A stretch of DNA of 64,000 bases from Betaproteobacteria bacterium (GTDB lineage: Bacteria; Pseudomonadota; Gammaproteobacteria; Burkholderiales; Rhodocyclaceae): NCBI GenBank assembly GCA_016194935.1, contig JACQAO010000014.1:1-64000 (forward strand). Reading direction: 5' to 3'. The translations under genes and the position numbers were made by a program. Positions 1 through 64,000 of this stretch are shown piece by piece; within the stretch, counting starts at the first letter, position 1; each line of letters begins with the position of its first letter. The notes under the pieces are model-generated. The model was given only the letters and a program-made list of their open reading frames with translations. It ran no database searches and had not been told where the DNA came from.

Positions 1-269
1 ATTGTTGCCTCGGGCGTAACATCGCGCAGCGCCGGGCCGGTGCCGCCGGTGGTCAGCACCAGGTGGCAACCGGCGCTGTCGCATAGTTCGATCAGGGTTT
101 TTTCGATTTCAGCCTGTTCATCGGGAATCAGCCGCGTCTCCATTTTCCACGGCGTGGTCAGCGCAGCGCTGAACCATTCCTGGAGCGCCGGGATGCCCTT
201 GTCCTGGTAGACGCCGGATGAAGCACGGTCAGAGATCGAGACCAGGCCGATGATAAGTTGGTCATTCAT
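1..269 (-). CDS. mogA: Molybdopterin adenylyltransferase, partial (C-terminus beyond window)
   Basis: The reverse strand from 269 reads MNDQLIIGLVSISDRASSG and continues to the window edge, giving about 89 residues. The LVSISDRAS start and the later TTGGTGPALRDVTPEAT segment are the substrate-binding signature of the MogA/MoaB fold. MogA adenylylates molybdopterin, activating it for molybdate insertion in cytoplasmic molybdenum cofactor synthesis. The 3' part lies outside the window, so MoaB rather than MogA cannot be fully excluded. Confidence 0.85.
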   Translation of the reverse strand, partial: MNDQLIIGLVSISDRASSGVYQDKGIPALQEWFSAALTTPWKMETRLIPDEQAEIEKTLIELCDSAGCHLVLTTGGTGPALRDVTPEAT

Positions 270-280
270 AAAAATCCTTT

Positions 281-411
281 AGCCACAGAGGACACAGAGA
301 GCACAGAGGAAAACCTATGAGTGTCTTTTCTCTGTGTTCTCTGTGTTCTCTGTGTTCTCTGTGTTCTCTGTGTTCTCTGTGTTCTCTGTGTCCTCTGTGT
401 CCTCTGTGGCT
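281..411. repeat. CACAGAG-type inverted repeat with an expanded 9-bp array, copy 1
   Basis: The left arm (282-309) has three units of the type gccacagag/gacacagag. The right arm (330-410) has nine 9-bp units: six ctctgtgtt, two ctctgtgtc and one ctctgtggc. The arms are complementary and flank a short spacer. A second, unexpanded copy of the same element lies at 51212-51341. The right arm lies inside the 3' end of darP and encodes its TEN/TED tail. It looks like a dispersed non-coding repeat that landed on the gene end. Confidence 0.85.
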
Positions 412-980
412 TGAGTTTGCAGTTCGCGCAGCACATGGAACAGTTCGCGGAAGGCGCGTGGCGGCTTGCTTTGTTCGCGTTCCTTGAGGGCGTTGCGGCG
501 CAACTGGCGCAGTTGCTGCAAGTCAGCGCCCGGATGGGCGGCTATGATCTCCGCCAGCGCCACAGTCTCGTTTTCCAGAAGTTGCAAACGCAATCGTTCG
601 AGCCGGTGCATGCGCGCGTTCTCGACGGCGGAAACGCCGGCAATCGCATCCAGCGCGGCCTGGATCGGCTGCGGGTCGGTGGAGCGCATCAGCTTGCCGA
701 TGTACTGCATCTGGCGGCGGCGCGCTTCGTGTTTGGTGATGCTGCGGGCATCGCACACGGCGGCGCACAGGGCATCGGTCATGTCGATTTTCGCCAGACG
801 CTCGTCAGACAGTTCCACCAGCGCCGCGCCGAGTTTCTGCAAGGCGGTCGAGTCGCGTTTTCTCTGGGATTTGCTAGTGCCCGTCTTTGGGTCTAGGGTA
901 CTGGGGCCGTCGTAATCCTCGTTGGATTCGTCGGCTTCGTTGGGCTGATCGGGTTTTTTATGAGATTCCACGGGTATCAT
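315..980 (-). CDS. darP: Ribosome-associated protein DarP/YjgA (DUF615) with repeat-derived C-terminus
   Basis: Family features are the acidic, charged N-terminus, the SKSQRKRDSTALQKLG motif and the later LRQLRRNALKERE helix. In E. coli the family acts late in 50S subunit assembly. The start at 980 (MIPVESHKK) is preferred over an in-frame ATG at 1010, which lies beyond the pmbA start. The gene is divergent from pmbA with 28 bp between starts. After the normal end of the family (about ELQTQ) come roughly 27 residues of repeated TED/TEN, translated directly from the 9-bp array, then EKRHS and the stop. The tail is therefore an added repeat, not family sequence. Confidence 0.9.
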   Translation of the reverse strand: MIPVESHKKPDQPNEADESNEDYDGPSTLDPKTGTSKSQRKRDSTALQKLGAALVELSDERLAKIDMTDALCAAVCDARSITKHEARRRQMQYIGKLMRSTDPQPIQAALDAIAGVSAVENARMHRLERLRLQLLENETVALAEIIAAHPGADLQQLRQLRRNALKEREQSKPPRAFRELFHVLRELQTQATEDTEDTENTENTENTENTENTENTEKRHS

Positions 981-1008
981 TATAGCTTTGCAACGGAACG
1001 ACGCCCTC

Positions 1009-2349
1009 ATGTCAGCTTTGGAATTCAGTTACACCCCGGAATCGTTGCGCCAATATGCAGCGGATGTGTTACGTCATGCCCGCGAACTCGGTGCTACGGC
1101 GTGCGAAACCGATGTCTCGGAAGCCTTCGGCCAGTCGGTGACGGTGCGCAAGAATGAAGTCGAGACCATCGAATACAACCGCGACAAGGGCATCGCTGTC
1201 AGCGTCTATGTCGGCCAGCAGCGCGGCCACGCCAGCACTTCGGATTTCTCGCCGCAGGCCTTGCGCGCCACGGTGGAAGCGGCCCTGTCGATCGCGCGCT
1301 TCACCGCCGCCGACCCCTGCGCAGGACTGCCCGAGGCGAAACTGCTGGCGAAGAAATCCGTGGATTTGGACCTCTATCATCCCTGGACGCTGCCTGTCGA
1401 GGAAGCCATCACCATCGCGCGCAACTGTGAGCAGGCGGCGTTTGCCGTCAGCCCGCAAGTGAAAAACTCCGAAGGCGCCAGCGTCTCGGTGCAGCAGTCG
1501 CAATTCATCTCGGCCAACAGCCTGGGTTTCATGGATGGATTTCCCACCACCCGCCACTATATTTCCTGCGCGGTGATCGCCGGCGCGGGCGCCGCTATGC
1601 AGCGCGACGACTGGTATTCCTCCGCTCGCAACTCAGCCGATCTGGCGTCGCCGCAGGCCATCGGCGACTACGCCGCGTGCCGCGCCCTGTCGCGCCTGGG
1701 CGCAAAACGCCTGAAGACGCGGCAGGCGCCGGTATTGTTCGAAGCGCCGCTGGCAGCCGGCTTGATCGGCAGTTTGGTGCATGCCGTGAGCGGCGGCTCT
1801 TTGTACCGCAAATCTTCTTTCCTGCTCGACAGTCTCGGCCAGAAAATTTTTCCCGAGCATGTGCGCATCAGCGAACGTCCGCATCTGCGCGGCGCCATGG
1901 CCAGCAGCCCGTTCGACGACGACGGCGTGGCGACGCAGGAGCGCGAAGTGGTTGCCGACGGCGTGCTGCAGGGCTATTTCCTGTCCACCTATTCGGCGCG
2001 CAAGCTCGGCATGCAGACCACCGGTAATGCCGGCGGCAGCCACAACCTGATCGTCCATCCAGGCAAGCTCGACTTCGCGGGGCTGTTGCGCGAGATGGGG
2101 ACGGGACTGCTGGTGACCGAGCTGCTCGGCCAGGGCGTCAATTACGTCACCGGCGATTATTCGCGCGGCGCGGCCGGTTACTGGGTGGAGCGGGGAGAGA
2201 TCGCCTATCCGGTGCAGGAGATCACCATCGCCGGTAACCTGCGCGACATGTTCCAGAACATCGCCGCCATCGGCAAGGATGTGCTGGTGCGCGGCTCCAA
2301 GCAAGTCGGCTCGATCCTGGTGGAGCGCATGACCATCGCCGGAAATTGA
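1009..2349 (+). CDS. pmbA: TldE/PmbA-type metalloprotease subunit
   Basis: This protein of about 446 residues belongs to the TldD/PmbA family (U62). PmbA pairs with TldD in a heteromeric cytoplasmic protease that trims peptide substrates such as microcin B17 and CcdA. Supporting segments are the N-terminal VTVRKNEVETIEYNRDKG and the C-terminal GVNYVTGDYSRGAAGYWVE, typical of the glycine-rich end of the family. ATG at 1009 is chosen over TTG at 988 because it has a GGAAC-like sequence upstream and gives a normal N-terminus. TldD is not in the window. Confidence 0.93.
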   Translation: MSALEFSYTPESLRQYAADVLRHARELGATACETDVSEAFGQSVTVRKNEVETIEYNRDKGIAVSVYVGQQRGHASTSDFSPQALRATVEAALSIARFTAADPCAGLPEAKLLAKKSVDLDLYHPWTLPVEEAITIARNCEQAAFAVSPQVKNSEGASVSVQQSQFISANSLGFMDGFPTTRHYISCAVIAGAGAAMQRDDWYSSARNSADLASPQAIGDYAACRALSRLGAKRLKTRQAPVLFEAPLAAGLIGSLVHAVSGGSLYRKSSFLLDSLGQKIFPEHVRISERPHLRGAMASSPFDDDGVATQEREVVADGVLQGYFLSTYSARKLGMQTTGNAGGSHNLIVHPGKLDFAGLLREMGTGLLVTELLGQGVNYVTGDYSRGAAGYWVERGEIAYPVQEITIAGNLRDMFQNIAAIGKDVLVRGSKQVGSILVERMTIAGN

Positions 2350-2453
2350 ACTTTGGTGTAGTATCCTGCCTGGTTCCGTCGATGGAATCGACTAGCCCGA
2401 CCGCATACCAGAGGCTTGTGCGGCACATGAAAAACAACCCAAGGAGAGATGGA

Positions 2454-3533
2454 ATGCAACGACGTAAATTTCTGCAAAACGCCGGTATGGCCGGCATCCT
2501 GGCAGCCGGTGTGGCGCCGGCGGTGCACGCCCAGCAGGCGATCCGCTGGCGCCTCGCCTCGAGCTTCCCCAGGTCGCTCGACACCATCTTCGGCGCTGCC
2601 GAAACCTTCTCCCAGAAAGTCAAGGAGATGACAGGCGGCAAGTTTGAAATCACGACGCATGCCGGCGGCGAGTTGATGCCTCCGTTCGGCGTGGTCGATG
2701 GCGTGCAGAACGGCACCGTCGAATGCGTGCATACGGCGCCCTATTACTTCTTCGGCAAGGACCCGACCTTCGCCATGGACTGCGCGATTCCCTTTGGCCT
2801 CAATTCACGCCAGACGACCGCATGGATGTATCAGGGCAACGGCATGAAGCTGTTCCGCGAGTTCTACAAGCAATACAACATCGTCAATTTCCCGATGGGC
2901 AATACCGGCGCGCAGATGGGCGGCTGGTACCACAAGCCGGTCAAGTCGCTGGCCGACATCAAAGGCCTCAAGATGCGTATCGGCGGCTTCGGCGGGGTGA
3001 TTCTGGCGGGCATCGGCGGCGTGCCGCAGAACATTCCCGGCGGCGAAATCTACCAGGCGCTGGAAAAAGGCACCATCGACGCAGTCGAATGGGTCGGCCC
3101 CTATGACGACCAGAAGCTGGGCTTCCAGAAGGTCGTCAAGCACTATGCCTACCCGGCCTGGTGGGAAGGCGGCCCGCAGCTCACCCTGTATGTGAACAAC
3201 AAAGCCTATGACTCCTTATCGGCTGAGTACAAGGCCATCCTTGAGGCAGCCGCTTCCTACGCTCACGTCGATATGCAGGCCAAGTACGACGCCAAAAACC
3301 CGCTGGCTCTGAAAGAGCTGGTGGCCGGCGGCGTTCAGTTGTTCCGCCTGCCCAAGGACGTGATGGATGCGGCCTTCAAATACTCCGAAGCGCATTACGC
3401 CGACCTGTCGGCCAAAAACCCGAACTGGAAGAAGATCTATGCGGATTTCGCGGCTTTCCGCAAAGACCAGAATCTGTGGTTCCGTTTTGCCGAGGCGGGT
3501 TTCGACAGCTATATGCAGTCGCAGAAACTGTAA
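2454..3533 (+). CDS. dctP: TRAP transporter solute-binding protein (DctP/TakP type)
   Basis: The 359-residue precursor has a twin-arginine-like leader (MQRRKFLQNAG, ending AVHA), so export by Tat is possible. A consensus ribosome site (AAGGAGAG) before 2454 decides the start. The mature protein carries the TRAP P-subunit fold. MRIGGFGG holds the conserved carboxylate-binding arginine, and EWVGPYDDQKLGF plus YPAWWEGG resemble the 2-oxoacid/lactate-binding TakP subgroup. The likely substrate is therefore a 2-oxo or hydroxy monocarboxylate (inference). Its permeases lie directly downstream on the opposite strand, an unusual arrangement for TRAP systems. Confidence 0.93.
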   Translation: MQRRKFLQNAGMAGILAAGVAPAVHAQQAIRWRLASSFPRSLDTIFGAAETFSQKVKEMTGGKFEITTHAGGELMPPFGVVDGVQNGTVECVHTAPYYFFGKDPTFAMDCAIPFGLNSRQTTAWMYQGNGMKLFREFYKQYNIVNFPMGNTGAQMGGWYHKPVKSLADIKGLKMRIGGFGGVILAGIGGVPQNIPGGEIYQALEKGTIDAVEWVGPYDDQKLGFQKVVKHYAYPAWWEGGPQLTLYVNNKAYDSLSAEYKAILEAAASYAHVDMQAKYDAKNPLALKELVAGGVQLFRLPKDVMDAAFKYSEAHYADLSAKNPNWKKIYADFAAFRKDQNLWFRFAEAGFDSYMQSQKL

Positions 3534-3546
3534 TCCGGTCCTGTCT

Positions 3547-3588
3547 CAAACAAAAAACCCGCAGGCTAGCCTGCGGGTTTTTTGTTTG
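3547..3588. terminator. Bidirectional intrinsic terminator, 42-bp perfect palindrome
   Basis: The sequence is perfectly self-complementary over 42 bp around GCAGGCTAGCCTGC, with A6 on the left and T6 on the right. It sits between the convergent dctP and dctM genes and can terminate transcription from both sides. Confidence 0.93.
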
Positions 3589-3607
3589 TCTGTAAATCCA
3601 GGCCATC

Positions 3608-5428
3608 TTATTTCGGCTTGCCCTTCTTGTCCTTGGCGATATCCTCCAGCAGAGCGGCGGCGGGATCGGCGTCCTTGCCTTCGGCCGAGTACCCCTGGGC
3701 CGGAGCGGGTGCATCGGCGTCCGCCGGCTGGTCAGCCGCACCTGCGGCCTTGCCTTTCTCCGTATCAGTCGTTGCGTCAGCGGGGTTGCCCGGCGCGCCG
3801 TAGCCGCGGTCGTAGCCGCCGGGCTGGACTTCGATCTGGATATCGTCGGTGTTGATCGCCTTGGCCTTGTGCAGGCCGCCGGTGACCAGGCCGGGGAAGG
3901 CAATGATCAATCCCACCATGAGGATCTGGATGAGCACGAAAGGTACGGCGCCCCAATAGATTTGTCCGGTGGTGACCTTGGCGATCTTCTGCTTGGTCAG
4001 CCGGTCATCGTAGTCGTCCTGTGGCGCCACGCTGCGCAGGTAGAACAGGGCGAAGCCGAAGGGCGGGTGCATGAAGGAGGTCTGCATGTTCACCGCCAGC
4101 AGCACGCCGAACCACACCAGGTCGATGCCCAGCTTGTCTGCCACCGGGCCGATCAGCGGCACCACGATGAAGGCCAGCTCGAAGAAGTCGAGGAAGAAGG
4201 CCAGGAAGAACACCAGGATGTTCACCACGATCAGGAAACCGAGCTGGCCGCCGGGCAAGCCGGTCAATAGATGCTCGACCCACACCGGTCCGTCTACCGC
4301 CTGGAAAGTCAGGCTGAAGACGGTCGACCCGAGCAGGATGAACACCACGAAGGAGGACAGCTTCATGGTCGCTTCCAGCGCCTGTTTCATCAGGTGCAGA
4401 CTGAGCCGCCGGCGTGAAACCGCCATCACCAGGGCCCCCACCGAACCCATCGCGCCGCCCTCGGTGGGCGTGGCGATGCCGAGGAAGATGGTTCCCAGCA
4501 CCAGGAAGATCAGCGCCAGCGGCGGGATCAGCACGAAGGTAACGCGTTCCGCCATGCGCGACAGCAGGCCGAGCTTGGTGACGCGGTTAGCGACCGACAG
4601 GACGAAAGCCAGGCCGATACCGACGCACATCGAGACAACGATGGTTTCGTCGAGCGGCATTTCTGCGGCGCGGGTTTTGGCAAACGCCACGGCGCTGCCC
4701 ACGGACAGAATGGTCAATGCCAGCAGGGAGGGCAAGCCGCTGCCGCCGTCATCCTCGCGGATGGTGCGGGCTTCGACCGGCAGCGCAGGCACGCTGGCCG
4801 GCTTGACCAGACTCATGATCAGCACATAGCCGATGTACAGCCCGGTAAGCGCAAAGCCGGGAATAAACGCGCCCTTGTAGAGATCGCCGACGCTCTTGCC
4901 CAACTGGTCGGCCAGCACGATCAACACCAGCGAAGGCGGGATAATCTGCGCCAGCGTGCCGGATGCCGCGATAACGCCCGAGGCGACGCGACGATCATAG
5001 CCGTAGCGCAACATGATCGGCAGCGAGATCAGGCCCATCGAAATCACCGAGGCGGCAACCACGCCGGTGGTGGCGGCCAGCATCGCGCCCACCAGGATCA
5101 CCGCATAGGCCAGACCGCCGCGGATCGGGCCGAACAACTGGCCGATGGTGTCGAGCAAATCTTCCGCCATGCCGGAACGTTCGAGGATCAACCCCATGAA
5201 AGTGAAAAATGGAATTGCCAGCAGCGTGTCGTTCTGCATGATGCCGATAATGCGCAGCGGCAGCGCCTGCATCAGGGCCGGGTGCAGCATCCCCAACTCG
5301 ATGCCGATAAAGCTGAAGAACAAGCCGGTGGCGGCCAGCGAGAACGCCACGGAATAGCCCAGCAACAGGAAGACGATCAGCCCCGCAAACATGATCGGGG
5401 CAATATTGGCGATGAGGAAGGCGGTCAT
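3608..5428 (-). CDS. dctM: TRAP transporter large permease
   Basis: The 606-residue integral membrane protein has many hydrophobic segments and DctM signatures such as NDTLLAIPFFTFMG, GLISLPIMLRYGYDRR and ASGTLAQIIPPSLVLIVLAD. DctM is the Na+-coupled transport subunit of TRAP carriers. The chain is longer than the usual 425 residues because of a central insertion and a hydrophilic C-terminal tail of about 80 residues rich in Ala, Asp and Pro. Long DctM variants are known with TakP-type binding proteins. It overlaps dctQ by 4 bp, so the two are translationally coupled. Confidence 0.94.
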   Translation of the reverse strand: MTAFLIANIAPIMFAGLIVFLLLGYSVAFSLAATGLFFSFIGIELGMLHPALMQALPLRIIGIMQNDTLLAIPFFTFMGLILERSGMAEDLLDTIGQLFGPIRGGLAYAVILVGAMLAATTGVVAASVISMGLISLPIMLRYGYDRRVASGVIAASGTLAQIIPPSLVLIVLADQLGKSVGDLYKGAFIPGFALTGLYIGYVLIMSLVKPASVPALPVEARTIREDDGGSGLPSLLALTILSVGSAVAFAKTRAAEMPLDETIVVSMCVGIGLAFVLSVANRVTKLGLLSRMAERVTFVLIPPLALIFLVLGTIFLGIATPTEGGAMGSVGALVMAVSRRRLSLHLMKQALEATMKLSSFVVFILLGSTVFSLTFQAVDGPVWVEHLLTGLPGGQLGFLIVVNILVFFLAFFLDFFELAFIVVPLIGPVADKLGIDLVWFGVLLAVNMQTSFMHPPFGFALFYLRSVAPQDDYDDRLTKQKIAKVTTGQIYWGAVPFVLIQILMVGLIIAFPGLVTGGLHKAKAINTDDIQIEVQPGGYDRGYGAPGNPADATTDTEKGKAAGAADQPADADAPAPAQGYSAEGKDADPAAALLEDIAKDKKGKPK

Positions 5429-6087
5429 TTGCGCTCTCCCTGCTTACCCTGTCCCTGCGTCATCTTCATATCGATGGCGTCTTCGACGCGATCAATGACT
5501 TCGGGGGCGACCTGGTGCTTGAGAATTTCCTCGGCGAGCTCCTCTTCGGCTGTTTTGGTTTGCGGCGGACGGGTCGGGTCGGCGCACAGACCCATCAGGA
5601 AACCGACCCGCTTGATGAGTTCGGAAATACCCTGCAAACCCAGCAGCGCGAAGCCGGCAGGCACCAGGGCGTACACCGGCCAGCGGATCAGTCCGCCGGA
5701 ATTCTGCGACATCTCGCCGTGGATGTACGCCTTGGTTACCAGCGGCCAGACCAGGTCGATGACGACATAAACAAACGGCAACAGAAAAAACAGGATGCCG
5801 AAAATATCCACCATGACCTGGGTGCGCTTGGAAAAACGCCCGAGGATCACATCGATCTTGACGTGACCCTGGCGCAACAGGGTGTACCCGGAAGCCAGCA
5901 GGAACACAGCGGCAAACAGGTACCACTGGATCTCCAGCAAGGCGTTGGAGCTGGTATCGAAGATTTTGCGCACGGTGGCGTTACCGGCAGAAATCAGCAC
6001 GGCGGCGAGGACCAGCCAGATGACGGCGCGGCCAACGCGCTCGGTCATACCGTCAATGAAACCGGAAATCCGGAGCAGGGCTTGCAT
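5425..6087 (-). CDS. dctQ: TRAP transporter small permease
   Basis: The 220-residue protein has four hydrophobic segments. The DctQ pattern is visible in EIQWYLFAAVFLLASGYTLL and the following LRQGHVKIDVI, where the small subunit contacts DctM. The start at 6087 (MQALLRISGF) is preceded by AAGGAGAG. An upstream in-frame ATG at 6150 has no such site. It forms an operon with dctM through an ATGA overlap. The soluble C-terminal tail of about 45 residues is charged and slightly longer than usual. Confidence 0.93.
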   Translation of the reverse strand: MQALLRISGFIDGMTERVGRAVIWLVLAAVLISAGNATVRKIFDTSSNALLEIQWYLFAAVFLLASGYTLLRQGHVKIDVILGRFSKRTQVMVDIFGILFFLLPFVYVVIDLVWPLVTKAYIHGEMSQNSGGLIRWPVYALVPAGFALLGLQGISELIKRVGFLMGLCADPTRPPQTKTAEEELAEEILKHQVAPEVIDRVEDAIDMKMTQGQGKQGERK

Positions 6088-6386
6088 AATGAGGGACTCT
6101 CCTTGCAGGGCAGGCGATGGGTAAAATCGGGAAGAAAAAGCAGCGTGCACTCAGGATGTCCAGGGCTGCGGAAGCCAAGGACTCCGGCGGCGCGCTGGGC
6201 GCATAGCTTAATGGGGTTTGGCGTTTTTAGCCAGCGCATGAAGCTAATTCATTAACGACTAATGCAGCTACATTGTCCCCGCAAGGAAATGCTCCGAGTA
6301 CGCTTTTTGCATCGTCCTCCACTCTAAAACCGCAGGCAGGCGCGAGAGGGTAAAATCCGGTTTCCCGCCATTCCTACACCGCCGCC
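6088..6386. other. Intergenic region between divergent dctQ and glyA
   Basis: These 299 bp must contain the promoters of the dctQM operon (leftward) and glyA (rightward). No near-consensus -35/-10 pair, riboswitch-like fold or terminator stands out by eye. The segment 6240-6275 is relatively AT-rich and is the likeliest promoter zone. No coding sequence is supported here. Confidence 0.5.
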
Positions 6387-7634
6387 ATGTTTTCCAAACA
6401 GAATACGATAGCCAGGGTCGATGCCGAATTGTGGCAGGCGATCCAGTCCGAGAATCGCCGCCAGGAGGATCACATCGAGATGATTGCCTCCGAGAACTAT
6501 GTCTCCCACGCCGTGCTGGAAGCGCAGGGTTCGCAGCTTACCAACAAGTATGCCGAAGGTTATCCCGGCAAACGCTATTACGGCGGCTGCGAGTATGTCG
6601 ACCTGGCAGAAAAGCTGGCGATCGAGCGCGCCAGGAAACTCTTCGGCGCCGAAGCCGCCAATGTCCAGCCGCACTCCGGCTCGCAGGCGAATCAGGCGGT
6701 GTTCATGGCCTTTCTGCAGCCGGGCGACACCATCCTGGGCATGAACCTGGCGATGGGCGGACACCTGACGCACGGCTCGCCGGTCAACGTATCCGGCAAA
6801 TGGTTCAAGGTGGCGCCTTACGGCCTCAACCAGAAGGAAGAGATTGACTACGACGCAATGGAGCATCTGGCGCAGGAACATAAACCCAAACTGATCATCG
6901 CCGGGGCCTCGGCATATTCCCTGCGCATTGACTTCGAACGCTTCGCCAAGGTGGCAAAAAAAGTTGGCGCGATTTTCATGGTGGACATGGCGCACTACGC
7001 CGGGTTGGTCGCTGCCGGTTTCTACCCCAACCCGGTCCCCCATGCCGATGTCGTCACCACCACCACCCACAAGACCCTGCGCGGCCCGCGCGGCGGTCTG
7101 ATCCTGATGAAGGCGGAACATGAGAAGGCCATCAACTCGGCGATTTTTCCCGGCCTGCAGGGCGGCCCGCTGATGCATGTGGTGGCAGCCAAGGCCGTGG
7201 CGCTCAAGGAAGCCATGACAACGGAATTCAAGAACTACCAGGAGCAGGTGATCGAGAATGCCCAGGTGATGGCCAAAGTGCTGAGCGCGCGCGGGTTGCG
7301 CATCGTCTCGGGCCGCACCGAGTCGCATATGTTCCTGGTTGACCTGTGCGCCAAGAACATCACCGGCAAGGATGCCGAAGCGGCGCTGGGCAAGGCCCAT
7401 ATCACGGTCAACAAGAATGCCATTCCCAATGATCCGCAAAAACCTTTTGTGACATCGGGCATCCGCCTCGGCACCCCGGCAATGACCACGCGCGGCTTCA
7501 CCGAGATCGAGGCCGAGCAAGTGGCGCAACTGATTGCCGACGTGCTTGATGCGCCCGCCGACGAAGCTTCGCTGACGCGCGTGCGCGGCACTGTAGCAGC
7601 ACTGTGCAAGAAGTTCCCGGTTTACGGTGCATGA
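6387..7634 (+). CDS. glyA: Serine hydroxymethyltransferase
   Basis: At 415 residues the protein has the full family length. It interconverts serine and glycine with tetrahydrofolate, supplying one-carbon units. Visible signatures are the N-terminal [15 protein letters not shown]-like segment (here [17 protein letters not shown]), YYGGCEYVD, and the PLP lysine in [16 protein letters not shown]. It is followed by nrdR and ribD on the same strand, an order common in proteobacteria. Confidence 0.98.
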
Positions 7635-7735
7635 CCAGAACATGACTCCTCTACACTCTCCGAGCGTAGCGAGCAGACTTAGTCGCCCCCGTCCTTGGGA
7701 GGGGGGTTGGGGGGTAGGTTGTTGTAAAGTCCGCA

Positions 7736-7780
7736 GGACACTTCATGCTTTGCTCCAAGGGGGCAAAGCATGAAGTGTCC
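7736..7780 (+). promoter_or_regulatory. Long hairpin enclosing the nrdR start codon
   Basis: An 18-bp perfect inverted repeat (7736-7753 and 7763-7780) has a 9-nt loop. The right arm contains the nrdR ATG and its first codons (MKCP), and the loop holds the purine-rich AAGGGG that would serve as ribosome binding site. In mRNA the start codon would be paired in a very stable stem. Its complete overlap with a conserved N-terminus means the upstream arm is the added part, perhaps a short inverted duplication. Confidence 0.7.
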
Positions 7781-8243
7781 CTATTGCGCCGACACTAATA
7801 CGCAGGTCGTCGACACCCGCGAGAATGAAGAAGGCGATACGGTGCGCCGCCGCCGCCGCTGCCTGAGCTGCGACAAACGCTTCACCACTTACGAACGGGT
7901 GGAATTGCAGTTGCCGCACCTGGTCAAGAAAAACGGCAGCCGCACCGAATACGACCGCGACAAGGTGCTCGCCAGCATGATGCTGGCATTGCGCAAACGC
8001 CCGGTAGCGACCGAGAGCATCGATGCCGCCATCGACCGCATCGAGGAAAAACTGGTCACCCTCGGCGAACGCGAAGTGCCGAGCGACCGGGTCGGCGAAC
8101 TGGTGATGCGCGAACTGAAAAAACTCGACAAGATCGCCTACATCCGCTTCGCTTCCGTGTATCGCAATTTCGCGGATGTCGAGGAATTTTCCGACGTCAT
8201 CCGCGAAGTGAAAAAGCCGCGCACGCGGCGGCCAGGTTCGTGA
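7770..8243 (+). CDS. nrdR: Transcriptional repressor NrdR
   Basis: The 157-residue protein starts with the zinc ribbon (CPYC near residue 3 and CLSC near residue 31, with RRRRRC) followed by an ATP-cone domain ([15 protein letters not shown]). NrdR binds NrdR boxes upstream of ribonucleotide reductase genes and represses them according to bound ATP/dATP. The conserved MKCPYC start fixes the ATG at 7770. That start codon lies inside a long hairpin. The stop overlaps the GTG start of ribD. Confidence 0.97.
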
Positions 8244-9337
8244 GCTTTAGCGCCGCCGATCACCAGTTCATGGCCCGCGCCCTGCAACTGGCGTGGCGCG
8301 GCCTATACACCACCACCCCGAATCCGCGCGTCGGCTGCGTGCTAGTGAAGGACGGCGCGGTCATCGGCGAGGGTTACACCCAACCTGCCGGAATGAATCA
8401 TGCCGAAATCCAGGCACTAGCCGATGCGCAGGCGAAAAATATCGATGCCCACGGCGCCACCGCTTATGTCTCGCTGGAACCATGCTGTCATCACGGGCGC
8501 ACGCCGCCTTGCACCGCTGCGCTGATCGAGGCCGGCATTGCGCGCGTAGTGGTGGCGATGCAAGACCCCAATCCACAGGTGGCCGGGGATGGGCTGAATA
8601 AATTACGCGCCGCCGGCATGGCAACCGCCTGTGGCTTGCTGGAAAACGAGGCGCGCGAACTGAACATTGGTTTCGTCTCGCGCATGACTCGCGGTCAGCC
8701 TTGGTTGCGCCTGAAAGTCGCCGCCAGCCTGGACGGCAAGACCGCCCTCAACAACGGCAAAAGCCAGTGGCTCACCTGCCCGGAAGCACGCCGCGACGCC
8801 CACGCCTGGCGCGCCCGCAGTTGTGCGATCCTCACCGGGTTCGGCACCGTCAAGGACGACAATCCCAGCCTGACCGTGCGCGAAGTGGCGACTACCCGGC
8901 AACCGCTGCGCGTGGTGGTCGACAGCCGACTGGAGACGCCGCTCACCGCCCGGGTGCTGGAAGGCGGCAACGCCTTGCTGTTCGCGGCAGTCGCCGACGC
9001 GGCGAAAATCGCCGCCCTGCGCGGCCAGGGCGTGGACGTTTGCATTCTGCCCAACCCGCAAGGCAAGGTTGATCTGCCCGGGCTGCTGGCGGAACTGGCG
9101 CGGCGCGGCATCAACGAAGTGCTGGCGGAAGCCGGCTTCCGCCTCAACGGCTCGCTGCTGCGCGAAGGCTGCGTGGACGAACTGCTGATCTACCAGGCGC
9201 CAATCCTGCTCGGCGAAGCCGCACGCGGCATGTTCGATCTGACGGAGTTAACTGATCTCACCGGTCGCCGCGAGCTGGAGATTTTTGACATGCGCAAGGT
9301 CGGCAAGGATTTGCGGCTGCGGGCGCGCCTGAAGTAA
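8240..9337 (+). CDS. ribD: Bifunctional riboflavin biosynthesis deaminase/reductase
   Basis: The 365-residue enzyme has an N-terminal deaminase domain with the zinc motif HAEIQAL and [11 protein letters not shown], and a C-terminal reductase domain ([22 protein letters not shown]). It carries out the second and third steps of riboflavin synthesis from GTP. A GTG start overlaps the nrdR stop by 4 bp. The last 125 bp (9203-9327) recur at 11293-11417, and this copy ends RARLK while the other continues RARLFRPEP. The true ancestral 3' end may therefore be the downstream copy. Confidence 0.96.
9203..9327 (+). repeat. Direct repeat of the ribD 3' end, left copy
   Basis: This segment matches 11293-11417 at a constant offset of 2090 bp with only two mismatches (9242 and 9260). 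It is the coding 3' end of intact ribD. The two copies bracket the arsR/SRPBCC/exonuclease cassette. Confidence 0.95.
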
Positions 9338-9388
9338 GCAGGAGAACAAGCACTCAGGCAGTGATCGGGAAACGCTGAAAAATTCCCC

Positions 9389-9418
9389 TTGACATGCAAC
9401 CAAATGGTTGCATATAAT
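9389..9418 (+). promoter_or_regulatory. Consensus sigma-70 promoter with palindromic operator in the spacer
   Basis: The -35 box TTGACA (9389-9394) and the -10 box TATAAT (9413-9418) are both perfect. The 18-bp spacer between them is itself a perfect inverted repeat, TGCAACCA-AA-TGGTTGCA. The first gene downstream is an ArsR-type repressor, so this is very probably its autoregulatory operator: bound repressor would block RNA polymerase directly. Confidence 0.9.
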
Positions 9419-9424
9419 GCGTCC

Positions 9425-9754
9425 ATGGTTGCCGATGACGACGCAGTATTCAAAGCACTGGCTGACGCCAGCCGCAGAAAATTGCTTGATCGTTTGCATA
9501 AGAAAAACGGGCAAACGCTGGGGCAGTTGTGCGAACAGCACGATATGAGCCGACAGGCGGTAACCAAGCATCTCGGCTTGCTTGAGGCGGCGAATCTTGT
9601 CGTCACGGTGAAGCGGGGGCGAGAGAAACTGCACTACCTCAATCCGGTACCGATCAACGAGATATACACACGCTGGATCGGCAAGTTTGAACAGGGGCGA
9701 CTACAGGCATTGCATAACCTCAAGCAGGCATTACAGGAGAACAACGATGAGTAA
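9425..9754 (+). CDS. ArsR-family (SdpR-like) transcriptional regulator
   Basis: The 109-residue winged-helix protein contains DAVFKALADASRRKLLDRL and the recognition helix region QHDMSRQAVTKHLGLLEAANL. It has no obvious metal-binding cysteine pair, which fits the non-metal subgroup often paired with SRPBCC/AHSA1 proteins. The ATG at 9425 lies just after the consensus promoter. An in-frame start at 9389 would fall inside the -35 box and is rejected. It overlaps the next gene by 8 bp and probably represses its own operon (inference). Confidence 0.92.
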   Translation: MVADDDAVFKALADASRRKLLDRLHKKNGQTLGQLCEQHDMSRQAVTKHLGLLEAANLVVTVKRGREKLHYLNPVPINEIYTRWIGKFEQGRLQALHNLKQALQENNDE

Positions 9755-10241
9755 TACCGAATTTATCTACACCACCTACATCAAGACCACACCAGAAAAA
9801 GTATGGGCTGCCATCACCAATCCCGAGTTCAGCCGCCAATATTGGGCCGACGGAATCCGCTCGGATTGGAAAAAGGGATCGAAGTGGCAACACATCTCCA
9901 GTGGCGAAACAGCAACTGTGGTGGTAGCTGGCGAGATTCTTGAAAGTTCGCCGCCAAAGCGCCTGGTCATCACATGGGCCGATCCTGCCGACACTGCGGG
10001 CATCTCGGAGCACTCGCGCGTCACCTTTGAGATTGAGCCCATCGGGGACATGGTGCGTCTGAACGTGAGCCACGGCAATCTCAAACCTGGTTCAGTCATG
10101 GCGGGCCGAATTTCCATCGGCTGGCCGCGCGTGCTCTCCAGCATGAAGTCATTTTTGGAAACCGGTATGGCGCTCGATACCTGGGCCGGCCATCTCGGAG
10201 TCAAGGCCTGCACGCCGGTCGCAACGAAGGCTACCGGATAA
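9747..10241 (+). CDS. SRPBCC/AHSA1-domain protein
   Basis: The 164-residue START-like protein begins MSNTEFIYTTYIKTTPEKVWAA, the usual AHSA1 opening (PxxVWxAITxPE). A later TFEIEPIGDMVRLNVSH forms the beta-sheet core. The fold binds hydrophobic ligands or assists other proteins. The specific ligand is unknown. It starts within the end of the arsR gene and is translationally coupled to it. ArsR plus AHSA1 pairs are common in soil and water bacteria. Confidence 0.88.
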   Translation: MSNTEFIYTTYIKTTPEKVWAAITNPEFSRQYWADGIRSDWKKGSKWQHISSGETATVVVAGEILESSPPKRLVITWADPADTAGISEHSRVTFEIEPIGDMVRLNVSHGNLKPGSVMAGRISIGWPRVLSSMKSFLETGMALDTWAGHLGVKACTPVATKATG

Positions 10242-10297
10242 CGACAGCGACAGCCATCATCCCGGAATTTACCAACCCAATTTAGGAGATCACGAAC

Positions 10298-10744
10298 ATG
10301 AGCACTCATCAAATTCAACACCAGGTTGGAATCAAAGCCACTCCAGAGGCAGTCTACAAGGCTTTGACCGATCTCAAGCAGCTCGCCCGGTGGTGGACTT
10401 CAGATACGCGGGGAAAGTCGGAAGTCGGCAGCCGCCTCGAGTTCTGGTTTGGGAATTTTTTCCAGAAATTCGAGGTCATTGAGCTTAAACCACAAGAGCA
10501 GGTGCGTTGGAAAGCAACGAAAGAAGGGGTAGATGAATGGGCCGGAACAGAAATTGGTTTTCGGTTGAAGCCGGATGACAATCAAACTCTTGTTCGTTTC
10601 ACCCACTCCAATTGGTCCGACGACACCGATTTTCTTGCACACTGCTCAACCAAGTGGGCCGTATTTCTTCTGAGTCTGAAAGACCTGCTTGAAAAAGGCA
10701 AAGGTCATCCCTTTCCGGAGGATTTGCCGATCAAGCATGGTTGA
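10298..10744 (+). CDS. Second SRPBCC/AHSA1-domain protein
   Basis: The 148-residue protein begins MSTHQIQHQVGIKATPEAVYKALTD and has the domain-typical LARWWTSDTRG and GTEIGFRLKPDDN segments. It is distantly related to its upstream neighbour and is preceded by a good ribosome site (AGGAG at about 10284). It is the third gene of the ArsR-controlled cassette. Ligand and role are unknown. Confidence 0.87.
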   Translation: MSTHQIQHQVGIKATPEAVYKALTDLKQLARWWTSDTRGKSEVGSRLEFWFGNFFQKFEVIELKPQEQVRWKATKEGVDEWAGTEIGFRLKPDDNQTLVRFTHSNWSDDTDFLAHCSTKWAVFLLSLKDLLEKGKGHPFPEDLPIKHG

Positions 10745-10810
10745 GTTTTTGTAGATATTCCACCCCGAGAACCGGTCGCAGGTACCCGCTCTTGAGGGAT
10801 GTAGTGACCG

Positions 10811-11289
10811 TTATGAAATGGTTTTCAACTCAGCTACTGCGGCGGAATAAATGATTAGGGCGCTCCGAGCATCCTCAAGCGCACGATGCGCCCTCCCCTC
10901 ATCAATCTGCGCATCTTTTGCCAAGTCGGCCAACCGGTAAGTCTTTCTCTTAGGCCATGCACGCCGCGCCATTTTCAAGGCGCAAGAGACGGGGTTGCTG
11001 AGCTGCGGTACGCCACACCCGGACGCGGCACGCTGTGGGAACGCCATATCAAAATCAGCATTGAACGAAACGAGGCGTAGATTCCCCACGAAGGCAGCAA
11101 ACCCCTCAATGGCCTTGCTAACCGAATTTCCATCCATTTCCAGCATGTCGTCCGTGATACCCGTTAGTTCGCTAATTTTCTTCGGCAGGCGCTTGGATGG
11201 CTTCACCAATCCCTGAAATGTTTGCTGCGATGTTTGGCCGCATAAGTACTTGATTGCAGCAATTTCGATAATTTTGTGCTTATCGGCGT
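10811..11289 (-). pseudogene. DnaQ-like 3'-5' exonuclease, 5'-truncated
   Basis: The readable frame starts with KHKIIEIAAIKY, the stretch that follows the first catalytic motif in DEDDh exonucleases. It keeps motif II (FNADFDMAF) and motif III (HRALEDARS). Motif I (DxETTG), with two of the catalytic acids, is missing because the gene is cut at about 11289 by the duplicated ribD end. An open frame continues to 11314 but those residues are antisense ribD. The product, if made, should lack nuclease activity. Confidence 0.85.
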
Positions 11290-11439
11290 CCGATCCTGCT
11301 CGGCGAAGCCGCACGCGGCATGTTCGATCTGGCGGAGTTAACTGATCTCGCCGGTCGCCGCGAGCTGGAGATTTTTGACATGCGCAAGGTCGGCAAGGAT
11401 TTGCGGCTGCGGGCGCGTTTGTTTAGACCGGAGCCATAG
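11290..11439 (+). pseudogene. Fragment of ribD 3' end (right direct repeat)
   Basis: It matches 9203-9327 from 11293 to 11417 and, in the same frame, encodes the last 40-odd residues of RibD ([14 protein letters not shown]...). It then diverges to ...RARLFRPEP and a stop at 11437-11439. There is no start codon or 5' part. It marks the right border of the inserted or duplicated cassette and interrupts the exonuclease gene. Confidence 0.92.
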
Positions 11440-11550
11440 ATAGCGCCAACTCCATGCTGTCTCTCATAAGCGGCTTGCTGTTAGAGACAAAGGGGTTTGA
11501 CAAGCATCCTTTAATGGCTAAACGATTAGTCGTTAATATATTAAATATTA

Positions 11551-11579
11551 TTGACAACTAATAATTTTGTTCATAGAAT
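11551..11579 (+). promoter_or_regulatory. Sigma-70 promoter for the Fic gene
   Basis: TTGACA (11551-11556) and TAGAAT (11574-11579) are separated by 17 bp in an AT-rich stretch, unlike the GC-rich surroundings. The Fic start follows about 30 bp later. Confidence 0.75.
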
Positions 11580-11611
11580 ATTGATGAATATGAGATACTA
11601 AAGGTGTGTCT

Positions 11612-12748
11612 ATGGCATTACCAAGCAGCGATCTGAATTTTGACAATGCCGTGGATTACCACTACGGCAGGTTTCCGCCATCACAGATCGACTATGCCCG
11701 CCTGCTAAATCAGCTTGTCAAGGCCACCGATGCCATAGCGCGCTATGACCAGATGCTCAAGAACATGCACAACAGCGAGATTTTGCTGGCCCCACTGAGG
11801 AATCAAGAGGCAGTCATTTCATCTCGCATGGAAGGCACTGTCAGTACGATGGATGAAATCCTGAAGTACGAAGCTGACTACAGGGAGGACGGGAAAGAGT
11901 CCGCCACAACTCGATCAGAAGTCATCGAAACCATTCTTTATCAGAGGGCGCTCACTGCTGCTCAGCATGCTATCGAATCGGGACAACCACTGTCGCCATT
12001 CCTGATAAAGGCTACTCACCAGAGATTGCTTTCGTTCGGAAGAGGCGCCGCCAAGACGCCAGGGCAATACAAGACCGAACAGAACTATCTCGCGGACAAG
12101 ACAAAGAGAAACATTCTCTTTGTACCGATTAAGCCGGAGTTCTTGCAAGATGGAATGGACCAACTCTTTAAGTACATCGAGAGTGACGGTCATCCCGCAT
12201 TACTTAAAGCAGCAATCTCTCATGTCGAATTCGAAGCACTGCATCCTTTCAAGGATGGTAATGGCCGTATTGGAAGGATGCTGGTCACATTGCTGCTCTG
12301 GCAGTCTGGAGTTATCTCCGCTCCGCACTTCTATATCAGCGGATACTTCGAGGAACACAAAGATTCATACATCGACACAATGCGGGCAGTCTCCGCAAAA
12401 GACGATTGGACCTCGTGGAGCATCTTGTTTCTTGAGGCAATCGAAGCCCAGGCGATCCGGAACCTGGCAATCGCTGAAAATGTTCGGGCGCTCTATGAAA
12501 GAATGAAGCAAGAGTTCAGCAATGTGCTCGCCTCCAAATGGAGCGTTAAAGCTCTTGACTATGTTTTCACCAATCCAGTCTTCCGAAACGGTCGGTTTAC
12601 ACGTCAAGGCGGGATACCTTCCGCAAGCGCCGCGCGATTCACGAGGGTTTTGCTGGAAAATAATTTGCTGAGAACTCTGGAAGAACCGTCTGGCCGCCGC
12701 TCCGCCCTATACGCCTTTGAACCCCTGCTGGAGCTTGTGCGCGTATAA
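11612..12748 (+). CDS. Fic-domain protein (predicted AMP-transferase)
   Basis: The 378-residue protein has an N-terminal Fic_N-like region, the catalytic motif HPFKDGNGRIGR at about residues 210-221, and a C-terminal winged-helix-like region (PSASAARFTRVLLENNLL). Fic enzymes transfer AMP or related groups to target proteins. An N-terminal inhibitory motif of the form S-x-x-x-E-G (SSRMEG, about residue 72) is present, so it is probably a self-inhibited class II enzyme. Base composition is clearly lower in GC than its neighbours and it lies beside a rearranged region, which suggests transfer. ATG 11612 is chosen over GTG 11606 for its spacing to AAAGG. Confidence 0.93.
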   Translation: MALPSSDLNFDNAVDYHYGRFPPSQIDYARLLNQLVKATDAIARYDQMLKNMHNSEILLAPLRNQEAVISSRMEGTVSTMDEILKYEADYREDGKESATTRSEVIETILYQRALTAAQHAIESGQPLSPFLIKATHQRLLSFGRGAAKTPGQYKTEQNYLADKTKRNILFVPIKPEFLQDGMDQLFKYIESDGHPALLKAAISHVEFEALHPFKDGNGRIGRMLVTLLLWQSGVISAPHFYISGYFEEHKDSYIDTMRAVSAKDDWTSWSILFLEAIEAQAIRNLAIAENVRALYERMKQEFSNVLASKWSVKALDYVFTNPVFRNGRFTRQGGIPSASAARFTRVLLENNLLRTLEEPSGRRSALYAFEPLLELVRV

Positions 12749-12806
12749 CCAGTGAACACAGAAGCAGGCAAAGACCGCGCCGGGACGAGTCCCAGCATTG
12801 ATTGGG

Positions 12807-13565
12807 CTATCGCACCCCGCACACAGCACACCCCGGATCACGCGGAATGGCGATTGATCGCCAATCCATCGCCAACCCATCGAGCAGCAACAACCGCCCG
12901 GCCAGGGACTCCCCGCAGCCGATCAGCAGCTTCAAGGCTTCCGCCGCCTGCACGCTGCCGATGATGCCGGTGAGCGGCGCGAATACGCCCATGGTGGCGC
13001 AGCGCACTTCTTCGACATCCTGGGCTTCCGGGAACAGGCAGTGATAGCAGGGCGAGCTGCGATGTTTTCCACCACGCGCATCGAACACCGCGACTTGTCC
13101 ATCGAAGCGGATCGCCGCTCCTGACACCAGCGGCTTGCCGAATTTCACGCAGGCGCGGTTGATTGCGTGGCGCGTGGCGAAATTATCTGTGCAGTCGAGC
13201 ACCACGTCGGCGGCGGCGACTTGCTCTTCCAGGCGTTCTCCCGCGAGTCTTTCGGGGAGCGGCAGCACGCGGCATTCCGGATTGATTTCGGCCAGGGTGT
13301 TGCGCCCCGAATCCGCCTTGGGTTGCCCAACTGAAGCAGTGCGATGAAGAATCTGGCGTTGCAGATTGGTTAGATCAACCGTATCGCCATCGGCCAGCAC
13401 CAGCGTGCCGACACCAGCAGAAGCCAGGTACAGCGCGGCGGGTGAGCCCAGCCCGCCCGCGCCGACCACCAATGCCCGCGCCGCCAGCAGCCGCTCCTGC
13501 CCATCGACGCCGATTTGCGGCAGCAGGATGTGGCGGCTGTAGCGGAGCAACTGCTGGTCGTTCAT
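12807..13565 (-). CDS. moeB: ThiF/MoeB-family adenylyltransferase
   Basis: The 252-residue E1-like enzyme begins with RYSRHILLPQIG and contains the nucleotide-binding GAGGLGSPAALYLASAGVG, the arginine finger QRQILH, and zinc cysteine pairs (CYHC near 188 and CAVC near 248). It adenylylates the C-terminal glycine of a ubiquitin-like sulfur carrier (MoaD or ThiS). Whether it serves molybdopterin or thiamine synthesis cannot be told from the sequence alone. The MoeB name follows length and general similarity. Confidence 0.93.
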   Translation of the reverse strand: MNDQQLLRYSRHILLPQIGVDGQERLLAARALVVGAGGLGSPAALYLASAGVGTLVLADGDTVDLTNLQRQILHRTASVGQPKADSGRNTLAEINPECRVLPLPERLAGERLEEQVAAADVVLDCTDNFATRHAINRACVKFGKPLVSGAAIRFDGQVAVFDARGGKHRSSPCYHCLFPEAQDVEEVRCATMGVFAPLTGIIGSVQAAEALKLLIGCGESLAGRLLLLDGLAMDWRSIAIPRDPGCAVCGVR

Positions 13566-13645
13566 CCGCGTCTAATTCCAATTCCAGCTTCAAATCAAGC
13601 GTGACGCGAAGTCAGCAAAGTCACGATTGATTTGAAAAACTGGCG

Positions 13646-15055
13646 TTAACGTTGCTTGATGATCTGCCAGGCTTTGAGCAGGCCGAGCGCCTGGTTAAGT
13701 TGATAATCGTTCTTCGAGGCAAACTCGAAAACCGGCGGCTTCGGTTCTTCTTCAAGCTCGTCCTTGCCCTTGCTCTTGCCGTTTTTCGCCTGTGGTTTGA
13801 CTGCGGGTTCCTTGGTCTTTTCCTTGTCGTTGATCAGATGGCGTTCCAGGTCGGCCTCCTTCAGGAATTCGCGCGATGCGCCGGTGGACGATTCTTCCAC
13901 GACGATGTCAGGCGTGATGCCTTTGGCCTGGATCGAAGTGCCGCTGGGCGTGTAGTAACGCGCCGTGGTCAACTTGATGGCGGTATTGTTGGAAAGCGGC
14001 AGGATGGTCTGCACGGAGCCCTTGCCGAAAGTTTGCGTACCCAGCAGCACCGCGCGCTTGTTGTCCTGCAACGCGCCGGCGACGATCTCCGAGGCCGAAG
14101 CCGAGCCGCCGTTCACCAGCACGATCAGCGGCATGGTCTTGACGACCGCCGGCAGATTTTTCAGGAGATCTTCGTGGCTGCCACGCTGATAGTCCTGGGG
14201 GCTGGCGTAGTATTTGTGCTTGGCGTCTTCGGTGCGGCCATCGGTGGAAACCACCAGGGCCTTGGCCGGCAGGAAGGCGGCGGCGACGCCGACGGCGCCG
14301 TTCAGCAACCCGCCTGGATCATTGCGTAGATCAAGTACCAGTCCGCGCAGCGGGCCGCCGTCCTTGGAGTCTTTTTCCGGCTTGTTGAGTTTTTCCAGAT
14401 GCTTGACGAGATCGGCAACCGTCTCTTCCTGAAACTGGGTGATGCGCAGATAGCCGAACCCCGACTCGAGCATTTTCGATTTGACGCTCTGCACCTTGAT
14501 CTTCTCGCGCATGACGGTCACGACGATGGGCTTGGCGACGCCTTTGCGCAGGATGGTCAGGACAATGGAGGTTTTCGGCTTGCCGCGCATATGCTTAACG
14601 GCGTCGTTCAACGTCATTCCCTTGACCGGGGTATCGTCGAGCTTGATGATCAGGTCGCCGGGCTTGATGCCGGCTTTGAAAGCGGGCGTATCCTCAATCG
14701 GCGAAATCACTTTGACGAAGCCGTCTTCCATGCCGACTTCGATGCCCAGGCCGCCGAATTCGCCCTGGGTGCTGACCTGCAAATCCTTGAAGGCGTCCGC
14801 ATCCAGATAGGCCGAGTGCGGATCAAGATTGGAGAGCATGCCGCTGATGGCGTAGGTGATCAGTTTCTTGTCGTCGATGGGTTCGACATAGCCCTGCTTG
14901 ATGGCGTTGAAGACATCGGCGAAGCTGCGCAGCTCCTCGATCGGCAGCGCCGTGGCGGTTTCTTTCTGGGCGCTGGCGGAAAAGTTGAGGCTGACCAGGA
15001 TACCGGCGATCAATCCGAAAAAAATCAATCCGGCCTGTTGAAATTTGTTGCGCAT
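13646..15055 (-). CDS. ctpA: S41 carboxyl-terminal processing protease
   Basis: The 469-residue protein has a membrane anchor at residues 7-25 and a PDZ domain (about 90-170, GLGIEVGMEDGFVKV). A tail-specific protease domain follows, with the nucleophile region GGSASASEIVAGAL and the catalytic lysine in GTQTFGKGSVQT. It cleaves periplasmic proteins at their C-termini. The start at 15055 (MRNKFQQAGL) gives the anchor directly. It lies downstream of the EnvC-like gene, and S41 proteases often neighbour M23/EnvC and gpmA genes in proteobacteria. Confidence 0.95.
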   Translation of the reverse strand: MRNKFQQAGLIFFGLIAGILVSLNFSASAQKETATALPIEELRSFADVFNAIKQGYVEPIDDKKLITYAISGMLSNLDPHSAYLDADAFKDLQVSTQGEFGGLGIEVGMEDGFVKVISPIEDTPAFKAGIKPGDLIIKLDDTPVKGMTLNDAVKHMRGKPKTSIVLTILRKGVAKPIVVTVMREKIKVQSVKSKMLESGFGYLRITQFQEETVADLVKHLEKLNKPEKDSKDGGPLRGLVLDLRNDPGGLLNGAVGVAAAFLPAKALVVSTDGRTEDAKHKYYASPQDYQRGSHEDLLKNLPAVVKTMPLIVLVNGGSASASEIVAGALQDNKRAVLLGTQTFGKGSVQTILPLSNNTAIKLTTARYYTPSGTSIQAKGITPDIVVEESSTGASREFLKEADLERHLINDKEKTKEPAVKPQAKNGKSKGKDELEEEPKPPVFEFASKNDYQLNQALGLLKAWQIIKQR

Positions 15056-15108
15056 GGATGCGTGGCTCCGCTGGGTAAATCCGTATGAGATGTTGGCAAG
15101 CTGGGGCG

Positions 15109-16404
15109 TTATTTCAGGTCGACCCATTTCAGCGGGTCGATGGTTTGCCCCTGTTGCCTGAGTTCAAAGTATAAACCGGATTCCGGATTGCCGCCGCTGT
15201 TGCCGACGGCGGCAATCACATCGCCGGGTTTCACCGTGTCGCCGACCTGGCGAAACAGCGCCTGGTTATTGCCATAGACGCTCAGGTAGGCGTCGCCGTG
15301 ATCAATAATCAGCAGGTTGCCAAAGCCGCGCAGCCAGTCGGCGAACACCACCCGTCCGGCAGCCACCGCCTTGACCTGGCTGCCTTCTGCGGCGCGAATA
15401 AACAGCCCCTTCCAGCGGGCGCCGCTTTCGGCGCGTGCGGCGCCGTAGCGATTAACCAGTTCGCCGCGCACCGGCAGGCGCAGGTGTCCTCTGAGTTTGG
15501 CGAAGCTGCCGGAAAATTCCTGCGCCTGTGGCGTAAGTTCATTGTGTAGCGGCGCCTCCGGCGCTGCCGGCGCGGGCTGGCCCGGCTTGGTCCTGGCCCG
15601 GCGCGGCGGGCGGGCGGGCTTGGCGGCGCGGCGGGAAAGATTTTCGATCAGCTTGCCGAGGCGTTTTTCGTCGCGCTGGAGTGCGCCGATCTCCCGCCGT
15701 TGCGCCTCGATCTTGCCGACCAGCTTGACCAGCAACACCTGACGCTGCTGCTGCCGGGCCACCAGGATTGAGCGCTGCGCCTGTTGTTTTTGTTCGACGG
15801 CTTTAAGGGCGTCGCGCTGAACCTGCGCAGCGCCCGCCAGGCGCTGCTTCTCAGCCAGGGCAACATGCAGGGTACCCAGCAGATTGGCCTTGGCGCGCGA
15901 CAGCAGCGTCAGATAATGCAGATCGCGCGCCGACTGGTTCGGATCGCCGCCAGCCAGCAACAACTGGAGCGCATCGAGGCCTTGATCGCCGCGCAGATAC
16001 TGGCGATACAGCAAGCGGCCAAGTTGTCCCTGTTGCGCGGAAATCTGCCCTTCGATGCGCTGTGACTGCCGCCGCAGGTCGTCCAGCCTCGCCTGAATTT
16101 CGCCGCGCTGCTGGCCGAGTTGGAGCAGACTGTGGTTGGCAGCGGCAATCGCCGACTCGATTTCCTTCAACTGGCCGGCGGCGTGCGCTTTGGTTTGCTG
16201 ACTCTTCGCCAGATCCCGGTTGAGGTTTTCGATACGCCCGTGCAATTCCTTGAGCTGGCCGCGTTTGGCTTCAACAGGGGCGGATCGCGTGGCGGCCCAA
16301 CTCGATAGCGGCAGCAGCAGCGCCAGCAGCAGGATATACAGGCTAAGTCCTGGCCTTGCCCTGGTTGGCGACAGCCTGCATGGCGGCGCGGATGGCTTCC
16401 TCAT
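15109..16404 (-). CDS. envC: EnvC-like murein hydrolase activator (M23 domain)
   Basis: After a hydrophobic export signal ([15 protein letters not shown]) come two long coiled-coil stretches (about 50-260), a Pro/Ala/Lys linker and a C-terminal LytM/M23 domain ([48 protein letters not shown]). EnvC-type proteins activate amidases at the division septum. The zinc-binding HxxxD is replaced in the first position (KGLFIRA), which fits a non-catalytic activator. The start is uncertain. ATG 16404 overlaps gpmA by 62 bp, and the signal peptide would sit better with an unusual start near 16341. Confidence 0.88.
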
Positions 16405-17092
16405 CACCGAGATAATAATGCCTGAGCGGCTTGAGGTGATCGTCGAGTTCATACACCAGCGGCTGACCTGTGGGGATATTGAGGCCGACAATATCGGCAT
16501 CGGAAACCTTGTCGAGATACTTGATGAGGGCGCGCAGACTGTTGCCGTGGGCGGCAATGATGACGTTTTTCCCCGACTTGACCGCAGGCGCGATGGTCTC
16601 GTGCCAGTAGGGCAGGAAGCGTTCGACCGTATCCTTGAGGCATTCGGTGCGCGGCAACTGATCCGAGGTGAGTCCGGCGTAGCGCGGGTTGTCGCGCTCC
16701 AGGCGCGGATCGTCGCCTTCCAGCGGCGGCGGCGATGTGTCGTAGGCGCGGCGCCAGATATGTACTTGCTGCTCGCCGAATTTGGCGGCGGTCTCGGCCT
16801 TGTTGAGGCCCTGCAATGCGCCATAGTGCCGTTCGTTGAGCCGCCATGAATGATGGATGGGAATCCACATCTGCTGCATTTGCTCCAGCACGATCCATAA
16901 TGTTTTGATCGCGCGCTGCAACACCGAGGTATAGGCGAGGTCGAAGCTGTAGCCTTCCTGCTGGAGCAACCGCCCGGCGGCAACCGCTTCCGCCAGACCC
17001 TTTTCGGTCAGGCCGACATCGGTCCAGCCGGTGAAGCGGTTTTCCTGGTTCCAGGTCGACTCGCCGTGACGCAACAGGACGATTTTGTGCAT
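16343..17092 (-). CDS. gpmA: 2,3-bisphosphoglycerate-dependent phosphoglycerate mutase
   Basis: The 249-residue enzyme starts with the phosphohistidine motif [21 protein letters not shown] and has the second catalytic histidine in [14 protein letters not shown]. It interconverts 3- and 2-phosphoglycerate in glycolysis. Length and motifs are standard. Its 3' end overlaps the next gene. Confidence 0.98.
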
Positions 17093-17186
17093 GGTGACGG
17101 AGTAAGTGCAGCGATTTGCTGCGCGTAGGTGCTTAAAAAGAAGTATTCTATAATATTAGTCATTCCACTTCGATACATCCTTTTCC

Positions 17187-17516
17187 GTGACCGACAGCGC
17201 CATCCTTGACCTGATCGACCAGCAAGAACACATAGAGACCGCCGCGCGCGCCCTCAAGGCGATTTCGCATCCCCTGCGTCTGAAAATACTCTGCGTCATC
17301 GGCGAACTTGAAGTTTGCGTGCAGGACATCGTGGTGGCCGTGGGAACTTCGCAAAGCAATATCTCCCAGCATCTGGCAATCCTGCGTGACAAGGGCGTGC
17401 TGCAAACCCGCAAGGACGCCAACCGCGTGTATTACCGTGTCGCCGACGCCCGCACGTTGCAATTGATCGTGCTGATGCGCGAGGTATTCTGCGGCGTCCC
17501 CGTTTTCAAATATTGA
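17187..17516 (+). CDS. ArsR-family transcriptional regulator
   Basis: The 109-residue winged-helix protein contains AISHPLRLKILCVIGELEVCVQDI and the recognition helix SQSNISQHLAILRDKGVL. Cysteines are present at CVIGELEVC and near the C-terminus (VFCGVP), so metal or sulfur sensing is possible but not shown. It starts at GTG 17187. A perfect -10 box TATAAT lies at 17149-17154 without a clear -35. The rhodanese gene starts 1 bp after its stop, and the pair suggests sulfur-responsive control (inference). Confidence 0.88.
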   Translation: MTDSAILDLIDQQEHIETAARALKAISHPLRLKILCVIGELEVCVQDIVVAVGTSQSNISQHLAILRDKGVLQTRKDANRVYYRVADARTLQLIVLMREVFCGVPVFKY

Positions 17517-17517
17517 T

Positions 17518-17937
17518 ATGGAGAAAGTTTTGGAATTTGTGCAGAACAACCTGATGTACGTGATGCTGGCCCTGGTCAGCGGCGGCATGCTGTTATGGCA
17601 AACCGTGAGCAGCAGTGGCGGCAATCGCATTTCGCCGTTGCAGGCGACGCTGATGCTGAACCGCGAAGACGCATTGGTGATTGACGTGCGTGAAACGGGA
17701 GAGTGGGCGTCGGGACATATTCCGAATGCCCGTCACATCGCCCTGGGTCAGTTGGAAAAACGCTTGAACGAGCTGGAGAAATTCAAGGATAAACCACTGA
17801 TCGTCAATTGTCAGTCGGGCAACCGCTCGTCTGCGGCCTGCAGCACCTTGAAGAAGCACGGCTTCGAGAAAGTTTTCAATCTCAACGGCGGGATCGGCGC
17901 CTGGCGCGAAGCCGGCCTGCCTGTAACAACCAAATAA
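17518..17937 (+). CDS. Membrane-anchored rhodanese-like sulfurtransferase
   Basis: The 139-residue protein has an N-terminal membrane segment (LMYVMLALVSGGMLLW) and a rhodanese domain (ALVIDVRETGEWASGHIPNA). The active-site loop is CQSGNRS, with the persulfide cysteine. Such proteins carry sulfane sulfur. They often precede grxC and secB in betaproteobacteria, as here. Confidence 0.94.
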   Translation: MEKVLEFVQNNLMYVMLALVSGGMLLWQTVSSSGGNRISPLQATLMLNREDALVIDVRETGEWASGHIPNARHIALGQLEKRLNELEKFKDKPLIVNCQSGNRSSAACSTLKKHGFEKVFNLNGGIGAWREAGLPVTTK

Positions 17938-17964
17938 CGCCCGGAAATATTAAAGCGAGCCCCC

Positions 17965-18228
17965 ATGAACGCCAAAGTCCTGATGTACAGCACTGCCGTC
18001 TGCCCCTATTGCAACCGCGCCGAGCAGTTGCTGAAGCGCAAGGGGGTTGACGCCATCGAGAAGATTCGCGTCGACCTCGAACCGGCGCGGCGCGAGGAAA
18101 TGATGACGCGTACCGGACGCCGCAGCGTGCCGCAAATCTTCATCGGCACTACGCATGTGGGCGGCTTCGACGACCTCGCCGCGCTGGATCAGGCCGGCGG
18201 GCTCGATCCGCTGCTGGCCGGCGCATAA
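17965..18228 (+). CDS. grxC: Glutaredoxin 3
   Basis: The 87-residue protein has the dithiol active site CPYC (residues 13-16), the cis-proline region RSVPQIFIG and the glutathione-binding GGFDDL. It reduces disulfides using glutathione in the cytoplasm. It lies between the rhodanese and secB genes, its usual position. Confidence 0.96.
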   Translation: MNAKVLMYSTAVCPYCNRAEQLLKRKGVDAIEKIRVDLEPARREEMMTRTGRRSVPQIFIGTTHVGGFDDLAALDQAGGLDPLLAGA

Positions 18229-18293
18229 ATCATCCCCCGCAACGGAAAATAACAAATATTTCCTAATCCCTAATCCCACCACAGGCCACCCAC

Positions 18294-18794
18294 ATGAGCG
18301 AAACGCCAGCAGCAGAAGTCCAAGTCCCCGTCTTCAGCATCGAAAAAATTTACGCCAAGGATCTCTCCCTGGAAATTCCCCACGCGCCGCAGGTTTTCCT
18401 GGAACGTGATGCGCCGGAGATCGAAGTCCAGTTGCACAGCGAAGGCGGCAACATCGACGAAGGTTTGTACCAGGTCGTACTGACGGTGACGGTAACCGCC
18501 AAAATCGGCGATAAAACCCTGTTCCTGGTGGAAGCCGGCCAGGCCGGCATTTTCCAGATTCGCAACGTGCCACAGGGCGACATCGAGCCGATACTTTCCG
18601 TGGCCTGCCCGAACATCCTGTTCCCTTACGCCCGCGAAACCATCTCCGATCTGGTCACTCGCGCCGGTTTCCCGCCGGTGCTGCTGTCGCCGGTGAATTT
18701 CGACGCGCTTTACCAGCAGCGCCAAATTTCACAGCAGGCGCAACAGGCCCCGCAGCCGCAGACCCATTCATCCGACAATATCCCGATCCAGTGA
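18294..18794 (+). CDS. secB: Protein-export chaperone SecB
   Basis: The 166-residue protein has the family-typical FSIEKIYAKDLSLEIPHAP, LVEAGQAGIF and CPNILFPYARETISDLVTRAGFPP segments (each seen in full length). SecB holds precursors unfolded and delivers them to SecA. The C-terminal tail is rich in Gln and Pro, and longer than the core. Confidence 0.98.
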   Translation: MSETPAAEVQVPVFSIEKIYAKDLSLEIPHAPQVFLERDAPEIEVQLHSEGGNIDEGLYQVVLTVTVTAKIGDKTLFLVEAGQAGIFQIRNVPQGDIEPILSVACPNILFPYARETISDLVTRAGFPPVLLSPVNFDALYQQRQISQQAQQAPQPQTHSSDNIPIQ

Positions 18795-19237
18795 ACGCCA
18801 TGCGTCTGCTTGCACTGACTGTGCTGTTGCTGGCGTCCCTGCCGGCGGCGGCGCTCGACTATCTTTCGCTGGCCGAGCCGGCGGTGATGTATGACGCGCC
18901 TTCGTTGAAAGCCGCGCCGCTGTTCGTCATCGCCCGCTATACGCCGGTCGAGGTGGTGGTGGCGCTGGAGGCCTGGATCAAGGTGCGCGATGCCAGCGGC
19001 GATCTGGCCTGGATCGAAAAACGCCAGCTTTCCGAAAAACGCACCGTGCTGGTAACGGCCCAGCGCGCCCAGGTGCGCAGCCAGCCCGATGCGAATGCGC
19101 CGCTGGTGTTCGAAGCGGAAAAAAATGTGGTGCTGGAACTGGTTCAACCGGTCTTAGCAGCAACCGGATGGGTGCAAGTCAGGCACCGCGACGGCCAGAG
19201 CGGCTTTGTCCGCGTCAATCAGGTCTGGGGATTGTAG
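18791..19237 (+). CDS. Secreted SH3-domain protein
   Basis: The 148-residue protein has a signal peptide (MRLLALTVLLLASLPAAA) and two bacterial SH3-like segments (PAVMYDAPSLKAAPLFVIARYTPVEVV and VTAQRAQVRSQPDANAPLVFEA, here described by their opening motifs). Such proteins are periplasmic and may bind peptidoglycan or partner proteins. The GTG start at 18791 overlaps the secB stop, and ATG 18800 is an equally good start. Confidence 0.85.
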   Translation: MNAMRLLALTVLLLASLPAAALDYLSLAEPAVMYDAPSLKAAPLFVIARYTPVEVVVALEAWIKVRDASGDLAWIEKRQLSEKRTVLVTAQRAQVRSQPDANAPLVFEAEKNVVLELVQPVLAATGWVQVRHRDGQSGFVRVNQVWGL

Positions 19238-19243
19238 TTTTTC

Positions 19244-20242
19244 ATGAAGATTGCGGTGCTCGGCGCAGGCGCCTGGGGGACGGCGCTGGCGATTGCTTTG
19301 GCGCGCCACAATCGTCATGCGCTGACGCTGTGGGGGCGTGACCCCGGGCTGTGCGCCGCGATGCGGACAGCCCGCGAAAACCCGACGTACCTGCCCGGCC
19401 AGCGCTTTCCTGAAACCCTGACGATCACCGCCGACTTTCCCGCAGCCCTGAAAGACGCCGATCTGACGCTGCTTGCCGCGCCGCTGGCTGGCTTCAGAAC
19501 GACGCTGCGCAGGCTGCGGCAGGCAGCGCCGGCGCTTCCTTTCCTGTGGGTGTGCAAGGGACTGGAGACGGGCAGCGGCTTATTGCCGCATCAGGTTGCC
19601 GCCGAAGAAACCACTGGAACAGGAAACCGGGCCTCTTTTGGCGTGCTCACCGGCCCGAGCTTTGCCGAGGAAGTGGCGCGCGGCCTGCCTGCCGCCGTCA
19701 CCCTTGCCTCTGCCGACGCGGACTACGCCCGCGCCGTGGCGCAGGCGCTGTCCGGGCCGAGGCTGCGGGTTTACGCCAGCGACGATCTCATCGGCGCCGA
19801 AGTCGGCGGCGCAGTCAAAAATGTCATGGCGATTGCCGCCGGCATTTCCGACGGCCTGGGTCTCGGCCTTAACGCCCGCGCCGCCTTGATCACCCGCGGA
19901 CTGGCCGAAACCGTGCGTTTCGGCGCGGTCCTGGGCGCGCAACGCGCAACCTTCATGGGCCTGGCCGGCATGGGCGACCTGATCCTCACCTGCACCGGCG
20001 ACCTGTCGCGCAATCGCCGCGTCGGCCTGGCGCTCGCCGCCGGCAGGCCGTTGGCGGAAATTACCCGCGAGCTGGGGCATGTCGCCGAAGGCGTGACCAG
20101 CGCACGGGAAATCTCCCGGCGCGCAACGATGCTGGGTGTGGACATGCCGATCACCCAGGCCGTCTGCGCCGTGCTGGATGGCCGGACTTCAGCAGCCAGT
20201 GCGGTGGAACAACTGATGGGACGCGACGCCAAGGAAGAGTGA
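19244..20242 (+). CDS. gpsA: Glycerol-3-phosphate dehydrogenase [NAD(P)+]
   Basis: The 332-residue enzyme starts with the dinucleotide-binding motif VLGAGAWGTALAIALA. It carries GPSFAEEVARGLPAAV and the catalytic lysine region GGAVKNVMAIAAGISDGLGLG. It makes sn-glycerol 3-phosphate for phospholipids. The secB-gpsA neighbourhood is classic in proteobacteria. Confidence 0.97.
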   Translation: MKIAVLGAGAWGTALAIALARHNRHALTLWGRDPGLCAAMRTARENPTYLPGQRFPETLTITADFPAALKDADLTLLAAPLAGFRTTLRRLRQAAPALPFLWVCKGLETGSGLLPHQVAAEETTGTGNRASFGVLTGPSFAEEVARGLPAAVTLASADADYARAVAQALSGPRLRVYASDDLIGAEVGGAVKNVMAIAAGISDGLGLGLNARAALITRGLAETVRFGAVLGAQRATFMGLAGMGDLILTCTGDLSRNRRVGLALAAGRPLAEITRELGHVAEGVTSAREISRRATMLGVDMPITQAVCAVLDGRTSAASAVEQLMGRDAKEE

Positions 20243-20245
20243 AGC

Positions 20246-20710
20246 TTACGCGCCGCCGGCGAACCCGCACTGCCGCCACGCCTCATAGGCAACGACGGCC
20301 ACAGCGTTGGACAGGTTGAGACTGCGGCAATCGGGCATCATCGGCAATCTGATGCGGCGCTCGACAGGCATGGCGTTGAGAATGGTTTCGGGCAGGCCGC
20401 GCGATTCCGGGCCGAAGACGAAGGCGTCGCCTTCCTGGTAGCGCGGCAAGTCGTGGCGCGTTGTGCCTTTGGTGGTCAGTGCGAACCAGCGGGAGGCGCC
20501 CAACGCCGCCAGGCAAGCGTCCCAATCGTCATGCACCCGGACATCCGCCAGTTCGGCGTAATCCATTCCTGCGCGACGCAGTTGCGCTGCGCTTAAATCA
20601 AAACCGAGCGGTTTGACGAGGTGCAGACGGGCGCCGGTATTGGCGCACAGGCGGATGACATTGCCGGTGTTGGGTGGAATTTCCGGTTGATACAGGACGA
20701 TGTTGAACAT
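20246..20710 (-). CDS. trmL: tRNA (cytidine/uridine-34 2'-O)-methyltransferase
   Basis: The 154-residue SPOUT enzyme has PEIPPNTGNVIRLCANTGA near the N-terminus and the knot motifs FGPESRGLPE and IRLPMMPDCRSLNLSNAVAV. TrmL methylates the wobble ribose of certain leucine tRNAs. It is convergent with gpsA, with a 3-bp gap. Confidence 0.96.
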   Translation of the reverse strand: MFNIVLYQPEIPPNTGNVIRLCANTGARLHLVKPLGFDLSAAQLRRAGMDYAELADVRVHDDWDACLAALGASRWFALTTKGTTRHDLPRYQEGDAFVFGPESRGLPETILNAMPVERRIRLPMMPDCRSLNLSNAVAVVAYEAWRQCGFAGGA

Positions 20711-20761
20711 GCTGGAAAAATTAGCGGGATTCCAATAAGCTTCAAGTAGAATCAGGCGATT

Positions 20762-20801
20762 ACCTGAACACCTGAATACCTGAATACCTGAATACCTGAT
20801 T
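20762..20801 (+). repeat. Five tandem copies of an 8-bp unit (ACCTGAAT) upstream of mshE
   Basis: The units read ACCTGAAC, ACCTGAAT three times, and ACCTGATT. They end 40 bp before the mshE start codon, in what should be its promoter or 5' untranslated region. A copy-number change by slippage could alter promoter spacing and pilus expression (inference). Confidence 0.9.
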
Positions 20802-20841
20802 TTACCTTGAGCGTCCGATCATACTGGAGATCAAACAATCC

Positions 20842-22551
20842 ATGGCGCGTCCGGAAAAAATTCGTCTCGGCGACTTGCTGATCACCCAGGGCTTGTTGAC
20901 CAGCGAGCAACTCAAGCACGCCCTGGACGAGCAAAAGCGCAGCGGGCGCAAGCTGGGACGGGTGTTTGTCGAGAGCGGCTATGTCACCGAGGAGGCGATT
21001 GCCAAGGCGCTGGCGCGACAACTGCAAGCGCCTTTCGTCGATCTCAAGACTTTCAATCCCAAGCCGGAACTGATCAAGCTGCTGCCCGAATCGCAGGCAC
21101 GCCGCCACCGTGCGATCGTGCTGGATGTAGAGAACGACATCTTGATGATCGGCTTCGCCGACCCCACCGACCTGACCGCCTACGACGATATTGCCCGTAT
21201 CGTGCGGCGCGAGATCGGCCTGGCGGTGGTGATGGAAAGCCAGTTGATGGGGCTGATCGACCGGGTCTACAGCCGCACCGAGGAAATTTCCGGCCTGGCG
21301 AAGGAGCTGACCGAGGACATGTCCGATCTGCCGGACGACTTCGGCAATGTTCTCGGGCTCACCGCCGGCGCCGAGGATGCGCCGGTAGTCAAGCTGCTCA
21401 ACAGCGTGTTCGAGGAAGCTCTGAAGTTGCGCGCCTCCGATATTCACATCGAGCCGCAGGAAAAAAGCCTGGTGATCCGTTTTCGCATCGACGGCATACT
21501 CCACCTCCAGACCGAGGCCGACAGCCGCACCGCCACTGCGCTGGTGCTGCGCCTGAAACTGATTTCCGGCCTGGATATTTCCGAGAAGCGCATGCCGCAG
21601 GACGGACGCTTCAATCTCAAACTGCGCAACTCCCTGGTCGATGTACGTATCTCCAGCATGCCGACGCAATTCGGCGAATCGGTGGTGATGCGTCTGCTCA
21701 ACCAGAGCACCGGCATACTCAGTCTCGACCGGATGCACATGCCGCCGCGCATCCTGGATCGTCTGCGCCACGCCATCCATCGCCCCAGCGGCATGGTGCT
21801 GGTGACCGGCCCGACCGGCTCCGGCAAAACTACTACGCTCTATGCTGCGCTGACGGAACTCAACACCACCGAGAAAAAAATCATCACCGTCGAAGACCCG
21901 GTCGAATACCGGCTGGCCGGCATCAACCAGGTGCAGGTGCACGACAAGATCGACCTGACCTTCGACCGGGTGCTGCGCTCCACCCTGCGCCAGGATCCGG
22001 ATGTGATCCTGGTCGGCGAAATGCGCGACCAGGCCACCGCCGAGATCGGCTTGCGCGCCGCCATGACCGGCCACATGGTGCTGTCCACCCTGCATACCAA
22101 CGATGCGCTGTCGACGCCGATCCGCCTGTTCGACATGGGCGTACCGCGCTACATGGTGGCGCTCTCGCTGCAACTGGTGCTGGCGCAGCGGCTGTTGCGG
22201 GTAATCTGCGAGAATTGCGGCGAAGATCACGCTTTGCTGCCGCATGAGCGGGAATGGCTGCGTTACGAACTGGGCGACCAGGTCGACGCGCATGTCTATA
22301 AAAAAGGGCGCGGCTGTTCGCACTGCGGCAACACCGGTTACCTGGGGCGGCAAGGCGTCTATGAGTTTCTGGAGATGACCAATGCCCTGGTTGAAGTTGC
22401 CAACCACGGCGACCCCAGCGACTTCATGCGCATCGGGCGCGAGCAGATGGCCGGCAACACCCTGCGCCGCGATGCCGTGCGCCTGGTGCTGGCAGGCAGC
22501 ACCACCGCCGAAGAGGCGATGCGCGTGAGCAGCCAACTGGAAGAAGAATAG
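20842..22551 (+). CDS. mshE: MSHA pilus assembly ATPase, MshEN-type
   Basis: The 569-residue protein has an N-terminal MshEN domain with two RLG/KLG-type boxes (RLGDLLITQGLL about residue 7 and RKLGRVFVESGYV about residue 33), the motif known to bind cyclic di-GMP in Vibrio MshE. Then comes a GspE ATPase domain with Walker A GPTGSGKTTTLYAAL (about 323), Walker B DPDVILVGEMRD, and a four-cysteine zinc site (CENCG and CSHCG). It drives pilus extension at the inner membrane. It opens the first msh block and is followed by mshG after 9 bp. Confidence 0.96.
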   Translation: MARPEKIRLGDLLITQGLLTSEQLKHALDEQKRSGRKLGRVFVESGYVTEEAIAKALARQLQAPFVDLKTFNPKPELIKLLPESQARRHRAIVLDVENDILMIGFADPTDLTAYDDIARIVRREIGLAVVMESQLMGLIDRVYSRTEEISGLAKELTEDMSDLPDDFGNVLGLTAGAEDAPVVKLLNSVFEEALKLRASDIHIEPQEKSLVIRFRIDGILHLQTEADSRTATALVLRLKLISGLDISEKRMPQDGRFNLKLRNSLVDVRISSMPTQFGESVVMRLLNQSTGILSLDRMHMPPRILDRLRHAIHRPSGMVLVTGPTGSGKTTTLYAALTELNTTEKKIITVEDPVEYRLAGINQVQVHDKIDLTFDRVLRSTLRQDPDVILVGEMRDQATAEIGLRAAMTGHMVLSTLHTNDALSTPIRLFDMGVPRYMVALSLQLVLAQRLLRVICENCGEDHALLPHEREWLRYELGDQVDAHVYKKGRGCSHCGNTGYLGRQGVYEFLEMTNALVEVANHGDPSDFMRIGREQMAGNTLRRDAVRLVLAGSTTAEEAMRVSSQLEEE

Positions 22552-22560
22552 AGCGCAGAA

Positions 22561-23808
22561 ATGCCGAATTTCAACTATCGCGGCCGGGACTCCGGCGGAC
22601 AAATCACCCAGGGCTTGCTCGAAGGCGCAAGCCCGGCTGCGGTTGCGGATGCACTGGCCGGTCGCGGCATTATCCCGCTCAGCATCAGCCCCGCGCCGGA
22701 GTCTGCCAAGGACAACGCTGCGGGCAGCAGCCTGAACAGCCTGGCCTCATTGCAAATCTTCAAGCAGAAAGTCGAACACATCGACGTGCTGATGTTCTCC
22801 CGGCAAATCCACACCCTGCTCAAGGCCGGCGTGCCGATCATGCGCTCGCTGACCGGACTGCAAGAGTCGAGCAATAATCCGGCGATGAAGGAGGTGATCC
22901 AGGAGGTGCGCGAGAGCCTCGATTCGGGCCGTGAGCTGTCCGTGTCGCTGGCCCGGCACCCAAAGGTTTTTTCGCCGTTCTATCTGTCGATGGTGCGCGT
23001 CGGCGAAATGACCGGCCGGCTGGAAGAAATCTTCATCCGCCTGTTCGAGCACATGGAATTCGAAAGCTTCATGAAGCAGCAGATCAAGTCGGCCTTGCGC
23101 TACCCCTCTTTTGTGATCGCCGCGATGGTGATCGCCATGTTCGTGGTGAATATTTTCGTCATCCCGGCTTTCGCCAAGGTGTTCGCCGGCTTCAACACCG
23201 AACTGCCGCTGATGACCCGCATGCTGCTCGGCTTCTCGAATTTCATGGTCAACTGGTGGTACATGCTCCTCGCCGCCATGGCGGGGGCGTTCTTCCTGTT
23301 TCGCAGTTGGGTCGCCACCAAGGCAGGGCGTTACCAGTGGGACAAGATCAAGCTCGGTTTCCCCATTGCCGGCAAGATCATCCGCAAAGCCACCCTGGCC
23401 CGCTTCGCGCGCAGTTTCGCACTGGCCGCGCGCAGCGGCGTGCCGATCATTCAGGCCATGACCACGGTGGCGCAGACGGTGGACAACGACTACATCGCAC
23501 GCAAGGTTGAGGGCATGCGCGAAGGCGTCGAGCGCGGCGAAAGCGTGCTGCGGGTGGCGGTCAGCGCCGGCGTATTCACGCCGGTAGTATTGCAGATGAT
23601 CGCGGTCGGCGAAGAGTCTGGCGCACTCGACGACATGATGGAAGAGATCGCCACCATGTACCAGAACGAAGTCGAATACGAGCTCAAGACCCTGGCGCAG
23701 CAGATCGAGCCGATCCTCATCACTCTTCTGGGCATCATGGTGCTGATCCTGGCGCTGGGCATCTTCCTGCCGATCTGGGATCTCGGCAAGGCGGCGATCA
23801 AGAAGTAA
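22561..23808 (+). CDS. mshG: MSHA pilus inner-membrane platform protein (GspF family)
   Basis: The 415-residue protein begins NFNYRGRDSGGQ, with two GspF cytoplasmic domains (FSRQIHTLLKAGVPIMRSL and the matching FARSFALAARSGVPIIQAM) and three membrane segments. It is the platform on which pilins are assembled. Its TAA stop overlaps the next ATG by 1 bp. Confidence 0.96.
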   Translation: MPNFNYRGRDSGGQITQGLLEGASPAAVADALAGRGIIPLSISPAPESAKDNAAGSSLNSLASLQIFKQKVEHIDVLMFSRQIHTLLKAGVPIMRSLTGLQESSNNPAMKEVIQEVRESLDSGRELSVSLARHPKVFSPFYLSMVRVGEMTGRLEEIFIRLFEHMEFESFMKQQIKSALRYPSFVIAAMVIAMFVVNIFVIPAFAKVFAGFNTELPLMTRMLLGFSNFMVNWWYMLLAAMAGAFFLFRSWVATKAGRYQWDKIKLGFPIAGKIIRKATLARFARSFALAARSGVPIIQAMTTVAQTVDNDYIARKVEGMREGVERGESVLRVAVSAGVFTPVVLQMIAVGEESGALDDMMEEIATMYQNEVEYELKTLAQQIEPILITLLGIMVLILALGIFLPIWDLGKAAIKK

Positions 23809-24317
23809 TGACGGGCATCCAGCGACAGGCCGGTCTCAATCAACTTGAGTTTTCGATGGCGCTTGTCTTGCTGGCGCTGATCTGGCTGGCGGCGCTTAAC
23901 CGCCTGCATGAGCTTCAGGAAATCGGCGAGAAAACCGCAGTGGAAATGACCATCCGGAATATCCAGTCCGGCCTGCGCTGGGAAACGTCGGAAAGGATCA
24001 TTACCGGCCGCGAGGCGAGTATTGTCGAACTGGCGGGCAGCAACCCGGTGCGCTGGCTGGAAAAACCGCCGGATGGATACCTTGGCGAATTTTCCGCGCC
24101 GCCGGAAAAGTTCTCGCCGGGAAACTGGTATTTCGATACCCTGCATCGGGAGCTGCGTTACCTGCCGGTATTGTCGCGTAACCTGGAATGCCGGCAATGC
24201 GAACAATCGGCGGGTGAGATGGTGCTAAGCTGGCGCATCGCGCGCGTCGGCAATCCCATGTTCGGGCCGGGAGACGGCGTGCGGGTAGTGGTGGTCACGC
24301 CTTACCGGTGGTTTTGA
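23808..24317 (+). CDS. mshF: MshF-like pilus protein with degenerate prepilin motif
   Basis: The 169-residue protein starts with AGLNQLEFSMALVLLALIW. The G followed four residues later by E5 resembles a type IV prepilin site (cleavage after G, Glu at +5), but Leu replaces the usual Phe/Met at +1. The C-terminal CRQC could form a disulfide. Position after mshG matches mshF. Role in the pilus is not known in detail. Confidence 0.8.
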   Translation: MTGIQRQAGLNQLEFSMALVLLALIWLAALNRLHELQEIGEKTAVEMTIRNIQSGLRWETSERIITGREASIVELAGSNPVRWLEKPPDGYLGEFSAPPEKFSPGNWYFDTLHRELRYLPVLSRNLECRQCEQSAGEMVLSWRIARVGNPMFGPGDGVRVVVVTPYRWF

Positions 24318-24383
24318 GCCATGACTTACCATGCAGAACATTTCATGTTATTTTGTTCCGATGTCGGCAGAGGAGAACGAAAT

Positions 24384-24596
24384 ATGAACCAGATCTACAC
24401 CGCAGTCATTAAACAAGATGCCAATTGGTGGATCGGCTGGATAGAAGAAGTGCCGGGCGTAAATTGCCAGGAGTCTACGCGGGAGGCCTTACTAAAGTCG
24501 TTGCGCGAGACTTTAATTGAAGCAATTGAGTTAAACCGAACTGACGCACTTGATGCTGTTGGCAAGCTATTTGAAGAGCTGCCAATAGCCGTATGA
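24384..24596 (+). CDS. hicB: HicB-like antitoxin
   Basis: The 70-residue protein has the HicB beta-sheet pattern (YTAVIKQDANWWIGWIEEVPGVNCQ, seen as WWIGWIEEVPGVNCQEST). It lacks a separate DNA-binding domain, as in short HicB forms. Start 24384 has AGAGGAGA upstream. It overlaps hicA by 4 bp and is set between mshF and the first pilin on the same strand. Confidence 0.9.
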   Translation: MNQIYTAVIKQDANWWIGWIEEVPGVNCQESTREALLKSLRETLIEAIELNRTDALDAVGKLFEELPIAV

Positions 24597-24787
24597 AGCG
24601 TCGTGACTTGCTGTCACATCTCATTGCATATGGATGCGCATTGTTGCGAGAGGGCGGTAGTCATTCCTGGTGGCGCCACTCCAGCACCAACAGACGCAGC
24701 GCAGTTCCAAGACATAACGAAATCAACAAGCATTTGGCCGTCAAGATTTGCCGTGACCTTGGCATTCCGGCGCCGAAAAAATTCTAG
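24593..24787 (+). CDS. hicA: HicA-like mRNA interferase toxin
   Basis: The 64-residue double-stranded-RNA-binding-fold toxin has KRRDLLSHLIAYGCALLREGGSHSWW with the catalytic histidine in GGSH. It ends with RHNEINKHLAVKICRDLGIP, the family tail. It cleaves mRNA when not bound by HicB. The order here is antitoxin first, then toxin. Confidence 0.92.
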   Translation: MKRRDLLSHLIAYGCALLREGGSHSWWRHSSTNRRSAVPRHNEINKHLAVKICRDLGIPAPKKF

Positions 24788-24790
24788 GAT

Positions 24791-25408
24791 ATGGGACGTG
24801 CAGTGAAAGCAAACCTCGACACAGCCGATGAGCATGAAATGCAGCCTGCCTGCAAACCTGCTGCCCAGTCCGGCTTTACCCTGATCGAACTGGTAATCGT
24901 CATCACCATTATCGGGGTGCTCGCGGCAGTCGCCTTGCCGCGTTTTATCGCATTGCAGCGCGACGCCCGTGTCGCCAAGCTGAATGCGGCGCGTGGTTCC
25001 GTGGGCGCGGCGGCGGCGCTGGTGCATGCGGCCATCCTGACCCGCAATGGAAATTCCGACCCCACGGTTTGCGCGGTTGGCGGCACAGCCGACAACAGCC
25101 CCGGCGTCGCGGGTACGGTATGCACCGAGAACGGGCTGATTGCCACGGTTTTCAGCTATCCGGCCAGCACGGCAATACCGGCAGCCGGTAACCCAGGCAT
25201 TGTGTCTGCCGCAGGCTTGACCACAGTATTCAACCCCACCTTGCAAAACCTGCAAAATGAAGGCTATGCCGCCGTTTTGTCGGGGGCGGTGACCACCTTC
25301 CAGATACAGGGCGCGCCCGACATGGCCCACTGCCAATTCACCTATACGCAGGCATTGTCGGCGATTGTGCCGGCGCAAATCTCGGTGGTTGACACGACTG
25401 GCTGTTGA
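24791..25408 (+). CDS. mshB: Type IV prepilin (MshA/MshB-like), long form
   Basis: The 205-residue prepilin has the cleavage motif [26 protein letters not shown]. Its leader of about 28 residues is unusually long for this family, so a start at 24839 (MQPACK) may be used instead. The mature part has four cysteines. It starts 3 bp after hicA. It differs from the two short pilins downstream and may be a minor pilin. The mshB symbol rests on position only. Confidence 0.82.
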   Translation: MGRAVKANLDTADEHEMQPACKPAAQSGFTLIELVIVITIIGVLAAVALPRFIALQRDARVAKLNAARGSVGAAAALVHAAILTRNGNSDPTVCAVGGTADNSPGVAGTVCTENGLIATVFSYPASTAIPAAGNPGIVSAAGLTTVFNPTLQNLQNEGYAAVLSGAVTTFQIQGAPDMAHCQFTYTQALSAIVPAQISVVDTTGC

Positions 25409-25416
25409 CCGGGGAT

Positions 25417-26022
25417 ATGAGCCATCTCATGCTCATCAATAGCGTTCTACTGCAAGTTTTCCTGGTCTCATTGGGAGTTGCAGCCTGCCTGGGAATTCTG
25501 GCCGGCATCCTGATGCTGTTCAGGCATGAACAATTGCTGCGCCTCAATCAATACTTCTCCCGCTGGATGAGCACGGACAAATTCGGCGAACAGTTCGACC
25601 GTCCGCGCTCAACTGAACGCTTTTTCTACCGGCACCACCGGCTGGTGGGGGCGGCGCTGCTGTTTGGCGCGATGGTTGTTCTGTACACCTTCCTGTTCAG
25701 CTACAACCTGCGGAAAATTTCCATCGTCATAACCCGGGATAACTGGTGGTGGCTGGACGCAGTGGTGGGAATGTTGCTGATCGGCAGCGTGCCGGCGGCC
25801 ATCGTCGGCTTGATCATGTTCTCCAGGCCCAGCCTGCTGCGGGATATTGAGAACTCGGCGAATCGCTGGATTTCCACCGACCGTCTGCTGCAGTGGTTCA
25901 ACGGCATGCGCTACTCCGCCGAGCAGTCTATCCTGCAGCACCGAAGGCTGGCGGGCGTAACCTTGCTTTTCGGCGGCCTGTATATCATGACCGCCTTGGG
26001 CTTTTATTTTATTCACTGGTAA
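25417..26022 (+). CDS. Four-segment membrane protein with an internal duplication (family not recognised)
   Basis: The 201-residue protein has four hydrophobic segments (about 6-27, 70-90, 107-130 and 175-195). Two internal halves resemble each other: RWMSTDKFGEQFDRPR followed by HHRLVGAALLFGA, and RWISTDRLLQWFNGMR followed by HRRLAGVTLLFGG. A related protein is encoded at 30981-31610. No enzymatic motif is visible. It sits between two pilin genes, so a link to the pilus is likely but unproven. ATG 25417 is chosen over TTG 25405. Confidence 0.85.
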   Translation: MSHLMLINSVLLQVFLVSLGVAACLGILAGILMLFRHEQLLRLNQYFSRWMSTDKFGEQFDRPRSTERFFYRHHRLVGAALLFGAMVVLYTFLFSYNLRKISIVITRDNWWWLDAVVGMLLIGSVPAAIVGLIMFSRPSLLRDIENSANRWISTDRLLQWFNGMRYSAEQSILQHRRLAGVTLLFGGLYIMTALGFYFIHW

Positions 26023-26056
26023 TTTTTTGGAAAACGACTCACGCACTGCTAAGTAT

Positions 26057-26085
26057 TTGCTTTTAAATAAGCATCGTGATAAATT
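26057..26085 (+). promoter_or_regulatory. Candidate sigma-70 promoter for the short pilin genes
   Basis: TTGCTT (26057-26062) and TAAATT (26080-26085) are 17 bp apart, in an AT-rich stretch of a 124-bp gap. The leader that follows includes small hairpins (GGGAG/CTCCC) and CTGTCTTTTCAGG, the latter nearly repeated before the second pilin. Confidence 0.5.
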
Positions 26086-26146
26086 TTGCCTCGGGAGTTG
26101 CGGCTCCCTGTCTTTTCAGGCTGCGGCCTTTTTAAGGAGCGTATAA

Positions 26147-26536
26147 ATGAATATCCAACCAAAGCATCAACAATCAGGCTTTACCCTGATCGAGCTGGTG
26201 GTGGTCATCGTGATACTCGGGATACTTGCGGCGACCGCGCTGCCTAAATTCATCAATCTCAAAACCGATGCTGCTTCTGCCGCCACCTCCGGTGTGGCGG
26301 CTGGCTTGAGTTCGGCAGCGGCAGTGAATTATGGCGCGCGTCTGGTAAATGCTACCAGGGGTGTTTCCGTGGCCACTTGCGGCGATGTCTCCAGCGCAAT
26401 GCAAGGCGGCTTGCCGGCGAACTACAGCATCACTGCCCCCACAACGGCGGTGGGTGTTGGCTTAACGGTCACATGCACCGTCAGTGAAAGTACTAATTCC
26501 ACAACAGCCAATTACACTGCAATCGGTATTCTCTGA
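26147..26536 (+). CDS. mshA: Short MshA-type pilin, copy 1
   Basis: The 129-residue prepilin has a 12-residue leader, the site [19 protein letters not shown], and a compact globular domain with two cysteines (CGDV and TCTV). The C-terminus is rich in Ser and Thr ([12 protein letters not shown]), offering O-linked modification sites. Ribosome site AAGGAG precedes it. It is a close paralogue of the gene at 26660. Either could be the major pilin subunit. Confidence 0.93.
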
Positions 26537-26548
26537 AGGCTGAACTTT

Positions 26549-26641
26549 AGTTTTGCCGACCCAATTATCCAAGCTTGCCAGAAAGCCCGGAAATTGGGTC
26601 CGGTCGTCGATAACTGTGTAGCAGATAAAGGCCGCTGTCTT
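26549..26641 (+). pseudogene. Decayed 5' fragment of the small gene found at 27059
   Basis: In one frame this reads SFADPIIQACQKARKLGPVV..., matching SFADLLLPGLAKARATEAVA at the start of the 104-residue gene downstream of the second pilin. The start codon is lost and the frame runs straight into the second pilin gene. It marks the join of a tandem duplication of pilin plus small gene. Confidence 0.75.
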
Positions 26642-26659
26642 TTTCAGGGGGATATAAAA

Positions 26660-27049
26660 ATGAATATGCCACATAAGCAACTGCAGTCGGGCTTTACCCT
26701 AATCGAGTTGGTGGTAGTGATCGTGATTCTGGGGATACTCGCGGCAACAGCACTACCGAAGTTCATCGACCTCAAGTCGGATGCCTCCACTGCCGCTACA
26801 GCGGGCGTTGCGGGAGGCTTGAGTTCGGCGGCTGCGGTGAACTATAGTGCGCGGGTGATCAGTACTAGCCATGGCGTTTCTGTGGCAACGTGCGGCGATG
26901 TGACCAGCGCTATGCAATCCTTTCAGACGAGCAGCTACACCATTGCTGCGGCCGGGACTACCGCTGTAGGCGTTGGCGTATCGGTCACCTGTACCGTCAA
27001 CGGACCCAATACCACAACGGCCAATTACATCGCAATCGGCATTGCCTGA
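26660..27049 (+). CDS. mshA: Short MshA-type pilin, copy 2
   Basis: The 129-residue prepilin is nearly identical to copy 1 through residue 60 ([28 protein letters not shown]) and diverges in the exposed C-terminal half, where it has GPNTTTANYIAIGIA. It starts at 26660 after AGGGGGA. A longer in-frame reading from 26594 is the fused pseudogene fragment and not part of the protein. The divergence pattern is that expected of duplicated surface subunits. Confidence 0.93.
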   Translation: MNMPHKQLQSGFTLIELVVVIVILGILAATALPKFIDLKSDASTAATAGVAGGLSSAAAVNYSARVISTSHGVSVATCGDVTSAMQSFQTSSYTIAAAGTTAVGVGVSVTCTVNGPNTTTANYIAIGIA

Positions 27050-27058
27050 AGACTGCAC

Positions 27059-27373
27059 ATGAGCTTTGCCGACTTGCTGTTGCCCGGGCTTGCCAAAGCC
27101 CGGGCAACTGAAGCTGTTGCCGCATTTGTCAAGACCTGCCCGCCTCCAAACAGGGTCGCAACGGCCATCAGCAAGGGTAGTGCCGAAAAAGCCCTGGCCT
27201 CGCTGTACGAGGGCGTCAGCCGGCTTGCGCATGAACACCGGTTCGGCATCATCCGCCGCGCCTGCATTGCCAAATTCGTCCAGGAAGAAATGCTGGCAGA
27301 AGGTTATCCGGTTGAAATGGTCAGTGTCGTGACTCATGCGATCACAACGAATGCTTTGGTCAAGCACGCTTAG
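27059..27373 (+). CDS. Small protein of unknown function downstream of pilin copy 2
   Basis: The 104-residue, mostly helical protein (MSFADLLLPGLAKARATEAV... ending RRACIAKFVQEEMLAEGYPVEM plus a short tail) has no signal peptide or membrane segment. Its start lies 9 bp after the pilin stop. A relic of a second copy follows pilin copy 1, so this gene was duplicated with the pilin, which argues that it is real. Family not recognised. Confidence 0.7.
   Translation: MSFADLLLPGLAKARATEAVAAFVKTCPPPNRVATAISKGSAEKALASLYEGVSRLAHEHRFGIIRRACIAKFVQEEMLAEGYPVEMVSVVTHAITTNALVKHA
27079..27108 (+). other. Strong hairpin just after pilin copy 2
   Basis: A 13-bp perfect stem (27079-27091 with 27096-27108) with loop GCCA lies within the first codons of the small gene. 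No T-run follows. After pilin copy 1 a different but also paired sequence occurs (arms 26558-26566 and 26592-26600). Such hairpins could stabilise the pilin mRNA 3' end or limit read-through. Confidence 0.6.
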
Positions 27374-27461
27374 CTGGCAAGCCGGTCATCCTGATATTCT
27401 TTGGCCTGCGGCCACTATCTCATAGGGTTTACTCCCGGCGAGCCGGTAAGGCGAGGCAGGT

Positions 27462-30400
27462 TTGATTTCCGCGACTCTTAACACCATCCGGGCGTTTATG
27501 CTGCACCGTCTTGGCGCGCTGCTCAGCCGGCGCGGGGTGCATGCCGCCGCATCCTGGTGCTACCGTGAAGCACTGGGGTTTGCTCCGTCGCAAGCCGATC
27601 TTCTATTTGAACTTGCCAAGTCGGATTGGCAAATGGGGAAGACGGATGCTGCGCGCCAGCCACTCCGGCAAGCCCTGCAAATCGACCCGCAGCATGCCAA
27701 AGCGATCAATCTTTCCGGTCTCATCGCCCTGTCGGAAGGCCGGAACGAAACGGCCGAAACCCTGTTTGCAGATGCCGTGCGCCTTGCGCCGAAATGGGCG
27801 GCGCCCTGCAACAATCTGGGTAATGTGTTTTTGGATCGCGACGACTTTGTCTCGGCTGAAACCTGGTACCGCCGCGCCCTGACCATTGATCCAGACTATG
27901 CGGAAGTGCTCTGCAATCTCGGCCTGGTAATGAATCGCACCGGTCGCTATGCGGCGGCGGCGGAACTATGCCGCAAAGCAATCCGCATCAAGCCGGAGTT
28001 TGCCGTCGCTGTAAATATCCTCGGCAGCATTTTGATCAACCTGGGCAATATCCCCGAGGGAATCAAATGCTATCAGGAAGCGCTGCAAATTGATCCTTCT
28101 TTGGCCGAGGCGCACATCAATCTCGCGCTGTCGCTCGGCGAGCGCTCGCATCTGATCGGAGCCATCGATCATTTCCGCCAACAACTGGAGCGCAACCCTT
28201 CCTCATATATCGCTTTGCTGCGCCTGGCCCAAGCTCACCAGGCCAGGCTCGAGTACGACACTGCTGAAGACTATGCGCGCCGCGCAGTCGCCGTTAAACC
28301 GGAATCTCCGGAAGCCTACTCCATGCTCGGGGAATTGCTGATGATCTCGGGATGCCACGAAGAAGCCGAAGCCAGTTTCAAAAGTGCGTTGGACAATGCG
28401 GCTGGTGTCGGCACCCACTCAAGCTTTATTTTTCATTTGCATTACTGCACGGCTAGTTCTTCTGAAGATATAGCGTTGCTGGCCCGTGAATGGGCGATCA
28501 AATATGCTGAAGGCCCGCTCCAGCGCAGTCAGGCATCTCCTTACTCAGCCTCCGTGAAACAGCAGCGTCCGCTGAAAATCGGCTATATCAGCAAGGATTT
28601 TAACCGCCACCCGGTCGCCAGGTTCCTTGAGCCCTTGCTCACCCACCACGACAGGCAGCGTTTTAAAATTTATTGTTATGCGAACCTGTTTAAACCCGAT
28701 GACGTTACTGAGCAGCTAAAAAAACAAGCGGATGCCTGGCGCGATATCTCCCTGATGCCGGATACCGATCTGGTTAAGCGCATACGCGACGATAAAATCG
28801 ACATACTCATAGACCTTTCCGGCCACACCACGGGTCACCGCTTGCTGGCGCTGGCGCACAAGCCGGCGCCGGTTCAAGTCACTTACCTCGGTTATCCGGG
28901 TACCACCGGCCTTAAAGCCATTGATTACCGGATAGTGGATGCGATCACAGACCCTGTAGGCAGTGAGGCGGGATACGCCACCGAGACCCTGCTAAGACTG
29001 CCCGGTTGTTTCATCTCCTACCAGCCGTCGCCGGATGCGCCCCCGGTGGTTCCTCCGCCCTGTTTGCAGACGGCTTATGTCACTTTTGGCTGCTTCAACA
29101 ATATCGCCAAAGTAAACCGCGCAGTCATTGCGGCATGGGCGCGGATTCTGAAGCTGACGCCGAATAGCAAATTACTGCTGAAAGCCTTTTCTCTTAACGG
29201 CGAGCGTGTCAAGCAACGCTATCTGGAATCTTTCGAGGCGCATGGCATTGAAGCGTCAAGAGTGGTCCTGCATGGGTGGCATGTTGCAGAGTCCATGCAT
29301 CTCGACTTATACGGGCAGGTTGATATCGCACTGGATCCCTTCCCTTACAATGGCACAACCACCACCTGCGAAGCGCTATGGATGGGGGTCCCGGTGATTT
29401 GTCTGGAAGGAAAAAGGCATTCCGGTCGTGTTGGAGCAAGTCTGCTAAACGCAACCGGGTTGACGGAAATGCTTGCATCGGATGTAGACGGATATGTCGG
29501 CAAAGCCGTCGAACTCGCCCATGCGCCCGACCGCTTAAATTCCCTGCGCCAAGGTATGCGTGAGCGCATGAAACGATCTCCGCTGCTTGATCACGTCCGC
29601 CACACTCAGGCCCTGGAAAATACCTACGAAGAAATCTGGCACGCTCACGGCAAGCAGGACACTAACACCATAGCCGAAATTGAAATGCCTCTGGCGGATA
29701 TCGCCAGAATTCTCCTACCAGATTCATTGGAGGTCATTACCCGCTACGTCCTGGAAGAACAAGGCGATTGGTTCGAAGCGGAGATGCCTTTTGTGCGAAA
29801 TTTTCTTCAACCGGGAATGAAGGTAATTGATGTGGGCGCGAATTATGGCGTCTATGCGTTATCTTGCTCCGCAATCGTGGGAACAAGCGGCGCTGTTTGG
29901 GCTTTTGAGCCTAGCCTTTCGGTAGCCGGACAATTGAAGCGCAGCGCGGCTCACAACGGATTTACAAACTTGTCCGTATTGGAGCGCGCAGTTTCCAATT
30001 CTAGCGGTGTTGCAAATTTTGCCGAAGCTGGCAACAGCGAGTTGAGTTGCCTGGTGGAAGAGAGCGCTGGTGGATTAAATCCAGAACAAGTAGTCCATGT
30101 GCCAGTGACGACCCTGGATCATTGCCGTGAAGAGTTTTCATGGGACGGCATTGATTTCATAAAAATAGACGCCGAAGGCCAGGAGCCACTGGTGGTGCGC
30201 GGCGCAAGGCAACTGCTGATGAGTGATGCGCCTTTGGTGATGGCGGAATTCAAGCATGGGGTGGAAATCAATACAACCATGACAGAAGAGTTCCGGGCTA
30301 TCGGTTTTAATCCCTACCGCCTCGTTCGGGGGCCGATGGTATTAATTCCATTCAGCGTCGAAGAGCCGATAGATCCGTTCCTGTTAAATCTGTTTTTCTG

Positions 30401-30950
30401 CAGTCGCGCAAGAGCATCGCTACTGGCGGAACGTGGATTGCTCGTAGACGATGATATCGCCGAAAGCGGCGATCTTGCGCTGACCTACGAGAAAATTCTG
30501 CATCTTCATCGGTCCTCGTTGCGTCAAGATCTGACGGGCAAGGAACGCTTATGCGCCCTGAAACAGGCATTGGCTGGAATGCAGGCGCTCATCACGACAT
30601 CTTCGTCCCTCCCCGCCCGGCTAAGCTTGGCCAGGTTACTGTTTGATTATGGCCATCAGGACAACGCGCATACGGTATATGCGCAAATATTGAAACTGCT
30701 ACGGCGGGAGACAATCGACATGGGGAACGAAGCATTCCTCTCGCCTGCAGGCCCCTTTGAAAGCATCGATAGAGGCAAGAACCTTCAGCAGTGGGTGATT
30801 GCAGCGGTAGCTGAATGGCTGGCTAGCCACTCCGCCTTTTCGTCCTACTTCAGCCCAGCCGACGCAATCCGGTATTTGCGCATCGTGCGCAACACAGGGT
30901 ATTTAAGCGAGGAAGTCGACCGCCGGATTGGATTAGTGCTTAGCCGTTAG
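27462..30950 (+). CDS. TPR / O-GlcNAc-transferase-like (GT41) / FkbM methyltransferase fusion
   Basis: The 1162-residue protein has three recognisable parts. TPR repeats run over about residues 40-340. A SPINDLY/OGT-type glycosyltransferase spans about 365-725 (KIGYISKDFNRHPVARF, DLSGHTTGHRL, QVTYLGYPGTTG, FGCFNNIAKVN, DPFPYNGTTTTCEALWMGVP). An FkbM-type S-adenosylmethionine methyltransferase follows at about 785-945 (VIDVGANYGVYAL, IKIDAEGQEPLVVRGA). The last 200 residues are not recognised. No signal peptide is seen, so it is probably cytoplasmic. The TTG start at 27462 is uncertain, and ATG 27498 is possible. Lying next to the pilins, it may glycosylate and methylate pilin Ser/Thr (inference). 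Confidence 0.9.
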   Translation: MISATLNTIRAFMLHRLGALLSRRGVHAAASWCYREALGFAPSQADLLFELAKSDWQMGKTDAARQPLRQALQIDPQHAKAINLSGLIALSEGRNETAETLFADAVRLAPKWAAPCNNLGNVFLDRDDFVSAETWYRRALTIDPDYAEVLCNLGLVMNRTGRYAAAAELCRKAIRIKPEFAVAVNILGSILINLGNIPEGIKCYQEALQIDPSLAEAHINLALSLGERSHLIGAIDHFRQQLERNPSSYIALLRLAQAHQARLEYDTAEDYARRAVAVKPESPEAYSMLGELLMISGCHEEAEASFKSALDNAAGVGTHSSFIFHLHYCTASSSEDIALLAREWAIKYAEGPLQRSQASPYSASVKQQRPLKIGYISKDFNRHPVARFLEPLLTHHDRQRFKIYCYANLFKPDDVTEQLKKQADAWRDISLMPDTDLVKRIRDDKIDILIDLSGHTTGHRLLALAHKPAPVQVTYLGYPGTTGLKAIDYRIVDAITDPVGSEAGYATETLLRLPGCFISYQPSPDAPPVVPPPCLQTAYVTFGCFNNIAKVNRAVIAAWARILKLTPNSKLLLKAFSLNGERVKQRYLESFEAHGIEASRVVLHGWHVAESMHLDLYGQVDIALDPFPYNGTTTTCEALWMGVPVICLEGKRHSGRVGASLLNATGLTEMLASDVDGYVGKAVELAHAPDRLNSLRQGMRERMKRSPLLDHVRHTQALENTYEEIWHAHGKQDTNTIAEIEMPLADIARILLPDSLEVITRYVLEEQGDWFEAEMPFVRNFLQPGMKVIDVGANYGVYALSCSAIVGTSGAVWAFEPSLSVAGQLKRSAAHNGFTNLSVLERAVSNSSGVANFAEAGNSELSCLVEESAGGLNPEQVVHVPVTTLDHCREEFSWDGIDFIKIDAEGQEPLVVRGARQLLMSDAPLVMAEFKHGVEINTTMTEEFRAIGFNPYRLVRGPMVLIPFSVEEPIDPFLLNLFFCSRARASLLAERGLLVDDDIAESGDLALTYEKILHLHRSSLRQDLTGKERLCALKQALAGMQALITTSSSLPARLSLARLLFDYGHQDNAHTVYAQILKLLRRETIDMGNEAFLSPAGPFESIDRGKNLQQWVIAAVAEWLASHSAFSSYFSPADAIRYLRIVRNTGYLSEEVDRRIGLVLSR

Positions 30951-30980
30951 CTGCGGCAAGCCTGGGCCGTGCGTCGGCTC

Positions 30981-31610
30981 TTATATCCGCCCGAGCAACA
31001 GACTGCCGAAATAACCCACCATGCCCAGGGCGGGAAACAGGATGATCCAGCCGGCCAGGCGCGGGGAGGTTGCAACCCAATTGTCGAGGGCAAAATTCAT
31101 TTTGTCCGCATCAGGCGCAATCTTGCGGGTTGAATGCCAAAGGGATGAGCGCAGTTCTATGGCTCGCATCGCGTCCGGAAAGAACGCCAGCAGGAGGCCG
31201 ACCGTGATCGAAATAATACAGCCGGCGATCAGGAATATCCTCACGCTCTGCACCAGCCAAAGCACGAACTGCGGCGGAAATTTCAGGTTGATCAGGGAAA
31301 CAACCGCAGCGCCGTCCACCCTGGCGATCAGTCCATAGACGGCATAGGCGGCGCCCGCCACAAAAATCGCGCCGGCCATGCGCCGGTGTTTCCAGACGAA
31401 GTTTCCGCTATCGCGCTGCACCGCCATCGGGCGCATGACGCGGCGCGTTGACACGCTGTAGTTCATCAGGCCGAACAGCCGGAACACTTTTTCACTGCTG
31501 ACAATCAAGCCCACACCGATCACGACAGAAAAAACGCCGCCAATGAAGAAAAACAGGATCAAGGCCGGAACCAGCAATTGGTCAAAAACATAGTCGTAGT
31601 AATACGGCAT
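30981..31610 (-). CDS. Membrane protein related to the product at 25417
   Basis: The 209-residue protein has four hydrophobic segments. It shares the duplicated pattern of the gene at 25417: STRRVMRPMAVQR followed by KHRRMAGAIFVAGAAYAVYG, and HSTRKIAPDADKM followed by SPRLAGWIILFPALGM. It is the only minus-strand gene in the msh region and is divergent from mshC. Start 31610 (MPYYYDYVF) has GGGGGAA upstream. Function unknown. Confidence 0.83.
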   Translation of the reverse strand: MPYYYDYVFDQLLVPALILFFFIGGVFSVVIGVGLIVSSEKVFRLFGLMNYSVSTRRVMRPMAVQRDSGNFVWKHRRMAGAIFVAGAAYAVYGLIARVDGAAVVSLINLKFPPQFVLWLVQSVRIFLIAGCIISITVGLLLAFFPDAMRAIELRSSLWHSTRKIAPDADKMNFALDNWVATSPRLAGWIILFPALGMVGYFGSLLLGRI

Positions 31611-31693
31611 GGTTCCCCCGCTTCGAATCTGGCCATCGCCGCCCTGTCGGCGGCCCAATCGGATATTATTGATGAATCATTCTGGAATTCATT

Positions 31694-32269
31694 ATGGACA
31701 GGCTGTGCTATCCGGTCAAGCGGCTTAATCGCGCACGCGCCGAAGCGCCCGAAGCGCAGCGCGGCTTCACCCTCATCGAGCTGGTCGTAACGATGATACT
31801 CGTCGGCATCCTGGCGGTCTTTGTGCTGCCGAGATTCGATCTGTTCTCCGGTTTCGACGAGATCGGCTACCGTGACAAGGTCAAGGCGACCATCGAGTTC
31901 GCCCGCAAGGCGGCGGTGGCGGAGCGGCGCTACACCTGCGTCACAGTCAGCGGCAATGGCCTGGTACTGACAGTGGATGTCCGCGATCCAGACCCGTTGA
32001 CGCCGGCGACTGTCATCTGTCCGGATTCGTCGCCCAATCGCCTGTTGTTGCCCTCCCCTGACAGCAAGTATTGTGGCAGCGCCACCGTCGGCAACAAAAT
32101 CTGCGCGCCGAACAACATCACGCTCGGCGCCCCGACAAGCGCGATCATCTTCAGTCCCCTGGGGCGCCCGTCCGGCACCAGCAACTGCACGCCTGGCTAT
32201 TGCTACACGGTAACGGGTGCGTCGGCGCATACCGTGACCGTCGAGGCGGAGAGCGGCTATGTCCATTAA
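31694..32269 (+). CDS. mshC: MshC-like minor prepilin (GspH type)
   Basis: The 191-residue prepilin has the site [21 protein letters not shown], a following DLFSGFDEIGYRDKV helix and several cysteines typical of minor pilins. It opens the mshCDOP run. Its stop overlaps the mshD start by 11 bp. Confidence 0.9.
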   Translation: MDRLCYPVKRLNRARAEAPEAQRGFTLIELVVTMILVGILAVFVLPRFDLFSGFDEIGYRDKVKATIEFARKAAVAERRYTCVTVSGNGLVLTVDVRDPDPLTPATVICPDSSPNRLLLPSPDSKYCGSATVGNKICAPNNITLGAPTSAIIFSPLGRPSGTSNCTPGYCYTVTGASAHTVTVEAESGYVH

Positions 32270-32900
32270 CCGCGCTCGTCGCCTGTGCCGCAAGCCACGC
32301 GGCTTCACGCTGATCGAGCTGGTGATGTTCATCGTCATTGTCAGCGTCGGCGTCGTCGGCATTCTTTCGGTGCTCAACCTGACCGCGGGCAGCAGCGCCG
32401 ATCCGCTGATCCGCAAGCAGATGCTGGCAATTGCCGAAGGACTGATCGAAGAAGTGGAGCTGATGCCATTCACCTATTGCGACCCGACCGACGCCAATGC
32501 CGCCACGGCGACGGGGGCCACACTGACGGGCAGTACGATCAACTGCGCCACGACGGTCGAGGCTCTCGGCCCGGAGGTGGGCGAGGCGCGTACCAGCGCC
32601 GCGACGCCCTTCAACAATGTGAATGACTACAACGGCTGCGGTCCTGGCATTGTTGCGTGCGATCTAGGCAGCCCTATCCCAGACATCGCGGGGATATCTG
32701 CTGCGCCGAACGGCTATAGCGCCAAGATCACCATCGCCAACGACACAAACTTCGGCGTGACCGGATCGCTGCTGGCAAGCAGTGAGGTTCTGCGCATCGC
32801 CGTCACCGTTTGCCATGCTACGTCCTGCCCCAGCCTGGGCGCAGACAGCCTGACGCTGGAAGGCTACCGCACCCGTCATTCGCCCAATTTCACGCCATGA
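32259..32900 (+). CDS. mshD: MshD-like minor prepilin
   Basis: The 213-residue prepilin has [23 protein letters not shown], then a helix with QMLAIAEGLIEEVE like other MshD/PilV-type minor pilins. Six cysteines follow. It overlaps mshC at the start and mshO at the end (ATGA). Confidence 0.9.
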   Translation: MSINRARRLCRKPRGFTLIELVMFIVIVSVGVVGILSVLNLTAGSSADPLIRKQMLAIAEGLIEEVELMPFTYCDPTDANAATATGATLTGSTINCATTVEALGPEVGEARTSAATPFNNVNDYNGCGPGIVACDLGSPIPDIAGISAAPNGYSAKITIANDTNFGVTGSLLASSEVLRIAVTVCHATSCPSLGADSLTLEGYRTRHSPNFTP

Positions 32901-33784
32901 GCCGCCACTTGAGCCGAACCGCCACACGCGGGTTCACCCTGATCGAAATGGTCATGGTGATCGTCATCACCGGCGTCCTCGCCGGAATGGTGGCGGTGTT
33001 TATCGCCAAGCCGGTGGAAGGTTATGTGAACAGTGTCAGGCATGCCGAACTGACCGACGCCGCAGATACCGCCTTGCGCCGCCTGGCGCGCGACGTGCGC
33101 CTGGCGCTGCCGAACAGCCTGCGCGTAACTACGGTAAGCAACGTCAACTACATTGAGTTCATCAGCACCAGCGCCGGCGGGCGCTACCGCGATGCCTCGG
33201 ACGGCTCCAGTGGAGGGTCTCCCCTGAGTTTCACCAACACGGCAACCAATATTTTTAACGTGCTCGGGCCGATGCCGAGCAATCCTGCGCTGGCTGCCGG
33301 AGATTACATCGTGGTCTTCAATCTTGGGGTGGGGTACAACCCGGCCAATGCCTACAACTACGATACGGCCACCGCCCTTTGCCGGGCGGGCGGCTGCAAT
33401 ATTGCACAAGTCTCCAGTGTCTCCAGCAACACCGTCACCCTGGCCGCCAATCCATTTGCTGCGCAAACCCCGCCCCTGCCTTCGCCCGGCAGCCGTTTCC
33501 AGGTCGTGCCGTTCGCCACCCAGGCGGTCACCTATGCCTGCCCGTCAGGGCCGACAGCAGGTAACTTTAACCGCTACTCTGCATACGGCTTTATCGGCTT
33601 GCAGCCGACACCACCCGCCGCAACACCCGCCTTGCTGGCAGCCAACGCCACCTGCGTGGTTAACTACACGCAGAATGCCCAGCAGCGCAACGGCATCATT
33701 TCCATCAACCTGACCCTGACCGACCCCGCCAGCCAGGATAAGGTCAGCATGTTCTATCAGATCCACGTGGATAATTCGCCATGA
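32897..33784 (+). CDS. mshO: MshO-like minor prepilin
   Basis: The 295-residue prepilin starts at 32897 (MSRHLSRTATRGFTLIEMV). It has the long N-terminal helix with ADTALRRLARDVRLALPNSLR, characteristic of MshO/PilW-type minor pilins. Upstream in-frame codons belong to mshD in another frame. It overlaps mshP by 4 bp. Confidence 0.92.
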   Translation: MSRHLSRTATRGFTLIEMVMVIVITGVLAGMVAVFIAKPVEGYVNSVRHAELTDAADTALRRLARDVRLALPNSLRVTTVSNVNYIEFISTSAGGRYRDASDGSSGGSPLSFTNTATNIFNVLGPMPSNPALAAGDYIVVFNLGVGYNPANAYNYDTATALCRAGGCNIAQVSSVSSNTVTLAANPFAAQTPPLPSPGSRFQVVPFATQAVTYACPSGPTAGNFNRYSAYGFIGLQPTPPAATPALLAANATCVVNYTQNAQQRNGIISINLTLTDPASQDKVSMFYQIHVDNSP

Positions 33785-34263
33785 ATCGCCGCCGTGTCGC
33801 AGGTTTCAGCATCGTTGCCGCAATCTTCCTGCTGGTGATCCTGGCGGCGCTGGGGGCATTCATCCTCAATGTATCGACCAACCAGCAGATCGGTTCCGCT
33901 CTCGACGTGCAGGGTGCGCGCGCCTATCAAGCGGCGCGGGCGGGGATCGAATGGGGGGTATATCAAGTCCAGGCGACGCCTGCATACAATTTTGGCAATG
34001 CCTCTACCAACCCCAATACCCGCGCCTGCCCTGCCGGCTCAACGTCATTTTCATTGACTGCCGCCACACTGTCGGGGTTCACCGTCACCGTCACCTGTGT
34101 CCGTACCCCTGTTGACGACGCGCCTGCCAATAATCCCTTGAATTCCCCCGCCGTCTACACCCTCACCGCCACCGCCTGCAATCAGCCCAGTGCAGGCGCC
34201 TGCCCCAATACCACCAACCCCAGCAATCTCTATGTCGAACGCCGCCTGGAAGTGGCGCTTTGA
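33781..34263 (+). CDS. mshP: MshP-like minor pilin-related protein
   Basis: The 160-residue PilX-like protein has RRRVAGFSIVAAIFLLVILAALGAF, an atypical prepilin site without Glu+5, then AYQAARAGIEWGVYQV, typical of PilX/MshP. It probably belongs to the tip complex that primes pilus assembly. It closes the minor pilin operon. Confidence 0.9.
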   Translation: MNRRRVAGFSIVAAIFLLVILAALGAFILNVSTNQQIGSALDVQGARAYQAARAGIEWGVYQVQATPAYNFGNASTNPNTRACPAGSTSFSLTAATLSGFTVTVTCVRTPVDDAPANNPLNSPAVYTLTATACNQPSAGACPNTTNPSNLYVERRLEVAL

Positions 34264-34365
34264 GACGGGCAAGCTCGTTCTATAATTGACTGGCGTGGAT
34301 GACATGAACACCACAGGCAACATTGCGCTATGCAGTTTTATCATGCCAACAGAGAGGATTTTGTG

Positions 34366-34713
34366 ATGAAAGCCGATCTGCAGAGTACCGGCGCCGCCAA
34401 GCGGGTCGCGCCAGAGTTCAACGCGTCAGTCCGTCTGGACACCGAAGAAGCTGCGGCGCTGACGGAAGCCTTGCGCGATGTCCCGGGAGAAGTGTGGTTG
34501 TTCGGTTCCCGTACCGAGCCGTCACTTCGAGGCGGCGACATCGATATCCTGACACTCACCGATCAGCCGGCCTTTGAAACTTCGCACATCATCAGCACAC
34601 GTTTCTTTTCCCGTTGCGAGGAGAAGATCGATGTCGTGGTATTCGACCCCGCGCGGCTCTCGCCGGAGCAGAGCGATTTTCTCGCCCGCATCAACAAAGT
34701 CAGAATCGCCTGA
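34366..34713 (+). CDS. MNT-type nucleotidyltransferase (antitoxin candidate), pair 1
   Basis: The 115-residue minimal nucleotidyltransferase has GSRTEPSLRGGDIDILTL, the GSx10DxD catalytic signature, and a third acidic residue region EEKIDVVVFDP. Start 34366 follows AGAGGA by 9 bp. A TATAAT box lies at 34281-34286, so the pair may have its own promoter. In MntA-HepT systems the MNT protein AMPylates the HEPN toxin. It is followed 2 bp later by a HEPN gene. Confidence 0.88.
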   Translation: MKADLQSTGAAKRVAPEFNASVRLDTEEAAALTEALRDVPGEVWLFGSRTEPSLRGGDIDILTLTDQPAFETSHIISTRFFSRCEEKIDVVVFDPARLSPEQSDFLARINKVRIA

Positions 34714-34715
34714 AA

Positions 34716-34973
34716 ATGGAAGTCTCGCTGATTGCCGCACGGCAACAACTGCGCGAAGCAGCGCCATCCGACACCTTCCGCAACCTCTTGCTGCGGGCGG
34801 AAAAAATCAGGCTTATTTCCGGCGCCGCGCACTGGATAGCCCTGCGCGATCTGCGTAACCGCATTACGCATGAATATCTGCCTGGCGAGATTGCCAAAAT
34901 CTACGCTGCGATGATCAGCGACGGCGCGCAAGAGTTTCGCCGGCTGCGGCAGATGGCGGAGAATCTGGAATGA
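34716..34973 (+). CDS. Short HEPN-domain protein (toxin candidate), pair 1
   Basis: The 85-residue helical protein has LRDLRNRITHEY, which matches the RX4HxY active motif of HEPN ribonucleases. It is shorter than the usual 110-140 residues, so the first helix may be reduced. It lies between the MNT gene and mshQ, 10 bp before mshQ, and may be transcribed into mshQ. Confidence 0.85.
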   Translation: MEVSLIAARQQLREAAPSDTFRNLLLRAEKIRLISGAAHWIALRDLRNRITHEYLPGEIAKIYAAMISDGAQEFRRLRQMAENLE

Positions 34974-34983
34974 AGGTGAGGCC

Positions 34984-37900
34984 ATGAAGCTAACGCGGCG
35001 CGCTATTCTGCTGGCTGTGGCGGCACTGCTGGCCGGCATCTTTTCCCAACCGGTTTTTGCCGCCGCCTGTACTTCGGCGGCGAGCGGCAACTGGAGCGCC
35101 GCTGCGACCTGGGCGGCGCCTTGCAATGTGGCGGGCGGTCCGGTGGCTGGCGATACCGTGACCATCGCTGCCGCCCATACTGTAACGGTGGATGTCAATT
35201 CCGCCGCGACCAGCATTTCCGTCACCGCCCCTTCCGGTGCGACCAATGGCGTCACGCTCTCCAGCGGCGTCACTCTCAGTGTGAGCGGCGCTGTCAGCAT
35301 GGCGGCGCCCACAGTGAATGGCCGCACCTCCACCTTCGCCGTGGGCAGCGGCACACTCAATGCCGGCAGCATTCTCATCAACGGCGGCGGGGCAGCCACC
35401 CGGATCAGTCAAATGACCGTGAGTACCGGCACAGTCAATGTTACCGGCGCTGTCACCAGCGGCGGCACCGCCGCCCAGTCAAGATTTATTTCCAGCGGCG
35501 CGAGCAACGTGATCGTAGGCGGAAGCTTCAGCCCAGGTGCTTTTACGCCCAACGCCAGCACCGTCACGGTCAGCGGCAACTTCACCCCCACCACCATGGC
35601 GGCAGGAGGAACAGGCACGGTGATTTTCACTGGCGGCGCCGGGCAAAACATCGGCGCTTACGCCACTTACAACAACATCACCATCAACAAGACCACGGGA
35701 ACAACGGCAAATTTTCTCGGCGCCACCACCATCGGCGGCACACTGACGGTGAGCAGCGGCACACTCAGCATCGGCGCTTTCGCTTTGACTGTAACCGGCC
35801 CGACCTCGATCAGCAGCACCTTCAATATCACCTCGGCCACCGGCGCAAAAACTTTTAATGGCGCGGTGACCATTAATCCCGGCGGGGTCTGGAACAACTC
35901 CAATAATGCCGCCATCATTTTGCATAACGGCTTAACGCATGACGGCGCGACGTTCACTGCGGGTACCGGGATATACACTTTCAACACCAACGCCCAGGCC
36001 ATAGGAGGAAGCAGCCCGCTCAGCATCCCAAGGGTAACCGTAACCGGCGTAACCCTCACCAACACCGGCACGCTGACCGTTGCGACGGCCCTGGCCGGCA
36101 CCGGCGGCCTGACCAACACGACAACCCTGAACATCGGCGGCGCTTCCACCATCACCACGCTTACCGCCAACGCAGTCGGCAACACCGTGAACTACACCGG
36201 CGCTGCGCAGACCGTCAAGCCAACGGCCTACCATCATCTCGGGCTCGGCGGCAGCGGCAATAAAATCCTTAATAATGTCTCGGCAATCAACGGCAACCTG
36301 ACCCTGAGTGGTACCGCTACCGCCACCACGGCGATTGGCCTGACCATCGGCGGCAATCTCGACATCGGCGCCGGAACCGTTTTCACCGCCGCCGGCTTTA
36401 ACCTGACAGTAACCGGCGCCACCTCGATCAGCGGAACACACGGTCATTCCTCAGCGACCGGAACAAAAATCTATACCGGATTGGTGACCATACAGCCCGG
36501 CGGAACCTGGACCAATGCGAGCAACTCGGCAATCACCTTGCGCGGCGGTCTCGTCCACAACGGCGCGACCTTCACTGCCGGCACGGGGATATATACCTTT
36601 GACACCAACAGCCAGACAATCGGCGGAACCAATGCCATCGCCATTCCAAGAATCACCGTAACCGGCGTAACTCTCACCAACAATGGGACCCTGACCGCTG
36701 CCACAGCCCTTGCAGGCAGTGGCGGTTTGACCAACGGCACTGGCGCCGCGTTGACCCTCGGCGGAACCTCTGCGATCACCACCCTGACCGCCAGCGCTGC
36801 GCCTAATACAGTCAACTACAACGGTTCAGCCCAGACCATCAATGGAACCACCTATCACCACTTGACGCTCGCAGGCGGCGGCGCTAATCCCCTAGGCGGC
36901 AATACCACGGTCGACGGCGCTTTGACCCTGACCAGCGGAACATTATCGGTAGGCGCGAATACGCTGACACTCAATGGCCCGGCAATTGCGGGCGCGGGCG
37001 CCGCCACCAACCTGACAACGACGGCTGCTTCCAATATCACTTTTGGCGGCAGCGCCGCCGCCGTGACGCTGCCCGGCAGCGTCACGGCGCTCAATAACCT
37101 CACTGTCAATAACAGCAACGGCATCAATCTGGGCGGCAGCGCGGTGACCACGACCCTGAACGGCACGCTGGCGCTGGGAGCGAACAATCTGACCACCGGC
37201 ACGAACACCCTGGCCCTGGCGGGCAACTGCACAGCCAACAGCGGAAACGGCAGTCTCACCCGCAGCAGCGGCTATGTCATTGGCAACCTGAAACTGACCT
37301 TTCCTGCGGGCAGCAGTACCTGCACCTATCATGTCGGCGACAGCATAGGCTACGCGCCCATCACCTTAACCATGGCTGTTACCGGCACCGGCACGCTATC
37401 CGGTCGCGTTGATGCAAACGATCACCCCGATACGCTGGCATCGGCCTCCGGCATTGACGCTACCAAAAGCGCCAATCACTACTGGACGCTGACAGCGGGG
37501 ACCGTCGCCTTCACCAGTTATTCCGCAACCTTGCAGTTTTGCGCCAATACCGGAGCATGCGTTATCCCGACCGAGGTGGATAGCGGCGCCAATACCGGAA
37601 ATTTCGTCGTCGCCCTCAAGTCTTCGGGAATCTGGTCGACACAGACCGTCGGCATCAAGAACGCCTATTCCACCCAGGCCACCAGCATCACTGCTCTCGG
37701 CGAGTTTGCCGTTGGCGAAGTCTCCACCAACAATTGCTTTACTGATTCATTTACCGGGGTTGATGGAGCCTCGCCAGGCCCCAACTGGTCGGTGGGCAGC
37801 AAGTCAGGCGCGTTTGGCAATCCGGTTATTTTTGGCAATCGCTTGAGGCTGACCAACGCTACAGTTAGCGACGCGACCTGGGCCACATTACAGCGATTGA

Positions 37901-40677
37901 TCCCGGCAGCGAGCAACAAAGTCACCGTAACTTTCGATTACTTTGCCTACGGCGGCACCCATGCCGACGGCATCGGCGTGATTCTCTCCAACGCAGCAGT
38001 AGCGCCCCAGGCAGGCGCTTTCGGCGGCTCACTTGGCTATGCACAGAAAAGCAACCCCGGCTCGGATTGCACCGTCCCGGGCGGCTGTCCGGGTTTCGCC
38101 GGCGGCTGGCTGGGCATCGGCCTGGACGAATTCGGCAACTATTCAAATCCGACCGAGGGGCGTAATGGCGGCACAGGGCAAGTTGTGAATTCGGTAGCGG
38201 TGCGCGGTTCCGGCACCGGCTTGTCCGGATATCGGTTTTTGCAGGGTACCGGCACGCTCAGCCCTGCCGTCGACGCGGTGTCGGCGACCCCCCATCGCTA
38301 TCGTATCGTGGTCGATCACTCGGATGGCATCCATGCCTGGACTTCTGTCGAACGCGACACCACCGGTGGCGGAACAGCCTACACCACGCTGATCGGCTGC
38401 CCGCCGGGCGTAACAACCGGCTGCACACCATTGGATGTCAGCAACCCCGGCAACAGCCAGAACCCGGTACCCACCAACTTCGACCTGTCATTTACCGGCT
38501 CCACGGGCGACTTCACCAATGTCCACGAAATCGACAACCTGAGCGTCTGCACGGTACAAGGGCTGGCTACGCCCACGCTCCACCATATTAAAATCGAACA
38601 TGGCGGCTCGGCCTGCACCAACAGCCCTGCTACGATCACGGTGAAGGCTTGCGCCGATGCCGCCTGCTCATCGCTTTACATGGGTAATGTAACGGTCGAT
38701 CTGACTCCGAACGCAGGCGGGGGGCGTACCTGGGCGCCGGCTGAGCCAGTGACATTTTCCGGTGGTTCAGTCGTGATGACACTGACCAACACCACCGCCA
38801 ACACCCAGACCCTGGGTGGAACCGCCACCTCGCCAACGACGCCCAACGCCACCCAGTGCTTCAATGGCGCAACGCAAACTTGCACTCTGGTGTTCAGCGC
38901 CTGCACGGTGGATGCGGTCGAGACCAGCCCTACCTCTGTAGCCGGCACACCGATTTTCACCAAACTGGCGGGGACTACGTTCACCCTTGACGCTGTACGC
39001 ACGGGTGGGGGCAATCAAAATGTATCTTTAGTGGAACTCGTAGACGCCAGCAGCGGTACTTGTGGCACCTACCCGCCTCTGTCCCTGGCTACCACGACGC
39101 CGCCCAGTACGATCTCGCCAACAACATTCACGCTCAGCGGAGCTACCCCCCGGCAGACAGTCACTTTTACCTACAACAACGCCGCGCCCAACGTTCGCGT
39201 TCGCATGACGACACCCGGGCCGGTGCTGTCATGCTCGAACGACAACTTCGCAATCCGTCCCGCCTCCTTTACTCTCACGAGCAGCGCCACCCAGTCTGGC
39301 AGCTCCGGCACGCCTGTCTTTCGGGCGGGTACAGATCCATTTTCGCTGACTGCCACCGCTGTCTATGGCGCAACCACAACCCCTGGCTACACAGGTACCC
39401 CAGCACTCAATTCCGGCTTGATATACAGCGCGCAAGCCAACCCTGGAGTCTTGACAAATCCAGCTATCCAGGCCGCAGTGGCAGGGGTGTCTACATCCAA
39501 CGGATTCAAATATTCCGAGGTCGGAAATATCTACTTTGGCCAACCCGACCCTTTGAAACCGGACTATGGTCAGCCCGCAATTTACGATTACACCTTTGCA
39601 AAGGTGGATGCTGACAAGGGCGAGTGCACCAGCGGCTTCAATAATGTCCTGGATGGCAACGGCAAGTATTCCTGTCAGTTCGGTTCAACCCTCCCCGGCT
39701 CCTTTGGTCGATTTGTGCCAGACCATTTTACCGTGATGAGCAACATCACCAATGCCTGTCCAGGAGGCAATTTCACCTACATGGATCAGCCATTCACACT
39801 CTCCACAACCAACGTAGTCGAAGCCAGAAATTTCGCTGATGGCCGAACGCAAAATTACACCGGGGCTTATGCTCCTGGTATCCCCGCCTTTGCCGCCGAA
39901 AATGCCGATAATGGCACCGATCTTTCGGCACGCATCACCCTCCCCTCGGGCAGCGCCTGGGGTAGCGGGGTAGACAGTGGCCGGTTCCTTCTCCCCAGCG
40001 TCAATCTGACCTTTAACCGTCTGGCGGCGGGGCCCGATGGTCCATTTGAATCACTCGATATCGGACTCACAGTGAATGATTCCGATGTATCTACTGTACC
40101 CATAGTCGCCGGCGCCGACATGAACCCCAGCGTCCCCGGTGGCACCGTCTTTACCCACAGGAGGTTAGCCGGCAGCCCACTGCGCATGCGATACGGCATC
40201 CTCAAGCTGGACAACGCCTTCAGCTCGGAATTGCTCAATATTCGCGTGCCGGTGCGGGCGATGTTCCTGCAAGCCGCGCCCACGCAGTTTGTGGTTAACA
40301 CCGCAGATAGCTGCACCACCATCGCACCGGCAAATATCGCCATCGGCAACTGGCTGGGGCCGGCGTTGAGCAACGCCAACTTTAACAACACTCACCGGCC
40401 GACAGGCAACCTGGTGCTGAGCGGCGGGGTTGGCACGCTGGTATTTGCCAAGCCATCACCAACCGCCATCGGCAGCGCCGACATAGCGCTCAACCTGGGC
40501 GCTACCGGAGCAGATACCAATTGCATCGGCGCAAGTTACCCCCAAGCAACCACCGGCGCCAACCTGCCCTGGCTGCGCGGTAACTGGTGCAACACCGGTT
40601 TTACGCGTGACCCCAGCGCCCGCGTGACTTTCGGCACGGCAAAAAACCCCTTCATCTACCTGCGCGAGAAATACTGA
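34984..40677 (+). CDS. mshQ: Giant MshQ-like surface protein with repeats and a lectin-like domain
   Basis: The 1897-residue exported protein has a signal peptide (LLAVAALLAGIFSQPVFA). About residues 30-900 are Gly/Thr/Ser-rich beta repeats, including two copies of a unit of about 206 residues (marked by GATFTAGTGIYTF at about 320 and 526). Residues 919-1160 resemble an L-type lectin-like fold (DGIGVILSNA, GGSLGYAQ, GGWLGIGLDEFGNYSN). The C-terminal 700 residues look like the MshQ/DUF6701 domain, ending FIYLREKY. It is probably a pilus-associated adhesin or surface factor (inference). Confidence 0.88.
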   Translation: MKLTRRAILLAVAALLAGIFSQPVFAAACTSAASGNWSAAATWAAPCNVAGGPVAGDTVTIAAAHTVTVDVNSAATSISVTAPSGATNGVTLSSGVTLSVSGAVSMAAPTVNGRTSTFAVGSGTLNAGSILINGGGAATRISQMTVSTGTVNVTGAVTSGGTAAQSRFISSGASNVIVGGSFSPGAFTPNASTVTVSGNFTPTTMAAGGTGTVIFTGGAGQNIGAYATYNNITINKTTGTTANFLGATTIGGTLTVSSGTLSIGAFALTVTGPTSISSTFNITSATGAKTFNGAVTINPGGVWNNSNNAAIILHNGLTHDGATFTAGTGIYTFNTNAQAIGGSSPLSIPRVTVTGVTLTNTGTLTVATALAGTGGLTNTTTLNIGGASTITTLTANAVGNTVNYTGAAQTVKPTAYHHLGLGGSGNKILNNVSAINGNLTLSGTATATTAIGLTIGGNLDIGAGTVFTAAGFNLTVTGATSISGTHGHSSATGTKIYTGLVTIQPGGTWTNASNSAITLRGGLVHNGATFTAGTGIYTFDTNSQTIGGTNAIAIPRITVTGVTLTNNGTLTAATALAGSGGLTNGTGAALTLGGTSAITTLTASAAPNTVNYNGSAQTINGTTYHHLTLAGGGANPLGGNTTVDGALTLTSGTLSVGANTLTLNGPAIAGAGAATNLTTTAASNITFGGSAAAVTLPGSVTALNNLTVNNSNGINLGGSAVTTTLNGTLALGANNLTTGTNTLALAGNCTANSGNGSLTRSSGYVIGNLKLTFPAGSSTCTYHVGDSIGYAPITLTMAVTGTGTLSGRVDANDHPDTLASASGIDATKSANHYWTLTAGTVAFTSYSATLQFCANTGACVIPTEVDSGANTGNFVVALKSSGIWSTQTVGIKNAYSTQATSITALGEFAVGEVSTNNCFTDSFTGVDGASPGPNWSVGSKSGAFGNPVIFGNRLRLTNATVSDATWATLQRLIPAASNKVTVTFDYFAYGGTHADGIGVILSNAAVAPQAGAFGGSLGYAQKSNPGSDCTVPGGCPGFAGGWLGIGLDEFGNYSNPTEGRNGGTGQVVNSVAVRGSGTGLSGYRFLQGTGTLSPAVDAVSATPHRYRIVVDHSDGIHAWTSVERDTTGGGTAYTTLIGCPPGVTTGCTPLDVSNPGNSQNPVPTNFDLSFTGSTGDFTNVHEIDNLSVCTVQGLATPTLHHIKIEHGGSACTNSPATITVKACADAACSSLYMGNVTVDLTPNAGGGRTWAPAEPVTFSGGSVVMTLTNTTANTQTLGGTATSPTTPNATQCFNGATQTCTLVFSACTVDAVETSPTSVAGTPIFTKLAGTTFTLDAVRTGGGNQNVSLVELVDASSGTCGTYPPLSLATTTPPSTISPTTFTLSGATPRQTVTFTYNNAAPNVRVRMTTPGPVLSCSNDNFAIRPASFTLTSSATQSGSSGTPVFRAGTDPFSLTATAVYGATTTPGYTGTPALNSGLIYSAQANPGVLTNPAIQAAVAGVSTSNGFKYSEVGNIYFGQPDPLKPDYGQPAIYDYTFAKVDADKGECTSGFNNVLDGNGKYSCQFGSTLPGSFGRFVPDHFTVMSNITNACPGGNFTYMDQPFTLSTTNVVEARNFADGRTQNYTGAYAPGIPAFAAENADNGTDLSARITLPSGSAWGSGVDSGRFLLPSVNLTFNRLAAGPDGPFESLDIGLTVNDSDVSTVPIVAGADMNPSVPGGTVFTHRRLAGSPLRMRYGILKLDNAFSSELLNIRVPVRAMFLQAAPTQFVVNTADSCTTIAPANIAIGNWLGPALSNANFNNTHRPTGNLVLSGGVGTLVFAKPSPTAIGSADIALNLGATGADTNCIGASYPQATTGANLPWLRGNWCNTGFTRDPSARVTFGTAKNPFIYLREKY

Positions 40678-40781
40678 GCAGCGCTGGAAGAAGTTACAAA
40701 TGCGGCTCGTTTATTTATGCTGCCGCTGGCCTTGACCCGGCAGCGGTCGTGGTTCATAGTCCGCCGCACACTTTCCCGAAC

Positions 40782-41210
40782 ATGGCCATGTCCAGCATCG
40801 TCCCACAATCTCTCCCCATTGATGCCGCGATCATTGCCGCTCTGCAGGCCGGTTTACCTGATCTGCGAGTGGCATATCGATATGGCAGCGCCGGTGGCGC
40901 CTACCAGCGGGCCGACAGCGATATCGATCTGGCCGTGCTGACCGACCGGCGGCTTGGGTTCGATGAACTCTCTCGGCTCAGAGTCGAGTTGATGCGTTTA
41001 ACAGGCCGCGACGTCGACCTCAATGACTTGCGGCAACTGCCCGTCACGCTGCGCGTCCAGATCGTCGCCGACGGCTGCCGGCTGTTTGCAGCGAACATCG
41101 GCGCCGCCGACGAATACGCTGCCCGCACCCTGGCGGATTACGCGCGTCTCAACGAGGAGCGTAAGGGGATACTGGAAGATGTGTGGCGCCGGGGGAGCAT
41201 CTATGGATGA
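40782..41210 (+). CDS. mntA: MNT-type nucleotidyltransferase MntA-like antitoxin, pair 2
   Basis: The 142-residue protein has RYGSAGGAYQRADSDIDLAVL, the GSx10DxD motif of MntA. It shares an 8-bp overlap with the following HEPN gene. The family AMPylates the tyrosine of the HEPN partner's RX4HxY motif and so silences it. The start could also be 40788, as no clear ribosome site separates the two. Confidence 0.9.
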   Translation: MAMSSIVPQSLPIDAAIIAALQAGLPDLRVAYRYGSAGGAYQRADSDIDLAVLTDRRLGFDELSRLRVELMRLTGRDVDLNDLRQLPVTLRVQIVADGCRLFAANIGAADEYAARTLADYARLNEERKGILEDVWRRGSIYG

Positions 41211-41634
41211 GGTGCTGCTCGGCAAGGCAGCCATTATCGAGCGCTGCCTGCGCCGGCTCGACGAGGAGTATCGCGGCCACGAGGCCGAACTGGCGACCAA
41301 CTTCACTCGCCAGGATTCGATCCTGCTCAACTTGCAGCGCGCCTGCGAGACATCCATTGATGCAGCGATGCATCTGGTGCGGCTGCACCGGCTGGGAATT
41401 CCGGTCGAAAGCCGCGAAGGCTTTACTCTGCTGGTGCGTGCCGGCCTGCTGGAGGCCGGGCTGAGTCAGCATCTTGAAGCCATGGTCGGCTTCCGCAATG
41501 TCGCGGTGCATAACTATCGTGAGATGGACCTCGATATTGTCCGGAATATCCTGGCGCATAGCCTCGACGATCTGCGTGTATTCGCCGGCTGGCTGTTGAA
41601 ACAGGGATTACCCTGGCGCCAGTCCCCGAATTAA
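41203..41634 (+). CDS. hepT: HEPN ribonuclease HepT-like toxin, pair 2
   Basis: The 143-residue helical protein has GFRNVAVHNYREMD, the RX4HxY motif, and DSILLNLQRACETSIDAAMHL, the helix typical of HepT. The toxin cleaves RNA, probably tRNA, when unmodified. It forms an operon with the MNT gene and stands between mshQ and mshI. Confidence 0.92.
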   Translation: MDEVLLGKAAIIERCLRRLDEEYRGHEAELATNFTRQDSILLNLQRACETSIDAAMHLVRLHRLGIPVESREGFTLLVRAGLLEAGLSQHLEAMVGFRNVAVHNYREMDLDIVRNILAHSLDDLRVFAGWLLKQGLPWRQSPN

Positions 41635-41708
41635 GGGGTAAATCGCCGGTTATTGCGTGAAAAGGCGCGGAATCAGCGGGTTATCATCAGGCCACTTTGG
41701 TCAATTCG

Positions 41709-42662
41709 ATGATGCCCTTATTGCGCCCCTTGTTACGCCCTAAATTAAATGACGGATGGATGTCGGTGGCGTTCGCTCCGGACAGGATGGATTTCGCGCA
41801 TATCGTCCGGCATGCGGGCAGAAAACCGGAAGTGCTGCTGCTGAACTCCTACCAGCGCAGCCAGGGTGACAGCGGCAGTGACCTCGGCGCGCTGCGCCGT
41901 CTGCGCAAGGAGCTGAAGCTGACCCGCTATCGTTGCAGCCATCTGCTGCGGGTAGGCGAATACCAGTTGTTGCAAGTGGAGCCGCCCGAAGTGCCTGCCG
42001 AAGAGATCAAGGAAGCGCTGCGCTGGCGCATCAAGGAAATGCTCAACTATCCGGTCGAGGCGGCGACTCTCGACGTGCTGGAAATTCCCAACGATTCCGT
42101 AGCGCCGGGACGGGCGAAACAAACCTTCGTGGTCGCGGCCAACAACGCATTGCTGGCGCAGCGCGCCGCGTTGTTCGAAGAAGCCAAAGCGCCGCTGCTG
42201 GCAATCGACATCCCGGAGCTGGCGCAACGCAATATCTCGGTTCTATTCGAGGAGGAAAATCGCGGCCTGGCGATGCTGGCCTGCGACGAATCCGGGTTGA
42301 TGATGACCTTCACTTTTCGCGGCGAACTTTACGCCGCGCGGCATACTGAAATTCCGCTGTTGCAACTGGAGCAGGCCGAAGGGGAGCGGCGCGAGCAACT
42401 GTTCGAGCGTATCGCACTGGAGACCCAGCGCTCGCTGGATAATTTCGACCGGCTCAACGGCCACATCAGCATCACCCGCTTGCTGGTGTCACCGCTGCCG
42501 GGCGTGCCGGGTTTTGTGGATTACCTGCGTAACTACCTGACCCTGCCGGTGGCCGAACTGGACCTGGCCGAGGTGCTGGATTTCAATTCGATTCCCGAAC
42601 TCACCCAGCCAACCCGCCAGAGCCAGTGCCTGAAGGCGCTGGGCGCGGCGTTGCGCGATTGA
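41709..42662 (+). CDS. mshI: MSHA biogenesis protein MshI (PilM-like)
   Basis: The 317-residue actin-like-fold protein has LRWRIKEMLNYPVEAATLDV and IALETQRSLDNFDRL, typical of MshI/PilM. It recruits the assembly complex to the inner membrane with the PilN/PilO-like proteins encoded next. ATG 41709 is preferred over TTG 41697. It opens the second msh block. Confidence 0.88.
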   Translation: MMPLLRPLLRPKLNDGWMSVAFAPDRMDFAHIVRHAGRKPEVLLLNSYQRSQGDSGSDLGALRRLRKELKLTRYRCSHLLRVGEYQLLQVEPPEVPAEEIKEALRWRIKEMLNYPVEAATLDVLEIPNDSVAPGRAKQTFVVAANNALLAQRAALFEEAKAPLLAIDIPELAQRNISVLFEEENRGLAMLACDESGLMMTFTFRGELYAARHTEIPLLQLEQAEGERREQLFERIALETQRSLDNFDRLNGHISITRLLVSPLPGVPGFVDYLRNYLTLPVAELDLAEVLDFNSIPELTQPTRQSQCLKALGAALRD

Positions 42663-42672
42663 AGCGGCCAGC

Positions 42673-43374
42673 ATGAGCCGGCAGATCAATCTTCTCAACC
42701 CGGCCTTCCGCAAAGTCCGCGACTGGCTCACGGCCGCGCCGGTCGCCATCGTTGCCTGCCTGCTGCTGACAGGCATCGCCAGCGGTGCAGTGCTGACCAG
42801 GAGCAAGGCCAATCACCTGCTGGCTATTGCCGATCAGCAAGCCGGCACACTGAAGTCCGCCCAGGATCAACTGGTGACGCTGACCAAGGCCGCCGCCGAG
42901 GGCAAGCCTGACCCCAAGCTGGTCGCCGACCTGGCCAATGCGCGTGCGATGCTCAAAGGCCGCGAGGAAGTCATGAAGATTCTGGAAGCCGGCACGGTGG
43001 GCAATATCAGCGGATTTTCCGAATATCTGCGCGGCTTTGCGCGCCAGACGCCGCAAGGCTTGTGGCTCACCGGCTTCACCATCGGCGCTGGCGGTGGCGA
43101 CATGGAGATTCGCGGACGCATGCTGGATCCGTCCGCGCTGCCGGAATACATCCATCGCCTGAACAGTGAAAAAGTCTTTCAGGGCCGGAGTTTTTCGGCC
43201 TTGACGATCAAACGTCCCGATGAAGGACAAAGCCAGAAGAATGCGGCCACTGCCCGCACCGCATCTCAACCCCCTTATGTGGAATTTGTGTTGAAGCCTG
43301 GCAGCCAAACTACGGGAACGCCCGCCGACCTGGCCGGGTCTGAGGGTGCAACACCCCCGGAGAGTAAACCATGA
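42673..43374 (+). CDS. PilN-like MSHA biogenesis protein
   Basis: The 233-residue bitopic protein begins SRQINLLNPAFR, a PilN start. It has one membrane segment (about 22-40) and a PilN-like periplasmic domain (FSEYLRGFARQTPQGLWLTGF, here shown as its core). It lies between mshI and mshJ, where the PilM-N-O order predicts PilN. Confidence 0.88.
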   Translation: MSRQINLLNPAFRKVRDWLTAAPVAIVACLLLTGIASGAVLTRSKANHLLAIADQQAGTLKSAQDQLVTLTKAAAEGKPDPKLVADLANARAMLKGREEVMKILEAGTVGNISGFSEYLRGFARQTPQGLWLTGFTIGAGGGDMEIRGRMLDPSALPEYIHRLNSEKVFQGRSFSALTIKRPDEGQSQKNAATARTASQPPYVEFVLKPGSQTTGTPADLAGSEGATPPESKP

Positions 43375-44093
43375 AACGCAAGTGGCAGGAGCTGGCGGCA
43401 CGCTTCGATGCGCTGGCGCGCCGTGAGCGCCTCATGGTGACGCTGGCGCTGCTGTTTGGCGGCGCCTTCCTCGGCTATACCCTGTTGATTGAACCGCAGT
43501 TGGTGCGGCAGGCTGCGCTGAACAAGCGCATCACCCAGATGACGGACGAGTTGTCCTCCACCAGGACACAACTGGCGGCAGTCCAGGCCAAGCTCAAAGA
43601 CCCGGATGCCATCAACCGCGCCGCCTTGCAGCAGGGGCGCGCCGAGCTGGCGGCGCTCGACACCAAATTGCGCGGCCTGGAAAACAGCATGGTGCCGCCG
43701 GAGAAGATGCAGGCTTTCCTCGAATCGCTGTTGTCGAAGAACCCCAATCTTGAGCTGCTGGCGCTGCGCACCTTGCCGCCGACGACCTTGATTGAGCGGC
43801 CCGAGACTGCTGCGGCCCCGCCGGAGGCGCCCCGCAAAGGCGAAAAAGCCCCCGAAACCAAACCGGCTGCGGCTGCGGCTGCGGCAGCCGCCACGAACGT
43901 CTACAAACACGGCGTCGAGATACGCATTGCCGGCAGATATAATGATTTGCTGGCGTATCTGGCGGAGATTGAACACATGCCGCAGCACATCATGTGGAAT
44001 CGTCTCAGCCTTGCCACCGAACAGTACCCTCGTAACGTGATGACGCTGACGGTGTACACTTTGAGCCTGGATAAATTATGGCTGGTGGTTTGA
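43371..44093 (+). CDS. mshJ: MSHA biogenesis protein MshJ (PilO-like)
   Basis: The 240-residue protein has one membrane segment (about 21-38), a coiled coil (about 50-115) and a PilO-like C-terminal domain ending EIRIAGRYNDLLAYLAEIE. An Ala-rich linker at about 160-175 is low complexity. It overlaps both neighbours. Confidence 0.9.
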   Translation: MKRKWQELAARFDALARRERLMVTLALLFGGAFLGYTLLIEPQLVRQAALNKRITQMTDELSSTRTQLAAVQAKLKDPDAINRAALQQGRAELAALDTKLRGLENSMVPPEKMQAFLESLLSKNPNLELLALRTLPPTTLIERPETAAAPPEAPRKGEKAPETKPAAAAAAAAATNVYKHGVEIRIAGRYNDLLAYLAEIEHMPQHIMWNRLSLATEQYPRNVMTLTVYTLSLDKLWLVV

Positions 44094-44542
44094 AATCCTT
44101 GCTGCGCCTGCTGCCGGCCCTGGCGATGGCCGGCGCGGCCAGTGCCGGCTATGCCGGGAGCGACGCGGCGCTGCCCGATCCAACGCGCCCGCCAGCGCAG
44201 GTTGAGCCTGCACCCACCGGCCCTGCGGGGACGGCGGCAGCCCCGGTCAACAGCGGTTTGCAAACGGTAATCCTGCGCGAAGGCCAGAAGCCGATGGCGG
44301 TGATCAACGGCGTCCAGGTCAAGCTGGGTGAAAAAGTGGGCGACGCCACCCTGGTCAAGCTCAATGAGTCGGAGGCTGTGCTGCAAGGGCCGTCCGGCAG
44401 GGAGGTATTGCGGATGACGCCGGGCATCGAAAAAACTTCGGCGACCCCCAAGCCAGCCGCTCCTCAAGCCATTACCAAACACGGCGGCAAGCGTGCTGCG
44501 GAAAAAATGCCGCCGCCTCCGCCACAGTATCAGGCGCAATGA
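44078..44542 (+). CDS. mshK: MSHA biogenesis protein MshK (PilP-like)
   Basis: The 154-residue periplasmic protein has a signal peptide and a compact beta domain (LQTVILREGQKPMAVINGV). Its basic, Pro-rich tail ends in PPPPPQYQAQ. It links the inner-membrane complex to the secretin. It overlaps mshJ by 16 bp. Confidence 0.88.
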   Translation: MAGGLKSLLRLLPALAMAGAASAGYAGSDAALPDPTRPPAQVEPAPTGPAGTAAAPVNSGLQTVILREGQKPMAVINGVQVKLGEKVGDATLVKLNESEAVLQGPSGREVLRMTPGIEKTSATPKPAAPQAITKHGGKRAAEKMPPPPPQYQAQ

Positions 44543-44578
44543 GGCGAGGCTTATTGAGGCTAAAGCGATGATGAAATC

Positions 44579-46327
44579 ATGACTCAAACCCGCGAACTGA
44601 ATCCCGTGACCCTGGTTAGCCTGATGACGGTCATCCTGCTGCTGGCCGCCTGCAGCTCATCGCCGCAGAAATCCGCAAGCACCATGGATCGCATCCACGA
44701 TGAACTGGGGCGCGCGGCTACCGAACGCAAAACGCGCAACGAGGTCATCGACCAGGCGCTGATGCCGCCGCTGCAGATTGAAATGCCGAAGAGCGTAAAT
44801 GCCGATCCGCGCTTCGATCTTTCGGTGGTCAACGCCCCTGCCGCCCAGGTGTTCATGGCCCTGGTGAACGGCACCCGCTACAGCATGCTGCTGCCGCCGG
44901 AGCTGTCCGGCGCCATCACCGTCAACCTCAAGGACGTGAATATCAAGGAGGCGCTCGACACCATCCGCGACCTCTACGGCTACGAATACAAAGTCCAGGG
45001 TACGCGCATTTTCATACAGTCCAATACGCTCCATTCGCGCGTCTTCCAGATCAACTACCTGGCTGGCCGGCGGCAGGGCAGCAGCGACTTGCGGGTAACC
45101 TCGAGTTCGATTTCAGCCGGGCCGTCCAACGCGGCGGCCAACACCGGCACATCCGCCGCCGCCCCCGCCGCCGGTGCGCAGCAACCGGGTAACGCCAACA
45201 ATGCCGCCGTGCGGAATAACGACACCAGTCGTGTCAGCACCAGTTCCGACGCAGATTTCTGGCGCGACCTGACCACCGCCCTGACCGCCATTGTCGGCAC
45301 TGCCGACGGCCGCCAGGTCATCATCAACCCGATGTCTGGAGTCGTGGTGGTGCGCGCCTTTCCGGCTGAGATGCGCAACGTGGAAAATTATCTCAAGGCC
45401 ACGCAACTGGTGGTTGAACGCCAGGTGATGATCGAGGCGAAAATCATCGAGGTCACCTTGGGCAACTCCGCCCAGTCCGGCATCAACTGGTCGGCGTTCA
45501 AGACGTTCAATAACGTCAGCACCGCAGCCGGCGTGCTGGCGCCGGGAACGACACTGGGCGGCAATGCGAATCTCAATACGGCGAATGCCTCTTTTCAGAC
45601 TTCCCCCGGCGCCATCAACTCCGTAACCTCCATGGGCAACGGCTTCATCGGGCTGGCTTTCCAGACCGCGAATTTTGCCTCCGTGCTGTCCTTCCTGGAA
45701 ACCCAGGGTGATGTTGCGGTGCTGTCCAGTCCGCGCATCGCCACTTTGAATAACCAGAAGGCGCTGCTCAAAGTCGGCACCGACGAGATGTTCATCACCA
45801 ATGTCAGCGGCGGTTCCGCCGCCACGCCCACGATCGCCGCAGTCGCCCCGACGCTGACGCTGCAACCTTATTTTTCCGGCATCTCGCTGGACGTGACGCC
45901 GCAAATCGACGACGAGGGCAACATCATCCTGCATGTCCATCCCGCCGTGAGCGACGTTGCGGAAAAACAGAAAGTGGTCGACCTCGGCGCCAACGGCGGC
46001 ACCTTCAAGTTGCCGCTGGCGGCCAGCAGCATCAATGAAACCGACAGTATCGTGCGGGTGCAGGACGGCAATATCGTCGCCATCGGCGGCTTGATGCGTC
46101 AATCACAGGGGCAGTCGCGCTCGCAATTGCCGGGGCTGGGCGATGTGCCGGTCATCGGCGGTTTGTTCGGCCAGCGCAGCAAGGGCTACAACAAGAGTGA
46201 AATGGTGATCCTCCTGAAACCCACCATCATCGGCAGCGACAAAGCCTGGCAGGACGACCTGCAGGAAACGCAGAACCGCTTCCAGGCGCTGGATGCGCGC
46301 AAGCCCATGTTTCCGCAAACCAAGTAA
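44579..46327 (+). CDS. mshL: MSHA pilus secretin MshL
   Basis: The 582-residue outer-membrane secretin has a lipoprotein-like leader (LLLAACSS), an STN/N0 domain (about 75-140), a linker rich in Ala/Asn, and a secretin domain with VERQVMIEAKIIEV and the closing DGNIVAIGGLMRQ, LPGLGDVPVIGGLF. It forms the pilus exit channel. Confidence 0.95.
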   Translation: MTQTRELNPVTLVSLMTVILLLAACSSSPQKSASTMDRIHDELGRAATERKTRNEVIDQALMPPLQIEMPKSVNADPRFDLSVVNAPAAQVFMALVNGTRYSMLLPPELSGAITVNLKDVNIKEALDTIRDLYGYEYKVQGTRIFIQSNTLHSRVFQINYLAGRRQGSSDLRVTSSSISAGPSNAAANTGTSAAAPAAGAQQPGNANNAAVRNNDTSRVSTSSDADFWRDLTTALTAIVGTADGRQVIINPMSGVVVVRAFPAEMRNVENYLKATQLVVERQVMIEAKIIEVTLGNSAQSGINWSAFKTFNNVSTAAGVLAPGTTLGGNANLNTANASFQTSPGAINSVTSMGNGFIGLAFQTANFASVLSFLETQGDVAVLSSPRIATLNNQKALLKVGTDEMFITNVSGGSAATPTIAAVAPTLTLQPYFSGISLDVTPQIDDEGNIILHVHPAVSDVAEKQKVVDLGANGGTFKLPLAASSINETDSIVRVQDGNIVAIGGLMRQSQGQSRSQLPGLGDVPVIGGLFGQRSKGYNKSEMVILLKPTIIGSDKAWQDDLQETQNRFQALDARKPMFPQTK

Positions 46328-46344
46328 CAAGTAACGGGACGCCA

Positions 46345-47181
46345 ATGTATCTTGCCCATTTCGGCCTGGTGGAACAGCCCTTCGGGATCACCCCGGACAC
46401 CGGCTATGCCTATTCCGCCGCCTCGCACCAGGAGGCGTTGAACACCTTGCTGATTGCACTCGGCAGCGGCGAGGGTTTCATCAAGATCACCGGCGAAGTG
46501 GGAACCGGCAAGACCATGCTGTGCCGCCGTTTCCTGGCGACGCTGGGCGAGGAATATTTCAGCGCTTACCTGCCCAACCCGGCATTGGCGCCCCTGCCCC
46601 TGCTGCTGGCCGTCGCTGATGAATTAGGGCTGAAACTCGATCCCGGTGAGCAGCAGTTTCAACTCATCAAGCACATCAATCAGCGCCTGCTCGATCTGGC
46701 CGACCAGGGCAAGACCGTGGTGTTTTGTGTGGATGAGGCGCAAACCGCCCCGCTGGAAAGTCTCGAAGCGCTGCGCCTGCTGTCGAATCTTGAAACCGAG
46801 AAACGCAAGCTGCTGCACCTGGTGTTGTTCGGCCAGCCGGAACTGGACTTGAAACTGGCCGACCCTTCGGTGCGCCAATTACTGCAACGCATCGCCTTCC
46901 ATCATCGCATGCACGGCCTGCGCCGCGACGAGCTGGGGCACTACCTGACCCACCGCCTGCGGGTGGCCGGTTACCGGGGCAGCCCGCTGTTTTCCCGGGC
47001 GGCGCTGATCCGCCTTTACAAATATTCCAAAGGCATTCCGCGGCTGGTGAATATCCTGGCGCACAAAGCCCTGCTGGCCGCTTACGGCGAGGGGAAAGTC
47101 AGCGTGGGAAGAAGCCACGTCACTGCGGCGGCGCGCGATACCGAAGGCGTCAAACTGGGTGTCCGGTGGTTTTTTGGTTGA
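46345..47181 (+). CDS. mshM: MSHA biogenesis ATPase MshM (ExeA-like)
   Basis: The 278-residue AAA protein has Walker A GEVGTGKTMLCRR (about 51), Walker B VVFCVDEAQTAPLESLEALRLL, and RIAFHHRMHGLRRDEL. It is the ExeA-type ATPase of MSHA systems, thought to help place the secretin. It is followed 9 bp later by mshN. Confidence 0.95.
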   Translation: MYLAHFGLVEQPFGITPDTGYAYSAASHQEALNTLLIALGSGEGFIKITGEVGTGKTMLCRRFLATLGEEYFSAYLPNPALAPLPLLLAVADELGLKLDPGEQQFQLIKHINQRLLDLADQGKTVVFCVDEAQTAPLESLEALRLLSNLETEKRKLLHLVLFGQPELDLKLADPSVRQLLQRIAFHHRMHGLRRDELGHYLTHRLRVAGYRGSPLFSRAALIRLYKYSKGIPRLVNILAHKALLAAYGEGKVSVGRSHVTAAARDTEGVKLGVRWFFG

Positions 47182-47190
47182 GGCGATGCG

Positions 47191-48381
47191 ATGAGTTTGA
47201 TCAACAAGATGTTGCGCGATCTGGATGCAAGGCACGCCTCGGCTGGACAGACGGTGTTGCCCAATGAAGTGCGCCCGTTGCCTGAAGAAAAAATTCCGCC
47301 GCGTATCGGTCGCGGCGTGTGGCTGCTGATCGGCCTGACAATCATAGCGGTCGCCGGTCTGCAAACCTCGGCCTACTGGCTACCCGTGTTGGTTGATTAC
47401 AAACTGCTGCCGGCCAATCTGCTGCCGGCGCCGGCGCCGGTGGCAACGCCCGCGCCGCCGCCCGCCACGGTCGTTCTGCAGCTTCCGCCGCCGGAGCAGA
47501 TGCTGCCGCTGCCAGCCTTGCCTGAAGCAACGGCTGCGGATGCGTCGAACGAACCCGCCCCTTCGGTGCAACCGGCTGCGCCCGCCGTCAGCGAGCAAAC
47601 GCCGCGTCAAGTCGACGATAACCGTAGCAGTAGCAGCCTCAAGATTGACAGTTCCCTGCCGAATGTTCCTGCCGCGCCGCAAGCTGCCGCCCCCGCCGCT
47701 GCTGCGGCCCCGGCGGCAACCGTGGCGGCGGCAGCACCCGCCAGGCCATCTGCGGCAATAGCCAAACCGGCGCGTAACAGCGCACCCGTCAAGATCGAGA
47801 AGCAGCCGGTCCTGGCCAACGCCCAGGATCGCGCCGAAGCGGAATATCGCAAGGGCGTCACAAGTTTCCGCCAGGGGCGTCCCAGCGAAGCCGTCCTGCA
47901 ACTCAAGGCCGCTCTCCAGGAAGATCCGCGTCATCTGGCGGCGCGCCAGACCTTGTTAAGCTTGCTGGCGGAGCAGAAGCAATGGGATGAAGTGCAATCG
48001 CTGCTGAAGGAAGGGCTGGAGCTGATGCCTGCGCAAATCGCCTGGGCAATGGCGCTGGCGCGGATTCAGGTAGAGCGCAACAATGCTCCGGAAGCCTGGG
48101 AAACTTTGCAGAAATACCTGCCTTATGCCGAGAAGAACGCCGACTACCAGGGCTTCGCCGGCGTGTTGCTGCAGCGCTTGCAGAAACCGCGTGAAGCTGC
48201 CCAGCATTACCAGGCTGCTTTGCAAATCAAGCCCAACGAAGGCCGCTGGTGGCTGGGGCTGGGGCTGGCTTACGAAGCCGAGGGCCGCGCCGCCGAGGCG
48301 CACGACGCTTTCCAGCACGCCAAAGGCTCGAACGGCTTGACGCCGGAAATGGCGGCGGTGATCGACAGGAAGCTGCGCTGA
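47191..48381 (+). CDS. mshN: MSHA biogenesis protein MshN (TPR)
   Basis: The 396-residue protein opens with SLINKMLRDLDAR, the family signature, then one membrane segment (about 47-65). A long Ala/Pro linker (70-200) and three to four TPR units follow (AEYRKGVTSFRQGRPSEAV, LKEGLELMPAQIAWAMALA and others). It ends the second msh block and converges with comF, with 3 bp between them. Confidence 0.94.
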   Translation: MSLINKMLRDLDARHASAGQTVLPNEVRPLPEEKIPPRIGRGVWLLIGLTIIAVAGLQTSAYWLPVLVDYKLLPANLLPAPAPVATPAPPPATVVLQLPPPEQMLPLPALPEATAADASNEPAPSVQPAAPAVSEQTPRQVDDNRSSSSLKIDSSLPNVPAAPQAAAPAAAAAPAATVAAAAPARPSAAIAKPARNSAPVKIEKQPVLANAQDRAEAEYRKGVTSFRQGRPSEAVLQLKAALQEDPRHLAARQTLLSLLAEQKQWDEVQSLLKEGLELMPAQIAWAMALARIQVERNNAPEAWETLQKYLPYAEKNADYQGFAGVLLQRLQKPREAAQHYQAALQIKPNEGRWWLGLGLAYEAEGRAAEAHDAFQHAKGSNGLTPEMAAVIDRKLR

Positions 48382-48384
48382 AAA

Positions 48385-49107
48385 TCAGTGCTTCAGCGCG
48401 CGTGCCGCCACCCAGTTAACCACCCGCACTGCGCCATGCGCTTTGAGTGTCCGGGCAAATTCGTTGAGCGTCGCGCCGGTGGTCATGACGTCGTCGATCA
48501 CGACCACCGACTTCCCCGTCAAATCCAGAGCGCATTCGAAAGCGCCACGGATATTCTTGTGGCGCTCCTTCCAGGGCAGGCTGGTTTGCGGCGCGGTGTC
48601 TATGCTGCGTGCATAGCCATGGATCTGTAGCGGCAAACCGAGTTGCCTGGCCAACGGCCGGGCAATTTCCAGCGCCTGATTAAAACCGCGCTGACGCAGA
48701 CGCTGCGCGGACAGCGGCAGCGCCATCAGCATGTCGGCGCGTAGCGGCGGCGACGATGTTTCCGATGTTTCCGATGTTTCCAATACCGCCAGCATGGCCT
48801 TGGCAAAGAAATCGCCGATCACCAGGCGGTGCTGGTATTTGAGCGCCTGCACCAGGCGGTCGACGGGAAAGAGATAGTTGAAACAACCCAGGGTCGCATC
48901 GAAGTGCGGCGCTTGCTTGAGGCAAGCGCCGCAAGTCTCGCCCTGGGGGGTTGGCAGGGCGCAGAAGGGGCAGCAAAGCGCCGGCATGCGCGGCAGCTCA
49001 TCGGCGCAAGCCTGGCACAGCAGGTCATTGCCCGCAGCGGCAGCGCACAGAAAACAGTCCTGCGGCAACAGTCGTGTAGCCAATGAAATTGACAAGCGCC
49101 GCTCCAT
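48385..49107 (-). CDS. comF: ComF-family phosphoribosyltransferase-like protein
   Basis: The 240-residue protein has an N-terminal zinc-finger region with paired cysteines (CFLC, CPFC, CGAC) and a C-terminal PRTase motif [14 protein letters not shown]. The family is linked to DNA uptake and to recombination. A 9-bp repeat (GATGTTTCC, around 48763-48781) encodes a short TSE run in the middle and is not conserved family sequence. The start at 49107 lies just upstream of divergent bioB. Confidence 0.92.
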
Positions 49108-49150
49108 GAAACATGATTCGTCCTCCGATTTTACCCAAGCAATCCATCCC

Positions 49151-50146
49151 ATGCCGGCCACCATCGTCAATTCTTCCACGCAGTCCGCCAGACAAGCTGC
49201 AACACTGCCCGCCCCGCGCATCCGGTCCGTCGCCGAGATCGAAGCCCTGTTCAATCTGCCCTTCAACGACCTGCTGTATCTTGCGCAGCAAGTGCATCGT
49301 CGGCATTTCGACGCCAATGCAGTGCAACGCTCGACCCTGCTGTCGATCAAGACCGGCGGCTGCCCCGAGGATTGCGGCTACTGCTCGCAATCAGCGCACC
49401 ATCAGAGCGGTTTGGTGCGCGAAGCGCTGCTGTCGCTGGAAGAAGTCATCGACGCGGCGCAGGCCGCCAAGCTCAATGGCGCGACCCGCTTCTGCATGGG
49501 CGCCGCCTGGCGCGGGCCGAAGCAGAAGGATCTGGATCGCGTCGTGGAGATGGTGACTGCGGTCAAGACGCTCGGCCTGGAAACCTGCGTGACCCTGGGC
49601 ATGCTGCAAGACGGTCAGGCCGAGCAACTCAAGACTGCCGGCCTCGATTACTACAACCACAATCTCGACACCGCGCCGGAGTTCTACGGTCAGGTGATTT
49701 CCACGCATAGCCAGGCGGATCGCCACGACACGCTGAAGAAAGTGCGCGCCGCCGGCATCAACGTCTGCTGCGGCGGCATCGTCGGCATGGGCGAAAGTCG
49801 CCATGCCCGTGCGGCGCTGCTGGCCGAGCTGGCCAACCTCAATCCGCCGCCCGAATCGGTACCGATCAACAATCTGGTACCAATGCCTGGCACGCCGCTG
49901 GCTGATGCGCCGCCGCTCGATCCTTTCGAGTTTGTCCGCACCATCGCCACTGCCCGCATCCTCATGCCGGCCAGCATGCTGCGGCTTTCTGCAGGTCGTC
50001 AGGAAATGTCGGACGAATTGCAGGCCTTGTGTTTCCTGGCCGGCGCCAACTCGATTTTTTACGGCGACAAGCTGCTGACTGCGGACAATCCGGTGATCGG
50101 ACGGGACGAGCAGTTGTTCTCGCGCCTTGCCCTCAAGGCAATTTAG
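49151..50146 (+). CDS. bioB: Biotin synthase
   Basis: The 331-residue radical SAM enzyme has the Cys motif [16 protein letters not shown] and the second cluster residues in [12 protein letters not shown]. It inserts sulfur into dethiobiotin. ATG 49151 is chosen. ATG 49106 would overlap the comF start codon and add 15 residues outside the family. It is followed 8 bp later by bioC. Confidence 0.96.
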
Positions 50147-50154
50147 GGAATTTC

Positions 50155-51009
50155 ATGCAGCAGGATTTCAGTCGCGCCGCCGAGGGTTATGATGCGGCGG
50201 CAGTGCTGGCGCGAGAAACTGGCACACGCATGGCGGAGCGCCTCGACTACGTGAAAATCGCCCCGGCCCGCATCGCCGACATCGGCTGCGCCACCGGCGA
50301 CGGCATCCGCGAATTACAGCGGCGCTACCCCAAGGCGCTGCCGCTGGCGATTGATTTTGCAAGACCGATGCTGTACGCCACGCAGGCGCGCACCCCTCTG
50401 CTGTGGCGCATCACGCGGCGTGCGGCACGCCTGGTAAATGCCGATGTGCGCGCCTTGCCGCTGGCCCCGGGCAGCCTTGGCCTGATCTGGTCCAACCTGA
50501 TGCTGCACTGGCTGAGTGATCCCCTGCCCGCCCTGCGCGAATTGCAGCGCACCCTGGAAGTGGGCGGACTGCTGATGTTCGCCATGCTCGGCCCGGATAC
50601 TCTCAAGGAATTACGCGCCGCCTGCCGCGCCGCCGGTATCGCCGAAGACGCCCTGCCGCTGCGGCGCTTCCACGACATGCACGACATCGGCGACATGCTG
50701 CTGGCGGCGGGCTTTGCCGATCCGGTGATGGATATGGAAATGCTGACACTGACTTACGCCAGCCCGCGCGGCCTGTTGACCGACCAGCGCCATCTGGGTG
50801 TCAGCAACGCACTATTGGGACACTTGCCCTGGCGGGATTGGCGGCGCGTGTTCAAAACCTATGCGGCGCAATATCGGCAGCAACGTGTGCCGGCCAGCTT
50901 CGAGATCGTTTATGGGCATGCCTGGAAGACACAGCCCTCCATCATCGCCGCACCGCGCATGACCGAAGATGGCCGCGCCATCATCCGCTTCGAGACCCTG
51001 CGCAAATGA
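50155..51009 (+). CDS. bioC: Malonyl-ACP O-methyltransferase
   Basis: The 284-residue SAM methyltransferase has IADIGCATGDGIRELQRRYP and SNLMLHWLSDPLPALRELQRTL, the BioC pattern. It starts biotin synthesis by methylating malonyl-ACP. ATG 50155 follows AGGGA. Its stop overlaps the next small gene (ATGA). Confidence 0.95.
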   Translation: MQQDFSRAAEGYDAAAVLARETGTRMAERLDYVKIAPARIADIGCATGDGIRELQRRYPKALPLAIDFARPMLYATQARTPLLWRITRRAARLVNADVRALPLAPGSLGLIWSNLMLHWLSDPLPALRELQRTLEVGGLLMFAMLGPDTLKELRAACRAAGIAEDALPLRRFHDMHDIGDMLLAAGFADPVMDMEMLTLTYASPRGLLTDQRHLGVSNALLGHLPWRDWRRVFKTYAAQYRQQRVPASFEIVYGHAWKTQPSIIAAPRMTEDGRAIIRFETLRK

Positions 51010-51167
51010 AACGGGCGAAACAAACGCTGCAAACACGGCTGAAACCGCGCAACCCCTTAGCCGCCAGCCCCTTGCTGCGCAAAGGCGGCACGCACCAGCG
51101 CACCGACAAACGCGCCGCCCGCGCCCGGCAAAAGGCGCGTCTGCGGCGCGAGCATGGTGATTTTTGA
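51006..51167 (+). CDS. Small basic protein after bioC
   Basis: The 53-residue, Arg/Lys-rich protein (MKRAKQTLQTRLKPR, LRKGGTHQRTDKRAARARQK) starts within the bioC stop codon. Similar small basic reading frames with a LRKGG motif are familiar to me from proteobacterial genomes, without a known function. Nucleic acid binding is possible from its charge only. Confidence 0.55.
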   Translation: MKRAKQTLQTRLKPRNPLAASPLLRKGGTHQRTDKRAARARQKARLRREHGDF

Positions 51168-51211
51168 TCACCCAGAGTGGGAAATACGGAATAACCTTAG
51201 TAAAAACAGTT

Positions 51212-51341
51212 AGCCACAGAGAACACAGAGTTCACAGAGAAAAACAAGAAACAGCCATCAATGATCACTTCACCCATCAGGTGCACCTGGAAAGTCCATG
51301 GAACCCGCAATATCTCTGTGTCCTCTGTGATCTCTGTGGCT
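51212..51341. repeat. CACAGAG-type inverted repeat, copy 2
   Basis: The left arm (51213-51239: gccacagag, aacacagag, ttcacagag) and the right arm (51312-51340: ctctgtgtc, ctctgtgat, ctctgtggc) are complementary and enclose about 70 bp. It is the same element as at 281-411, without expansion. Here it fills the gap before the small gene at 51403. Confidence 0.88.
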
Positions 51342-51402
51342 TGAATTACGGTTTTCAGGATAATCAGTGCGCGTCTTGCTACAAAACATGAAAGGAAAAT
51401 AT

Positions 51403-51660
51403 ATGAAGAAGGTTGAGGAAATACGTGCCGAATATCTGCGCGATGATCTCGGCAAAGGTGTGCGTGGAAAACACTATGCGGAGTTCAAAAAGGGCAGTAA
51501 TCTGGTTCTGCTTACGCCCGAGCTATCTAAAATTTTTCCCAGCAACGAAGCTGTTAATGCGGCACTAAATTCTCTTGTTGGAGTGGCTCGATCCGCAACC
51601 GGCCTGGACCGGCGCCCAACACGACTACGGCCGCGCGCTAAAGCAGCGCGCACCGGCTAG
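51403..51660 (+). CDS. Small antitoxin-like protein (family not named)
   Basis: The 85-residue protein has GVRGKHYAEFKKGSNLVLL followed by TPELSKIFPSNEAVNAAL, a pattern I recall from widespread short proteins near toxin genes. Its C-terminus is basic (RPTRLRPRAKAARTG). A purine-rich site (AAAGGAAAA) precedes ATG 51403. No toxin partner is adjacent: the neighbours are a repeat and msrQ. Function is not established. Confidence 0.65.
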   Translation: MKKVEEIRAEYLRDDLGKGVRGKHYAEFKKGSNLVLLTPELSKIFPSNEAVNAALNSLVGVARSATGLDRRPTRLRPRAKAARTG

Positions 51661-51662
51661 GG

Positions 51663-52337
51663 TCATTGCTTGGCGGTGATCGGAATGTTCTTGCCGTGCG
51701 GTTTCGACGGCAGACTGCTGTTTCCCGCCAGTTGCCTGCGCCGTTCCTGCTCGCGCCATATGGCGCGGATGCCCAGCAGTAGCGCCAGCAAGACGGCGTA
51801 CACCTGCGGCAGCGTGGTGTCGAGCTTGACCATCCACCAGTAATGCAGCACCCCCAGTATTCCGATTGCATATACTGCGCGATGCAGTTTCTGCCAGCGC
51901 TTGCCGCCGAGGCGTTTAATCATGGCGTTGTTCGAGGTAAGGGCAAGCGGTATCAGCAACACAAAAGCCGACATGCCGACGGTGATGAAGGGACGCTTGA
52001 GAATGTCCTTGGCGATGGCCTGCAAGTCGAAGAACTGATCGAGCCAGAGGTAGGTGGTGAGGTGCAGGACGACATAGAAAAAAGCAAACAATCCCAGCAT
52101 GCGCCGCAACCGCAGCAGCCAGTTCCAGCCGCTCAGTTTGCGCAGCGGCGATACCGTCAGCGTGATCAGCAGAAAGTTGAGCGCCCAGGTACCCAGCGAA
52201 CGGGTGATGAACTCGATCGGATTGGCGCCCAGCGTGTCGTCCAACGCGCCCCAAACCAGCCGGGCCAGCGGCGCGAGGCAGAGCGCAAACGTGATCACTT
52301 TAAGCACGGACAATTGCCGGGCGCTGGGATTGAACAT
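51663..52337 (-). CDS. msrQ: MsrPQ haem-binding membrane subunit
   Basis: The 224-residue membrane protein has six or so hydrophobic segments and conserved histidines (VVLHLTTYLWLDQ, KLHRAVYAIGILGVLHYWW) of the MsrQ/YedZ family. It carries electrons to periplasmic MsrP. The start at 52337 (MFNPSARQLS) lies 14 bp after msrP. The C-terminal tail is charged. Confidence 0.95.
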   Translation of the reverse strand: MFNPSARQLSVLKVITFALCLAPLARLVWGALDDTLGANPIEFITRSLGTWALNFLLITLTVSPLRKLSGWNWLLRLRRMLGLFAFFYVVLHLTTYLWLDQFFDLQAIAKDILKRPFITVGMSAFVLLIPLALTSNNAMIKRLGGKRWQKLHRAVYAIGILGVLHYWWMVKLDTTLPQVYAVLLALLLGIRAIWREQERRRQLAGNSSLPSKPHGKNIPITAKQ

Positions 52338-52351
52338 GGGAGCGCCGCCTG

Positions 52352-53290
52352 TCAGAAGAATTTTTTCAGGTCCATGCCGGCATACATCTGCGCGACCTGA
52401 TCCCCGTAGCCGTTGAACGGCAGCGTCTTGCGCTTGAAAAACTCGCCAATACGCCGTTCCGTGGCCTGGCTCCAGCGCGGATGATCTACCGCCGGATTGA
52501 CGTTGGAATAAAAACCGTATTCGCTCGGCGCCGCTTTCATCCAGGCAGTGCGCGGCTCGCTGTCGACAAGGCGGATTTTGACGAGGGATTTGGCGCCCTT
52601 GAAACCGTATTTCCACGGTGTTACCAGGCGCAGCGGCGCGCCATTCTGATTCGGCAGCACCTCGCCGTACAAGCCCGCCGCCAGCAGCGTCAGGGGGTTC
52701 AGCGCTTCGTCCAGCCGCAACCCTTCCACATAGGGCCAGTCAAGCAGGCGGCGACTCACGCCGGGCATGGTTTTGGGGTCGGCGGCGGAAATGAACTCGA
52801 CGTATTTGGCGCTGCCCAGCGGTTCCGCCTGTTTCAGCAGACTCGCCAGCGGCAGGCCGAGCCAGGGGATCACCATACTCCAGCCTTCCACACAGCGCAT
52901 CCGATAGATGCGTTCTTCCAGCGGAAACAGCTTGATCAGGTCGTCGATGGCATAGGTCCTGGGGTGTTTCACCATGCCTTCGATGCTGACCGTCCACGGT
53001 CGCGTTTTGAGGGTGTGGGCGTTCTGCGCGGGGTCGGTCTTGTCGGTGCCGAACTCGTAGAAATTGTTGTAGCCGGTAACGTCTTTGTAGGGCGTTGGGG
53101 TTTCCAGCGTGCTGTAAGGACTCTTTACCGCAGCGGCTAATTTTTCGCCGGCGATGGCCGCTGATAACGGTTGCAACGCTACGCCCAGAGCCGCACCGGA
53201 GGCGGTCTTGAGAAATTCGCGGCGGCGCTCGAACACGCCGCGCGGAGTGATTTCGGATGGGACGATATCGCTGGAAGAACGAATCAGCAT
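52352..53290 (-). CDS. msrP: Periplasmic methionine sulfoxide reductase, molybdopterin subunit
   Basis: The 312-residue protein has a Tat signal ([16 protein letters not shown]) and the sulfite-oxidase-fold segments [20 protein letters not shown] and [15 protein letters not shown], where the cysteine binds molybdenum. MsrPQ repairs oxidised methionine in periplasmic proteins. mogA and moeB elsewhere in the window serve the cofactor it needs. Confidence 0.96.
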
Positions 53291-53404
53291 GGTGGCTCCT
53301 TTATATCCTTGTGAGGTTTGTTGATTAGTCGCAACGCTGCGCGAAACCTTACGCGGGAATAATGATGGCCGCCATGCCGCCCTGTCAGCCGGGCTGTAGG
53401 CGGT

Positions 53405-54055
53405 TTATCTCAGGCCCGCGACATAGTCAGATACTGCCTTGATTTCGGCGTCGGTCATTTTGATCGCCACCATACGCATCATCTTGTTCGGATCGTTAGC
53501 ACGATCACCGGCGCGGAAATTCCTCAACTGCGCTTCGATATATTCTGAAAATTGTCCGCCGATGCGCGGGAACAGCACGGGAATCCCCGCGCCGGTCGGC
53601 CCGTGGCAACTGGCGCAGGCGGGCAGGCCCTTGGTCTGGTCGCCAGCGCGATAGAGTCTCTGACCATATTCGATGGTGTCACGATTCTTGGCCATTTCCC
53701 CTTTTTGCGTCTGCTCGGAGAAATAAGCGGCGATATCGCGCATTTGCTCCACGCTATACGCGCCGATCATGGCGTTCATCACGGCATTCGTGCGCAGCGG
53801 GGGCTTGCCGCCCTCGGCCTTGAAATTTTCCATTTGCTTGAGCAGGTATTCGGCATGTTGCCCGGCCAGCTTGGGATTGGCGGAGATGGTGCTGTTGCCG
53901 TCGGCATTGTGGCAGGCGGCGCAAACTGTCGCCGCGATCTGCTGGCCCTTGGCCGGATCGGCTTTGGGCGGCGCTGCTGCGTGGTCGGCGGCAAATGTGG
54001 ACATTGCGACGGTTGCGCTGAACAGGCCAGCAAGCAACAACAGAAAACGATTCAT
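53405..54055 (-). CDS. Dihaem cytochrome c4
   Basis: The 216-residue exported protein has a signal peptide (LLLLAGLFSATVAMSTFA) and two haem sites, CAACH (about 43) and CASCH (about 147). A methionine ligand is likely in MMRMVAIKM. It is a periplasmic electron carrier, probably to a terminal oxidase. It is divergent from engB. Confidence 0.95.
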   Translation of the reverse strand: MNRFLLLLAGLFSATVAMSTFAADHAAAPPKADPAKGQQIAATVCAACHNADGNSTISANPKLAGQHAEYLLKQMENFKAEGGKPPLRTNAVMNAMIGAYSVEQMRDIAAYFSEQTQKGEMAKNRDTIEYGQRLYRAGDQTKGLPACASCHGPTGAGIPVLFPRIGGQFSEYIEAQLRNFRAGDRANDPNKMMRMVAIKMTDAEIKAVSDYVAGLR

Positions 54056-54129
54056 CGTGACACTCCTCGAAGCTTGGGATTGCTTAAACCTGATATTCTA
54101 TATCAACTTATCTCTATCCTGCATGCCCC

Positions 54130-54765
54130 ATGCCGCCCACGCTGTTTCGCCACGCCGTTTTCGAGACCTCGGTCGCCACGCCGGTCAATTTGCCGGCGGC
54201 TTCGGCGCTGACCCCGGAGATTGCTTTTGCCGGACGCTCCAACGCCGGCAAATCCAGCGCCATCAATACCCTGGCGGGACACACCCGGCTGGCCTTTGTC
54301 AGCAAGACGCCCGGCCGCACCCAACTCATCAATTTTTTCCGTTTACCCAGCGGCGCCAGCATGGTCGATCTGCCCGGCTATGGCTATGCGGCCGTGCCGG
54401 AGGCCGTCCGCAAGCAATGGCAGGGACTACTGGAACATTACCTGACACGGCGCGAAAACCTGATCGGCCTGGTGCTCATCATGGACGCGCGCCGCCCGCT
54501 GACCGAATTGGATATCCAGATGATCCACTGGTTCCTTCCGACCGGAAATCCGATCCATATCCTGCTCACCAAATCCGACAAGTTGTCACGCCAGGAAGCC
54601 ACACTGACCTTGCGCACAGTACGCGCAGCCATTGCTGCCTACGGCGGGCAGATCACGGCGCAGTTGTTTTCCAGCCTGAAAAAAACCGGCATCGAAGAGG
54701 CTGAGCAGATGGTCGGCGCGTGGCTGGCGGAGGCGCCTGCGGCGGAAGTGGGTGAAGGAATCTGA
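54130..54765 (+). CDS. engB: Ribosome biogenesis GTPase EngB/YsxC
   Basis: The 211-residue GTPase has G1 GRSNAGKSSAIN, G3 DLPGYG, G4 TKSDKL and a switch region SKTPGRTQLINFF. It acts in 50S assembly. The pairing with cytochrome c4 upstream is common in proteobacteria. Its stop is closely followed by a structured region read from the other strand. Confidence 0.96.
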   Translation: MPPTLFRHAVFETSVATPVNLPAASALTPEIAFAGRSNAGKSSAINTLAGHTRLAFVSKTPGRTQLINFFRLPSGASMVDLPGYGYAAVPEAVRKQWQGLLEHYLTRRENLIGLVLIMDARRPLTELDIQMIHWFLPTGNPIHILLTKSDKLSRQEATLTLRTVRAAIAAYGGQITAQLFSSLKKTGIEEAEQMVGAWLAEAPAAEVGEGI

Positions 54766-54777
54766 GGGAATCTGAGC

Positions 54778-54901
54778 AAAAAAAAGCCCCCGGTCAAAGG
54801 GGAGGGGACCGGGGGCCAATTGCCTTAATTCGCGTAAACTCGGAATCGCGGCACCCGCTCAGGGAGGTGAAGCGGGAGATAGTGCAATACCATCTGCACT
54901 T
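54778..54901 (-). ncRNA. Candidate small RNA with anti-Shine-Dalgarno loops and intrinsic terminator
   Basis: Read on the minus strand, the segment shows three hairpins. The first is AGTGCA/TGCACT (54900-54881). The second is CCCGCT/AGCGGG (54876-54854), with loop UCACCUCCCUG. The third is a 10-bp GCCCCCGGUC/GACCGGGGGC stem (54816-54786), with loop CCCUCCCCUUU and followed by eight U. The second loop contains UCACCUCC, identical to the 3' tail of 16S rRNA. No minus-strand gene lies upstream (hemB points the other way), so the terminator needs its own transcript. The 5' end near 54901 is a guess from a GATAAT box at 54913-54908. Confidence 0.7.
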
Positions 54902-54946
54902 GAGATAATTATCTTTGAAAATAGTTCCAACATTTTTATTTTTTGA

Positions 54947-55969
<1,023 letters not shown>

Positions 55970-55973
55970 ATGT

Positions 55974-56549
55974 TCACTGCGCCAGCAGCGGCCACTGCTG
56001 CGGCCATTGGGCCAGCGGGTCGTCCTTGAAGCCGCTTTTGACGAACTGATGCCAGCGCCCCAGCGCGTAACAACGCAACAAATTAGCATGGGCGGCGATG
56101 TCGTGCTCGGCGGAAAACGCCCCCTGCGTCGCCGCCATTCTGAGCGATTGTTTCAGCGAGGCTTCGACGCGATCCAGCAATTGATTGATGCGCGCTTGCA
56201 GACGCTCGTTTTCATTGACCAGGGCGTCGCCGATCAGCACCCGCGTCAAGCCGCGGTTCTTCTGCGCAAAACCGAGCAGCAACGCGACCATCATCTGCGC
56301 CTGTTTAATGCCGGCGTCTTCCTCGGCGGAGATTTTGTTGATCACCGAAAACAGACCCGCTTCAATGAACTCGATCAAACCCTCGAACATCTGCGCCTTG
56401 CTGGCGAAGTGGCGGTAGAGGGCTGCTTCGGAGACGTCGAGTTTTTTCGCCAGGGCGGCGGTGGTGATTTTTTCGCCTGACGGTTCCTGCAACATCTCGG
56501 CGATGACTTGCAGGATTTGCAATTTGCGTTCGCCCGGTTTGCTGGCCAT
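55974..56549 (-). CDS. slmA: Nucleoid occlusion factor SlmA
   Basis: The 191-residue TetR-fold protein has ILQVIAEMLQEPSGEKITTAALAKKLDVSEAALYRHFASK (opening helix-turn-helix, DVSEAALYRHF) and the SlmA-specific RLQARINQLLDRVEASLKQSLR. It binds chromosomal sites and blocks FtsZ assembly over the nucleoid. It is convergent with hemB. Confidence 0.95.
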   Translation of the reverse strand: MASKPGERKLQILQVIAEMLQEPSGEKITTAALAKKLDVSEAALYRHFASKAQMFEGLIEFIEAGLFSVINKISAEEDAGIKQAQMMVALLLGFAQKNRGLTRVLIGDALVNENERLQARINQLLDRVEASLKQSLRMAATQGAFSAEHDIAAHANLLRCYALGRWHQFVKSGFKDDPLAQWPQQWPLLAQ

Positions 56550-56558
56550 ATGATCTCC

Positions 56559-58225
<1,667 letters not shown>

Positions 58226-58317
58226 TCAACAATTGTTAATGCAGTCTGGCTCGGCAAGTGATGCAATGGTACCGCGCACACAAACCTCTGTTCCCGCAAA
58301 CACAAGGACCCTTGAAT

Positions 58318-59022
58318 ATGAATCCGCCATCCAATTCGCTCTCCAATACCTTCGCTCAACCTGATCTGCCGCTGCTGACCAGCCGGCTTGCGCTTGCCGC
58401 AGCCGTCATTGTCCTGGCAATGTTCGGCATATTCCTGTTCACCGGCGTTGGTCAGGATCCGCTGCAATACATCCACACGCCGCAGGAATACGTGGCCATC
58501 CTGCTGAAAAATCCGCCTATCCTGCGACTCGCTGTGGGGCTGGACAACTTGTTTATCGTGCTGTATTCCTCGATGTTCCTGGTGCTTGGCGCTTCGCTAT
58601 GGAAACGCGCAGGATCGCGGGTGCTGTTGCTTGCGGCCTTGAGTTTGCTGGCGCTGTCGGGCCTGCTGGACATGCTCGAAAATATGCACTTCCTCACCCT
58701 GATTTCCACCGCTCTGCAAGGCATGGAAATCAGCCTGGCACAAATAAAGCTGCAAGCCTGGGAATCCCTGGTCAAGTTCCATGTCAGCTACCTGGGCCTG
58801 TTCCTCCTCGGCTTTGCCATGCCTAATCAAACGCTGCTGGAAAAAGCATTGTGCTTCGCGTTTCGCTGGGTGCAGTTGCCGGTCGGCCTGTTGATCTACC
58901 TGACGCCGCCGGCAATCGCCATCCCCCTGGTATTGACGCGCTTTACGTTTTTCTTTCTTTCCCTGGTGGCAATTTCGCTGATCTTTCGGCAGCGCAAATT
59001 CGGCTCAGATGCACCGGGGTAA
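58318..59022 (+). CDS. Membrane protein of unknown function
   Basis: The 234-residue protein has six hydrophobic segments (about 25-45, 80-100, 106-124, 152-172, 186-204 and 208-228). No motif or known family is recognised. Start 58318 has AAGGA nine bases upstream. Its last 80 bp overlap the end of the convergent Crp/Fnr gene, so one of the two 3' ends may be longer than needed. Confidence 0.75.
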   Translation: MNPPSNSLSNTFAQPDLPLLTSRLALAAAVIVLAMFGIFLFTGVGQDPLQYIHTPQEYVAILLKNPPILRLAVGLDNLFIVLYSSMFLVLGASLWKRAGSRVLLLAALSLLALSGLLDMLENMHFLTLISTALQGMEISLAQIKLQAWESLVKFHVSYLGLFLLGFAMPNQTLLEKALCFAFRWVQLPVGLLIYLTPPAIAIPLVLTRFTFFFLSLVAISLIFRQRKFGSDAPG

Positions 59023-59569
59023 TGCCCAGATAGGAGGCGACGATATGCCGTGGCAAGCGCGCATCCACACCCGGGGCTTCCTGAGCAAATTTGCGGTAGC
59101 GTTGCGCGGCGGAGAGTGTCAGCATCTCGAACTCGCGGCGTGTTTTACGCAGATACAGGGCTTCCGCCGAGCGGCGCAGGAATTTCATCAGTGACGGATG
59201 CTGCTCGGCCAGCGCGTCCACACTGGCCCAGTCGATTGCGAGGACTTCGCCAGCCTCAAGAACCTCGATCGACACGACCGCAGCGCCGCCAGCCAGCAGA
59301 TCGGCCAACGACCCGGAGAACTCGCCTTCTTTGCAGACCCGCCGAGTCGACTCCCGCCCTGCGCTATCCAGATAATATTCGCGCAGCAATCCCTGCTCCA
59401 CAAAAAATATATTGACTGCCGGCTCGCCCGCCTGGAGCAGGTGCTGTCCCGCGTTCACCAAGCGGCGCGATACCAGCGCCTCAATAGCCGCCAAGGCCTC
59501 GTGCGTCAGCGGGTTGACGCGGTCAAGGGTCCGGCGGAGATTCGATGCAGTCATTGTCGGCTCATGCAT
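58943..59569 (-). CDS. Crp/Fnr-family transcriptional regulator
   Basis: The 208-residue protein has a cyclic-nucleotide-binding-like beta barrel (GEPAVNIFFVEQGLLREYYL, EGEFSGSLADLLAGG) and a helix-turn-helix (LPRHIVASYLGITPVHLSRI). No N-terminal cysteine cluster is seen, so it is not an Fnr-type oxygen sensor. It is divergent from the hydrolase at 59678. A palindrome between them may be its site. ATG 59569 or 59554 may be used. Confidence 0.9.
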   Translation of the reverse strand: MHEPTMTASNLRRTLDRVNPLTHEALAAIEALVSRRLVNAGQHLLQAGEPAVNIFFVEQGLLREYYLDSAGRESTRRVCKEGEFSGSLADLLAGGAAVVSIEVLEAGEVLAIDWASVDALAEQHPSLMKFLRRSAEALYLRKTRREFEMLTLSAAQRYRKFAQEAPGVDARLPRHIVASYLGITPVHLSRICAAERSAKLPPGKERKT

Positions 59570-59597
59570 GGGTAATAATCGACGGCCCGGAGTCAGG

Positions 59598-59611
59598 ATA
59601 ACATTTGTTAT
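59598..59611. promoter_or_regulatory. Palindrome between the Crp/Fnr gene and the hydrolase
   Basis: ATAACA-TT-TGTTAT is a perfect inverted repeat, nested in an outer TCAGG/CCTGA pair (59593-59622). It lies in the 108-bp divergent gap and is the best candidate operator for the adjacent regulator. Confidence 0.6.
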
Positions 59612-59677
59612 TGTCGGCCTGATTAACGGGTGATTCAATGCACGCACAAAAGATATCCGTCTCTAGGAATCCGAACC

Positions 59678-60457
59678 ATGCCATTTGCGAATTTATCGAC
59701 CGGGCCGGTCCATTATTCTGAACACGGGCAGGGTTCCCCGCTTGTCCTGCTGCACGCGGTTCCCGGCGACAGCCTGGATTTCGAGGCGGTGATCCCTGCG
59801 CTGTCGCAAAATCATCGGGTACTGGCGCTGGATTGGCCGGGTTATGGGCTATCGGCCCTGCTACAGCATCCCGAGTCTGCGAGTGTTTCACTGTTTTACA
59901 AAATTCTGCGTGAGTTTCTTGCAGCCTTGGCGTTGCCACCAGCCTTCTTCATGGGAAATTCCGTGGGCGGCTATGCGGCTGCGCGTTTAGCCATTGAGTC
60001 CCCCGAACTGGTGCAAGGTCTGGCGCTGGTGTCTCCGGGCGGGTTCACGCCGCATAATTTCCTCACCCGCAGTTTTTGCCGGTTCCAGGGCAGCCGTTTT
60101 TCGTTTTCACCCTACCGTTTTGCCCGGCGATATCTCAAGCACCGCACGCCCACCACCCAGGCCATGTTGCAGCGTGCCGCCGGGCCGCAAGCCGCCCCTG
60201 ATCTGATCGCGCTGAACCGCGCCATGTGGCGCAGCTTTGCCCAGCCTGACAACGATCTGCGGCTATCCGCACGCAACATAACGGCACCCACATTATTATT
60301 CTTTGGCAAGCACGATCCCGTGATTCCCGCCGATAAAGACGGCAGGGTCGCGCAACAGCGCATGCCCGCTGCAAAACTTTTCGTCCTGCCTTGCGGTCAT
60401 GCGCCTTTTGCCGAAATTCCGGAGGTGTTTCTGACCAAGGTTCGGCAGATGCTCTGA
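59678..60457 (+). CDS. Alpha/beta hydrolase
   Basis: The 259-residue protein has an oxyanion region VLLHAVPGD, the nucleophile elbow GNSVGGYAAA (serine at about 100), an acid in FFGKHDPVIP, and a histidine in LPCGHAPFAEIPE. The substrate is unknown. Start 59678 follows TAGGAA. Divergent pairing with a Crp/Fnr-type gene suggests control by it. Confidence 0.9.
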   Translation: MPFANLSTGPVHYSEHGQGSPLVLLHAVPGDSLDFEAVIPALSQNHRVLALDWPGYGLSALLQHPESASVSLFYKILREFLAALALPPAFFMGNSVGGYAAARLAIESPELVQGLALVSPGGFTPHNFLTRSFCRFQGSRFSFSPYRFARRYLKHRTPTTQAMLQRAAGPQAAPDLIALNRAMWRSFAQPDNDLRLSARNITAPTLLFFGKHDPVIPADKDGRVAQQRMPAAKLFVLPCGHAPFAEIPEVFLTKVRQML

Positions 60458-60472
60458 CTCTGGCCGAAGCGA

Positions 60473-60502
60473 CGCCGCCTCTTTCGCACGAAAGAAGCGG
60501 CG
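60473..60502. other. GC-rich hairpin between the convergent hydrolase and hsp20 genes
   Basis: A 14-bp stem with one mismatch (60473-60486 with 60489-60502) and a 2-nt loop sits between the convergent ends. There is no T-run on either side, so it is not a classical terminator, but it may end or stabilise transcripts. Confidence 0.6.
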
Positions 60503-60522
60503 CCATTCCACCCCAGTCTGGC

Positions 60523-60936
60523 TTATTGAATCGACAAGCGCTTGGCAGCAGCAGCGGCCTTTTTCGGCAGTGTCAGCTCCAGCACGCCGTCGTTGAACCT
60601 GGCGCTGGATTTGTCCTCGTCGATTTCCTGGCCGAGCTGGAAGCTGCGCGACACCTTCCCGTAGTAACGTTCGCTGCGCAGCACCCGCCCTTCCTGCTTG
60701 ACTTCTTTTTCCTGCTTGCGCTCGGCGCTGATGGAAATTACCCCGCCGTCGATATTGACGTGGATGTCGTCCTTCCGGACGCCCGGCAATTCCGCCTGCA
60801 CCATGTAGTTATTGCCGTCTTCCTCGACATCAACCTTGATGGCCGGCGCTTCTGTTTGCGTACCAATTTCCATCGGCCGCACCAGGTAGCCGCGGAAGAA
60901 ATCCTCGAAAGGGTCATAACGAAGCAGATTGTTCAT
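60523..60936 (-). CDS. Small heat shock protein (Hsp20)
   Basis: The 137-residue protein has an alpha-crystallin domain (APAIKVDVEEDGNNYMVQAELPG shown by VDVEEDGNNYMVQAELPG) and FNDGVLELTLPKK, the conserved end. It is an ATP-independent chaperone holding unfolded proteins. The IxI-type motif is weak (RLSIQ). Confidence 0.95.
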   Translation of the reverse strand: MNNLLRYDPFEDFFRGYLVRPMEIGTQTEAPAIKVDVEEDGNNYMVQAELPGVRKDDIHVNIDGGVISISAERKQEKEVKQEGRVLRSERYYGKVSRSFQLGQEIDEDKSSARFNDGVLELTLPKKAAAAAKRLSIQ

Positions 60937-61058
60937 GATGTGCTCCTATGGTTGAATGTGGTTTGCGATTGTGGCGAATTGTGATGAACTGTGGCGGTAG
61001 ATACCGTCACCATCCAGATAGGGGTAGTCCCGGCGAATTTCAAGTGCTGCGTTTCACG

Positions 61059-61277
61059 ATGCCGGCAGCCGTCGATACGGGAGGATTATTGGAAACGCAA
61101 AAAACCTGTCCGCGCTGTGGCGCAGGCTTTGGCTGCGGTATGAATGCCGCAGGGCAGCCCTGCTGGTGCGCCGGCTTGCCGCCGCTGGTTACCATCCTGC
61201 CGACAGTCGGCTGCTACTGTCCGGCCTGCCTCAGACAACTGATCGAGGCTCAACAGGTGTCAGCGGCGCCGTCCTGA
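61059..61277 (+). CDS. Small cysteine-rich CWC protein
   Basis: The 72-residue protein has CPRCGAGFGCG, PCWCAGLPPL and CYCPACLRQLIE, matching the cysteine-rich CWC pattern, probably a zinc site. Its 3' end overlaps convergent nudB by 28 bp. The start is uncertain, since a longer frame opens at 60948. Confidence 0.78.
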   Translation: MPAAVDTGGLLETQKTCPRCGAGFGCGMNAAGQPCWCAGLPPLVTILPTVGCYCPACLRQLIEAQQVSAAPS

Positions 61278-61711
61278 GACAGAGGCAGCATCAGGATCGC
61301 ATCGCGGTTGCTCCACGAAAAAACCTTGTCCGCCGCCTCGCGCCAGGGCAGCCAGAGATATTGCCTATGTTCGCGCGGCGCGATGGCGACGGGAGTATCC
61401 GGCGCGACGCACAGGCTAAAAACATGTTCGAGATTGTGGCTGACGCCGGCGGGGTAGCGGTGGCGCCATTCCGGGAAAATTTCGTAGCGGTTGGATAAGC
61501 GCCAGTCGATGAAATCCGCCGGCGCGGCGGCGATGCCGGTTTCCTCAAGCGTTTCGCGGCGCGCTGTCTCGAGCAGGTCTTCCGTATTTTCCCGGCTGCC
61601 GGTGACCGACTGCCAGAAACCCGGATGTGCGGTACGTTCCAGCAGCAGTACCCCCAATGCCGGGGTATGAATCAGCACCAGCACCGAAACGGGCTGCTTG
61701 TTTCCTTGCAT
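61250..61711 (-). CDS. nudB: Dihydroneopterin triphosphate diphosphatase
   Basis: The 153-residue Nudix hydrolase has the box G(x5)E(x7)RETLEETGI. It acts in folate synthesis by removing pyrophosphate from dihydroneopterin triphosphate. Start 61711 shares a base with the barstar stop. The aspS-nudB neighbourhood is usual, here with two genes between. Confidence 0.92.
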   Translation of the reverse strand: MQGNKQPVSVLVLIHTPALGVLLLERTAHPGFWQSVTGSRENTEDLLETARRETLEETGIAAAPADFIDWRLSNRYEIFPEWRHRYPAGVSHNLEHVFSLCVAPDTPVAIAPREHRQYLWLPWREAADKVFSWSNRDAILMLPLSQDGAADTC

Positions 61712-62175
61712 CAGAATCCCGGCAGCCAGGCGATGCCATCGGCCTGCATGTCGACCAGGCACCACAATGCGACGCCCTGTTCGCGCCAAACGTCGGCAGC
61801 TTCCTCGAAGGCTTGCAGCGCGGCGACCATGTCATTTTCGGCATGCGCGCGCAGCGGGTCGCAATGCTCCAGCAGCACCAGATAGCCTTCGGCCGGACGC
61901 CAGCCAAGGTCGGCCAGGCAGTCGGCCAGCGCGTCCCAGTTGGCGCCGAACCACTCGGGGAAGGCCATGTCCTTGCCGATGGCCGCCAGCAAATCCGTCT
62001 TGTCCCTGGCGCGCGCCAGATCAACATGGAACACCACATAGGCGCAGGATTCGGCGGCGGCGATGAGGTCTTCCTGCCCACCCGGCGGCAGGTGGGGCAT
62101 GTGGTACACGCCGGCTCGCGGGATGTCGCGCAGCAAGGCTGCATAGCGGTCGCGGAGCTCTTCTGCTGTGCTCAT
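61711..62175 (-). CDS. Barstar-family ribonuclease inhibitor
   Basis: The 154-residue protein has the barstar pattern DKTDLLAAIGKDMAFPEWFG followed by NWDALADCLADL. Barstar binds and blocks a cognate RNase. The downstream nudB and upstream RNase genes overlap it by 1 and 4 bp, so all three are coupled. Confidence 0.92.
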   Translation of the reverse strand: MSTAEELRDRYAALLRDIPRAGVYHMPHLPPGGQEDLIAAAESCAYVVFHVDLARARDKTDLLAAIGKDMAFPEWFGANWDALADCLADLGWRPAEGYLVLLEHCDPLRAHAENDMVAALQAFEEAADVWREQGVALWCLVDMQADGIAWLPGF

Positions 62176-62540
62176 TCGCGGATGCTCCGGAAACTGCGGT
62201 AGTGATCGTCGCTGTAAAAGTACTCATGCCCCGCACCGGCGACGATGCGGCGTGCGCCACGGTCCCGGCTGGCGGGCGTCGGCACCGTATATTCCCGATA
62301 GTAGCCGTGCTGTTTTAAAGGCAGCCGACGCTCGCGGTTGCCGAACACCACCCCATCGCGGCGATAGGGAAACGGCCCGCCGCGCTCGATCAGGCGTAGC
62401 GTCTCGCGCGCCTCGGGCGGCAGCCCGGCGACGCTGATGGGGGCGATGACTGGTGCGGGGTTGGGTGCAACTTCACGCGCCTCTGCTACACCTGACAGTG
62501 CTGCACAAGCCAACCAACCAGCCAACAGAATGCGCCGCAT
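62172..62540 (-). CDS. Secreted guanyl-specific (barnase-type) ribonuclease
   Basis: The 122-residue protein has a signal peptide (ILLAGWLACAALSGVAEA) and a microbial RNase domain. Its likely catalytic residues are Glu in YREYTV, Arg in RGARRIV and His in SDDHYRSF. It precedes its presumed barstar-type inhibitor. Export outside the cytoplasm with a cytoplasmic inhibitor is the usual logic for such pairs. Confidence 0.9.
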   Translation of the reverse strand: MRRILLAGWLACAALSGVAEAREVAPNPAPVIAPISVAGLPPEARETLRLIERGGPFPYRRDGVVFGNRERRLPLKQHGYYREYTVPTPASRDRGARRIVAGAGHEYFYSDDHYRSFRSIRE

Positions 62541-62555
62541 GGAACGATCAGGCGC

Positions 62556-64000
62556 TCAAGGCTTGGCGGCCTCGGCCTGCGTTGCCGGGTTCTGGCGCAG
62601 GCGGATATGCAGTTCGCGTAACTGCTTTTCATCGACGGCGGAAGGCGCGTCGGTCAACAGGCATTGCGCGCGCTGGGTCTTGGGGAAGGCGATAACATCG
62701 CGGATCGATTCAGCGCCGGCCATCATGGTGACGATGCGGTCGAGGCCGAAAGCCAGTCCGCCGTGGGGCGGCGCGCCGTACTTGAGGGCGTCGAGCAGGA
62801 AACCGAATTTCAGTTGGGCCTCCTCCGCGCCGATGCCCAGCGCGCGAAATACCTTGCTCTGAACTTCCTCGCGGTGAATACGCACCGAGCCGCCGCCCAG
62901 CTCCCAGCCGTTCAACGCCAGGTCGTAAGCCTTGGCCAGGCAGGCGCCGGGGTCGCTGGCCAGCAACTCCTCGTGGCCGTCCTTGGGACTGGTGAAGGGG
63001 TGATGGCAGGCGCTCCAGCGGCGGTTTTCATCGTCGTATTCGAACATCGGAAAATCGACCACCCACAGCGGCCGCCAGGCATCGCCGGTGAGATGTTTTT
63101 TCTCATGGCCGATTTTAGTGCGCAAAGCACCGAGGGCGTCGTTCACCACTTTAGCCTTGTCAGCGCCGAAGAAAATCAGGTCGCCGCTGTGTGCGCCGGT
63201 GCGTTGAATGATGGCTTTCAGCGCGGTCTCGTGCAGGTTTTTGATGATCGGCGACTGCAAGCCGGTTTCATTCGGCTGGCTGGCGTCATTGACCTTGATG
63301 TAAGCCAGCCCCTTGGCGCCATAAATCCTGGCGAACTCGGTGTAGGCGTCGATCTCGCCGCGCGTCAATGTCGCGCCGCCGGGGATGCGCAGGCCGGCCA
63401 CGCGACCGCCGGCAGCGTTGGCCGGGCCGCTGAACACTTTGAAAGCAACATCCTTGACGACATCGGTAAGCTCCGTCAGCTCCAGCGTCACGCGCAGATC
63501 GGGCTTGTCGGAGCCGAAACGGCGCATGGCTTCGGCGTAAGTCATGCGCGGAAAGGGGTTGGGCAGGTCGACGCCCAGCACTTCCTTGAACAGGCTGTGG
63601 ATCATCTCCTCCATCAGCGCGGTGATCTGTGTCTCATCGAGGAAGGAAGTTTCGACATCGATCTGGGTGAATTCCGGCTGGCGGTCGGCGCGCAGATCCT
63701 CGTCGCGGAAACATTTGACGATCTGGTAGTAGCGGTCGAAACCCGCCACCATCAGCAACTGCTTGAACAGTTGCGGCGACTGCGGCAGGGCGAAAAACTG
63801 GCCGGGATGCACGCGCGACGGCACCAGGTAGTCGCGCGCGCCTTCCGGGGTGGACTTGGTCAGCATCGGCGTCTCGATGTCGATGAAGCCCTTGGCGTCG
63901 AGGAAACGGCGGCAGGCCATCGCCGTCTTGTAGCGCAGCTTGAGATTGTTCTGCATCTGCGGGCGGCGCAAGTCGATGACGCGATGCGTGAGGCGCACGT
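62556..64000 (-). CDS. aspS: Aspartyl-tRNA synthetase, partial (N-terminus beyond window)
   Basis: The readable part has about 481 residues of a class II synthetase: [22 protein letters not shown] (motif 2, here [16 protein letters not shown]), the bacterial insertion domain, and motif 3 [15 protein letters not shown]. The N-terminal anticodon-binding domain of about 120 residues lies past the right edge. It charges tRNA-Asp, and possibly tRNA-Asn in organisms lacking AsnRS. Confidence 0.97.

Follow-up and report, generated by a model that had tools for sequence, protein, structure and literature searches.

The predicted RNA in the engB-hemB gap

The window (the whole stretch of DNA analysed here, 64,000 nucleotides) carries engB, encoding the ysxC/yihA GTPase, at 54130-54765 and hemB at 54956-55969, both on the plus strand. 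A predicted RNA of about 118 nt lies between them on the minus strand (54895-54778); among its four hairpins are one with a CCUCCC loop and a terminator whose loop is C-rich, followed by eight U's. Its convergent neighbour, engB, flanks the RNA in other orders of the class too; its divergent neighbour, hemB, is usual only among nearer (Burkholderiales-type) relatives. The 5' hairpin (54877-54895; AGAUGG-UAUUGCA-CUAUCU, 6 bp in the fold) is probably where the RNA begins, at about 54895, judging from the spacing to the -10 element described below. It is followed by hairpin 1 (54854-54876), with the stem CCCGCU/AGCGGG and the anti-Shine-Dalgarno-like loop UCACCUCCCUG; by a middle hairpin (54822-54852) that is more extended and more irregular in the window than in relatives (GCCUUAAU/AUUAAGGC); and by the terminator stem-loop (54786-54816), which has a long GC stem and the C-rich loop CCCCUCCCCUUU and ends in the eight-U tract (eight T's in the DNA, 54785-54778). 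The 119-nt stretch 54896-54778 folds with -50.9 kcal/mol (z -4.8), and none of 200 shuffles folded as well.

An earlier note on this DNA had described a GC-rich stem with eight T's on the minus strand, two 6-bp hairpins upstream of it and no minus-strand gene feeding the terminator; these are present as described, at 54816-54778 for the stem and T's and at 54876-54854 and 54895-54877 for the hairpins, with no gene on that strand reading into the RNA. The plus strand of this gap also gives a weak match to the Neisseria sRNA IR_84 (RF02861; 54770-54931, 26.6 bits, cut-off 51); no IR_84 match was found in the one Neisseria hemB locus searched.

Family identity and conservation among nearer relatives

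Comparison with Rfam, which the earlier note had proposed as a check, gives the RNA a name. The model of RF02837, "anti-hemB", matches 54778-54879 on the minus strand with 59.5 bits (cut-off 49.5), and this is the sole Rfam family above its cut-off in the 64 kb. By this covariance score and by its antisense place in the engB-hemB gap, the locus is an anti-hemB sRNA, a member of an already catalogued family. The Burkholderia cenocepacia member, ncS04, has been described as a 105-nt RNA with a RACE-mapped 3' end, a northern blot and Hfq binding (PMC5688073), and the note's view of the locus as an Hfq-type sRNA with C-rich, anti-Shine-Dalgarno-like loops agrees with this identity. The ncS04 level is given as not significantly changed in seven conditions, osmotic stress included and none of them by name envelope stress (PMC5688073, Table 2), a result that leaves stress control neither more nor less likely. 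The window RNA is like RF02837 and ncS04 in its score, its minus-strand place between engB and hemB, its hairpin 1 with CCUCCC and its terminator; it is unlike them in having a longer middle hairpin, and the promoter class of ncS04 is not stated in the accessible part of PMC5688073.

Among the nearer relatives, RF02837 is over its cut-off in 50 of 61 genomes and reaches E<=0.001 in 56 of them (own genome included). A set of 80 titled loci was picked by HemB similarity alone, the best matches being Propionivibrio and other Rhodocyclaceae, a group to which the host would accordingly belong, and was searched with a model, R1, made from the window and loci L001-L030 (31 sequences, all betaproteobacterial copies). 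R1 matches lie antisense to and upstream of hemB in 56 of the 80; at the 24 loci without one, nothing was found at E<=1 with R2, a model made from copies outside the order (see below). Loss of the RNA in relatives that keep engB-hemB synteny, named in the earlier note as evidence that would speak against an sRNA, is not what was seen, the RNA being kept in 49 of the 55 loci with engB directly upstream of hemB and present in 7 of the remaining 25. The syntenic loci without it are L073, L078 and L084, all three from Accumulibacter, and L088, L117 and L147. Tandem copies of the RNA are seen in Nitrosospira briensis (L125; 1676-1778 and 1800-1901), and tandem model matches occur elsewhere, four each in G231:C33 and G323:C3 and two each in G210:C7 and G322:C1.

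CCUCCC is present in 53 of 56 relatives, as against 21 of 56 for the 16S-identical 8-mer UCACCUCC, so that what is conserved is the loop CCUCCC and not full identity with the 16S tail; a C-rich terminator loop is recognized by a simple pattern in 38 of the 56. The earlier reading of the hairpin 1 loop as exactly the 3' end of 16S rRNA is correct in that UCACCUCC lies within the E. coli 16S tail, GGATCACCTCCTTA, but is overstated given how seldom the 8-mer is kept. No 16S gene was found in the genome's own assembly.

The structure covaries. Two alignments were made with MAFFT and are not fitted to any model: A1, of 31 sequences, and A6, of 39 of the 58 betaproteobacterial copies, extended 5' and scored on RNAalifold's own consensus. 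Two-sided changes are seen in 9 of 22 pairs in A1 (23 cells; shuffles 3.9) and in 19 of 27 pairs in A6 (113 cells; shuffles 31.5), where the 5' hairpin has them in each of its 7 pairs. Hairpin 1 is almost invariant in the betaproteobacterial set and variable in other orders. For the latter, a cross-order MAFFT alignment put stem 1 in the wrong place and recovered the terminator alone, and a model-fitted alignment, A3, was used in its place; it has two-sided changes in 21 of 22 pairs (182 cells vs 47.1; slid controls <=39), with a lean towards the structure to which it was fitted.

Promoter and sigma factor

Two features that the earlier note had missed are the link to engB, taken up below, and an AlgU/RpoE-type (ECF sigma) promoter. 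On the minus strand, strict pattern matches place a -35 element, GAACTA, at 54922-54927 and a -10 element, TCTCA, 16 nt past it at 54901-54905; the published AlgU consensus is GAACTT-N16/17-TCtgA (PMC10651043). The strict pattern, GAAC[TC]N-N15-17-TCNNA, searched in up to 100 nt upstream of the RNA copies, is found at 46 of 58 betaproteobacterial copies (spacer 16 in 38, 17 in 8) and at 25 of 41 copies elsewhere (spacer 16 in 23, 17 in 2). The means for mononucleotide shuffles are 0.51 and 0.30, and the opposite strand has it in 0 of 58 and 0 of 41. Those 41 rows represent 36 loci (four rows from L211, two each from L173 and L152), with weak matches such as L152 and L161 counted. With a looser pattern the figures are 50 of 58 against 2.05 in dinucleotide shuffles, and 27 of 41 against 1.17.

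The genome encodes RpoE (TIGR02939; 321.7 bits, cut-off 236.15). A match to a consensus does not prove that the sigma factor is used; taken with the relatives, the promoter suggests that the RNA is switched on by envelope stress. There is in addition a sigma70-like match at 54983-54956 on the minus strand, about 60 bp upstream of the putative RNA start.

engB as the common neighbour

In 274 genomes of the class, RF02837 matches at E<=0.001 in 124 and over its cut-off in 14 (own genome in both); because 3 of 14 control genomes also match at E<=0.001, the score is by itself unspecific at that level, and position is therefore what counts. Among the matches listed, 76 genomes (own included) have both a best RF02837 match and a place for engB, and in 53 of these the match lies within 600 bp of the engB 3' end, 48 of the 53 being convergent with engB; of the remaining best matches in the same 76, 17 are on another contig and 6 are more distant. 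From the named relatives and from the families that match there, the G-numbered genomes appear to be Gammaproteobacteria in the GTDB sense, f185 the Pseudomonadaceae and f38 the Xanthomonadaceae.

Sixty engB loci of other orders were then chosen by engB similarity from the 68 places, apart from that of the window, listed down to G192, leaving out G247, G201, G272, G127, G100, G241, G129 and G253. R1 matches at 36 of the 60 (E<=0.01), a proportion that may be slightly flattering because five of those left out (G247, G272, G127, G100 and G241) have their best RF02837 match on another contig. There are 39 R1 matches at these loci, 36 of them within 600 bp of engB and 34 both convergent and within 600 bp of its 3' end. 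In 32 of the 60 loci polA lies on the far side, pointing towards engB, and hemB lies within 4 kb on the 3' side of engB in none. From the R1 matches and polA at these loci, the common arrangement is polA -> RNA -> <- engB, and in the relatives of the window hemB occupies the place that polA has elsewhere. With the Rfam cut-offs the RNA is recognized in only 2 of the 60 loci; the family is therefore under-annotated.

The training sequences of the model R2 all come from outside the order; 35 of the 41 belong to the engB loci and the other 6 to L211, L212 and L214, which had been fetched through sub-threshold matches to sX13. The window is absent from this training set, and R2 finds the RNA there with 80.3 bits (E 8e-16), as the only match at E<=1; it likewise matches all 13 of the betaproteobacterial loci tested (of 30, L001-L030) at E<=7.3e-12. 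R2 and A3 both descend from R1 matches and so are not independent of R1. What stands independently is position, orientation and promoter; upstream of hairpin 1 the models extend by no more than about 11 nt. Across 200 genomes of the phylum, R2 reaches E<=0.001 in 22, a number that includes the own genome and nine from outside the class. At 20 of these loci that were examined (L226-L245), engB lies beside the match in 5, all within the class, and tblastn found none of polA, engB or hemB at the nine loci outside it; R2 at E<=0.001 is thus unspecific alone, and no extension beyond the class is claimed. Four of the outside matches (L237, L238, L242 and L244) open with runs like CCTCCCCTCCCTCC before the terminator, and presumably resemble known C-rich sRNAs of alphaproteobacteria.

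This distribution bears on the reading implied by the family name, in which the RNA would regulate hemB (or engB) in cis as an antisense RNA. In most nearer relatives the RNA does lie antisense in the engB-hemB gap, and some copies keep hemB with no engB in reach (L010, L030, L251 and L256; L005 is at a contig end). A review also gives hemB as a predicted target of Bc7 (PMC6321483), which from the Rfam title 'Burkholderia RNA 7' would be the RF02837 family. Against this, the RNA accompanies engB in other orders where hemB does not, and in four order-level genomes it lies clearly away from hemB: engB adjoins on the same strand in G040, G056 and G049, and neither gene adjoins in G060 (G038, with its RNA at a contig end, was not scored as away from hemB). 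Moreover, the consensus promoter seen for hemB (54915-54942) is outside the RNA, so that a transcript started there would have no overlap with the RNA. A cis-acting role is accordingly considered improbable.

Relation to ErsA, sX13, Spot 42 and RF02278

Three known sRNAs were compared with the window RNA. ErsA (RF01719) is like the window RNA in its adjoining engB, its AlgU-type promoter (the looser pattern is found in 3 of 3 ErsA-type loci) and its C-rich terminator loop, and is unlike it in having polA on the other side, where the window has hemB. The window RNA has a promoter of the AlgU type (GAACTA-N16-TCTCA), lies between engB and hemB instead of polA and engB, and scores 13.1 bits with the ErsA model (cut-off 50). 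AlgU control of ErsA has been reported (PMC5819304, PMC7264166), and ErsA is described as controlled by AlgU/T and as repressing oprD translation with Hfq (PMC7264166, PMC5819304, PMC8575079). Sub-threshold RF01719 matches occur in 9 genomes; 6 of them overlap RF02837 matches on the same strand (G231, G327, G124, G204, G216 and G115), and that in G094 lies 356 bp from engB, convergent with it and overlapping an R2 match, while nothing comparable is seen for those in G149 and G317. Five genomes of ErsA's own family are listed: G378 and G450 each have a single R2 match at E<=0.001, flanked by polA and engB, in G386 the R2 match is elsewhere, and G222 and G382 have none at that level. In G222, where RF01719 is over its cut-off, R2 gives ErsA 23.9 bits within the locus, a match unlisted genome-wide. 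L239 reads like ErsA. Kinship with ErsA is likely on these comparisons.

sX13 (RF02232) is like the window RNA in the C-rich loops of hairpin 1 and terminator, and differs in that polA lies beside it and engB is absent in two loci, in the AlgU pattern (0 of 2 loci, with the looser pattern) and in its reported independence of Hfq. Its three hairpin loops are C-rich, as are hairpin 1 and the terminator of the window RNA, the middle hairpin of which is not; the window scores 12.3 bits with its model (cut-off 50). Ten sub-threshold RF02232 matches were found, 3 overlapping RF02837 matches, 2 more overlapping R1 matches 3' of engB, and 5 overlapping neither. R2 gives the genuine sX13 loci 29.0 and 23.9 bits, ranking second genome-wide in G072 and seventh in G225, figures that may be raised by the six sequences from L211, L212 and L214 in its training set. 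Repression by sX13 requires its C-rich loops and G-rich motifs near starts, and it acts without Hfq; compensating changes in loop and mRNA failed to restore control (PMC3771888). Kinship with sX13 is plausible. In two sX13-bearing genomes the best R2 match is another RNA, a double hairpin of about 80 nt with C-rich loops (L223 1501-1580 and L224 1501-1580), with neither polA nor engB found beside it; it is possibly a paralogue.

Spot 42 (RF00021) has the matching arrangement in E. coli K-12, polA -> spf -> <- engB, and differs in that a C-rich hairpin loop is not seen in its sequence. R2 gives it 17.7 bits (E 0.078), the window scores 13.0 bits with its model (cut-off 80), and no sequence bridge between the two was found in 274 genomes at E<=0.001; with position alone in agreement, Spot 42 was set aside as a relative.

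The fourth comparison is with RF02278, the class of toxic RNAs to which the earlier note had thought the RNA might belong, and which would act here by blocking ribosomes generally. Toxicity in E. coli has been reported for RF02278 RNAs (PMC4603805), which have a similar hairpin with a CCUCC loop as well as a C-rich terminator loop. The two models cross-match weakly: of the 45 RF02837 matches in relatives that are sub-threshold or second copies, 17 overlap RF02278 matches, and R2 gives 25.2 bits (E 0.034) at the genome's second RF02278 locus. Shared design or distant kinship of the two families is therefore possible. The window itself, however, scores 12.3 bits with RF02278 (cut-off 50), and has an additional middle hairpin where RF02278 has two hairpins (PMC5688073); the promoters differ, the strict AlgU pattern being found at 0 of 8 RF02278 loci; R2 has no match at E<=1 in three such loci (L031-L033); and the genome carries a separate RF02278 RNA of 61.8 bits (G000:C67:53469-53534, plus strand). 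Membership in the toxic class is thus not borne out, and a general block of ribosomes by the window RNA is considered as improbable as a cis-acting role. The second RF02278 locus in the genome, G000:C41:42760-42820 (minus strand), scores 44.9 bits, below the cut-off.

That there is no sRNA at all, only an engB transcription terminator and chance hairpins, is very improbable: the locus starts 16 bp behind the engB match, but its U-tract serves the minus strand, the structure, loops and promoter of that strand are conserved, and the Burkholderia member is a mapped transcript (PMC5688073).

Proposed function and wider family

The reading that best fits is of an envelope-stress-induced, Hfq-type anti-hemB sRNA, the C-rich loops of which block ribosome-binding sites, and we regard it as likely. 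Envelope stress would free the sigma factor RpoE (AlgU), which would transcribe the RNA of about 118 nt from the promoter at 54927-54901; Hfq may stabilize it through the U-tail, and the CCUCCC loop and C-rich terminator loop would pair in trans with the G-rich Shine-Dalgarno regions of several mRNAs, a pairing that, by analogy, would keep ribosomes from them. Family identity, covarying structure, conserved loops, the AlgU-type promoter, the RpoE gene and the place beside engB were observed here; the expression and Hfq binding of ncS04, the loop-dependent repression by sX13, and the AlgU control and Hfq-dependent repression of ErsA may by analogy apply to the window RNA. Against the stress-induced, Hfq-type reading stand the unchanged ncS04 in seven conditions, the Hfq-independence of sX13 and the failure of compensating changes to restore its control, the two sX13 loci without the promoter, the sigma70-like match on the minus strand and the six syntenic loci without the RNA.

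We further propose a wider group of C-rich sRNAs at the engB/polA locus, to which the window RNA would belong in that R2, built from other orders, finds it. There is a reasonably good chance that anti-hemB, ErsA, sX13 and dozens of RNAs from other orders, as yet absent from catalogues, form one ancient sRNA family of the Beta/Gammaproteobacteria, with a fixed place next to engB (and polA), an ancestral promoter for the envelope-stress sigma factor RpoE/AlgU and C-rich loops that act on ribosome-binding sites, Spot 42 being maybe an enteric replacement or a far-diverged member. In the literature searched, which takes in the accessible parts of papers and few of the subscription journals, no earlier link among these RNAs and no RpoE sRNAs in Burkholderia were found.

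Three points add to what is known of the family: the presence of engB beside the RNA in other orders, an AlgU/RpoE-type promoter and the suggested kinship with ErsA and sX13. Anti-hemB, an RNA named for its neighbour, thereby gains a likely inducer, envelope stress acting through RpoE, and possible relatives that are better studied, and its function therefore becomes directly testable.
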